A stretch of DNA of 39,909 nt from NCBI GenBank assembly GCA_016872555.1, contig VGZO01000039.1, positions 1-39,909 on the forward strand. Reading direction: 5' to 3'. The DNA is from Planctomycetota bacterium (lineage in GTDB: Bacteria; Planctomycetota; Planctomycetia; Pirellulales; UBA1268). Positions 1 to 39,909 of this stretch are shown piece by piece (within the stretch, counting starts at the first letter, position 1; every line of letters begins with the position of its first letter). The translations under genes and the position numbers were made by a program. The notes under the pieces are model-generated. The model had not been told where the DNA came from. It ran no database searches and was given only the letters and a program-made list of their open reading frames with translations.

Positions 1-188
1 ATCTGCTCGGCGCGATCGGCCTCCGGCATCGCCAGGAGCTTGCGGTGGTCGAACGTCGTGCCCCCGCGCCAGCCCGTCAGGTCCTTGCCGTTGAACAGCG
101 CCGTGAACCCGGGCGGCGGGTCGTCGGCGCGGAGGGATGCGGCGGTGAGCGCGGCGAACAGCAGGGCGGCGATGCAGGGACGACGCAT
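1..188 (-). CDS. Secreted DUF1080 (3-keto-disaccharide hydrolase-type) protein, N-terminal part only
   Basis: Reading the minus strand from the ATG at 188 gives 62 residues that leave the window at its left edge. Residues 1-21 form a signal peptide (basic start, hydrophobic core, cleavage near LRA). Residues 27-42 read GFTALFNGKDLTGWRG, the opening strand of the DUF1080 fold, a concanavalin-like jelly roll now described as 3-keto-disaccharide hydrolase. The family is strongly expanded in planctomycetes and is exported. The gene is divergent from the DUF1549 unit starting at 456, with about 270 bases between them. The catalytic part lies outside the window, so the family rests on the N-terminal signature only. 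Confidence 0.8.
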   Translation of the reverse strand, partial: MRRPCIAALLFAALTAASLRADDPPPGFTALFNGKDLTGWRGGTTFDHRKLLAMPEADRAEQ

Positions 189-393
189 GAACGGGCCTTT
201 CGTGGCGGAATCGCTCGACGGGTGTGGTGGCAGATGACCCGGCCGCCGCTCGACGGCGCGAGATGCCCCGCGCGCTTCGGCCGAGGTCGCCGGAGTGCCG
301 CGGCGGGATTGTGCCACAGCCGTCCCGTCCGCTCAAAGCCCGCCGGCTGCCCGCTGCTCTGCCGCCGAGCGGAGCCGGCCGGTTTCGGCATTC

Positions 394-421
394 CCCCCGG
401 GACACCGACCGGGGGTAAACT
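394..421 (+). promoter_or_regulatory. Candidate promoter: GC hairpin abutting TAAACT
   Basis: TAAACT at 416-421 is the most AT-rich hexamer in the leader and fits a TAnnnT -10 element, 34 bases before the ATG at 456. It is preceded without a gap by a perfect 7-bp inverted repeat: CCCCCGG at 394-400 and CCGGGGG at 409-415, with an 8-base loop. No convincing -35 element is seen at the usual distance. The assignment is by eye. Confidence 0.4.
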
Positions 422-455
422 CTCGGGAGAGGTTCGCTGACCGACCGAGGCCCCG

Positions 456-3092
456 ATGCTCCGCTCTCGAGCACGCTCGTGCCGTGCCTCGCTGGCCGCA
501 TGGCTGCCGCGCGCGCTGGTGGCGCTTGCGACCTGGCCGTCGGCCATCGCCGAGGATCCGGTGCCTGTCTTCGAAGCGGACATTCGGCCGATCCTCCGCG
601 CCCACTGCCTCGACTGCCACGGCGCCGAAGAGGAGCTCAACGGCGGCCTCGACCTGCGGCAGGTGCGGTTCATGGCGAAGGGGGGCGACTCCGGGCCGGC
701 GCTGGTGGCCGGCGATCCCGGCGCGAGCCTGCTCCTTGCCCGCGTCCGGGCCGGCGAGATGCCCCCGGGCAACGCGAAGATGACACCGGCCGAGGTGGCG
801 ACGCTCGAGCGCTGGGTCGCCTCGGGGGCGCGGACCGCCCGCGCCGAACCGGAAACGCTGCCCCCGGGGCTGGGGATCACACCCGAGGAGCGGGCCTGGT
901 GGGCGTTTCAACCGCTGGCCCGGCCCGCCGCGCCGGAGGTGCGGCAGCCGGACCTCGTGACGACGCCGATCGACGCGTTCGTGCTCGCGCGACTGGAGCG
1001 CGACGGGCTGTCGTTCGGCCCGCCTGCCGACCGGGCCGCGCTGATCTGCCGGGCGACGTTCGACCTCACCGGCCTGCCCCCGTCGGCCGAGGAGGTCGAG
1101 GCGTTCGTCGCCGACCCCGATCCCGGCGCCTACGAAAAACTCCTCGACCGGCTCCTCGCTTCGCCGCACTACGGCGAGCGCCAGGCACGCCACTGGCTCG
1201 ATGCCGCCGGCTACGCCGATTCGTCGGGGGCCAACCAGGACGACACCAAGCGCCCCTATGCGTGGAAGTATCGCGACTGGGTGATCCGCGCCTTCGCCGC
1301 CGACATGCCGCTCGACCGGTTCCTCGTCGAGCAACTCGCCGGCGACGAGCTCGTGCCGCCCCCCCATGCCAATCTCGACGCCGCGGCGATCGACCGGCTG
1401 ACGGCGACCGGCTTCCTGCGGATGGCGGCCGACGGCACGGCCGGCGCCGCCGATCCCGAGGCGGCGCGGCAGGCCGTCGCCGCCGACACGCTGACGATCG
1501 TGTCGACGGCGCTGCTCGGCCTGTCGGTGAACTGCGCCCAGTGCCACGACCACCGCTACGACCCGATCCCGCAGGCCGACTACTACGCCCTCCGCGCGAT
1601 CCTCGCACCGGCCCTCGACCCCGCCGCCTGGAAGACGCCCTCGGAGCGGCTGGTGTCGCTGTTCACCGACGCCGACCGGGCGCGCTGTGCCGAGATCGAG
1701 GCCGAGGCGGTGGCGGCACAGAAGACGGTCGACGACACGCAGGCCGAGGCGATCGCCAGGGCCCTCGAGAAAGAGCTCGAAAAGCACCCCGAGGAGCTGC
1801 GCGAGCGGCTCCGGACCGCGGCGAAGACGCCGGCCGGCACCCGCACCCCCGAGCAGGTGCAGCTCCTCAAGGAGCGGCCGAGCGTCGACATCACGCCGGG
1901 GGTTCTCTACCAATACGATCAGCCCGCGGCCGACGAGCTCAAGAAACTCGCCGACGGGGTGGCCGCGATCCGGGCGAAGAAGCCCGTCGAAGACTTCCTC
2001 CACGTGCTCACCGAGCCCCCGGGGCATCTCCCGGTGACGCGCGTGCTCCACCGCGGCGACCACCGGCAGCCGAAGGGGGAGGTGGGGCCGGCCGATCTCC
2101 AGGTGACTGGGCCGGAGGGGGAGACGGCGATCGCCGCCGACGACACGGCACTGCCCACCAGCGGCCGGCGCCTCGCCTGGGCACGGCGCCTCACGAGCGG
2201 GCGCCACCCGCTCCTCGGCCGGGTCCTCGCCAACCGGTTGTGGATGCAGCACTTCGGGCGCGGGATCGTCGCCACGCCGGCCGATTTCGGTCGCCTCGGC
2301 GAGAAGCCGACGCACCCCGAGCTGCTCGATTGGCTCGCGGTGGAGCTCGCCGATTCCGGCTGGAGCGTGAAGCAGTTTCACCGCCTCGTGATGCGGTCGA
2401 CGGCCTACCGCCAGGCAGCGACGCGCCGCGCCGAGCTCGACGCCGTCGACGCCGACAACCGGCTTCTCGGCCGAATGCCGGTGCGGCGCCTCGACGCCGA
2501 GGGGGTGCGCGACCGGATGCTGGCCGCGTCGGGCGCGCTCGACCCGACGCCGTTCGGCGCGCCGGTGCCGGTCAGCGCCGACGACACCGGCGAGTTCGTC
2601 GCCGACCCCGCCAAGCCGCGCCGCAGCATCTACGTCGAGCAGCGCCGCAGCATGCCGGTGGCGTTCCTCAGCGCGTTCGACGCGCCGGTGATGGAGACCA
2701 ACTGCCTGCGGCGGCCGTCGTCGACCGTCGCCGGGCAGGCGCTGGTCCTGATGAACGGTCCGTTCGCGCTCGAGCAGGCGCGGCTGCTGGCCGACAAGGC
2801 GCTCGCCGCGGCGCCAGTGCCGGCCGAGGCCGACGCGCTCGGCCCCGGCAGCGTCGCGGCCCTGCTCGAGCCGGCGGTGGTGGAGGCGTGGCGACGGGCG
2901 CTGTCGCGTTCCCCCGACGCCGCCGAGCGGCGCGAGGCGCTGGCGTTCCTCGCTGACCAATTGGCGATCCTCCGTCCCGCCGACCCCGTGCCCGGCCGCG
3001 AGCCGGCGGCGCCCGCGGCGGCGCGGGCCGAGGCGCTGGCGAATCTCTGCCAGCAGCTCCTTTCCTGCAACGAGTTCCTGTATGTCGACTGA
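456..3092 (+). CDS. PSCyt1-DUF1549-DUF1553 dihaem c-type cytochrome protein
   Basis: An 878-residue exported protein. A signal peptide covers about residues 1-32. The planctomycete cytochrome C domain (PSCyt1) follows, with the haem motif CLDCH at residues 51-55. DUF1549 (PSCyt2) spans roughly 165-385 and holds a second haem motif, CAQCH, at 360-364, followed by the typical HRYDPIPQADYYAL. Residues about 404-470 are charged and probably coiled-coil. DUF1553 (PSD1) begins near 582 with HPLLGRVLANRLW and runs to the C-terminus, which ends in the usual NEFLYVD. These proteins are nearly always next to DUF1501 genes, and here the next gene overlaps by 11 bases. The biochemical role of the family is not established; two covalent haems point to periplasmic electron transfer. 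Length and domain order are normal. Confidence 0.93.
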   Translation: MLRSRARSCRASLAAWLPRALVALATWPSAIAEDPVPVFEADIRPILRAHCLDCHGAEEELNGGLDLRQVRFMAKGGDSGPALVAGDPGASLLLARVRAGEMPPGNAKMTPAEVATLERWVASGARTARAEPETLPPGLGITPEERAWWAFQPLARPAAPEVRQPDLVTTPIDAFVLARLERDGLSFGPPADRAALICRATFDLTGLPPSAEEVEAFVADPDPGAYEKLLDRLLASPHYGERQARHWLDAAGYADSSGANQDDTKRPYAWKYRDWVIRAFAADMPLDRFLVEQLAGDELVPPPHANLDAAAIDRLTATGFLRMAADGTAGAADPEAARQAVAADTLTIVSTALLGLSVNCAQCHDHRYDPIPQADYYALRAILAPALDPAAWKTPSERLVSLFTDADRARCAEIEAEAVAAQKTVDDTQAEAIARALEKELEKHPEELRERLRTAAKTPAGTRTPEQVQLLKERPSVDITPGVLYQYDQPAADELKKLADGVAAIRAKKPVEDFLHVLTEPPGHLPVTRVLHRGDHRQPKGEVGPADLQVTGPEGETAIAADDTALPTSGRRLAWARRLTSGRHPLLGRVLANRLWMQHFGRGIVATPADFGRLGEKPTHPELLDWLAVELADSGWSVKQFHRLVMRSTAYRQAATRRAELDAVDADNRLLGRMPVRRLDAEGVRDRMLAASGALDPTPFGAPVPVSADDTGEFVADPAKPRRSIYVEQRRSMPVAFLSAFDAPVMETNCLRRPSSTVAGQALVLMNGPFALEQARLLADKALAAAPVPAEADALGPGSVAALLEPAVVEAWRRALSRSPDAAERREALAFLADQLAILRPADPVPGREPAAPAAARAEALANLCQQLLSCNEFLYVD

Positions 3093-4557
3093 CCGGCCAG
3101 CCGCCGATGACGACGCCTTGCCGGCCGCGGCGCGCTCGCGCCGCGCGTTCCTCGCCCAGGCCGGCATGGGGCTCGGGGCGGTGGCGCTGGCGGAAATGCT
3201 CGCGCGTGAGGGGCTGCTCGCCGCCCCGGCCAAGCCGCCGCTGGGGCCGGTGTCGTTCGACCTCCGCCCCAAGGCCCCGCCTGCGGCGCCGCGGGCGCGG
3301 GCGATGATCTCGCTGTTCATGCACGGCGGGCCGGCGCACATGGACCTCACCGATCCCAAGCCGGAGCTGTCGCGCCTCGACGGCGTCGACTACTCGGGCG
3401 AGGTCGTCTACAGCTTCGTCAACCGGGCGAGCAAGAAGCTGTTCGGCAGCCCGTGGAAGTTCACGAAGTGCGGTGGGGCGGGGATCGAGATCAGCGAATT
3501 GCTGCCCGGACTCCAGGGAATCGCCGACCGGATCTGCCTGGTGCGCTCGATGCACACCGGCCACAACGGCCACGAAGTCTCGATCCGCTATTTCCACGGC
3601 GGCATCCCGGCCGTCCTCGGCCGGCCCCACGTGGGGAGCTGGCTGACCTACGCGCTGGGGAGCGAGTCGCAGGACCTGCCCGCCTACATGGTGCTCGTCG
3701 ATCCCGACGGGCACCCGGTCGACGGCGTCAGCAACTGGTCGAGCGGGTTCATGCCGCCGCTGTTCCAGGGAACGGTCCTCCGCGCCAAGGAGCCGCGGAT
3801 CCCCGATCTCGTCCCGCCACCGCGTCTCGCCGGCCGGATGCAGGCCCGCAACCTGGCGCTGCTCTCGACCCTCAACCGCCGCCATCTCGCCACCCACCCG
3901 GGCGAGTCCGATCTCGAGGCGCGGATCGCGAGCTACGAATTGGCGGCGCGAATGCAACTCGCGGCGACCGACGCGCTCGACATTTCCCGGGAGACTTCCG
4001 CCACCCACCGTCTCTACGGCCTCGACGACCCGGCGACGCGCGAATACGGCACGCGCTGCCTGATCGCGCGGCGCCTCGTCGAGCGCGGCGTGCGTTTTGT
4101 GCAGTTGTTCCTCGGCGGCCAGCCGTGGGACACCCACACCGGCATCCGCACCGCGCTGCCGGCGATCTGCAAGCGCACCGACCGGCCGGCGGCGGCGCTG
4201 GTGACCGACCTCGCCCAGCGCGGCCTGCTCGACACCACGCTCGTCCACTGGGGGGGCGAGATCGGCCGGCTCCCGGTCACCGAGGGGAGCGGCGACCAGT
4301 GCGGCCGCGACCACAACGGCCAGGGATTCAGCATCTGGATGGCAGGCGGCGGCATCCGCCCGGGGATGACGTACGGCGCGACCGACGAGGTCGGCCACCG
4401 CGCCGTCGAGAACGTCGTCACCCCCAACGACTGGCAGGCGACGGTGCTCTCCCTGTTCGGGCTCGACCACGACGCGCTCGTCTACCGCCACAACGGCGTC
4501 GAGCAGCGGATCACCGCCGGGCGCACCGCCCGCGTCGTCACCGAAGTCCTCGCCTGA
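3082..4557 (+). CDS. DUF1501 protein, Tat-exported, sulfatase/phosphatase-like fold
   Basis: A 491-residue protein whose ATG lies inside the end of the previous gene (11-base overlap), suggesting translational coupling. A twin-arginine signal starts with SRRAFL (RR at 20-21) and a hydrophobic stretch. DUF1501 belongs to the alkaline phosphatase/sulfatase-like superfamily. Putative metal-binding signatures visible here are MHGGPAHMDLTDPKPE near residue 75, WGGEIGRLP near 390 and GRDHNGQGFSIWMAGGG near 411. This copy has GRDHN where the other three DUF1501 proteins in the window have GRDHW, a subtype mark. It sits between the dihaem DUF1549/DUF1553 protein and a pentahaem cytochrome. Substrate and reaction are unknown. 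Confidence 0.93.
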   Translation: MSTDRPAADDDALPAAARSRRAFLAQAGMGLGAVALAEMLAREGLLAAPAKPPLGPVSFDLRPKAPPAAPRARAMISLFMHGGPAHMDLTDPKPELSRLDGVDYSGEVVYSFVNRASKKLFGSPWKFTKCGGAGIEISELLPGLQGIADRICLVRSMHTGHNGHEVSIRYFHGGIPAVLGRPHVGSWLTYALGSESQDLPAYMVLVDPDGHPVDGVSNWSSGFMPPLFQGTVLRAKEPRIPDLVPPPRLAGRMQARNLALLSTLNRRHLATHPGESDLEARIASYELAARMQLAATDALDISRETSATHRLYGLDDPATREYGTRCLIARRLVERGVRFVQLFLGGQPWDTHTGIRTALPAICKRTDRPAAALVTDLAQRGLLDTTLVHWGGEIGRLPVTEGSGDQCGRDHNGQGFSIWMAGGGIRPGMTYGATDEVGHRAVENVVTPNDWQATVLSLFGLDHDALVYRHNGVEQRITAGRTARVVTEVLA

Positions 4558-4577
4558 TCCCCGTGGCGCTCCCAGCC

Positions 4578-7016
4578 ATGACCGACCGCGTGACGCCGCT
4601 GCGGGCCGCCGTCGCCGTGCTGGCATGGGCCGTCGCCACCGTCGGCCGCGCGGCCGACCCCGCGCCCGTCGTGGCGGCGTTCGAGCGGTTCGCCCGAACC
4701 GCGCCGGACAGTCCCGGGCATCTGCCGCCGGCGGCCGCCGGACGCATCCTCGTCGGCGAGCTCGGCTGCGCCGCCTGCCATGCCTCGCCCGACGAGCAAC
4801 TCGCGGCCAAGCCGGGGCCCGACCTCTCCGGCGTCGGCGGGCGCGTCGCGCTGGATTGGCTGGCGGCGTTCCTCGCCGAGCCGTCCCGCGCCGCCCCCGG
4901 CACGACGATGCCCCACGCGCTGGCGGCCGCACCGGAGGGCGAGCGCGACGGGCTCGTCAGGGCACTGGCCGCCTATCTCGGGTCCCTCCGCGCCGAGGTG
5001 CCGCTGCCGAAGCCGAGCGGTCTCAATCCGATGCCGCCGGCGTTCTGGGAACGGGGCACCGCGACGACGGGGCGGACGCTCTACCACCGCGTCGGCTGCG
5101 TCGCCTGCCACGATCCACTGCCGGGCCACGCGGGGCGCGCCGGGCCGATGGCGCGCGAGGCGTTGGCCGCCGACCTCGACGTCGACGACCGGATCGCGGC
5201 CGGACTGCCGGCACTCGAGGCGCCGTTCCGGTCGGTAACGCTGTCGCACGTGGGGTCGAAATACACGCGCCGTGGTCTGACCGAGTTTCTCCTCGTGCCG
5301 CTCCATGCTCGGCCGGCGGGACGGATGCCCGACATGAAACTCAAGGCGATCGAGGCGGCCGACATCGCCGCGGCGCTCCTCGAGGCGCTTCCCGGCGACG
5401 GCCCGGTGCCGGCGGCCGACCCGGCCGGCGGCACGGCTGCCGCCGACCTCGTCGAGCGCGGCCGAGCGGCCTTCGCCGAGTGGCGCTGCCACGCCTGCCA
5501 CACGACCGGCGCGCCCTCCGCCACATCCTCCGCGACGCCGCTGGCCGATCTCGACCCGGCCGCGCCGCGCTCGTGCATCGCCGCGGCGCCGGCCACGGGA
5601 GCCGCCGGCCGCGCACCGATCCACTATCCGCTCGACGGCGCGCAGCGTGCCGCGATCACCGCGATGTTCGGTGCGCGCGCCGACGGCCGCGCCCCGCTGG
5701 AGACGGCGCTCCACCGGCTCAACTGCCTCGCCTGCCACGAGCGCGACGGCCGCGGCGGCGTGGGACACGGACGGACGGAGTTCTTCGAGACACTCGGCCA
5801 AGTCGATCTCGGCGACGAGGGACGGCTGCCGCCGCGCCTCGACGGCGTCGGTGCCCGCCTCACGCCGGCTTGGCTCGCCAAGGTCCTCGACGGCTCGGGG
5901 ACGCTGCGGCCGTTCATGCTCGCGCGGATGCCGGCCTACCCCCAGGTGCTCGTCAAGCCGCTGCCGGCAACGCTCGCCGCGGCCGACCGGAGAGGCGACG
6001 ACGTCCCCTTCCCGCCACCGCTTCCCGACGACCCGGCGGCGCGGGCCGAAACGTTCGACGGCGCGGCGCGGATCCTCGACGCCGGCTGCATCCAGTGCCA
6101 CGCGCTCGGGGAGCACGCGCTCCCCGGCGTGATCGGCGTCAACCTCGCCGACGTGACCAAGCGCGTCGAGCCGGCCTGGTTCCGCCGGCTCCTCCTCCAT
6201 CCGCAGGATGTCCGGCCGCTGACGAAGATGCCGGCGTTCTTCGGCGACACGCGCCCGCGCACGATCCTCGACGGCGATGCCGAGCGCCAGGTGGCCGCGG
6301 TCTGGCACTGGCTCGCGCAGAAGCAGCCCGCGCCGCTCCCGGCACGGATCCGCGAGGCGGCGGCCAGCGACGTCGAGCTCGTGCCGACCGACCGGCCGAT
6401 CGTGTTCCGCACCTTCATGTCGCGTGCCGGGACGCACGCGATCGCGGTCGGCTTCCCGGCCGGCGTCCATGTCGCGTTCGACGCCGAGCGCTGCCGCCTC
6501 GCCGAAGCGTGGCGCGGGCGGTTCGTCGACGCCCGTGGCACCTGGATCCTCGCCAAGAGCGCGCCCCCCACCGATCCGCTCGGAGCGGCCGTGCCGATCG
6601 ATGCCGGACCTCCCGTCGCCCCGCTCACCGACGACGCCGCGCCGTGGCCGGACGACGTCGCCGTGCGGTTCCTCGGCTACGCGCTCGACGCGGCGGGCGT
6701 CCCCACGCTCCGCTGGACGGTGGCCGGGACGACCGTGACGGAGCGCTACGAGCCGGTCACCGGGGGGCTCGCGCGCCGGTTCTCCGCTGCCGGTGCCGCG
6801 CCGGACGCGGCGCTGGTGGTGCGCCTCGCGGCCGGGCAGGCGCTCGAGCCCCGCGCCGCCAACACCGATCGGCTCACCGTGGCGCGGGAGGATGGCGTCG
6901 TCGTCAGCGTCGCCGCAGCGGCCCGGCCGCGGTTGCGAGAGCGGCGAGATTCGCGGGAGTGGCTCGTCGAGCTCCCCGCCGACGGCACGGCCGTGGAGGT
7001 GCTCTACCGATGGTGA
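4578..7016 (+). CDS. Secreted pentahaem c-type cytochrome with C-terminal beta-rich domain
   Basis: An 812-residue protein. I chose the ATG at 4578 because it begins a signal peptide (about residues 1-25, ending GRA-AD) and lies 20 bases after the DUF1501 stop; the frame is open further upstream but reads as a shadow of that gene. Five CxxCH haem-attachment motifs are present: CAACH 64-68, CVACH 174-178, CHACH 304-308, CLACH 383-387 and CIQCH 504-508, spaced about 80-130 residues apart like successive cytochrome c folds. Residues about 560-812 have no haem motif and look beta-rich; a similar segment occurs, as I recall, in PVC-type dehydrogenase-cytochrome proteins. It overlaps the propeller gene by 7 bases. 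Likely role: periplasmic electron acceptor or relay for its neighbours (inference). Confidence 0.88.
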   Translation: MTDRVTPLRAAVAVLAWAVATVGRAADPAPVVAAFERFARTAPDSPGHLPPAAAGRILVGELGCAACHASPDEQLAAKPGPDLSGVGGRVALDWLAAFLAEPSRAAPGTTMPHALAAAPEGERDGLVRALAAYLGSLRAEVPLPKPSGLNPMPPAFWERGTATTGRTLYHRVGCVACHDPLPGHAGRAGPMAREALAADLDVDDRIAAGLPALEAPFRSVTLSHVGSKYTRRGLTEFLLVPLHARPAGRMPDMKLKAIEAADIAAALLEALPGDGPVPAADPAGGTAAADLVERGRAAFAEWRCHACHTTGAPSATSSATPLADLDPAAPRSCIAAAPATGAAGRAPIHYPLDGAQRAAITAMFGARADGRAPLETALHRLNCLACHERDGRGGVGHGRTEFFETLGQVDLGDEGRLPPRLDGVGARLTPAWLAKVLDGSGTLRPFMLARMPAYPQVLVKPLPATLAAADRRGDDVPFPPPLPDDPAARAETFDGAARILDAGCIQCHALGEHALPGVIGVNLADVTKRVEPAWFRRLLLHPQDVRPLTKMPAFFGDTRPRTILDGDAERQVAAVWHWLAQKQPAPLPARIREAAASDVELVPTDRPIVFRTFMSRAGTHAIAVGFPAGVHVAFDAERCRLAEAWRGRFVDARGTWILAKSAPPTDPLGAAVPIDAGPPVAPLTDDAAPWPDDVAVRFLGYALDAAGVPTLRWTVAGTTVTERYEPVTGGLARRFSAAGAAPDAALVVRLAAGQALEPRAANTDRLTVAREDGVVVSVAAAARPRLRERRDSREWLVELPADGTAVEVLYRW

Positions 7017-8608
7017 TCGCACGTCGAGCACCGGCCCTGCTCCTGGCTGCCGTAACGCTCGTGGCGCGCGGCGCCACGCTCGAAGACGAGGCGCGGCATT
7101 ACCGGATCGTCACGATCGCGGCGCCGGAGGCGATCCGCGAGTCGCGCGACACCGGCTGGAAGGCGCCGCCGGGGGGCCCGGTTCTCGAGGTCAGCGGGAT
7201 CGCGCTGCCGACCGATCCGGCGGCCCCCGCGGCGCTTGCCGTCGCGACACGGCAGGGGGAGATCTGGCTCGTCGATGGCGCCGACGCGATCCCGCCCGCG
7301 TCGGTCCGCTACCGGCGGTTCGCGGCGGGCCTCCACGAGCCGCTCGGCCTCGAATGGCGCGACGGCGCCTTCTGGACCGCTCAGCGCTCCGAGTTGACGC
7401 GGATCGCCGACACCGACGGCGACGGCACGGCCGACGACTATGCGTCGGCGGCGCGCGGCTGGGGGGTGACCGGCCACTACCACGAATACGCCTACGGGCC
7501 GAAGCGCGACGGCCAGGGGCGCGTCTGGCTCACGCTCAACACCGGGCTCAACCTCCGCCCCGAGCACCTCGGCGCCACCGTCCGCAACGACGTGCTCGGC
7601 TATTCCCAGGGGCGCTGGCGCGGCTGGGCGCTGGTCGTCGGCGAGGATGGCGCGCTCGAGCCGATCTGCTGCGGCCTGCGCAGCCCGTCGGGGCTCGGGG
7701 CCAATGCGGGCGGGGAGATGTTCGCCACCGACCAGCAGGGCAACTGGATCGCCACCGGCAGCCTCGTACACCTCGAGCGTGGCGGGTTCTACGGCCATCC
7801 GGAGAGCCTCGCCTCGACCGACCTGGCCGGCTCTCCACTCCCCACGCACGCTGCCGACGGCACTCTGCAACTGACGCCGATCGTCGAGGGGCTCACCTGG
7901 CCCGAGGCGGTGAAGCGGATGCCGTTCCTCGAGCCACCGGCAGTCTGGTTTCCCTACCGCAAGGCGGGGCAGTCGGCGACCGACATCTGCCTCGACTCGA
8001 GCGCCGGGAAGTTCGGGCCGTTCACGGGGCAGTTGTTCGTCGGCGAGTTCACGCAGGCGTCGATCCACCGCGTGTTCCTCGAGGAGGTCGACGGGGCCTG
8101 GCAGGGGGCGGTGTTCCCGTTCCGTGCCGGCTTCGCCTCGGCGGTGCTGCGCCTCGCCCAGGCCCCCGACGGCAGCCTCTACGCCGGCCTCACCAACCGC
8201 GGCTGGAGCAGCCTCGGTCCCGCCGCCTACGGACTGGAGCGCCTCGTCTGGACCGGCGTCACGCCGTTCGAGATCCGCGCGCTCCGGGCGCTGGCCGACG
8301 GATTCGAACTCGAGTTCACGCTTCCGGTCGATCCCGCCACCGCGGCGCGCCCCGAGGCCTATGCCCTGTCGAGCTACACCTACCTCTACCACTCGAAATA
8401 CGGCAGCGACGAGATCGGCACCCGGCCGCTCGCCGTGCGCCGCGCCGTCGTCTCCGCCGACGCCCTTCGCGTCCGCCTCGAGGTCGAGGGACTGCGGGCG
8501 CTGCACGTCCACGAGCTCGACGCCTCGGGCATCCGCGCCGCCGACGGCGCCCCCCTGCTCCATCCGCAGGCCTGGTACACGCTCAACCGGATCCCGGCGC
8601 CGCCGTGA
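7010..8608 (+). CDS. Secreted PVC-type beta-propeller, dehydrogenase-like
   Basis: A 532-residue protein starting at the ATG of ATGGTGA, where the preceding cytochrome gene stops. A signal peptide covers about residues 1-22. The sequence resembles the propeller half of planctomycete membrane-bound dehydrogenase/haem proteins (glucose/sorbosone dehydrogenase-like): WRDGAFWTAQRSELTRIADTD near 120-140, then YHEYAYGPKRDGQGRVWLTL and later SPSGLGANAGGEMFATDQQGNW. DTDGDGTADDY near residue 138 is an EF-hand/dockerin-type calcium loop. In many PVC proteins this propeller is fused to a CxxCH domain; here it has no haem motif and the haems are in the adjacent gene. Likely an extracytoplasmic oxidoreductase that passes electrons to the pentahaem protein. 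The substrate cannot be deduced. Confidence 0.82.
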   Translation: MVIARRAPALLLAAVTLVARGATLEDEARHYRIVTIAAPEAIRESRDTGWKAPPGGPVLEVSGIALPTDPAAPAALAVATRQGEIWLVDGADAIPPASVRYRRFAAGLHEPLGLEWRDGAFWTAQRSELTRIADTDGDGTADDYASAARGWGVTGHYHEYAYGPKRDGQGRVWLTLNTGLNLRPEHLGATVRNDVLGYSQGRWRGWALVVGEDGALEPICCGLRSPSGLGANAGGEMFATDQQGNWIATGSLVHLERGGFYGHPESLASTDLAGSPLPTHAADGTLQLTPIVEGLTWPEAVKRMPFLEPPAVWFPYRKAGQSATDICLDSSAGKFGPFTGQLFVGEFTQASIHRVFLEEVDGAWQGAVFPFRAGFASAVLRLAQAPDGSLYAGLTNRGWSSLGPAAYGLERLVWTGVTPFEIRALRALADGFELEFTLPVDPATAARPEAYALSSYTYLYHSKYGSDEIGTRPLAVRRAVVSADALRVRLEVEGLRALHVHELDASGIRAADGAPLLHPQAWYTLNRIPAPP

Positions 8609-8655
8609 CGAGAAAAGAGGCGAGCCGGGGCAGCATGTGACGGCGCGCGACTCGG

Positions 8656-10263
8656 TCACCGCGGGGCTGCACCCTCCGGTGCAGCCGGCGTGGCACTGAC
8701 CCACAGATCGATCACGTGCTCTGGGCCGCACGCGGCGGTCGCGAGCGGCGCCGAGTCGGGTTGCCCCTCCGCCCGGGCCACGATTCGCACCGGCCCCGAG
8801 TAGGGCTCGCGGCAGACGATCTCGAGCGTGACCTTTTTCGCCGCGTCCCCCTCCGCCGGCGACACCACCGCCGCTGCCTCGATCCCCGCGGCGAGGGGCT
8901 CGCAGCCGATCGCCAGCGGCGTGGCGAATCCATGGCGGCGGTCGATCGCGACCTCGACCGCGATCGGCTTGCCGACGGTGCCCGTCACCGCATCGGTGGC
9001 GACGGACAGCCGGACAGCCGGCGCCTCCGGCTCGATCGACACGCGGAATCCGTGCCACGGCGACGCACCGTCGCGCCGGTCGGCGACGGCGAGTTGATAG
9101 TCTCCGTCGGCGGGCGGTTGCCAGACAAAGCGCTCGTCGGCCGCGTCGTGGACGAACAGCCGGCGGCCGGCGGCGTCGTGGATCGTCACGACCGGATCGG
9201 CAGCCGAACCGATGCTCCGTGCCGCGCACTCGATCGCCAGGCGTTTTCCCTTCACGGCCCCGAACCGGACGCCGCGGGCCTCGCCGGCGGTCTCCAGGCA
9301 ACCGGTGACGCAGGCGGGAAGCGCCGCCAAGGGTGTGGCCCGCGGCCACGGCCCGGCCTCGACGACTGCCGCCGTCGTCTCCGGGATCTCGACCAGCCCC
9401 GCCGCGCCGGGGAGCGTCGCGGTCCGCACGGTGCCCCCACCGGCGACGGCAGCCTGCCCCGGCGTCGAGAGCACGACCGGAACAGCGGCCAGATCGACGC
9501 CGCGCGGCGCGAGCGCCGCCGTGGCGCCGATCGCCCCCGGCACGCAGCCGGTAAGGAGCGGCCCGTCGGTGAGCGTGAGGCGGTAGACGAACGACGCGCC
9601 ACCGGCCAGGCCGATCGTGCTGTCGGGAGTGGCCGGCAGGCCGAAGACGCGCACGACGACCGGCCCGGCGCGCTTCGTCACGTGGACGATCCGCGGGTCG
9701 AGGCCGGCGGCATCGAGGTTGCGCTCGATCAGCGCCCCGCGCTCGTCGAGCAGGTCGAGGCCCGGATCGAACGGGCTGGAGAGCCGGCCGTGGGCATCGA
9801 CCGCGGCCACGAGCCTCTGCCCGGCAGTCAACTCGACGCGGAAGCAATCGACCTGCCCCGGTTTGTCGAGAATGCCGTCGACGACGACCGGCAACGAGAT
9901 TGCCTGCGCCGTACGCGGCGCGTCGTTGGGCTCCGACTCAGGGAGCGCCGGCAGCGAGTCGACCACGAACCGGCGCACGGCCGACGCGCCGGTGGCGTCG
10001 TGAAACCGTAGGCGGTGCACGCCGGCGGCCCCGTCGGCAGGCACCGCGACGGTGAACGTCCCCGGCGTGTCGGTGCAGGCGATGGCGAGCTGGCCGCGGT
10101 CGGTCCAGATGCCGACCGGCCAGACGGGAAAGGTGCCGCTGGCCACGACCGTCGTCGTCGCCGCGGGGATGCCCCCCGGGGGAAAGAGATGGTCGGCACG
10201 GGGTGCCGCGGCGGCCAGGCCGGGCACGAGCACCGCGGCGACGATCGCCCCCCGGCACCTCAC
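8656..10263 (-). CDS. Secreted PPC (pre-peptidase C-terminal) domain protein
   Basis: A 535-residue protein starting with GTG, whose GTGA overlaps the TGA of the upstream DUF1501 gene, so it is the last gene of a three-gene unit. A signal peptide covers about residues 1-20. The motif LPESEPNDAPRTAQAISLP near 105-125, followed by DCFRVELTAGQRLVAAVDA, marks a PPC domain, a beta-sandwich found in secreted proteins. A second weaker PPC-like module is suggested near 325-410 (KGKRLAIECAARSIGSAADP, then DGDYQLAVADR). No protease or other catalytic signature is visible, so a binding or structural role is more likely. It is convergent with the propeller gene ending at 8608. Its last codons lie over a strong hairpin. 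Confidence 0.8.
   Translation of the reverse strand: MRCRGAIVAAVLVPGLAAAAPRADHLFPPGGIPAATTTVVASGTFPVWPVGIWTDRGQLAIACTDTPGTFTVAVPADGAAGVHRLRFHDATGASAVRRFVVDSLPALPESEPNDAPRTAQAISLPVVVDGILDKPGQVDCFRVELTAGQRLVAAVDAHGRLSSPFDPGLDLLDERGALIERNLDAAGLDPRIVHVTKRAGPVVVRVFGLPATPDSTIGLAGGASFVYRLTLTDGPLLTGCVPGAIGATAALAPRGVDLAAVPVVLSTPGQAAVAGGGTVRTATLPGAAGLVEIPETTAAVVEAGPWPRATPLAALPACVTGCLETAGEARGVRFGAVKGKRLAIECAARSIGSAADPVVTIHDAAGRRLFVHDAADERFVWQPPADGDYQLAVADRRDGASPWHGFRVSIEPEAPAVRLSVATDAVTGTVGKPIAVEVAIDRRHGFATPLAIGCEPLAAGIEAAAVVSPAEGDAAKKVTLEIVCREPYSGPVRIVARAEGQPDSAPLATAACGPEHVIDLWVSATPAAPEGAAPR
8665..8686. terminator. Perfect 9-bp hairpin between convergent genes, candidate terminator
   Basis: GGCTGCACC at 8665-8673 and GGTGCAGCC at 8678-8686 pair perfectly around the tetraloop CTCC. 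The hairpin lies 57 bases after the stop of the plus-strand propeller gene and within the last codons of the minus-strand PPC gene. No T-run follows on either strand, so intrinsic termination is possible but unproven. Confidence 0.4.
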
Positions 10264-11624
10264 CCCATCAGTTCCGCGATCGGGGTCGGATCGGCCACGA
10301 GAAACGTCGGCCGGCCGGCAGGGGTGATGAAGTGCATCCCCGGATCGATGCCGAGCTTGGCATACACGGTGGCGACGAAGTTTTCCGGCGCGAGGACGCG
10401 GTCGCGGGCGGCATGGCCGAGCCGGTCGGTCGCGCCGACGACGAGCCCGCCCGGCGTGCCCCCGCCGGCAAACAGGATCGACATCGCGCTCGACCAGTGG
10501 TCGCGGCCGGCCTTCGTCTGCCCCGGCAGGACCGACAGCTTCGGCGTCCGGCCGAACTCGCCGAGGACGATGACCATCGTCGTGTCGAGGAGGCCGCGTC
10601 GGTCGAGGTCGCCGATCAGCGCGGCGATCGTCCGGTCGAAGGCGGGGAGCCGCTTCTCGAGCGCCCCGAAGAGATCGGCATGGTGGTCCCAGCCGCCGTC
10701 GTTGATCGTCACGAACGGAACGCCCGCCTCGACGAGGCGCCGTGCCAGCAGGGCCCGCTGGCCGAGGCCGTCGCGGCCATAGGCGTCGCGGACCGCGTCG
10801 GGTTCGGCGGCGATGTCGAAGGCCTGCTGCGCCTCCGGTGTCGTCACGAGCCTCTCCCCCTGGGCGTAGTAGTCGTCGAGAACCCGGACCGGATCGGCGA
10901 CGGCGGGATCGTCGTGCCGCGGCAGGCGATCGACGAGGCGGCGCAGGTCCTGCCGGGCGGCGAACCGGTCCGACTCGATCCCGGCCGGGAGGGCGAGGTC
11001 GCGGACGCGGAATCCCTTGGCGTTGGGATCGTCGGCAATCACGAACGGCGCGTGGCGGGCGCCGAGGAAGCTCGGGCCCCCCGAGCGCGTCATGCTCGGC
11101 ATCGAGAAGTAGGCCGGCATGCCGTGGGGCGCGGTGCGCTCGTGGGCGACGACGCTTCCCAGACTCGGGTGAAAGCTGACGAACGCGCCGCAGCCGACGG
11201 GGATCCGCGGCGGAGCGCCGGTCATCATGTAATGATTGCCGGCACCGTGATTACCCTGGTCGTGGCAGACCGAGCGAACCAGCGCGTAGCGGTCGGCGAT
11301 CTTCGCCAGCTCGGGAAGGTGCTCGCAGATCTGCGTGCCCGGCACGGCGGTGGAAATCGCGGCAAACTCCCCGCGCGTCTCGGCAGGGGCGTCGGGCTTG
11401 GGATCGAACGTCTCGAGGTGGGTCGGTCCGCCGTCGAGCCAGACGAGGATGCAGGCCTTCGCCCGGGCCGTCGCCGGAGCCGGCCCCGCGCCCTGCGCCG
11501 CCCCGAGGAGGCCGCAGATCCCGCCGAGTGTGCCGCCGGCGAGGCCACCGAGTCCGAGGCGCAGGCCCGTGCGCCGCGAGACCGGCAAGTCGGAGCGAGT
11601 TGCACTGCGTCGCGCGTCACCCAT
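10260..11624 (-). CDS. DUF1501 protein, Tat-exported (second copy)
   Basis: A 454-residue protein. I place the start at the ATG at 11624 because GAGGAGGTG lies just upstream and the Tat signal follows (SRRTGL with RR at 17-18, then a glycine-rich hydrophobic run). An in-frame TTG at 11672 overlaps the upstream stop but adds a non-signal stretch. Family signatures are VWLDGGPTHLETFDPKPDAP near residue 68, GEFGRTPK near 365 and AGRDHW near 380, followed by SILFAGGG. The fold is alkaline phosphatase/sulfatase-like with unknown activity. It follows a DUF1549/DUF1553 gene by 44 bases and overlaps the PPC gene by 4, so the three are probably one transcript. This copy has the common GRDHW form. Confidence 0.92.
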   Translation of the reverse strand: MGDARRSATRSDLPVSRRTGLRLGLGGLAGGTLGGICGLLGAAQGAGPAPATARAKACILVWLDGGPTHLETFDPKPDAPAETRGEFAAISTAVPGTQICEHLPELAKIADRYALVRSVCHDQGNHGAGNHYMMTGAPPRIPVGCGAFVSFHPSLGSVVAHERTAPHGMPAYFSMPSMTRSGGPSFLGARHAPFVIADDPNAKGFRVRDLALPAGIESDRFAARQDLRRLVDRLPRHDDPAVADPVRVLDDYYAQGERLVTTPEAQQAFDIAAEPDAVRDAYGRDGLGQRALLARRLVEAGVPFVTINDGGWDHHADLFGALEKRLPAFDRTIAALIGDLDRRGLLDTTMVIVLGEFGRTPKLSVLPGQTKAGRDHWSSAMSILFAGGGTPGGLVVGATDRLGHAARDRVLAPENFVATVYAKLGIDPGMHFITPAGRPTFLVADPTPIAELMG

Positions 11625-11628
11625 CGTC

Positions 11629-11637
11629 CACCTCCTC
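11629..11637 (-). promoter_or_regulatory. Strong Shine-Dalgarno site GAGGAGGTG
   Basis: GAGGAGGTG on the minus strand lies 4 bases before the ATG at 11624, with its AGGAGG core 6 bases away. It is among the strongest ribosome binding sites in the window and decides the start of the second DUF1501 gene against the upstream TTG at 11672. Confidence 0.75.
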
Positions 11638-11668
11638 GCCCGGGTCACGGGCGGCCAGTCTGTTTTCG

Positions 11669-13888
11669 TCAATCCTCGTACACGAACTCCGCCGAGTTCA
11701 AAAGCGCCCAGAGGATGTCTTCCACGACCCGCCGGCGCGGCCGCCCCTCACGAGCGAACTCCGCCTCGAGTACCGCGCGCTCGGCGCTGGTCGGAAACCG
11801 TGCGTAGGCAGCCAGATAGAGCTCGTCGACGAGCGCCGCCGGCGGCAGGTCGGTGGCGGCGAGGCGGGCCGCCGCGCCGGTGTCGGCGGCGATCTTGGCG
11901 GCGATCTGCGGGCCATTGAGGAGGTGGAGCGTCTGGACGACGGTGGCGTCGGGGTCGCGCTGGCAGGGCGGGTCTTGATTGGGATCGGGGCGGCCGAAGA
12001 CGTCGAGGAACGTCGAGCCGGTGCGGTGGGTCCACAGCTGGACCGCGCGCGACTCGGGAGGCGCCCCGGCATAGACGGTGGGCACTTCGGTGACGTCGTC
12101 GATCGCGTCGGCGAGCACCTCGGCGCGGAGCCGGCGGCGGAGGCGGCGCGAGAAGTTGCGGTGATCGCCGGCGTTGGTCGCGTCGGGGGTGCTCGAGGCG
12201 GCGTAGACGTGCGACGCCATGATCGTGGCGATGAACCGCTTGGTGTCCATGCCGAGGCGGCGGTACTCGGCGGCGAGGGCGTCGAGAAGCGCGGGGTTGG
12301 AGGGGGGATTGGTGGCGCGGAGGTCGTCGACGGGATCGACGATCCCGACGCCCATCAGGTCGGCCCAGACGCGGTTGGCCGCGGCGCGGAAAAAGAGCGG
12401 GTTGTCGGCCGCGGTCATCCACCCGACCAGCGCCCCCCGCGGGTCTTCCCAGGCGGCCGGCTCGGGCGCCGCGCCAAACAGCGGCCGCGGGGGGAGGACG
12501 GCGCCGGTGAGGGGATGGCGGACCTCGCCGCGGTCGGCGAGCGTGACGAACTCCTCGCCGCCGGAGATCGGCGGCGACAGCCCGGTGCCGCGGTAGCCGA
12601 CGCGGCCGAAAAACGCCGCCAGCGCGTAGAAGTCGGCCTGCCCGTAGCGCTCGAAGGGATGCTGGTGGCACTTGGCGCACTCCAGCCGCGTCCCGAGGAA
12701 CAGCTGGCTGACCATCGTCACGATCTCGTCGGGACTGCGCCGGTCGCGGAACATCGTCGTCGCGCCGTCGCGGAACGTGCTGCCGCGCGCCGTCACCAGT
12801 TCGCGCACGAACCGGTCGTAGGGGAGGTTGCGGCGAAAGGCGTCACGGAGGAATCCGTCGAGCGCCATCGTCGCCTTGATGCCGACCCGGTAGGGATTGG
12901 GACGGAGCAGGTCGGCCCACTTGTTGGCCTGGAAGTCGGCATACTCGCCGCGCTCGAGGAGCGCCGCGACGAGCCGCGCCCGCTTGTCGGGGGCCGTGTC
13001 GGCGAGGAATGCCCGCGCCTCGGCGACGGTCGGGAGCCGGCCGATGACGTCGACGTGCGCCCGGCGCAGGAACGTCGAGTCCGAGCACGGCCCGCTCGGC
13101 ACGATCCCGAGCTGTTCCAAGCGGGCATGGACCAGGTCGTCGATGAAATTGGCACGCGGCAGGCCGGCGTACGCCGCCGGGTCGACCCCGGCCGGCCGCG
13201 CGACACCGGTGTCCCAGGTGGCGATCAAGCCCATGTACCGCGCCATCACCGTCGCCTCGCCGGGGTGGCTTCCGGCGGTCGCCCTGCCCCCCGCGGCGAG
13301 CCTGACGATCCCGGGTTCGCTCGACTGCCAGGCGCAGTCGCCGGTCACTTCGCGGCGCGAACCGTCGGTGAGGATCGCGGTGGCGGCCAGCGTCAGCTCC
13401 TCGCCGGCGGCGAGCAGGCGTGGCGTGGGGCCGATCTCGACGCGGTCGACACGCGGGTCGGCGGGCCCGGCGCGCGGCGCGCCGGAAGCGATCCAGGCGG
13501 CGATCCGGTGGTGGTCGTCGCTCTCGGGCTCGATCCGCTTGCCGCCACCATGGGGCTCGGCCGCGGTCGCCTTGAGCAGCAACAGGCTGTGGTCCGGAGC
13601 GGCGAAGTCGATACGCCGGCCGCGGGCTCCCGAGACGATGGAGCGGTGGTCACCGTCGGGATCGAAGCCGAACAACGAGAGCGCGAAGCCGTTTTTGCCC
13701 CCCGACTTGCCGTGACACCCGCCGGCGTTGCAGCCGCGGGCGGTGAGGATCGGGAGGATGTCGGTTTCGAAGAGCAGCCGCTCGGCTGCCCCGCTGCTGG
13801 AAGCCGAGGCAAGCGCCACTGCGACCGCTGCGATCCGCACCACAGAGAGGGCGCCCGTTTTCACCGCGCGACTCCGGCGGAGGGCCAC
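11669..13888 (-). CDS. DUF1549-DUF1553 protein with CX4CH motif and Ig-like (BIG2) domain
   Basis: A 739-residue protein with a GTG start at 13888; a second GTG at 13864 is an alternative and both leave a signal peptide ending near residue 35. The N-terminal domain reads FETDILPILTARGCNAGGCHGK, with C53, C58 and H59 forming CX4CH instead of CxxCH; this spacing recurs in this DUF1549 subtype. Residues about 155-225 resemble a bacterial Ig-like group 2 domain (LLAAGEELTLAATAILTDGS). DUF1549 follows (about 235-430) with a normal haem motif CAKCH at 404-408, then DUF1553 to the end (NSAEFVYED). It is larger in the N-terminal part and shorter in the middle than the first copy. It probably heads the unit with DUF1501 and PPC genes. 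The role of the family is unknown. Confidence 0.9.
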   Translation of the reverse strand: MALRRSRAVKTGALSVVRIAAVAVALASASSSGAAERLLFETDILPILTARGCNAGGCHGKSGGKNGFALSLFGFDPDGDHRSIVSGARGRRIDFAAPDHSLLLLKATAAEPHGGGKRIEPESDDHHRIAAWIASGAPRAGPADPRVDRVEIGPTPRLLAAGEELTLAATAILTDGSRREVTGDCAWQSSEPGIVRLAAGGRATAGSHPGEATVMARYMGLIATWDTGVARPAGVDPAAYAGLPRANFIDDLVHARLEQLGIVPSGPCSDSTFLRRAHVDVIGRLPTVAEARAFLADTAPDKRARLVAALLERGEYADFQANKWADLLRPNPYRVGIKATMALDGFLRDAFRRNLPYDRFVRELVTARGSTFRDGATTMFRDRRSPDEIVTMVSQLFLGTRLECAKCHQHPFERYGQADFYALAAFFGRVGYRGTGLSPPISGGEEFVTLADRGEVRHPLTGAVLPPRPLFGAAPEPAAWEDPRGALVGWMTAADNPLFFRAAANRVWADLMGVGIVDPVDDLRATNPPSNPALLDALAAEYRRLGMDTKRFIATIMASHVYAASSTPDATNAGDHRNFSRRLRRRLRAEVLADAIDDVTEVPTVYAGAPPESRAVQLWTHRTGSTFLDVFGRPDPNQDPPCQRDPDATVVQTLHLLNGPQIAAKIAADTGAAARLAATDLPPAALVDELYLAAYARFPTSAERAVLEAEFAREGRPRRRVVEDILWALLNSAEFVYED

Positions 13889-13936
13889 AAGCAGAAAACA
13901 GACGCAAGACCCGCAAACCCCCTCGCGAGAAGTGAA

Positions 13937-13962
13937 AGATTACCACGACGGCGTTTCGTCGG
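13937..13962 (-). promoter_or_regulatory. Candidate promoter TAATCT with adjacent inverted repeat
   Basis: On the minus strand TAATCT occupies 13942-13937, 48 bases before the GTG at 13888. Just upstream is a perfect 5-bp inverted repeat (CGACG/CGTCG, 13946-13950 and 13957-13961, 6-base loop), three bases from the hexamer. No -35 element is evident. Confidence 0.35.
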
Positions 13963-13966
13963 CCAA

Positions 13967-14001
13967 CTTTGAAGATCCAGGCGAGTCCGCCGACTTCAAA
14001 G
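13967..14001. terminator. Nested hairpin after the metallopeptidase gene
   Basis: CTTTGAAG at 13967-13974 and CTTCAAAG at 13994-14001 form a perfect 8-bp stem. Inside it GGCG (13980-13983) and CGCC (13988-13991) form a second 4-bp stem around AGTC. It lies 33 bases past the minus-strand metallopeptidase stop and upstream of the DUF1549 gene. It has no following T-run. Either a terminator or an operator is possible. Confidence 0.35.
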
Positions 14002-14033
14002 CCCCTTCGTATTGACGGCAGCGGGCCGCCGGT

Positions 14034-14819
14034 TCACCGGGCCGGCTCTCCCCAGATCTCCCCCAGCAGGGCGGCGATCGCCGGCTCGGTCTCGAGGAGC
14101 TCCGCCCGGTTGAACGGGTGGAAGTCGTTGCTGCCGAACCACGCCTCCGTCATCTCGGCGAAGAACTCCTTGTGGTCGGTGAGCGCGTAGTGGCGCGTCC
14201 GCGACCCATCGAACAGCAGCGTGCGCTCGCCGCGGCCGAGCGCGGCGTAGCGTTCGAAGGCGGCGATGATCCGCGGCTCGTCGAACGACAGGACGCGGTC
14301 GTGGTAGGCATGGGCCAGCTCGTGGAGCATCACCCACGGCTGCTCGCGGGCGGTCCGCGGCGTCGCCACCTGGGCGGCGATCGGCACGTGCACGCACTTG
14401 GCGAGGTCGGCCGGGTAGCCGTGTGACGTGAGCCATTCCGGGCTGGGGTGGTACTGCATGCTCTGCAGGTCGCCACACTCCAGATCGACGACGATCGGCA
14501 CCTCGCGGAGCCGGGTGAGGGGCTCGGCGGGCACCACCGTGCGGACGTCGGCGAGCTTGGCGGCGAGGCAGCGGAGGGTCTCCGTCCCGAGGGCTTCCTC
14601 AGGTCCGCCGGGCAGGAGACGCTCGTCGACGCGAAGTGTCCATCCTTCGACGAGGCGGGGAGCGCGGGCGGCGGGCTGGCCGGCCGGGGTGTCGGCGGCG
14701 TGGCCGGCAGGGGGTGAGCCGGCGATGGCGGCGAGGAGCGCCAGACCCGTGAAAACACGATGAATGCCGGCACGATCGGAGCGACGGCGCCCGGACACGA
14801 GGCGAGAGGACCGATGCAT
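14034..14819 (-). CDS. Secreted zincin metallopeptidase, anthrax lethal factor-like
   Basis: A 261-residue protein with ATG at 14819 preceded by CAGGAA; the frame is open further upstream but without a signal. An export signal spans about residues 19-41 (hydrophobic FTGLALLAAIAG, cleavage near GHA-AD). The zinc site is HELAHAYHD with HExxH at 166-170. About 50 residues on, DHKEFFAEMTEAWFGSNDFHPF supplies the likely third ligand, probably E222. Both motifs and their spacing resemble the catalytic domain of anthrax lethal factor-type (ATLF, M34) zincins found as stand-alone secreted proteins in planctomycetes. It stands alone between two hairpin or promoter regions and is divergent from the ribbon-helix-helix gene. 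Substrate unknown. Confidence 0.82.
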   Translation of the reverse strand: MHRSSRLVSGRRRSDRAGIHRVFTGLALLAAIAGSPPAGHAADTPAGQPAARAPRLVEGWTLRVDERLLPGGPEEALGTETLRCLAAKLADVRTVVPAEPLTRLREVPIVVDLECGDLQSMQYHPSPEWLTSHGYPADLAKCVHVPIAAQVATPRTAREQPWVMLHELAHAYHDRVLSFDEPRIIAAFERYAALGRGERTLLFDGSRTRHYALTDHKEFFAEMTEAWFGSNDFHPFNRAELLETEPAIAALLGEIWGEPAR

Positions 14820-14862
14820 ACGGGAATTTCCTGGGCGGCGGGGGGGCGGGCACCGGAACGTG

Positions 14863-14868
14863 AGTATT
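14863..14868 (-). promoter_or_regulatory. Candidate -10 element AATACT for the metallopeptidase
   Basis: AATACT on the minus strand (14868-14863) is an AT-rich hexamer in a GC-rich leader, 43 bases before the ATG at 14819. It is weaker than the TAnnnT sites elsewhere and no -35 is seen. Confidence 0.25.
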
Positions 14869-14901
14869 CCGTGTGATCGAACCGGCGTCGAACGGCCTCC
14901 G

Positions 14902-14907
14902 TAGACT
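14902..14907 (+). promoter_or_regulatory. Candidate -10 element TAGACT, possibly giving a leaderless transcript
   Basis: TAGACT ends 6 bases before the ATG at 14914. If it is a -10 element, transcription would begin at or next to the A of the start codon. The short leader shows no Shine-Dalgarno site, which agrees with leaderless translation. Confidence 0.35.
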
Positions 14908-14913
14908 TCCACC

Positions 14914-15156
14914 ATGAACATCGTCATGGACGACTTTCTCGAGCGGGAACTGCTGCGGCTCGCCGCTGAGCAGGGGCGCGATCTGAGCGAAGTGGTCGAG
15001 ACGGCCCTCCGCAACTACATCGTGGCCGAGCGTTTCGCCGACGACCTCGACGACGCTCCGGCCGGCGCGGTGGACGACGCCGTCGAGACGGGCTTGCCGC
15101 TCGGGGCGGAATGGACCGCCGACGAGCTATCGGGCGTGGGGCTCGACGACGACTGA
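14914..15156 (+). CDS. Small ribbon-helix-helix (CopG/Arc-like) protein
   Basis: An 80-residue acidic protein. Residues 1-38 fit a ribbon-helix-helix DNA-binding fold: a short strand (MNIVMDDFL), helix ERELLRLAAEQG, turn RDLSE, then helix VVETALRNYIVAE. The remaining 40 residues are acidic and probably disordered, as in antitoxins that wrap around a toxin. No toxin gene follows: the next 111 bases hold no convincing coding frame and the next gene is on the opposite strand. It could be an orphan antitoxin-like protein or a small transcription factor, perhaps acting on the divergent metallopeptidase promoter. The fold is inferred from the amphipathic pattern, not from a search. Confidence 0.68.
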   Translation: MNIVMDDFLERELLRLAAEQGRDLSEVVETALRNYIVAERFADDLDDAPAGAVDDAVETGLPLGAEWTADELSGVGLDDD

Positions 15157-15207
15157 CGGGCGCAGGGTCGGCACGTCACGACCAGGGAGACCGTGGCCCC
15201 GGTGATC

Positions 15208-15224
15208 GGCCGCTCGATGCGGCC
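15208..15224. terminator. 6-bp hairpin between convergent genes
   Basis: GGCCGC (15208-15213) and GCGGCC (15219-15224) pair perfectly around TCGAT, between the ends of the ribbon-helix-helix gene (plus) and the PHP gene (minus). No T-run. This is a weak candidate for a shared terminator. Confidence 0.25.
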
Positions 15225-15267
15225 ACGCGCGTAAATCAGGACCCCGCCCGGGTTCGGCCACCGACGG

Positions 15268-16599
15268 TCAGCCCGCGCCGCCGACGGTGATCGCGTTGGC
15301 GAGGATCCACGGCAGCCGTTCGCCGGCGACGTCGAGCCAGGCCTCGACGCGAAAAGTCCCGCTGCCGGCGACGGGCCAGTCGAGCTCGCCCCCTTTGGCC
15401 TCGTGGACGACCGTCCCGTCGCGCACGACGCGCCACCGCGCCGGCAGCGGTGCCCGGGCCACGAGGCGTGCGCCCGGCGCCGCGGCGACACGGCTCCCCA
15501 ACTCGTGGCGCACACCGCCGTCGAGCAGCGCGCAGTCGAAGCCGGTGGCATCGGCGATCCAGTCGAAGGCGACGAACGCCCGCCCCGCCTCGAGCGCCGC
15601 AAAGATGGCGTCACGCGACAGCTCCCCGGCGAGCACGTGCGTGCCGACGTGCCGGAGGCTCGACTCGTAGGGATCGAGCTGGAGGCGAAACAGCTCGTCG
15701 CCGGCGCGGGCCGACTCCGGAACGGGGAGCACGCCGCGGACCACGGCGGCATCGAGGACGAGCAACTTCTCGTCGAGCGCGTCGGCGACTCGGGCCCGGC
15801 CGTCGTCGGTGAGGCGGACGACGAGCCCGACGTTGCGGTGGGCGTCGTTGGCGGAGACGCCGACGTGGGGCGCGCGGCGCGAGAGCTCGTCCCAGTGGCG
15901 GAGATAGAGGACCGGCTCGTCCTGGAGCGCCGAGAACGCCTCCTGCGGCCAGGTGCGCACCAGCGGCGCCACCTGCACGAGCCACAGCGGGTTCTTGAGC
16001 GCCGCGAACAGCCGTTTCTCCTCCTTGAAGTCGGCGTGCGTGTTGTAGATCTCGCAGCCGGTCAGGCCGTCGAGCCGCCAGTCGAGGCGCTCCTCAGGGT
16101 GGGAGAGAAAGGCCAGCCCGCCACGCTGGCGGACACGGCGGACGAGATCCTGCGGCGTGAGCGTGGCATGCTCGGGGACCGGCTCGCGCGGAAAGAGGAG
16201 CAGCCCCTGCGTCTCGGCGCCCGGCACGAGCAACACGCCGTCGCGGACGCCGGCATGGCCGTCGGCGACGAAATCGAACGCGGCCGAGGGATGCTCGGTG
16301 AACAGCAGGGCGTCGGTGCCGACAGCCTTGGCGGCGGCGACGATTTCCTCGACGGTGCCCCGGCTGTCGTGCGACAGGGCCGAATGGACGTGGAGGTTGA
16401 CGCGGTATTCGCGGAGCGCCCCGGGGCGGTCGAGTGTGCGGCGGGCGGCGGCCAGCTCGGCCCGTGCCGCGGCGATCCGTCCGAGCCGGGCGGCCGTGAG
16501 CCGGTCGAAGGCATCGTCGGCGACCGCCACTCCCCACCGGCAGCCGCCGAGGATCGCGACCGCAAGCACCGCGTGAAGCAAACCACGCATCCGGTTCAT
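15268..16599 (-). CDS. Exported PHP-domain phosphoesterase-like protein
   Basis: A 443-residue protein. The ATG at 16599 is preferred because GGAGGG (16611-16606) lies 6-7 bases upstream; another ATG at 16605 overlaps the MFS stop as ATGA and is nearly as likely. An N-terminal hydrophobic segment ends in ILGGC (C20), so it may be a lipoprotein. The PHP metal-binding pattern is clear: NLHVHSALSHDS with HxH at 70-72, LLFTEHP near 96-102, FLSHPEE near 155-160 and GVSANDAHRN near 240. PHP domains are trinuclear metal phosphoesterases. The last 150 residues look beta-rich, like the C-terminal part of exported PHP proteins. Its coupling to an MFS transporter suggests a shared substrate pathway, which I cannot name. 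Confidence 0.82.
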   Translation of the reverse strand: MNRMRGLLHAVLAVAILGGCRWGVAVADDAFDRLTAARLGRIAAARAELAAARRTLDRPGALREYRVNLHVHSALSHDSRGTVEEIVAAAKAVGTDALLFTEHPSAAFDFVADGHAGVRDGVLLVPGAETQGLLLFPREPVPEHATLTPQDLVRRVRQRGGLAFLSHPEERLDWRLDGLTGCEIYNTHADFKEEKRLFAALKNPLWLVQVAPLVRTWPQEAFSALQDEPVLYLRHWDELSRRAPHVGVSANDAHRNVGLVVRLTDDGRARVADALDEKLLVLDAAVVRGVLPVPESARAGDELFRLQLDPYESSLRHVGTHVLAGELSRDAIFAALEAGRAFVAFDWIADATGFDCALLDGGVRHELGSRVAAAPGARLVARAPLPARWRVVRDGTVVHEAKGGELDWPVAGSGTFRVEAWLDVAGERLPWILANAITVGGAG

Positions 16600-16601
16600 C
16601 G

Positions 16602-17894
16602 TCATCCCTCCGCGTCTCCCCCCGCCCGCGACGCCCCCTGCAGCACCCACCAGCCGGCGAGCAACTGGATCACCAGCGTCACGCCGCCGGCGCGCGGCCA
16701 GCCCGACGCCGCGTACATCGCACCGAATGCGAGGCTGGCGACGCATCCAGCCAGCTTGGTGCCCACCTGGAACAGGCCGAACGTCGCCCCGGCGCGCCCG
16801 GCCGGGGCGAGGACGGCGACGATCGCCCGGACCACGCTCTGCACCCCGCCGAGCACCAGTGCGAGGAGGACCGCCAGCCACGTGAGCTGCTCCGGTGAGC
16901 CGACGAACCACCCGAGCACGCAGACCGCGACCCAGCCCACCACGCAGATCGCCAGCACGGCCCGCCGGCCCACCCATGCCGACGCCCAACCCATCGCCAG
17001 CGCTCCGGGAAGCGCGACGGCCTGCACGAGCAGGACGAGGCGGACGACGGCCGGCGCCTCCATGTGGAACTCCTCGATCGCGAGGCTCGAGAACTGCGAG
17101 ATCGCCGTCTGCACGGCGCCGGTGACCAGGGCCGCGCCGACGAGCACGCGCCCGACGACGCTCCCCTCGGCGACGAGCGTCCGGGCGAAGCCGAGCAGCT
17201 CGCCCACCGACGTCCCCCCCGCGGCCGCGGGCGCGGCGTGCCCGAGCGGCGCGAAGAACGCCGGCAGCGAGAACACCAGCCACCAACCTCCCATGACCAC
17301 GAACGACGCGCGCAGCGCCTCCGGGGCCGAGAGCCCGAGCTGATCGCGGGCACCGACCAGCGCCGTGGCCAGCACCAGCGCGAGCGCTCCCCCCGCGTAG
17401 CCGGCCGCGAATCCGCAGGCCGAGAGCCGGTCAGCCGCCGTTCCCAGCGCGAGGCGCGGCAGCAGGCTGCCGGTGAAGATCTGCGCCATGTCGAACCCGA
17501 TGCTCGCCGTGACGACGGCCCCGGCAACGGCGAGGCGCGCCCCAGGGGGGACGACCGCCAGCACCAGGCACCCGGCCACACCGACGAGCACGCTCTCGGT
17601 CACGGCGCGCTGATGGTTTCCGGTCCGGTCCGCACGGGCGGAGAGCCAGGGCGCGAGGATCGCCGAGAGGATCATCGACGTCGCGGTGATCCACGCCCAG
17701 ACCACGCCCCCGGGCACGCCCCACGCACCGTCGGCATAGACGACGCGCTCGGCGTAGGTGATCACCAGCGTGATGAGGATCGTCGAAAAGGCGCTGGCAC
17801 CCCAGTCGAGCAGCACCCATGCAGCCGCCGGCCATGGGCCGGGGCGGTCGGCCGGCGCTGCCGTCCCAGTCGTCGGCTCGGTCGAGATCGTCAC
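16602..17894 (-). CDS. MFS transporter, Atg22/UMF1-like
   Basis: A polytopic membrane protein of 430 residues (436 if the GTG at 17912 is used). I chose the GTG at 17894 because AGAGGG lies about 5 bases upstream. About twelve hydrophobic segments are visible. The first reads WVLLDWGASAFSTILITLVI, matching the DW-x-x-SAF start of UMF1/Atg22-like MFS proteins. Loop motifs such as ARADRTGNHQR after segment 2 and GRAGATFGLFQVGTKLAG late in the protein fit the family. Atg22 relatives export amino acids from yeast vacuoles, but bacterial members are mostly uncharacterised. Its stop overlaps or abuts the start of the PHP gene, so the two are co-translated. Direction and substrate are unknown. Confidence 0.78.
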   Translation of the reverse strand: MTISTEPTTGTAAPADRPGPWPAAAWVLLDWGASAFSTILITLVITYAERVVYADGAWGVPGGVVWAWITATSMILSAILAPWLSARADRTGNHQRAVTESVLVGVAGCLVLAVVPPGARLAVAGAVVTASIGFDMAQIFTGSLLPRLALGTAADRLSACGFAAGYAGGALALVLATALVGARDQLGLSAPEALRASFVVMGGWWLVFSLPAFFAPLGHAAPAAAGGTSVGELLGFARTLVAEGSVVGRVLVGAALVTGAVQTAISQFSSLAIEEFHMEAPAVVRLVLLVQAVALPGALAMGWASAWVGRRAVLAICVVGWVAVCVLGWFVGSPEQLTWLAVLLALVLGGVQSVVRAIVAVLAPAGRAGATFGLFQVGTKLAGCVASLAFGAMYAASGWPRAGGVTLVIQLLAGWWVLQGASRAGGDAEG

Positions 17895-17953
17895 GGCAGC
17901 CCTCTGTCCCACGCCGGGCGGTCGGCAGCGGCCGGAATTTCCGCCGCGACGAC

Positions 17954-17959
17954 AGTGTA
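17954..17959 (-). promoter_or_regulatory. Candidate -10 element TACACT for the MFS-PHP pair
   Basis: TACACT on the minus strand (17959-17954) is 59 bases before the GTG at 17894 and 41 before the GTG at 17912. It is the best AT-rich hexamer in this divergent intergenic region; no -35 is recognised. Confidence 0.3.
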
Positions 17960-18020
17960 GCCGGCGCGGCGGAATCCCCGGAGGACGCAGAACCCGCGCC
18001 GGTCATCCCCCCGTCGCAAC

Positions 18021-18026
18021 TAGAAT
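18021..18026 (+). promoter_or_regulatory. Candidate -10 element TAGAAT for the histidine kinase
   Basis: TAGAAT lies 60 bases upstream of the kinase ATG at 18087, in otherwise GC-rich DNA. The same hexamer occurs on the minus strand at 28598-28593 before the RND operon. No -35 element or inverted repeat is obvious here. Confidence 0.35.
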
Positions 18027-19479
18027 CGTGGTCAGTCATTCCTTCTGGGTCGCTGACGCGTTCCGCTCCGCAGCCGTGCCGCCACCATGCCGTTCGTCCA
18101 CGCCGCGCCACGACTGCGTTACCCGACCGCGCTGGCGATCGGCGCTGCCGGACTGGTCGTCCGCTGGCTCCTCGATCCGATCCTCGGCGACGTGCAGCCC
18201 TACTTCGGCGTCTTGGTCGGCGCGTCCCTCGCGACGCTGTGGTGCGGCTTCGGCCCGGGGCTGGCATCGCTGGCTTTCACGTTCGTGGCATCGGAGTGGC
18301 TGTTTTCCGATTTCGACGTCCTCACCCATCCGGTCCACCTCCTCGCCAGCCTGATCACGTTCGCCTTCGGCGCGGTCGTCGTCTGGTTGATGGCCGGTCA
18401 ACGGACGGCGCGCGACCATGCCCGCCGCGATGCCGCCGCCGCCGACCACCGCCGTGCCGAGCTGCAGCGCGAGGTCGAGCGCCGCCAGGCGCTCGAGGCC
18501 GAGCTGCGCCACAGCCGGGAGGAGTTCCGGACGCTCGTCGAGCGGGCGCCGGTGGGGATCCTCGGCGCCGACGCGAAGGGACGGTGCACGTTCGCCAACC
18601 GGATGTGGTACGACCTCACCGGGCTGACTCCGGCCGACACGCTCGGCAACGCCTGGAGCCGGGCCATCCATCCCGACGACCTCGCCGCGACGATGGACCG
18701 CTGGACCGAATCGGTCGCCACGCGCTACCCCTACATCAACGAACTGCGCGTCGTTCACGTCGACGGGACCGTCCATCCGGTCCTCGCCACCGCCCAGCCG
18801 ATTTACGACGCCGGCGGCGCGGTGGTGAGCTTCATCGGCACCGTGATGGACCTGACCGAGCTCCACCATCGCGAGGCGATGCTGCGCCGCCTCATCGACA
18901 CCCAGGAGCAGGAGAAGCAGTCGCTGTGCCACGAATTCCACGACGGATTGATCCAATACGCCGTCGGGTCGCGGATGCTGCTCGAGTCGTATCTCCGCAA
19001 TCACCCTGGCGCACCCCAGCGTGACGTCATCGAGACCGTCATCTCCCACCTCGGCCGCGGGATCGACGACGGGCGTCTGCTGATCCGCGGGATCCGGACG
19101 GCGGTCCTCGACGACCTCGGCCTGGCGGCAGCCCTTCACGATCTCGCCGACCAGTCGGCGAGTGCGGGGATCACCGTCGCCGTCGACCTGCCGGCCGATC
19201 TCGACACCCTTCCGCCCGTTCTCGAGACGACCGTCTACCGGGTCGTCCAGGAGGCGCTGGCCAACGTCCGTCGTCACGCCAACGTGACGACGGCCCGCGT
19301 CGTCTTGACCCGCCATCCGGATCGGCTCGACCTCGAGGTCAGCGACCAGGGCTGCGGCTTCGATCCGGCAGCGGCGAAAGTGCGCGGCTTCGGGCTGGCG
19401 GGAATGATCGAGCGGACGCGTCTCGCCGGCGGCACGTGCACGGTCGACAGCGCTCCGGGACGCGGGACGCGGATCGCGA

Positions 19480-20382
<903 letters not shown>

Positions 20383-20423
20383 GGCGAACACCGGTTGGGG
20401 AAAGGGGGGCGACCGCGATCGTC

Positions 20424-20600
20424 TCAGCCGGAGGCGGCCGCCCGGGCCCGGATGATCTCCAGGCAGCGCGGGCAATACCAGGGGGCCGGCGTCACCACCG
20501 GCCGCGGGCTGCGCCGGCGGCATTTCGCGCACAGGTAGCGCTTGCCACGGACCGCGGTCTTGGGGCGCCGGCGCTTGCCGGTGCGCGGGATGTTCTTCAT
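20424..20600 (-). CDS. 58-residue basic zinc-ribbon protein
   Basis: A very short gene. The protein has a strongly basic N-terminus (TGKRRRPKTAVRGKRY) and two CxxC pairs: CAKC at 24-27 and CPRC at 43-46, separated by 15 residues. This is a treble-clef or zinc-ribbon type metal site. The ATG at 20600 forms an ATGA overlap with the stop of the upstream membrane-protein gene, which explains translation without a Shine-Dalgarno site and argues the frame is real. The basic tail plus ribbon resembles small ribosome- or RNA-associated proteins such as L32-type ribbons, but I see no clear match to a named family. It lies between a membrane protein and DUF808, downstream of the RND genes. Confidence 0.65.
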   Translation of the reverse strand: MKNIPRTGKRRRPKTAVRGKRYLCAKCRRRSPRPVVTPAPWYCPRCLEIIRARAAASG

Positions 20601-20971
20601 GGCGACGGCATCCCGGCCGCCGGCGCTTCCTGCACGGCCGAATCGGCCGCGGCGTCGAGCGACCGACGTATCCGCGCGCTCGCGGCGACATCAAACCCGA
20701 CCAGGCCGATGACGCCGGCGAGGACTACCGCCGCAGCGCCGGCGAGGCTCCACCGCCCGCGTGCCGCCGCCCACAGCGCGACGGCCGAGAGGATGAACGT
20801 CGCCAGACCGGAGAGCGAGGCCGCCAGGGCGGCGACCACGACGGCGATCGCCCCCTGGGCGTCGCCGGGCACGGTCCGGATCACGGCCGACGAGGCGAGG
20901 AACTGCCCGCCGCCGACGGCCACGGCGACGACGGCCGCCACGACGAGGCGCAGGATCATCTCCATCGGCAT
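20597..20971 (-). CDS. Small membrane protein, three predicted spans
   Basis: A 124-residue protein with hydrophobic stretches at about 6-26, 42-66 and 73-96, and a soluble C-terminal tail rich in alanine and proline. There are start codons at 20971, 20965 and 20959; the first is used here. No motif or family is recognised. It begins 30 bases after the second RND permease stop, and its own stop overlaps the zinc-ribbon start by 4 bases, so it bridges the efflux genes and the zinc-ribbon/DUF808 pair. A role in efflux is possible only by position. Confidence 0.6.
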   Translation of the reverse strand: MPMEMILRLVVAAVVAVAVGGGQFLASSAVIRTVPGDAQGAIAVVVAALAASLSGLATFILSAVALWAAARGRWSLAGAAAVVLAGVIGLVGFDVAASARIRRSLDAAADSAVQEAPAAGMPSP

Positions 20972-21001
20972 CTCACCCGCGGCGACGAGGACGGCTTCGC
21001 A

Positions 21002-24000
21002 TCATACGCCCGCCGGTTCGGCGCGGCCGAGGACGACGGCGCCGTCCGCCCGGGGCGCGACCGACCGCTCCGGGCGCAGCCATTCCAGCCACAGGTAGAC
21101 GACCGGGGTCGTGAACAGCGTCAGCACCTGACTCGCCGCCAGACCTCCGACGATCGCGATCCCCAGCGGCCAGCGCAGCTCGGCTCCCGGCCCCGTCCCC
21201 AGTGCCAGGGGCAAGCCACCGAGGAGCGCCGCGAGGGTCGTCATCGTGATCGGACGGAAGCGGAGGATGCAGGCCTCCTCGATCGCCGCGGCTGCCGACA
21301 GACCGCGCTCGCGCCGGGCCTCGATCGCGAAGTCGATCATCATGATCGCGTTCTTCTTGACGATTCCGATGAGGAGGATGATCCCGATCATCCCCATCAC
21401 GTCGAGCTCCATGCCGCTGGCGAGCAGCGCGACCAAGGCCCCGAGGCCGGCGCTGGGGAGCGTGGAGATGATCGTCAACGGGTGGACGAGGCTCTCGTAG
21501 AGGATCCCGAGGACGATGTACACGGTGACCACCGCCGCCAGCACCAGCAGCGGCTGGTCGGCGAGCGAGGCGAGAAACAGCCGGGCCGTCCCGGAGAACC
21601 CGCCGCGGACCGTCGCCGGCATCCCCAGCCCGGCGATCGTCTCCTCGACCGCGGTCACGGCCTCGCCGAGCGCCACCCCGGGGGCGAGGTTGAACGACAC
21701 GGTCGCCGAGGGGAATTGCCCGGTGTGGTTGACCGACAACGGCGCGTGGGCGGTGTCGATGGTACCGACGCTCTCCAGCGGCACCCGGCTGCCGTCGCGC
21801 CCGGTGACGTGCACGGTGCGGAGCGCCGCCGGGTCGGCGAGGAATTCGGGCTCCATCCCGAGGACGACACGGTACTGGCCGAGCGGCCGGTGCATGATCG
21901 ACACCTGCCGTTGCCCGAAGGCGTCGTACAGCGCCTCGTCGATCGCCTGCGGCGTGACCCCGAGCCGGGCGGCGGCATCGCGGTCGATCGACAGCCGCGC
22001 CTGGAGCCCGCGCATCTGCTGGTCGCTGCGGACGTCGGCCAGCTCCGGCATGCCCCGCAGCGCGCGGACGACCCGCGGCCCCCAGGCCTCGAGGTCTTCG
22101 AGCGTGTCGCTGCGGAGCGTGTACTGGAATTGGGAGCTGCTCGGCCGGCCGCCGATCCGCAGGTCCTGGACCGGCTGCATCACCAGCGTCGCCCCGGCCA
22201 GCGCGGCGAGCTTCTGCCGCAGCCGGCCGATGACCTCCATCGCCGACAGCTCGCGGCGGTCGCGGGGCACGAGGCTGATGAACATCCGCGCCGCGTTGGG
22301 GCTGCCGCCGGCCGGGCCGCCGGTCGAGCCGGTCACGCCCGCGACGGCCGGATCGGCGGCGATCGCCCGGGAAAACCGCGTCAGCAGGCCGCTCATCGTC
22401 TGGAACGAGGCGTCCTGATCGGCATCGAGCGTGCCGGTCAGCCGCCCGGTGTCCTGCTGTGGGAAAAACCCCTTGGGGACGATCGTGTACAGCCACACCG
22501 TCAGCGCCATCGTCGCCAGGTTGACCACCATCGTCAGCCGGGGGTGGGCGAGCACCACGCGCAGCAGCCGGCCGTAGAGCCGGGCCGCCGCGCCGGCCGA
22601 CTCCCCCGTGGCGCCGGACGGCCTCCCGCGCAGCAGCCACGCGCACATCATCGGTGTCGTCGCCAGCGACACGGCCATCGAGACGACGATCGCCACCGAG
22701 AGCGTGACGGCGAATTCGCGGAACAGCCGTCCCACCAGCCCGCCCATCAGCAGGATCGGGATGAACACCGCGACCAGCGAGACGCTGATCGAGACGACCG
22801 TGAAGGCGATCTCACGGGCCCCGCGGAGGGCCGCCGCCAGCGGGCTCAGCCCGGCCTCACGATGACGGGCGACGTTCTCGAGGACGACGATCGCGTCGTC
22901 GACGACGAACCCGGTGGCGATCGACAGCGCCATCAGCGTGAGGTTGTTGACGCTGTAGCCGAAGAGGTGCATGAAAGCGAAGGTCGTCACCAGCGACACC
23001 GGCACCGCGACCGCCGGGATCAGCGTCGCGCGCCAGTCGCGGAGGAACAGCCAGACGACGCCGACCACGAGCAGCACCGACAGGATCAGCGTGTGCTCGA
23101 CGTCGGCGATGCTCGCCCGGATGACCGTCGTGCGGTCCATGGCGACGTCGAGCTTCATCCCGGCCGGGATCTGCGCGCGGAGCGTCGGCAGCAGGGCCTG
23201 CACCCGATCGACGCAGTCGATGATGTTGGCGGTCGGCTGCCGGTAGACGATCAGCATGATCGTCGGCGCGCCGTTGAACACCCCGGCCACGCGCACGTCT
23301 TCGACCGCGTCGCTGACCGTGGCCACGTCGCCGAGGCGCACCGCACCCGCCGGCCGCCAGGCGACGACGAGGCGGCGGTACTCGTCGGCGGTGAACAACT
23401 GGTCGGTCGTGGCGATCGACCACGACTGCACGCCGTCGTCGACGACCCCCTTCGGCCGGGCGGCGTTGGCTTGGCGCAGCGCCGTGCGGATGTCGTCGAG
23501 CCCGAGACCGTAGCGCTCGAGAACGGTCGGATTGACGCTCACGCGCACCGCCGGCGCCGAGCCGCCGCTGACCACGACCTGGCCGACCCCCGGCACCTGC
23601 GCGAGCTTCGGCTGGAGGATCGTGGCGGCGACGTCCTGGAGACGCGGCTTGTCGTGGAGCGGGGAGGTGATCGCCATGATCATCACCGGCGCGTCGGCCG
23701 GGTTGACCTTGCGCCCCGAGGGATTGCCGGGGAGATTGGCGGGGAGGCGGCTCCGTGCCGCGTTGATCCCCGCCTGGACGTCGCGAACGGCGGCGTCGAT
23801 GTCGCGGCCGAGCTCGAATTGGAGCGTCACCGACGTCTGCCCGAGCGTGCTGACGCTGGTCATCTCGGTGACGCCGGCGATCAGGCCGAACTGCCGCTCC
23901 AGCGGCGTGGCCACGGCCGAGGCCATCGTCTCGGGGCTGGCGCCGGGCAGCGCGGCACCGATGTTGACCGTCGGATATTCGATCTGCGGAAGCGGCGACA

Positions 24001-24100
24001 CCGGGAGGTGGAACCAGCTCAACGCGCCGGCGAGCGTGATCGCCACCGTGAGGAGCGTCGTTCCCACCGGACGGTGGATGAACCAGGCGGAGAGGTTCAC
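21002..24100 (-). CDS. mdtC: RND multidrug efflux permease, MdtC-like
   Basis: A 1032-residue inner-membrane proton/drug antiporter subunit. The GTG at 24100 is the start: GGAGGAGG lies about 5 bases upstream and GTGA overlaps the stop of the preceding permease. The open frame continues upstream only as a shadow of that permease. The N-terminus (FIHRPVGTTLLTVAITLAGA) and PLPQIEYPTVNI are typical of the HAE1 class. The proton-relay aspartates lie in GFVVDDAIVVLENVARH and the lysine in LIGIVKKNAIMMIDFA. ILLMGGLVGRLFREFAVTLS and FGQRQVSIMHRPLGQYRVVL match MdtC more closely than MdtB. Length is close to E. coli MdtC. It should form a heterotrimer with the upstream permease. Confidence 0.93.
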   Translation of the reverse strand: MNLSAWFIHRPVGTTLLTVAITLAGALSWFHLPVSPLPQIEYPTVNIGAALPGASPETMASAVATPLERQFGLIAGVTEMTSVSTLGQTSVTLQFELGRDIDAAVRDVQAGINAARSRLPANLPGNPSGRKVNPADAPVMIMAITSPLHDKPRLQDVAATILQPKLAQVPGVGQVVVSGGSAPAVRVSVNPTVLERYGLGLDDIRTALRQANAARPKGVVDDGVQSWSIATTDQLFTADEYRRLVVAWRPAGAVRLGDVATVSDAVEDVRVAGVFNGAPTIMLIVYRQPTANIIDCVDRVQALLPTLRAQIPAGMKLDVAMDRTTVIRASIADVEHTLILSVLLVVGVVWLFLRDWRATLIPAVAVPVSLVTTFAFMHLFGYSVNNLTLMALSIATGFVVDDAIVVLENVARHREAGLSPLAAALRGAREIAFTVVSISVSLVAVFIPILLMGGLVGRLFREFAVTLSVAIVVSMAVSLATTPMMCAWLLRGRPSGATGESAGAAARLYGRLLRVVLAHPRLTMVVNLATMALTVWLYTIVPKGFFPQQDTGRLTGTLDADQDASFQTMSGLLTRFSRAIAADPAVAGVTGSTGGPAGGSPNAARMFISLVPRDRRELSAMEVIGRLRQKLAALAGATLVMQPVQDLRIGGRPSSSQFQYTLRSDTLEDLEAWGPRVVRALRGMPELADVRSDQQMRGLQARLSIDRDAAARLGVTPQAIDEALYDAFGQRQVSIMHRPLGQYRVVLGMEPEFLADPAALRTVHVTGRDGSRVPLESVGTIDTAHAPLSVNHTGQFPSATVSFNLAPGVALGEAVTAVEETIAGLGMPATVRGGFSGTARLFLASLADQPLLVLAAVVTVYIVLGILYESLVHPLTIISTLPSAGLGALVALLASGMELDVMGMIGIILLIGIVKKNAIMMIDFAIEARRERGLSAAAAIEEACILRFRPITMTTLAALLGGLPLALGTGPGAELRWPLGIAIVGGLAASQVLTLFTTPVVYLWLEWLRPERSVAPRADGAVVLGRAEPAGV

Positions 24101-27100
24101 GTGTCCTCCTCCGCGGCCGGCCGGCGCCGGAACGGGGCGGCGAGGCTGTCGAACCACAGGTAGATCACCGGCGTCGTGTACAGCGTGAGCACCTGGCTGA
24201 CGACGAGGCCGCCGATGATCGTGATCCCCAGCGGCCGGCGCAGCTCCGACCCGACGCCGCCGCCGAGAGCCAGGGGGACGGCGCCGAGCAGCGCCGCCAT
24301 CGTCGTCATCATGATCGGCCGGAAGCGGAGCAGGCAGGCCTGCTCGATGGCCACCGTCGGGCCGACCGGGCGGCCGTCGATGCCGGCGCGCTGCGCGTCG
24401 AGGGCGAAGTCGATCATCATGATCGCGTTCTTCTTGACGATCCCGATGAGGAGGATGACGCCGATCAGGGCGATGACGTCGAGATCGAGGCCCTTCCAGC
24501 CCAGCGCCACCAGCGCCCCGACGCCGGCGCTGGGAAGCGTGGAGAGGATCGTGATCGGGTGGATGAAGCTCTCGTAGAGCACGCCGAGGACGATGTACAC
24601 CGCGACGATCGCCGCGATCACCAGCAGCGCCTGGTTGGCGGCCGACGACTGGAAGGCGGCCGCCGTTCCCTGGAACGACGCCTGGACACCGGGGGGCAGG
24701 CCGATCTCCCGCCGGGCCGCTTCGATCGCCGCCACCGCCGACCCCAGCGACACCCCTTCGGCGAGGTTGAACGACACCGTCACCGCCGGGAACTGCCCCT
24801 GGCGGTTGATCACCAGGGGCGCGGTCGTCTCCTCGAGGCGGGTCACGGCGGCCAGGGGCACGCGTCCGGTGGCGTCGCCCATCCGGTCGCCGGCCCGGCG
24901 GGGCGGCGCTGCATCGGTACCGCCCGGCGCCGGGCTGAGGTACAGGCCGGCGAGATCCTCGGGGCGCCGGCGGAATTCGGGCAGCGTCTCGAGGACGACG
25001 CGGTATTGGTTGAGCTGGGTGAACAGGATCGAGATCTGCCGCTGGCCGCAGGCGTCGTAGAGCACGTCGTCGATCATCTGCGGGGTCACGCCGAGGCGGG
25101 CGGCGCTGTCGCGGTCGATGACGAGCCGCGCCTCGAGACCGCCGTCCTGCTGGTCGCTGGCGACGTCGGCGAGCTCCGGCAGCGCCGCCAGGCGCTCGAC
25201 GACGCGCGGCGCCCACTCGGCCAGCTCGGCCCCGTCGGCACTTTCCAGCGCCAGTTGGTACTGCGTCCGGCTGACGCGCGTCTCGACGGTCATCTCCTGG
25301 ACCGGCTGCATGTGGAGCGTGATGCCGGCGACGGCCGCGGCGCGGTCGTGGAGCCGGCGGATGACGACGGCGATCGGCTCGTGGCGCTCGCCGAGGGGGC
25401 GGAGGTTGACGAGGATCCGTCCGGCGTTGGGCGTGGTGTTGACGCCGTCGACGCCGATGAAGCTCGACAGGCTCTCGACCGCCGGGTCGGCCAGCAGGGC
25501 GCGGTTGAGCTCCTGCTGCCGCTCGGCGAGGGCGGCGAACGAGACCGTCGGCGGTGCCGTGGTGATGCCGAGCACGACCCCGGTGTCCTGCACCGGGAAG
25601 AATCCCTTCGGGACGCGGCGCGCGAGGTCGATCGTCAGCCACAGCGTGGCCGCGGCGACGGCCAGCGTCAGCAGCCGGTTGGCGAGCACCAGCCGGAGGG
25701 TCACGGCATAGGCGGCGAGGAGGCCGTCGAACAGCTTCTCGGTGGCGCGGTGGAGCCAGCCGTGGCCAGCGGCGTCGCGGTGCGTGAGCAGCGTGGCGCA
25801 CATCATCGGCGTCAGCGTCAGCGAGACCAGCGCCGAGACGAGGATCGTCACGGCCAGCGTCACGGCGAACTCGCGGAACAGCCGGCCGACGACGTCGCCC
25901 ATGAACAGCAGCGGGATCAACACCGCCACCAGGCTGACGCTCAGGCTGACGATCGTGAACCCGATCTCCGCGGCGCCGACCAGCGCCGCCTGGAGCGGTT
26001 TCTCGCCGCGCTCGAGGTGACGGACGACGTTCTCGATCATCACGATCGCGTCGTCGACGACGAACCCGGTCGAGATCGTCAGCGCCATCAGCGTGAGGTT
26101 GTTGAGGCTGTAGCCGAGGAGGTGCATCACCGCACAGGTCCCGATCAGCGACAGCGGCACCGCCACGCCGGGGATCACCGTCGCGGTCAGGTCGCGGAGG
26201 AACAGGAAGATGATGAACACCACCAGGGCCACGGTCAGCAGCAGCTCGTGCTGGACGCCGGCGATCCCGGCGCGGATCGTCGTCGTCCGGTCGGTGAGCA
26301 CGTGGACCTCGACCGCCGCCGGCAGCGACGCCTCGAGCTGCGGCAGCAGCGCCTTGATCGAGTCGACGACGGCGATGATGTTGGCCCCCGGCTGGCGCTG
26401 GATGTTGACGATCACCGCCGGGCGGTCGTTCATCCAGGCCGCCTGGCGGACGTTCTCCGGCCCGTCGACCACCTCGGCCACGTCCGTGAGGCGGATCGCG
26501 GCGCCGTTGCGCCAGCCGATCACCAGCCCGCGGAACTCGGCGCTGGTGAGGAGCTGGTCGTCGGCGGCGATCGTGAACGCCTGGCGGCTGCCGTCGAGGC
26601 TCCCCTTGGCCATGTTGACGCTCGCCTGCACCAGCGCCTGGCGGAGGTCCTCCATCCCCAGGCCGAGTGCCGCCAGGGCGACGGGATTGGCCTGGATGCG
26701 GATCGCCGGTTTCTGTCCCCCCGACAGGCTCACGAGGCCGACGCCGGAAAGCTGCGAGATCTTCTGGGCCAGCCGCGCGTCGGCGAGATCCTGGACGCGC
26801 GTCAGCGGCAGCGTGTCGCTGGTCAACGCGAGGGTGAGCACCGGCGCGTCGGCGGGATTCGTCTTGGTGTACACCGGCGGATTGGGGAGGTCGGCCGGCA
26901 GGTAGGCGGCCGCCGCGCTGATCGCCGCCTGAACCTGCTGCGTGGCGACGTCGATGTCGAGATCGAGGTCGAAACGGAGCGTGATCGTCGAGCAGCCGGC
27001 CGAACTGGCCGAGGTCATCTGCTCGAGCCCCGGCACCTGGGCGAACTGCCGCTCGAGCGGAGCCGTCACCGTGGCGGTGATCACCTCGGGGCTCGCCCCC

Positions 27101-27255
27101 GGATGGAACGTCACCACCTGGATCGTCGGGTATTCGACCTGCGGCAGCGCGGCGATCGGCAGGGCGCGCCAGGCGAGCACCCCGGCCAGGAGGAGAGCGA
27201 CCATCAGCAGCCAGGTGGCCACCGGCCGGAGGATGAAGGGCCGGGAGAGGTTCAT
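24097..27255 (-). CDS. mdtB: RND multidrug efflux permease, MdtB-like
   Basis: A 1052-residue permease starting at the ATG at 27255, one base after the membrane-fusion gene stop. The start is fixed by MNLSRPFILRPVATWLLMVA, the usual amphipathic helix and first span. RND signatures are GFVVDDAIVMIENVVRHLE (paired aspartates), GEKPLQAALVGAAEIGFTIV and IPLLFMGDVVGRLFREFAVT, which agree closely with E. coli MdtB, and LIGIVKKNAIMMIDFAL near the C-terminus. In MdtABC two different permeases form the pump, and here both are present in the same order. Substrates in enterobacteria include bile salts and novobiocin; they are unknown here. No TolC-type outer membrane gene is in the window. Confidence 0.94.
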   Translation of the reverse strand: MNLSRPFILRPVATWLLMVALLLAGVLAWRALPIAALPQVEYPTIQVVTFHPGASPEVITATVTAPLERQFAQVPGLEQMTSASSAGCSTITLRFDLDLDIDVATQQVQAAISAAAAYLPADLPNPPVYTKTNPADAPVLTLALTSDTLPLTRVQDLADARLAQKISQLSGVGLVSLSGGQKPAIRIQANPVALAALGLGMEDLRQALVQASVNMAKGSLDGSRQAFTIAADDQLLTSAEFRGLVIGWRNGAAIRLTDVAEVVDGPENVRQAAWMNDRPAVIVNIQRQPGANIIAVVDSIKALLPQLEASLPAAVEVHVLTDRTTTIRAGIAGVQHELLLTVALVVFIIFLFLRDLTATVIPGVAVPLSLIGTCAVMHLLGYSLNNLTLMALTISTGFVVDDAIVMIENVVRHLERGEKPLQAALVGAAEIGFTIVSLSVSLVAVLIPLLFMGDVVGRLFREFAVTLAVTILVSALVSLTLTPMMCATLLTHRDAAGHGWLHRATEKLFDGLLAAYAVTLRLVLANRLLTLAVAAATLWLTIDLARRVPKGFFPVQDTGVVLGITTAPPTVSFAALAERQQELNRALLADPAVESLSSFIGVDGVNTTPNAGRILVNLRPLGERHEPIAVVIRRLHDRAAAVAGITLHMQPVQEMTVETRVSRTQYQLALESADGAELAEWAPRVVERLAALPELADVASDQQDGGLEARLVIDRDSAARLGVTPQMIDDVLYDACGQRQISILFTQLNQYRVVLETLPEFRRRPEDLAGLYLSPAPGGTDAAPPRRAGDRMGDATGRVPLAAVTRLEETTAPLVINRQGQFPAVTVSFNLAEGVSLGSAVAAIEAARREIGLPPGVQASFQGTAAAFQSSAANQALLVIAAIVAVYIVLGVLYESFIHPITILSTLPSAGVGALVALGWKGLDLDVIALIGVILLIGIVKKNAIMMIDFALDAQRAGIDGRPVGPTVAIEQACLLRFRPIMMTTMAALLGAVPLALGGGVGSELRRPLGITIIGGLVVSQVLTLYTTPVIYLWFDSLAAPFRRRPAAEEDT

Positions 27256-27256
27256 G

Positions 27257-28543
27257 TCAGGGCCCCGGCGGGGCGCCCGGCTTTCCCGCGACGGCGGCGG
27301 GGGGCGAGCCGGGCGCCGGCGCCCCGCTCCCCTTGACACTGACCTTGGCCTTGTCGGTGAGGCGGTCGATGCCGTCGGTGACCACCGCCTCGTCGAGCGC
27401 CAACCCCTCGGTGATCGAGACCAGATCCCCCTGCACCGCCCCGGGCTGCACCGTGCGCAGCGCCACCGTCGAGTCGGGCTGGACGACGTACACGAACGAC
27501 GTGACCGGACCGCGCTGCAGCGCGGCGGCGGGGATCACGACGGCATCGCGGACCGTCTCGACGAGCAGCCGGGCGTTGACGAACTGCGCCGGAAACAGCG
27601 CGTCGTCGTCGTTGGGAAACACCGCCTTGAGCCGGACGGTGCCGGTCGCGGCGTCGACCTGGTTGTCGACCGCCAGCAGCGTGCCGGTGGCGAGGCGGGT
27701 GCGGAAGTCGCGGTTGAAAGCCTCGACCGGCAGCGCGCCGTCGGCTTCGAGGGCGCGTTGGACGCGGATCACGTCGTCCTGCGGTACCGTGAACACCACC
27801 GTGATCGGGTGGAGCTGGGCCACGACCGCGATCCCCGTCGGGTCGTTGGCGCGGACGATGTTGCCGGGATCGACGAGCCGCAGGCCGATCCTCCCCGGGA
27901 TCGGCGCCACGATCCGGCAGTAGTCGATCTGCAGCCGGGCGTCGTCGATCCGCGCCCGGTCGATCTCCAACGCCGCCTCGGCCTGGCGGACGAGGGCGCG
28001 CTGGGCGTCGATCTGCTGGGCGGTGACCTGCCGCAATTCACGGAGCGATTCGTAGCGTTCGAGATCGAGCCGGGCGGCTTCGAGCATCGCCTCGTCACGG
28101 GCGAGCTCCGCCTCCGCCTGGCGGAGACGGACGCGGAACGGCCGCTCGTCGACCGTGGCGAGCAGCTCCCCCTCGGCGACGTCTTGGCCCTCGGCGAAGG
28201 CGACGTCGACCAATTCCCCGTCGACCCGGCTGCGGACGGTGACGCTCGCCAGCGGCACGACGGTTCCCAGGCTGTCGAGGGTGACGAGGATATCGGAGCG
28301 GCGGGCGGCGGCCGTGGCCACGGGGACGACGCGTGGCGGCGGCGCCTTGGGCGGGGCCGGGGCCGGGAGCAGCCGCTTGGCGACCTCGTCGAAAAGCCTC
28401 GGCTCGACGACTGCCGCGCCGGTCGCCGCCATCGCGAGCAGCGCGACCGCCATCCCCAGCCAGCCGCGCCGGGCACGGGCGGGCGTTGCCGACGGCGCCG
28501 AGCCGGTCGGGAGTCCTGCGGCCGGCGGCGGGGAGGTGGTCAT
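27257..28543 (-). CDS. mdtA: RND periplasmic membrane fusion protein, MdtA-like
   Basis: A 428-residue adaptor and first gene of the efflux unit. A proline-rich cytoplasmic tail is followed by one membrane span (about 28-46), anchoring it in the inner membrane. The lipoyl/barrel-sandwich half appears at TVVPLASVTVRSRVDGELVD and GQDVAEGELLATVDERPFRV. An alpha-hairpin (about 140-205, ending DDARLQIDYCRIVAPIPG) and beta-barrel follow (GLRLVDPGNIVRANDPTGIA, then VVFTVPQDDV). This order fits MdtA/AcrA-type adaptors that link permease and outer-membrane channel. The C-terminal 20 residues are glycine/proline-rich. No clear Shine-Dalgarno site precedes the ATG at 28543. Confidence 0.92.
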   Translation of the reverse strand: MTTSPPPAAGLPTGSAPSATPARARRGWLGMAVALLAMAATGAAVVEPRLFDEVAKRLLPAPAPPKAPPPRVVPVATAAARRSDILVTLDSLGTVVPLASVTVRSRVDGELVDVAFAEGQDVAEGELLATVDERPFRVRLRQAEAELARDEAMLEAARLDLERYESLRELRQVTAQQIDAQRALVRQAEAALEIDRARIDDARLQIDYCRIVAPIPGRIGLRLVDPGNIVRANDPTGIAVVAQLHPITVVFTVPQDDVIRVQRALEADGALPVEAFNRDFRTRLATGTLLAVDNQVDAATGTVRLKAVFPNDDDALFPAQFVNARLLVETVRDAVVIPAAALQRGPVTSFVYVVQPDSTVALRTVQPGAVQGDLVSITEGLALDEAVVTDGIDRLTDKAKVSVKGSGAPAPGSPPAAVAGKPGAPPGP

Positions 28544-28592
28544 GCGGGGGATCCGAGGGCCGGTGACATCCAACGGCGGACCGGTCGGGAAG

Positions 28593-28598
28593 ATTCTA
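28593..28598 (-). promoter_or_regulatory. Candidate -10 element TAGAAT for the RND operon
   Basis: TAGAAT on the minus strand lies 49 bases before the adaptor start at 28543 and is identical to the element before the kinase gene. No -35 element is identified. Confidence 0.35.
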
Positions 28599-28721
28599 TT
28601 CCCGCCCCGCGGTTCCTGCCGGCGGCGCACCGCTCCCGCTGCAAAACGCCCCGGCTCCGCTGCCGGTCGTGACGGTCGTGCCTGTCGCACATCCCGGCCG
28701 AGCGCTCCCCCGGCCTCTGCG

Positions 28722-28763
28722 ACCGGGGCCCGCTCACCGGCCCGTGGTGGGCCCCGGTATCCT
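28722..28763 (+). promoter_or_regulatory. 10-bp inverted repeat overlapping TATCCT, candidate operator-promoter
   Basis: ACCGGGGCCC (28722-28731) and GGGCCCCGGT (28749-28758) are perfect inverted copies around a 17-base loop that can add 3 bp (ACC/GGT). The last T of the right arm is the first base of TATCCT (28758-28763), a -10-like hexamer 89 bases before the ATG at 28853. An operator covering the promoter spacer or an RNA hairpin are both possible. Confidence 0.4.
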
Positions 28764-28852
28764 GCCCGGCGCGGCGGATGGCCCGCGACCTCATCTGGCC
28801 CGACACCCGCCCCATCTGCCGTCACCGGCTCCGTTCCCTTTCGGACCAAACC

Positions 28853-31012
28853 ATGACGCCCTTCCCCGCGACGTACCGCACCTGCTTCACGCGTGTCTTG
28901 GCCACGCTCCTTGCTGTCGTCGGCGAGGCCGCACCCGGCGCCGAGCACCCCGCCGCGCTCGACGGCCTCCACGCCGGGGCGGCACTGGTCGACATCACCC
29001 CGCGTACGCTGCCCGCGATCGTCAACGGGGGGATGCTGACGCGGTCGCTCGACCGGGTGAAGTCGCCGCTCCACGCCCGCGCCATCGCCCTCGGCTCCGG
29101 CGGCGAGCGGATCGCGATCGTCATCGTCGACACCTGCATGCTGCCGCGCGAGCTGTGCGACGAGGTCAAGGCCGCCGCGGCCACGCGCTGCGGGATCCCG
29201 GCCACGCGGATCCTCCTCGCCGCCACCCACACCCATTCCGCCCCCGCGGCGATGGGATGCCTCGGCACCGAGGCCGACCCCGCCTACGTCCCCTTCCTCC
29301 GTGAGCGGCTCGTCACCGCGGTGGCCGAAGCCGCCGCGGCACTCACGCCTGCACGGATCGGCTTCGGCCGGATCGACGCCGCCGAGTTCACCGCCCTGCG
29401 CCAGTGGATCCGCCGCCCCGACCGGATCGTCGACGATCCCTTCGGCAATCCCACCGTCCGCGCCAACATGCACGCCGCCGCAAACCCCGACGACGTCACC
29501 GGCGAGGCCGGCCCCGAAGACCCGGAGCTGGCGGTGATCTCGATCCAGCACCGTGACGGCCGCCCACTGGCGGCTCTGGCGACCTTTTCGATGCACTATT
29601 TCGGCGACCAGGAGATCAGCGCCGACTACTTCGGGGTGTTCTGCACGGCGCTCGAGCGCCGCCTCGGCGGCGGCCTGGCGGCGCTGGCCCACGGGTGCAG
29701 TGGCGACATCTGGCGCGTCGATTACGCGGTGCCCAAGGAGCGGCGTGCCGAGCCGACGATCGATGACTACGCATCGCGGCTGGCCGACCTCGCGGCCCGC
29801 GCCGTCTCCGGCATCGAATACCGGGCCGACCTCGATCTCGCGATGGCCGAGCGGCGCCTCTCGCTCGCCTACCGCGTGCCCGACACGCAGCGTCTCGAGT
29901 GGGCCGAGCGGATCGTGGCGGCCCTCGGCGACCGACCGCCGCGCGACACCACCGAGGTCTACGCCCGGGAGCAGATCGAGCTCCATCGCCGGCAGCGCAC
30001 CGAGGTGGTGGTGCAGGCACTGCGCGTCGGGCCGATCGCGATCGCCACGACGCCGTGCGAGACCTACGCGATCACCGGCCTGCGTCTCAAGGCCGCCAGC
30101 CCGCTCGCCGCGACGATGGTGATCGAACTGGCCAACGGCGGCGACGGCTACATCCCGCCCCCCGAGCAGCATCCCCTCGGCGGCTACAACACCTGGGCGG
30201 CGCGCTCGGCGGGGCTCGAGACCGCCGCCGAGCCGAAGATCGCCGCCGCCGCCCTCGAACTGCTCGAGGAGGTCAGCGGCCGACCGCGCCGCCCCGACGG
30301 CCTCCCCGCCGGCCCGCTCCTCGAGGCCACGCTGGCGCTCGCCCCGTGGGCGTGCTGGCGCCTCGACGAGCTCACCGGTCCGCACGCCGCCGATGCCAGC
30401 GGCCGCGGGCACGACGCGCTGTACGAGCCGGGGATCACCCACGCGCTGTCCGGCCCCGAGGGCCCCGCCTTCTGCGGGCCGCACGCCGTCGCCCGCGCCG
30501 CCTGCACCGCCGGCGGGCGGATCCGCGCCCGCCTCGACCGCGTCGGCGGCGATACGACCGTCTCGGCCTGGGTCTGGAACGGCATGCCCGACGGCGCCCG
30601 GCCGGTCGCGGGGTGGGCGATCTCGCGCGGCCCCGACCACGGCCTCGGGACCTCGGGCGACCACCTCGGCCTCGCCGGGAGTGGCCCGCACGCGGGACGG
30701 CTGCTGTTCCTCCACGGCGCGGGGCCGGAGCCCGTCGCCGTCGGCCGGGGCACGATCCCGCGCTGGACATGGGCCCACGTCGTCATCGTCCGCGACGGGG
30801 AGCGCGTTCGCGTCTGGCTCGACGGCGCGCCCGACATCGACGTCGCCTGCCCCGCCGGGGCGCTCGGCGCGATCCCGCACCTGTTCGTCGGCGGCCGCAG
30901 CGACAACGACTCCAACTGGGAGGGACGGATCGACGAGGTGACCGTGTTCGACCGCGCACTCGGTGACGACGAGATCGCGCGGCTGACCGTCCGGGGCCGA
31001 ACCGCCCCCTGA
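28853..31012 (+). CDS. Secreted neutral ceramidase-like hydrolase with C-terminal LamG-like domain
   Basis: A 719-residue protein. The ATG at 28853 is preferred because a signal peptide follows (about 1-30); an in-frame ATG at 28778 is possible. Residues about 38-470 resemble neutral/alkaline non-lysosomal ceramidase: LHAGAALVDITP near 40-50, SPLHARAIAL near 71-80, IVDTCMLP near 91 and the zinc-site signature AATHTHSAPA with HTH at 126-128. Ceramidases hydrolyse the N-acyl bond of ceramide, but many planctomycete homologues lack proven lipid substrates. From about 480 the protein becomes a concanavalin/LamG-like jelly roll (ADASGRGHDA, VSAWVWNGMPDG, later NWEGRIDEVTVFDRAL), usually a glycan-binding or adhesive module. 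It stands alone, convergent with the propeller gene ending at 31035. Confidence 0.85.
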   Translation: MTPFPATYRTCFTRVLATLLAVVGEAAPGAEHPAALDGLHAGAALVDITPRTLPAIVNGGMLTRSLDRVKSPLHARAIALGSGGERIAIVIVDTCMLPRELCDEVKAAAATRCGIPATRILLAATHTHSAPAAMGCLGTEADPAYVPFLRERLVTAVAEAAAALTPARIGFGRIDAAEFTALRQWIRRPDRIVDDPFGNPTVRANMHAAANPDDVTGEAGPEDPELAVISIQHRDGRPLAALATFSMHYFGDQEISADYFGVFCTALERRLGGGLAALAHGCSGDIWRVDYAVPKERRAEPTIDDYASRLADLAARAVSGIEYRADLDLAMAERRLSLAYRVPDTQRLEWAERIVAALGDRPPRDTTEVYAREQIELHRRQRTEVVVQALRVGPIAIATTPCETYAITGLRLKAASPLAATMVIELANGGDGYIPPPEQHPLGGYNTWAARSAGLETAAEPKIAAAALELLEEVSGRPRRPDGLPAGPLLEATLALAPWACWRLDELTGPHAADASGRGHDALYEPGITHALSGPEGPAFCGPHAVARAACTAGGRIRARLDRVGGDTTVSAWVWNGMPDGARPVAGWAISRGPDHGLGTSGDHLGLAGSGPHAGRLLFLHGAGPEPVAVGRGTIPRWTWAHVVIVRDGERVRVWLDGAPDIDVACPAGALGAIPHLFVGGRSDNDSNWEGRIDEVTVFDRALGDDEIARLTVRGRTAP

Positions 31013-31034
31013 CCGGCGACCGCGACCGCGTCGA

Positions 31035-32399
31035 TCACTCGCCGGGCGCCGCGCCCGACTGGATCGCGTACAGCGCCTCGGCCGACCGCAGATAGAGCAC
31101 GCCGTCGGCGACGACCGCCGACGCGCTCACCGCCTCACCGACGTCGACGGACCCGACCAGCTCGAACTCGCGCCCCGCGCGGACCACCGACACCCAGCCG
31201 TCGTTGGAGCCGAAATAGAGCTTGCCGTCGACGAGCACCGGGCTCGAGCGGTGCTGGCCGGTGTGCGTCCGCGAGACGTAGACGTTCTCCCCGCTGGCGG
31301 CATCGACGCACTGCAACTGGCCGTCGTTGTGGAGCAGGTAGACCAGGCCGTCGGCGACGAGCGGGCAGGCGACGTCGGGGGTGCGCGGATTGACCCAGCG
31401 CACCACCTCGCGCCTCCCCGTGCAGTCGCCGGCGAGACGGTCGCTCACCTCGAGCGCCACCGTCGGCCCCCCCTTCGCCGTCGGCAGCACGATCAGCCCC
31501 GGGGCGAGTCCCGGCGAGGCGACGAACCGGAACGTGGCGTCGTGCGGCTTGGGGTTGGTCGCGGTCGGGCCGTTGAGGCCGCCGAACCGCCACAGCTCAC
31601 GGCCGTCGGCCAGGGCGTGGCCGGTGGTGCAGTCGGCGCCGTGGACGACGAGGAACTCGCGCCCGTCGTGCCGGTAGAGCAGCGGCGAGGCGTAGGAATG
31701 CTTGCACTCGAAGGCCGCGTCGGTGGCGCGCTCGACCGCCCACACCGTGCGGCCGCTGCGCGCGTCGAGGCGGATCACCTTGCCGACGCGCGTCGGGTCG
31801 TCCATCCGCATCGGGCCGTGGATGAGCTGGAGGTAGAGGCCGTCGCCGTCAACCACCGGCGTTGACGTCAGACCGAACTGGATGTCGATCGGCCCGAAGC
31901 GCTCGCCGAGGTCGATCCGCCAGCGCTCCTCGCCGCCGACGGTGTGGCAGGCGAGGATCCCGGTGCCGAACAGGCTCCAGACGAACTTCCCGTCGGTGGT
32001 CGGCGACGGCGACGCGGAGTTGCCCTCGCCGGCCCGGGCATCCTGGTTGCCGGTGGCGACGGGGCGCTTCCAGAGGACGCGGCCGTCGGCGGCGTTCACG
32101 CACATCACCACCAGCCCGTCGCCGCCGCCGATCGACAGGTCGTTGCTGGTGAGGAAGATCCGACCGTCGGCGACGCACGGAGTCGCTCCCCCCTTGCCCG
32201 GCAGCGGCGTGCGCCAGAGGAGGTTGGCGGACGACGACCATGCCGAGGGGATGCCGCTGCCGACGGCATGGCCGTCGCTCGCCGGCCCGCGCCACTGACG
32301 CCAATCGCGCCCCGCCGGGCCCTCGGCGGCGAGCGGGCAGGCGGTTCCCAGGACCAACGCGATCGACAGGCAGAGTCGACCGCCCGGCAGGCGCGGCAT
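31035..32399 (-). CDS. Secreted PQQ-type beta-propeller protein (BamB-like repeats)
   Basis: A 454-residue protein with a signal peptide (about 1-25) followed by RDWRQWRGPASDGHAVGSGI, the common opening of planctomycete PQQ-like propellers. Blades carry repeated patterns of the form GRIFLTS, GRVLWKRP, GEERWRIDLG, GRTVWAVER, GLVYLLHNDGQLQCVDAASG and GKLYFGSNDGWVSVV. The fold is thus a seven- or eight-blade propeller. Residues for PQQ binding and calcium are not clear, so an enzyme role is doubtful and a scaffold or binding role is equally likely. It starts 33 bases after the third DUF1501 gene and is probably co-transcribed with it. Confidence 0.85.
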   Translation of the reverse strand: MPRLPGGRLCLSIALVLGTACPLAAEGPAGRDWRQWRGPASDGHAVGSGIPSAWSSSANLLWRTPLPGKGGATPCVADGRIFLTSNDLSIGGGDGLVVMCVNAADGRVLWKRPVATGNQDARAGEGNSASPSPTTDGKFVWSLFGTGILACHTVGGEERWRIDLGERFGPIDIQFGLTSTPVVDGDGLYLQLIHGPMRMDDPTRVGKVIRLDARSGRTVWAVERATDAAFECKHSYASPLLYRHDGREFLVVHGADCTTGHALADGRELWRFGGLNGPTATNPKPHDATFRFVASPGLAPGLIVLPTAKGGPTVALEVSDRLAGDCTGRREVVRWVNPRTPDVACPLVADGLVYLLHNDGQLQCVDAASGENVYVSRTHTGQHRSSPVLVDGKLYFGSNDGWVSVVRAGREFELVGSVDVGEAVSASAVVADGVLYLRSAEALYAIQSGAAPGE

Positions 32400-32432
32400 G
32401 GCGACGTTCCCGGCGTCAGGAAAGGGAGCGGT

Positions 32433-33785
32433 TCAGAGCAGTTCCGCCGGGACCCGGCCGCCCGGCACGAGCTGCGTGGGACGGCCAGTGAGGTCGACCA
32501 CGGTGTCCTCGATCGACAGCCCCATCGCGTGGTAGACGATCGCACAGAAGTCCTCGACGCCGATCGCCCGCGAGGTCGGATGCTCGGCCTTGGCGTTGGT
32601 GCTGCCGATCACCTGCCCGTGCCGGTAGCCACCGCCGGCGAGGAGGATGCTCTGGGCCTGCGGCCAGTGGTCGCGGCCGGCGTCCTTGTTGATCACGGGC
32701 GTGTGGCCGAATTCGCCGGCGACGACGACCAGCGTGTCGTCGAGCAGGCCGCGCTCGGCGAGGTCGGCGATCAGCGTGCCCACGGCGCGGTCGTGGCGCG
32801 GGAGCTTGTCCTTGAGCGCCGGGCCGATGTTGCCATGGTCGTCGAAGTAGCCGGTGTTGAGCGAGACGTAGCGGACCCCCGCCTCGACCAGCCGCCGCGC
32901 GAGCAGCGCCTGCTCCCCCCAGCCGGCGCCGTAGCGGTCGCGAACCTCGGCCGGCTCCGCGCCGACATCGAACGCCTTGCGCACCTTGCCGGAGAGCACG
33001 AGGTCCATCGCCTGCTGTTCGACCGAGTCCATCTGGTCGAAGACCCGCTCCTCGTCGACGCGCTGCTTGAGGGCGTCGAGCTGGCCGCGGAGGGCGACCC
33101 GGTCGATGAGCCGCTTCTCGGAAAGACCGTCGGCCAGCGCGAAGCTCTTGGCGTCGCTCGCCGGCAGGCTTCCCGCCTCGTTGCCGTAGCTGAACGACCC
33201 ACACTGGAGCGGGTTGTGGTTGACGCCGAGCCAGGCGGCGCCGTGGAACCCGAAGCCGCCGTCGTTCATGTTGACCGCGGCCAGCGCCCCGGGCAGTTTC
33301 GGACCGAGGAGCCGGCTGGCCACCGCCCCCATCGACGGATAACGCGGCTTGCGGTCGCCGCCTGTCGCGCCGAGCCGGCCGGTGAGCATCCAGTGCGCGG
33401 CCGCCCAGTGATCGGCGTTGCCGTGCGAGAAGCTGCGGATCACCGTGCACTTGTCCATCACCTTGGCGTGCCGCGGCAGCAGCTCGCAGATGTCGAGTCC
33501 CGGCAGGTTGGTGCCGATCGGCTCGAACGGCCCGCGCACCTCGGCCGGAGCCTCGGGCTTCATGTCGAACGTGTCGAGCTGCGACGGGCCGCCGTGCATC
33601 CAGACGAGGATCACCGACCGCTTGCCCTTGATGCCGCCAGGAACACCACCGGAATGCTCGGCACGGAGCAGCGCCGGCAGGCCGAGACCAAACGCCCCCA
33701 GACCGCCGATCTCGATGAACCGCCGGCGGCCGACACGGTCGCAAAAGCCGCCGGCCCCGAGGGCACGCCCACGGATCTGGAGCAT
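32433..33785 (-). CDS. DUF1501 protein, Tat-exported (third copy)
   Basis: A 450-residue protein with ATG at 33785; GGAG lies 9 bases upstream and the frame extends further without a signal. The Tat-like signal has RRRFIEIGGLGAFGLGLPAL with arginines at 20-22. Signatures are VWMHGGPSQLDTFDMKPEAP near residue 62, GEFGHTPVI near 355 and AGRDHWPQAQSILLAGGG near 368. The family belongs to the alkaline phosphatase/sulfatase-like group with unknown substrate. Unlike the first two copies it is not paired with a DUF1549/DUF1553 gene but with a PQQ-type propeller. It has a long leader (about 110 bases) if the TAAACT at 33908 is its promoter. Confidence 0.92.
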   Translation of the reverse strand: MLQIRGRALGAGGFCDRVGRRRFIEIGGLGAFGLGLPALLRAEHSGGVPGGIKGKRSVILVWMHGGPSQLDTFDMKPEAPAEVRGPFEPIGTNLPGLDICELLPRHAKVMDKCTVIRSFSHGNADHWAAAHWMLTGRLGATGGDRKPRYPSMGAVASRLLGPKLPGALAAVNMNDGGFGFHGAAWLGVNHNPLQCGSFSYGNEAGSLPASDAKSFALADGLSEKRLIDRVALRGQLDALKQRVDEERVFDQMDSVEQQAMDLVLSGKVRKAFDVGAEPAEVRDRYGAGWGEQALLARRLVEAGVRYVSLNTGYFDDHGNIGPALKDKLPRHDRAVGTLIADLAERGLLDDTLVVVAGEFGHTPVINKDAGRDHWPQAQSILLAGGGYRHGQVIGSTNAKAEHPTSRAIGVEDFCAIVYHAMGLSIEDTVVDLTGRPTQLVPGGRVPAELL

Positions 33786-33902
33786 CGGAAGGTCTCCGGC
33801 GAGAAGCGGATGGCGGGGGCAACGCCCGCAGGCGAGCACCGTCGGATCGGGGCTGGTGCCGATCGCCCCTCTCGGTTGGGGATCGGCGGACGGGCGGCTA
33901 CA

Positions 33903-33928
33903 AGTTTACCCGAACGGTCCGCTCCGGG
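33903..33928 (-). promoter_or_regulatory. Candidate promoter: hairpin abutting TAAACT
   Basis: On the minus strand TAAACT (33908-33903) directly follows TTCGGG (33914-33909), which pairs with CCCGGA (33928-33923) around an 8-base loop, one pair being G-T. This copies the geometry at 394-421: stem of 6-7 bp, 8-base loop, GGG, then TAAACT. The DUF1501 ATG is 117 bases downstream. Confidence 0.4.
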
Positions 33929-34020
33929 CAGCGCGGCTGCCACACGGGCGCAACACGCCGTCTGCCACGGGGTTGCGCATCCACTGGAAGGAGGCCTCCG
34001 GGCCCGAGCCCGCCGGCTGG

Positions 34021-34026
34021 TATCCT
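34021..34026 (+). promoter_or_regulatory. Candidate -10 element TATCCT for the fourth DUF1501 gene
   Basis: TATCCT, preceded by CTGG, lies 37 bases before the ATG at 34064. GGTATCCT is shared with the site upstream of the ceramidase-like gene. A perfect palindrome GGAGGCCTCC is at 33990-33999 but is not joined to it. Confidence 0.4.
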
Positions 34027-34063
34027 TCCGCCCGGGTGCCGCCCCGCGCAGAGGCTCCTCGCG

Positions 34064-35473
34064 ATGACTTTTCCCCCCACCAGCCTGTTCCCCGGCCGGC
34101 CCTCGCGGCGCACCGTCCTCCAGGCCTCGGGCGCGGCGCTCGCTGGCCTGACCGGGGTTGGCACGGCCGCTGCGGCGACCGGCCAGGCACGCTCCGCGAT
34201 CCTGTTCTTCCTCTGCGGCGGCTCGTCCCACGTCGACATGTGGGACATGAAGCCGGACGCGCCGTCGGAGTTCCGCGGCGAGTTCCGTCCGATCGCCACC
34301 GGCGCCGACGGCGTCACGATCTGCGAGCACATGCCGCTGCTGGCCCGCGAAGCGAAGCATCTGGCGCTCGTCCACGGCCTCACCGACGGCGGGCAGGCGA
34401 CCGGCGACCACCACGCCGGCTACTACTTCAACCTCACCGGCCACGCCCCTGACCTCACGTTCCGCACGCAGGGCAACGACCGCCGCCCGCAGCCCGACGA
34501 CTGGCCCTCGATCGGCTGCGTCGTCGGTGCCCGGCGCCCGCGCCATCCGTCGCTGCCCCAGACGTTCACGCTCCCCTACCGCCCGAGCAAGCCGCCGTAC
34601 ACCCGTCCCGGCCAGTTCGCCGGCCGGCTCGGCCGCGAACATGATCCGTTCTTCCTCAAGGGGGACTTCGCCGACCCGCTGTCGTTCACCGTGCCCGACC
34701 TCGTCGTCGAGGCCGACGGCATGCGGCGCTTGTCCGACCGGCGCGTGCTCCTCGAGTCGCTCGATTCGCTGCGCCGGGGCCTCGACCACGAGGCGGCGGT
34801 CGGCACCTATTCGCGGCAGCAGCAGCGCACGTTCGAGCTGCTCGCCGCCGCCGGCACGGCCGGCGCCTTCGACATCGGGCGTGAACCGGCCTCCCTGCGC
34901 GAACGCTACGGCCCGACGATCAACGGCACGAGCCTGTTGATGGCCCGGCGGCTCGTCGAAGCCGGCGTGCCGTTCATCACCGTCTTCTGGTCGGAGGAAG
35001 ACGAGGTGGTGTCGAAGAAGTGCGCCAGCGGCGGCGGCTGGGACACTCACGCCGCCAATTTCGCCTGCCTCCGCGACAACCTCCTCCCCGAGTTCGACCG
35101 CGCCTTCTCGGCGCTCGTGGCGGACCTCGCCGACCGCGGGCTGCTCGATTCGACGCTGTTGCTGGTGACCAGCGAGATGGGGCGCAAGCCGCGGATCGGC
35201 GATCCCCGCTCCGGCGGCGTGAAGGGCGCCGGCCGCGACCACTGGACGGCGTGCATGAGCGTGGTCTTCGCCGGCGGCGGGGTGCGGGGCGGCACGGTCC
35301 ACGGCCGCACCGATCCGCGCGGCGAGTACCCCGCCGGCTCGCCGGTGCATCCCGCCGACGTCGCCCGGACCGTGTACGCGGCGCTGGGGATCACCGACCT
35401 CGCCGCGGTCGATCCCCTCGGCCGCCCCTACGATCTCCTCGACGGCGGCGCCGTCCTGCCGATCCTCGGGTGA
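34064..35473 (+). CDS. DUF1501 protein, Tat-exported (fourth copy, single gene)
   Basis: A 469-residue protein whose Tat signal contains SRRTVLQASGAALAGLTG with RR at 15-16. Signatures are FFLCGGSSHVDMWDMKPDAP near residue 47 (serine where the other copies have proline after GG), a cysteine- and acid-rich segment VFWSEEDEVVSKKCASGGGW near 308-327, TSEMGRKP near 367, and AGRDHWTACMSVVFAGGG near 387. The variant N-terminal motif marks a separate DUF1501 subfamily. It is divergent from the third copy and convergent with the DUF2891 gene. It has no DUF1549 partner nearby. The reaction is unknown. Confidence 0.92.
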   Translation: MTFPPTSLFPGRPSRRTVLQASGAALAGLTGVGTAAAATGQARSAILFFLCGGSSHVDMWDMKPDAPSEFRGEFRPIATGADGVTICEHMPLLAREAKHLALVHGLTDGGQATGDHHAGYYFNLTGHAPDLTFRTQGNDRRPQPDDWPSIGCVVGARRPRHPSLPQTFTLPYRPSKPPYTRPGQFAGRLGREHDPFFLKGDFADPLSFTVPDLVVEADGMRRLSDRRVLLESLDSLRRGLDHEAAVGTYSRQQQRTFELLAAAGTAGAFDIGREPASLRERYGPTINGTSLLMARRLVEAGVPFITVFWSEEDEVVSKKCASGGGWDTHAANFACLRDNLLPEFDRAFSALVADLADRGLLDSTLLLVTSEMGRKPRIGDPRSGGVKGAGRDHWTACMSVVFAGGGVRGGTVHGRTDPRGEYPAGSPVHPADVARTVYAALGITDLAAVDPLGRPYDLLDGGAVLPILG

Positions 35474-35491
35474 GCGGCGGCCGACGCCTGT

Positions 35492-36565
35492 TCAGCGCCC
35501 CCCGGTGAGCAGCAGCGTCGCGAACGACGCCAGCCAGTGCTCGCCGGCGTAGTCGCCGCTGGCGACGTGCGGCAGCGCAGCGGCGGCATGGCGGTCGGCA
35601 GCGTCGGCGAGCGTGCGGCGGAGCGGATCCCCCTCGGGAAACGAGCCGGCGATGTTCCGCATGCACCACGCCCGGCTGAGGTTGAGGCCATCGAGGTGGA
35701 CGATCTGCGGATCGCTGCGGTCGGCGACGGTCGCCGGCGCCATCAGGCTCGGCGGCCCCCCGACGGCCACGTCGGGCAGCGCCCGGGCGAACCAGCGGCG
35801 AAACTCCTCCGCCGGCAGGACGCGCCGCATCAGATCGGCTTCCATCAGGCTCGGCGAAAAGAAGTCGACGCCGTCCGGCTCCCACGCGGCGGGGAGCCGT
35901 TCGTCGCGGCCGAAATACGCGCCGCTCCGCTCGACGACGAGGCGCTGGAGGTCGGCGTGGCCGACGGCCCGCGCGTAGTCGAGGGCGAAGGCGAGGCCGA
36001 ACGCGGTGCTCGAATGGACGCCGCTCCGCGTCGGGTAGGTCTGCTTCGGGTAGTAGGCGAGGTAGCCATTCACGATCACGTCGGCCAGCGGACGCAGGGC
36101 GGCGTTCCATTCCCGCCCCTGCGGATCGTCCCAGTCGTGGACCTCCTCGGCGAGCTTGAGGAGCCAGGCCCAGCCGTAGGGGCGCTCGTACGATTTCGAG
36201 CCGGGCCGGGCGAAGAATGCCGCCTCGGCCTCGAGGTTGGCGGTGGTCAGGTTGGCGGCCAGCGCCGCGCGGATCTCCCCTTCGATCGGCAGCCCCGGGA
36301 CGGTCCGCAGGAGGCGGACGAGCATCCAGTGGCCGTGGACGGCGGAGTGCCAGTCGTAGCAGCCGTAGAACGCGGGATGGACCGAGCGCGGCGGGCGCAC
36401 GTCGCCATCCCCCTCGAGGACGTCGGCCGGCTTGTTGGGATACTCCTTCGCGATCCCCGCCATCGCGAGCCGGGCGAACGCCACGGCCCGGGTCTCGGTG
36501 AGCGGCTCCGCGCGGGCGGCGGGCACGAGGCAGCAGGCGATCACGAACAGGACGACCCAAGCCAT
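35492..36565 (-). CDS. Secreted DUF2891 protein
   Basis: A 357-residue protein. The ATG at 36565 has GAGGAG 6 bases upstream and begins a clear signal peptide (about 1-18, ending ARA-EP); an upstream extension of the frame is not coding-like. The family signature is present near 60-80: VHPAFYGCYDWHSAVHGHWM. Further conserved features are RPYGWAWLLKLAEE near 133 and SGVHSSTAFGLAFALDYAR near 185. DUF2891 proteins are predicted all-helical toroids; I recall no confirmed activity. The conserved histidines, tryptophans and acidic residues suggest a glycoside-type enzyme. It is a single gene, 18 bases from the convergent DUF1501 stop. Confidence 0.88.
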   Translation of the reverse strand: MAWVVLFVIACCLVPAARAEPLTETRAVAFARLAMAGIAKEYPNKPADVLEGDGDVRPPRSVHPAFYGCYDWHSAVHGHWMLVRLLRTVPGLPIEGEIRAALAANLTTANLEAEAAFFARPGSKSYERPYGWAWLLKLAEEVHDWDDPQGREWNAALRPLADVIVNGYLAYYPKQTYPTRSGVHSSTAFGLAFALDYARAVGHADLQRLVVERSGAYFGRDERLPAAWEPDGVDFFSPSLMEADLMRRVLPAEEFRRWFARALPDVAVGGPPSLMAPATVADRSDPQIVHLDGLNLSRAWCMRNIAGSFPEGDPLRRTLADAADRHAAAALPHVASGDYAGEHWLASFATLLLTGGR

Positions 36566-36624
36566 CGCGGGCTCCTCGCGGCTCGCGCATCGAAGGCGAA
36601 CCGCCGACCGGCCCGCACCGCGGC

Positions 36625-36630
36625 AGCGTA
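36625..36630 (-). promoter_or_regulatory. Candidate -10 element TACGCT for the DUF2891 gene
   Basis: TACGCT, preceded by CTGG, lies on the minus strand 59 bases before the ATG at 36565. It is the best hexamer in the 106-base gap after the large exoprotein gene; no -35 element is seen. Confidence 0.25.
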
Positions 36631-36671
36631 CCAGAGCCGGTCGATCGGGAACCCGGCGGTGCCCCCCGCGC

Positions 36672-39600
36672 TCACCCGCGCACGAGCCGCACGCCGTTGA
36701 CGAGCGTTCCCGGTGCGGGCGTGGCCATCGCGGCCACGCCGCCGACGACGGCGTTGGGACTGCCGAGATAGTTGGCGAAGGCGAACTCGTAGACGCCGCT
36801 TCCGGCATTGGCGGCGGTGATCCGGATCGCACCGATCGTACTCGTGAGGCTCCCCGGCGCGCCGATCGACACGGTCGACGACGTCGTCGCCAACGACCCG
36901 ACCGAGAACGACCCCGACACCGTGCGCAGCTGCCGCAACCCGGCGTCGAGCAGCGTCAGCCGGCCACCGACGAAGAAGTTGCCCACGGTCTCGAGCGACG
37001 AGGCGGCAAGCGTGAGATCCCCGCCGGCCGACACCGACGCGAGTGTGGCGGCCGTGGTCGTGATCCGGACGTCGGCATTGGCCGCACTCGAGCCGACCGA
37101 CAGATCGCCCACGCTGGCGGCCTCGAGCGTCACCCGAGCCACGGCGCCCGTCGGCAGGTTCCAGAGCGTGACCGGGCCGATGCCCGCCGGCGTGCGGAAT
37201 CTGGCGCCGGTGGTGCTCGCGCCGCGGATCATGATCGAGGCGATCGACGGGGTGCCCGCCACCCGCAGCATCACCGGCCCACCGGTGACGATGAACTCCG
37301 CCCCCGATGTCGGGCCGGTGATCGACACCGCCCCGATCGCGGTCACCGCCTCGAAGACCGAGTCGCGAATCGCCAGGCCGGTGCCGGGCGTCGTCGGCGA
37401 GAGCCCGCGGGCGTGGACGACGGTGACGGTGCCGATGCTGCCCGCCAGCGCCGTGAACGTGCTGTTGGCCACCGCGTCGCCGGCGGTGAGGGCGTTGTCG
37501 GCCAGGCGCACGGAGATCGCGCCGAGATTCGCCCCGGTGAACGTGCTGTCGATCACACCGCTGGCGTTGCGCCCCGGCACCCGGACCGTCAGCGCTCCGA
37601 GATTGCCGCGCACGTCGCCGATCCCGCCGAAGTCGGCGTCGGCATCGAACGTCGCGCCGTCGATCCCCGTGCCGATCGAATCCACGGTCACCGCCCCGAT
37701 GCCGGCCAGAGCCTCGAACGAAGAGTTGCGGATACCGGCGGTGTTCGCCGTCGCCCGCGCGGCCCGGCCGGTGTTCACCGTCACCGGCCCGATCGACCCG
37801 GTGAACCGGTTTTGGTCGACGTCGGCCCGCGTCGCGGAGAACGTGCTGTCGACGATGCCGATCCCCGAGGCGCTGGTGACGGCGACCGAGACGATCCTCC
37901 CGGCGGCGCCGGCGAGCACCTTGCTGCCGACGATCCCGCCGAAGCCCGACGCGGCACTGGTCACGGTGACGGCGCCGATCGAGCCGGTGTCGTCGAAGTT
38001 GCCGAGACCGTCGTACATGGCGGTCGTCGCCTCGAACGAGGACCCGGTGATCGCCTCACCTCCTTCGATCGTGACGATCCGGGCAGTCACCGGCCCGATA
38101 CCGGCGCCGGTGAACGTCGAATCCTTGATCCCGACCGAATCGGCCTTCTGGCGGCCGGTATTGATCGCCTCGATGGCGACGAACGAGCCGACGTCGTTGC
38201 CGTCGCTGTCGGCGGTGAACGTCGAGCCGGTCACGGCCGCGCCGCCCCGGCTCGTGGCGAGGATCTTGCCGAACCCGCCGATCGCCGTGAACGTCGAATC
38301 GACGATCCCACGGGCGTCGGTGGCCGTGCCCCCGGCGATCGCGGTGACCGTGCCGAAATTGCCCAGTGGATCGGCGTCCCACGACGACGGATCGGCAGGA
38401 TCGGCGATCCGGCCGAGGGCCGAGAACGTCGCCCCGTCAATCGCCACGCCCCCCTTCTGCGCTTCGGCGCGGATCGGGCCGAACGAGCCGCGCGACGTGA
38501 ACTCGCCCCGCGCGATCGCGGTCTTGGCGAGCGTCGTGACCCGCAGCGCCCCCAGATCACCCGACGCCTGCACCTTGCCGTTGACGATCCCCTCGCCCTC
38601 CGTCGAGCGGACGACGACGTCGAGCGAGGCGATCGGCCCGGCATACGAGCGGATCTCGCCGAAGACGATGCCGCTCCCATCGACCCCGCCATGGACGGTC
38701 GCACGCACCGGACCGATGCCGCTGCCCCCGGCGAGGATCTTGGTGTCGAAGATCGCGTGACGGCCGCCGGCGCTCGCCGACGCGGTCACACGGCCGATGC
38801 CACCGAACTCCAGATCGGTCGCCTGGAACCGGCTCGCATCGATCCCCATGCCGCCCTCGCCCGGACCACCGGCGGCGACGATCGCCCCGATACGGCCGTA
38901 GTGGGAGTCGTAGGAGCCACGTGCGATCCCGGTGCCGCGCAGTTCGGCGACCCCGGAGATCGTACCGATGTCGGAGTGAGCGACGACGGTGACGTTCACG
39001 AGGCCGCCGAGCCAGCCGCGGCCGGAGACAGTGCCGATCAGGCCGGCGCTGCGGTCCGGAACGCCCGATGGATCGAGGACCGTGCGCGTGACGAACGACG
39101 AATTCTCGATCCCCCTGCCTCCCGAGCCGACGCCGAACACCGATCCGATGCCGCCGGCCACCACATTGGCGTCGACGATGCCACCGCCGCCGAGGCTGCC
39201 GAACTGGCCGTACGACACACCGCGGATCTCCGCGACGGTGCCGCCGGCGTCGAGCTTGAGCCCCTTGATCCCGAACCCGGTGTGCGTCCGCCCGACCACC
39301 CGGCCGACGGCGCCCTCGGCCGAGATACTGACGTCGGAAATGCCCAGGCCGGCGATGCTGCCGAACGTCTCGATGTCGCCGATCGAGCCACTGGCGACGA
39401 TCGACGTGGTCTGCAGGGTGCCGTCGACGATCGCGATCCCGGCGATGTCGGTGGCGCGGAAGTAGCAAAGTTCGATCGTGCCGACGCGGGCGTCGATCCG
39501 GCCGAGCGAACCACCGGCGACGATCGACGTGGCGAGCAAGCCGCCGTAGGCCGACACCGGCCCGATGCTGCCGCCCGCCTGGATCGACGGGCTCTCGATG

Positions 39601-39909
39601 AACCCGGCCGACGAGGTGATCGAACCGATCGAACCCGACGTGGCCAGGAGCCCGGCGGTGAGGTTGCCCGCGGCGGTGACGTCGCCGATCGACCCGCCCG
39701 CCTGGATCAGGGCGTCGATCTCCGCCGACACCGACTCGACGTTGCCGACGTTGCGTCCGGCCTGGATGGCCAGCGCCGGCACGCCGGTGGTGCCCCCGCC
39801 GCCGAGGCCGGCGACGGCGCCGAACGCACGCACCCCCGCCACGTCTCGGTGCGCCTTGATGAATCCGGCGAACCCGCCGACGGAGACCGTGACCGCGCCG
39901 ACGTCGCCG
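36672..39909 (-). CDS. Large beta-solenoid-like repetitive exoprotein, C-terminal part
   Basis: The frame is open from the right edge to the stop at 36672, giving 1078 residues; the N-terminus lies outside. The GTG at 39842 is only an internal codon, since the same repeat pattern (GDVGAVTVSVGGFAGF) continues upstream of it. The protein is built almost wholly of glycine-rich repeats that alternate a strand such as SIGPVTV with a motif such as GIVDSTFTA. It is low in cysteine and lysine and rich in G, A, T, S, V and I, as in secreted right-handed beta-helices. The last 200 residues lose the repeat and end ATPAPGTLVNGVRLVRG, perhaps an attachment or export region. No catalytic motif is seen. A cell-surface fibre or adhesin is the likeliest role. 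Confidence 0.8.
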   Translation of the reverse strand, partial: GDVGAVTVSVGGFAGFIKAHRDVAGVRAFGAVAGLGGGGTTGVPALAIQAGRNVGNVESVSAEIDALIQAGGSIGDVTAAGNLTAGLLATSGSIGSITSSAGFIESPSIQAGGSIGPVSAYGGLLATSIVAGGSLGRIDARVGTIELCYFRATDIAGIAIVDGTLQTTSIVASGSIGDIETFGSIAGLGISDVSISAEGAVGRVVGRTHTGFGIKGLKLDAGGTVAEIRGVSYGQFGSLGGGGIVDANVVAGGIGSVFGVGSGGRGIENSSFVTRTVLDPSGVPDRSAGLIGTVSGRGWLGGLVNVTVVAHSDIGTISGVAELRGTGIARGSYDSHYGRIGAIVAAGGPGEGGMGIDASRFQATDLEFGGIGRVTASASAGGRHAIFDTKILAGGSGIGPVRATVHGGVDGSGIVFGEIRSYAGPIASLDVVVRSTEGEGIVNGKVQASGDLGALRVTTLAKTAIARGEFTSRGSFGPIRAEAQKGGVAIDGATFSALGRIADPADPSSWDADPLGNFGTVTAIAGGTATDARGIVDSTFTAIGGFGKILATSRGGAAVTGSTFTADSDGNDVGSFVAIEAINTGRQKADSVGIKDSTFTGAGIGPVTARIVTIEGGEAITGSSFEATTAMYDGLGNFDDTGSIGAVTVTSAASGFGGIVGSKVLAGAAGRIVSVAVTSASGIGIVDSTFSATRADVDQNRFTGSIGPVTVNTGRAARATANTAGIRNSSFEALAGIGAVTVDSIGTGIDGATFDADADFGGIGDVRGNLGALTVRVPGRNASGVIDSTFTGANLGAISVRLADNALTAGDAVANSTFTALAGSIGTVTVVHARGLSPTTPGTGLAIRDSVFEAVTAIGAVSITGPTSGAEFIVTGGPVMLRVAGTPSIASIMIRGASTTGARFRTPAGIGPVTLWNLPTGAVARVTLEAASVGDLSVGSSAANADVRITTTAATLASVSAGGDLTLAASSLETVGNFFVGGRLTLLDAGLRQLRTVSGSFSVGSLATTSSTVSIGAPGSLTSTIGAIRITAANAGSGVYEFAFANYLGSPNAVVGGVAAMATPAPGTLVNGVRLVRG
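37318..39909 (-). repeat. Array of about 18 solenoid coils coded in the exoprotein
   Basis: Protein repeats of the pattern GI-x-x-S-x-F-x-A then IG-x-V-x-V recur about 18 times. Examples are GIVDSTFTA, GIKDSTFTG, AITGSSFEA, GIRNSSFEA and AVANSTFTA, paired with SIGAVTV, GIGAVTV and NLGALTV. Spacing is about 30-50 residues in the middle part and shortens to about 20 near the right edge (AGGSIGDVTAAG, AGGSIGPVSAYG). The DNA copies differ, so this is an old array under protein-level selection. Confidence 0.7.

Follow-up and report, generated by a model that had tools for sequence, protein, structure and literature searches.

A predicted beta-helical rod protein with a conserved neighbour, putatively located at the cell surface of a Pirellulales planctomycete

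The exported proteins of planctomycetes include many of great length whose role is unknown, and those of the PF07595 type combine a basic N-terminus, an LExRxLLA-type motif near the start and a long repetitive body. The protein described here resembles them in all three respects, but its motif scores under the Pfam cut-off and its beta-helical body, in searched genomes of stated kinship, was found outside the host family only as one short match. Secreted beta-helices with short regular coils are also found in EtpA, HMW1, HxuA and FHA; the likeness to these is one of fold only (Z 12-18; 10-14% identity), and the present protein differs in having another N-terminal signal and a host without a detected TpsB-type pore. 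The autotransporter passengers of Antigen 43, TibA and Vag8 are likewise beta-helical (Z 13-16), but where type Va autotransporters have a translocator beta-barrel the C-terminus here consists of short coils and an end piece, and no autotransporter barrel was matched in Pfam by the window protein or by 11 relatives (C-terminus missing in two). Among second-look matches, 3p4g ranks first for the window part; it is an antifreeze protein from an Antarctic bacterium, beta-helical and dependent on Ca2+, that forms part of an RTX adhesin and similarly repeats acidic loops along its helix. By contrast, the protein described here has longer, irregular coils, conserves its acidic loops only on every other coil, and contains no match to the RTX nonapeptide GGxGxDx(hydrophobic) along its joined length. 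The two-part surface fibre proposed below is of a broadly known kind, while the protein itself is unstudied, no paper describing it being found among the titles and abstract openings judged.

The window, a stretch of 39,909 nucleotides, contains the 3' part of the solenoid gene (36,672-39,909, minus strand), comprising 1,078 of its 1,542 codons and the stop, as delimited by the open frame, a same-genus copy and dN/dS. As anticipated in the original prediction, the gene continues past the window: it is open at edge 39,909 and is carried onwards through an exact 109-bp overlap (39,801-39,909) with bases 121-229 of contig C112, bases 230-1620 of which hold the 5' part. The full gene thus obtained encodes a joined protein of 1,542 residues, in which window residue n corresponds to joined residue n+464, and an unbroken, 94% identical copy in a same-genus genome confirms both the joined protein and its N-terminus. 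Over the 1,078 codons of the window part, the differences from this copy at codon positions 1, 2 and 3 number 49, 29 and 178, respectively, with a dN/dS of 0.149. This codon-position bias and dN/dS identify the minus strand as coding, and a 1,159-codon frame on the plus strand as its antisense shadow. A further stretch of the window (39,222-39,344) is identical to bases 1-123 of C112, such that C112 joins 39,222-39,344 to 39,801-39,909 and skips 459 bp (153 codons) in frame. This alternative junction is flanked by two near-repeats that agree at 22 of 26 bases, and a real allele and an assembly error would be in frame alike.

AlphaFold2 predicts one continuous parallel beta-helix, with the short strands of the model stacked into coils as in that fold. 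The mean confidence is 85.0 for the window part; for the L053 copy, modelled over residues 1-600, it is 79.5, with block means of 89-97 from residue 391 on except for one dip to 55. Searches of Pfam and NCBIfam with the window part give no family at E 1, and Foldseek yields 0 PDB matches under E 0.001 for either the window-part or the N-terminal model. In the second-look tables, where absence of a family does not mean its exclusion, the leading rows show beta-solenoids from secreted and surface proteins. For the window part these include 3p4g (Z 19.8; rmsd 3.8; 271 aligned; 17% identity), EtpA 8cpk (Z 17.5; rmsd 4.2; 283 aligned) and RsaA, discussed below. Ranked under the leading rows of the N-terminal model are GlmU and LpxD, presumably left-handed helices (Z 9.7-9.8; rmsd ~11), and leucine-rich repeats (Z about 5-8). 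The sole match under 0.001 in a viral structure library, the Gaeavirus S74 protein (E 3.0e-4), has a TM of 0.18-0.20 and is not meaningful, and a VHH, the sole solved-chain match of the window part, is attributable to chance (E 0.23).

The solenoid is glycine-rich, and 54 [IVLF]Gx[IVLF] motifs occur in the joined protein, against a mean of 15.2 and a maximum of 25 in 500 shuffles. A period of ~20 residues is found in joined residues 381-700 (lags 20, 40, 41 and 61; z 4.5-5.2, against at most 3.9 in 300 shuffles). The C-terminal part of this short-coil zone (joined residues 465-700; 39,201-39,908, minus strand) also has ~20 residues per coil, with most of its 10-residue blocks at pLDDT >90. The long-coil zone (joined residues 701-1340; 37,281-39,200, minus strand), delimited from sequence, motif positions, alignment and model, has the core GIxxSxFxA-loop-GxIGxVxV-loop. 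Its coils measure 23-45 residues where counted, and because coil length varies no fixed period emerges from the middle zone (joined residues 691-1340; best z 2.9 at lag 23, against 3.2 for 95% of shuffle maxima). The original observation is partly confirmed and holds in its central claim. Of the two repeat lengths proposed originally, that of ~20 residues on the N-terminal side is confirmed; for the middle, 30-50 residues had been proposed and 23-45 are counted here. A repeat-free tail of ~200 residues had also been described, but most of it is made up of short coils. Its N-terminal two thirds form a second short-coil zone (36,864-37,280, minus strand), indicated by regular model strands and by extra residues in relatives, and a non-repetitive appearance is limited to the last ~60-90 residues. 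Model strands within the last 200 residues begin at 867, 899, 923, 946, 965, 978 and 1001; autocorrelation over the same residues does not rise above shuffles (best z 2.2). The C-terminal end piece (36,672-36,863, minus strand), with the motif ...YxFAF..YxGxPNA..., occurs only on this gene in 72 family genomes, has block confidence of 38-69 and is extended by a lysine-rich stretch in relatives outside the genus (alignment A5).

Five conserved acidic loops are encoded on the minus strand within the long-coil zone. These are loop 1 (DPxGN in most rows; 38,358-38,372), with D513 in 12/12 alignment rows; loop 2 (DSDGN/D; 38,196-38,210), with D567 and D569 in 12/12; loop 3 (YDGxGN; 37,998-38,015), with D633 in 12/12 and N637 in 11/11; loop 4 (DxDQN; 37,809-37,823), with D696, D698 and Q699 each in 11/11; and loop 5 (DxD; 37,632-37,640), with D757 in 10/11 and D759 in 11/11. 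They come after coils 493, 562, 623, 688 and 752, and none comes after the interleaved coils 538, 597, ~660, 729 and 788 (joined-protein motif positions minus 464; ~660 was placed by eye and a motif hit at 574 was dropped as out of register). The loop composition points to putative Ca2+ binding, through which the loops, stacked two coils apart, may stiffen the rod.

The N-terminus, which lies outside the window, is basic and carries the planctomycete-type motif RLEDRRLLA ahead of the first domain. A match to PF07595 (Planc_extracel) covers joined residues 35-51, containing RLTVDRLEDRRLLAV, after the basic stretch, and scores 14.6 bits on the protein and 19.1 bits in the genome scan, below the gathering cut-off of 25.5 bits. 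The pattern L-E-x-R-x-[LM]-[LM]-[AT] is present in all nine N-termini of alignment A4, while six of the eleven sub-cut-off PF07595 places in the genome (this gene and five others) show [LF]ExRx[LMP][LMA] after a basic stretch; sub-cut-off matches also occur in 5/14 control genomes. The domain is reported as a planctomycete cell-surface signal (PMC8567305). The N-terminal type of this protein is shared more widely, the first ~120 profile positions matching frames in eight genomes of the order outside the family, 178 to 10,757 codons in length and in five cases longer than 1,542, beside which the protein is long but the description of it as giant is not apt. The tail had been put forward as a sorting signal, but searching the host genome at E 10 gave no second copy, and a tail profile run over 72 family genomes matched in eight, once each and always on the solenoid gene. 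A general sorting signal in the tail is thereby ruled out, by the very outcome named originally as refuting it, and an export or sorting signal is likely to reside at the N-terminus instead.

A TpsA-like exoprotein of two-partner secretion, with the adjacent gene serving its secretion, would account for the conservation of that neighbour and for the alignment of residues 318-600 of the N-terminal model with the TPS domains of HMW1 (Z 16.5; rmsd 3.3; 230 aligned), EtpA (Z 16.2; rmsd 3.1; 223 aligned), HxuA (Z 12.5) and FHA (Z 12.4). The aligned part is, however, beta-helix deep inside the protein and not its N-terminus, the joined protein has no NPN[LG] motif, and Pfam holds no TPS family match for the N-terminal part or the 11 relatives. 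A scan of the host genome (97.9% complete) for ShlB (PF03865) gives no match at E 1; its power is modest, since 4/14 controls matched and none over the cut-off. Among four members of the neighbour family scanned, none matches a pore-type family in Pfam, and those copies that were read out have their own N-terminal motif of the exported type. With pore and motif both unfound, two-partner secretion is not supported and we regard it as highly improbable.

It is quite unlikely that the helix provides a polysaccharide-active site or carbohydrate-binding groove of the lyase, polygalacturonase or tailspike type, directed at algal or bacterial polysaccharide. The HK620 tailspike tops the Foldseek list at a non-significant E of 0.21, tailspikes, PL6 lyases and GH28 enzymes appear in second-look rows (Z 12-15), and charged residues such as R434, D451 and E615 are invariant. 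The beta-helix is, however, common to many non-enzymes, and these rows are not specific. The original observation that an enzyme motif is lacking is borne out by the lack of a catalytic family in Pfam and NCBIfam for the window part and in Pfam for the 11 relatives; a match to an enzyme-bearing beta-helix family, the other outcome named originally as refuting, thus did not appear. Furthermore, 23 of the 30 conserved polar residues fall in loops (loop fraction 0.49) and recur along the sequence instead of forming a single cluster. We also consider unlikely, if less so, a non-adhesive surface coat, such as an S-layer-like component, or a released matrix protein instead of a standing fibre. The S-layer protein RsaA is among the second-look matches of the window part (Z 16.6), though with an rmsd of 11.1 over 442 aligned residues, no anchor family was found in the same Pfam and NCBIfam searches, and the lysine-rich C-termini outside the genus would suit such a role. 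Against a cell-covering coat, the patchy presence of the gene would be unusual.

Relatives of the solenoid gene belong to the Planctomycetota, and it was found in 11 of the 72 family genomes, too few for a core part of the surface. Outside the host family, searches of genomes whose kinship is stated did not find the gene body except as one short match in genome G452. In 11 of the 13 genomes with the solenoid gene it is adjoined by a second gene, encoding an exported-type protein of about 650-730 amino acids (starts uncertain) with a similar N-terminal motif. Tail and partner co-occur in 10/10 genomes where the tail is seen. In genome G010 the solenoid gene lacks this tail and has no partner next to it, indicating that the pair is not obligatory, and a strong partner was not found in G037. 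The C-terminal half of the partner is probably also beta-helical, to which a match to TIGR03805 (beta_helix_1; 18.2 bits, cut-off 141.5) lends weak support; the partner has no PDB match at E 1.

That the pair is kept together in most relatives suggests a two-part cell-surface fibre, and we consider it rather probable that the solenoid protein is a secreted beta-helical rod at the cell surface, working with its neighbour as an adhesive or structural fibre. The stalk, fibre or adhesin role originally proposed accordingly stands as the best guess, and is partly supported by the predicted beta-helix, the export-like motif, the lack of a catalytic family and the Planctomycetota relatives. The RLEDRRLLA-type motif would direct the protein out of the cytoplasm, and a stiff rod on or near the cell surface may result. 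The rise of a beta-helix is usually 0.48 nm per coil, and the rod may comprise very roughly 50 coils and extend about 24 nm. The short-coil zones could serve as stalk segments of adjustable length, and contact with the neighbouring exported protein could be made by the end piece, the two proteins together constituting the putative adhesive or structural fibre. From residue 380 on, length changes of at least 15 residues are confined to the short-coil zones or the very C-terminus, L063 excepted, and no indel of at least 15 residues interrupts the long-coil zone in the ten other relatives, within their coverage; length changes of 10-13 residues occur in that zone at 276 and 571. At window residue 986, 18 or 37 extra residues are present in six of the eight relatives that reach this point with the same tail. 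The sizes of coil losses are alignment-dependent (92 and 152 residues, against 68 and 130 counted within the window part). With an anatomy that can be defined, a probable export signal, a conserved partner and lengths that differ naturally among relatives, the system offers a tractable test of whether such proteins form length-tuned surface fibres and of how they leave the cell when neither a two-partner nor an autotransporter route is recognised.

A more elaborate version of the fibre reading is advanced tentatively and, taken as a whole, is fairly unlikely. It envisages a lineage-restricted two-protein fibre in which short coils gained or lost in two fixed zones would set the length, a calcium-loop ladder on alternate coils would stiffen an otherwise constant middle, and the second, co-encoded beta-helical protein would cap or anchor the rod through its end piece; the 459-bp C112 junction would then reflect variation in length among members of the source population.

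On the minus strand, the reading frame at positions 36672-39909 stays open up to the window edge, where contig C39 (VGZO01000039.1), one of 162 in the 4.47 Mb assembly and here covered in its entirety, also ends. A second contig, C112 (4,098 bp), contains an exact copy of the window's final 109 bases, and the frame continues on it to an ATG at C112 base 1620. The full gene, which the original prediction had proposed to obtain as a check, results from joining the two contigs, and encodes a 1,542-residue protein in which window residue n is residue n+464. The join is supported by genome G001 of the same genus (Planctomycetota bacterium isolate REEB424), as this carries an unbroken, 94% identical copy on contig JAGWVR010000099.1. 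Over the window part, the two copies differ at 49/29/178 sites by codon position with a dN/dS of 0.149, a pattern indicating that the solenoid frame is a real gene under purifying selection.

An alternative junction lies inside the short-coil zone, where C112 bases 1-123 are identical to window positions 39222-39344 (C112 1-229 against window 39222-39344 and 39801-39909). On C112, joined residue ~500 runs straight into ~653, an in-frame skip of 459 bp (153 codons), while the G001 copy is full-length at this point. The skip may represent either a length allele or an assembly error. Relatives also differ in length within this zone: one alignment shows gaps of 152 residues in copy L062 (from 448 on), of 92 in L056, L058 and L060 (from 463 on), and of 21 and 56 in L063, and a second alignment, counted within the window part, gives smaller gaps of 130, 68 and 56.

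The 20-residue coil period of the body is statistically clear. The middle coils follow the pattern 'GIxxSxFxA - loop - GxIGxVxV - loop' and start at window residues 493, 538, 562, 597, 623, ~660, 688, 729, 752, 788, 816 and 850 (motif positions minus 464; ~660, which lacks the F, was placed by eye, and an out-of-register hit at 574 was left out). Conserved acidic loops sit on five alternate coils, namely after coils 493 (D513), 562 (D567, D569), 623 (D633, N637), 688 (D696, D698, Q699) and 752 (D757, D759), and we infer that they bind Ca2+. Thirty polar residues are strongly conserved (in 90% or more of no fewer than 8 rows), and 23 of these 30 fall in predicted loops, against a loop fraction of 0.49. 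A beta-helix is predicted by AlphaFold2 for both the window part (mean pLDDT 85.0, pTM 0.74) and residues 1-600 of the L053 copy (mean pLDDT 79.5, pTM 0.75; residues 1-46 almost all below 50). Foldseek returned no PDB match below E 0.001 for either model. In a second look with VIA, beta-solenoids rank first for the window part (3p4g, Z 19.8; EtpA, 17.5; RsaA, 16.6) and for the N-terminal model (CsgA, Z 16.7 with rmsd 8.8; HMW1, 16.5; EtpA, 16.2), likenesses which point to fold class only and not to kinship. The matched helices are presumably right-handed for the most part.

The protein was originally thought to end in a distinct, repeat-free tail of about 200 residues. Beta-helix appears to make up most of this region as well. 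Additional residues occur at window residue 986, 18 of them in L055, L059, L060 and L061 and 37 in L056 and L058, corresponding to about one and two short coils; no insertion of 10 or more was found there in L053 and L054. This count leaves out L057 and L062, which end earlier, and L063, which has 16 extra residues and another C-terminus. The tail is distinct only in its last ~60-90 residues, the end piece, the profile of which matches once each in 8 of the 72 genomes of the host's family, always on the solenoid gene (in the case of G106, a part of it on another contig), and once each in the genomes behind L060 and L061. The suggestion that the tail is a sorting signal, which other exoproteins of the host would then share, found no support, as the last 202 residues matched nothing in this genome besides the solenoid gene at E 10.

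At the other end, RLTVDRLEDRRLLAV is located at residues 35-51 of the joined protein, preceded by a basic stretch. Its match to Planc_extracel (PF07595), reported as a planctomycete cell-surface signal (PMC8567305), scores 14.6 bits for the protein itself and 19.1 bits when the genome is scanned, both under the cut-off of 25.5 bits. Sub-cut-off matches also occur in 5/14 control genomes and at eleven places in the host genome; [LF]-E-x-R-x-[LMP]-[LMA] follows a basic stretch at six of the latter, including the solenoid gene, and was not seen under this pattern at the other five. A whole-protein profile matched 19 of 396 genomes of the order. The eleven from the host's own family are covered over the body or large protein parts, whereas in the eight outside it the match is confined to the first 124 profile positions, in frames of 178 to 10,757 codons (five longer than 1,542), suggesting that the N-terminus is a common delivery part and the body lineage-specific. 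A much larger candidate exoprotein, a 4,844-codon frame with the export-type motif ESLESRRLLA, is found on host contig C5 (around 1637-1666).

The solenoid gene is present in 11/72 family genomes. Among 294 phylum-wide genomes, host included, only one other matches, and briefly (G452, profile positions 376-501, E 7.1e-5). A scan of named genomes gave eleven loci, all titled as MAGs; judging by the isolate codes, several of the source sites are probably lakes. Restriction to the host's family holds for the nine loci that belong by contig to its genomes, and is not proven for L060 and L061, which are without stated kinship. Four locus titles (L055, L056, L060 and L061) read Candidatus Kuenenia stuttgartiensis; those of at least L055 and L056 look like naming errors, since both are contigs of host's-family genomes. 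What is new here is a lineage-restricted exoprotein, the general kind being already known.

The solenoid protein is best read as a secreted beta-helical rod that is probably located at the surface and probably works together with the product of a neighbouring gene. The gene itself, its conservation, the N-terminal motif, the coil statistics, the varying length among relatives and the gene pair are observed; the fold is predicted, and the location, contact with this partner and an adhesive or structural role are inferred. The partner is a 733-codon exported-type frame (674 codons when counted from the first ATG) that carries an RLESRCLMA motif of its own; it is encoded at C112 1688-3889 on the same, minus strand, 67 bp upstream of the solenoid gene. 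Conserved DDGF/EDGLN/DRELFD motifs and weak beta-helix similarity (TIGR03805) are seen in the C-terminal half of the partner. Of the 13 genomes with the solenoid gene, 11 have a relative of the partner next to it, upstream in G000 (the host), G001 and G002, and downstream in G019, G038, G047, G050, G099, G106 and the genomes of L060 and L061. Adjacency in the host depends on the contig join, one or both genes are cut by a contig in G001, G002 and G047, and in G106 a second contig carries the partner next to the tail piece. The exceptions are G037, where the contig ends inside the solenoid gene and no strong partner match was found elsewhere in the genome, and G010, where no partner adjoins a solenoid gene whose differing C-terminus looks Ig-like. 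The downstream gaps, by available ATGs, are -1 or 11 bp (L054), 2 bp (L055), 42 bp (L056, L058) and 93 or 144 bp (L061), consistent with a single transcript. The partner is present in all ten genomes found to carry the end piece (eight of the family and two more). The partner profile matches 32/72 family genomes, many partially, and partner-like halves also exist without a solenoid, which suggests a wider pool from which the module is drawn. The divergent G010 homologue is located on contig C78 (4320-9812, plus strand), and the middle part of the partner weakly matches its Ig-like-looking C-terminal region (E 4.5e-10). A paralogue of the solenoid is found on contig C83 of G050 (1-2706, minus strand).

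Beyond the solenoid stop, a DUF2891 gene is encoded at 35492-36565 on the minus strand (Pfam E 2.9e-135 on a longer frame from 36832); its ATG at 36565 is 106 bp past that stop and opens a signal-peptide-like N-terminus. It is followed by a Pfam-assigned DUF1501 protein at 34064-35473 on the plus strand and a frame resembling its family at 32433-33839 on the minus strand; each of the two shares 36% identity with the other's counterpart in the same-genus genome.
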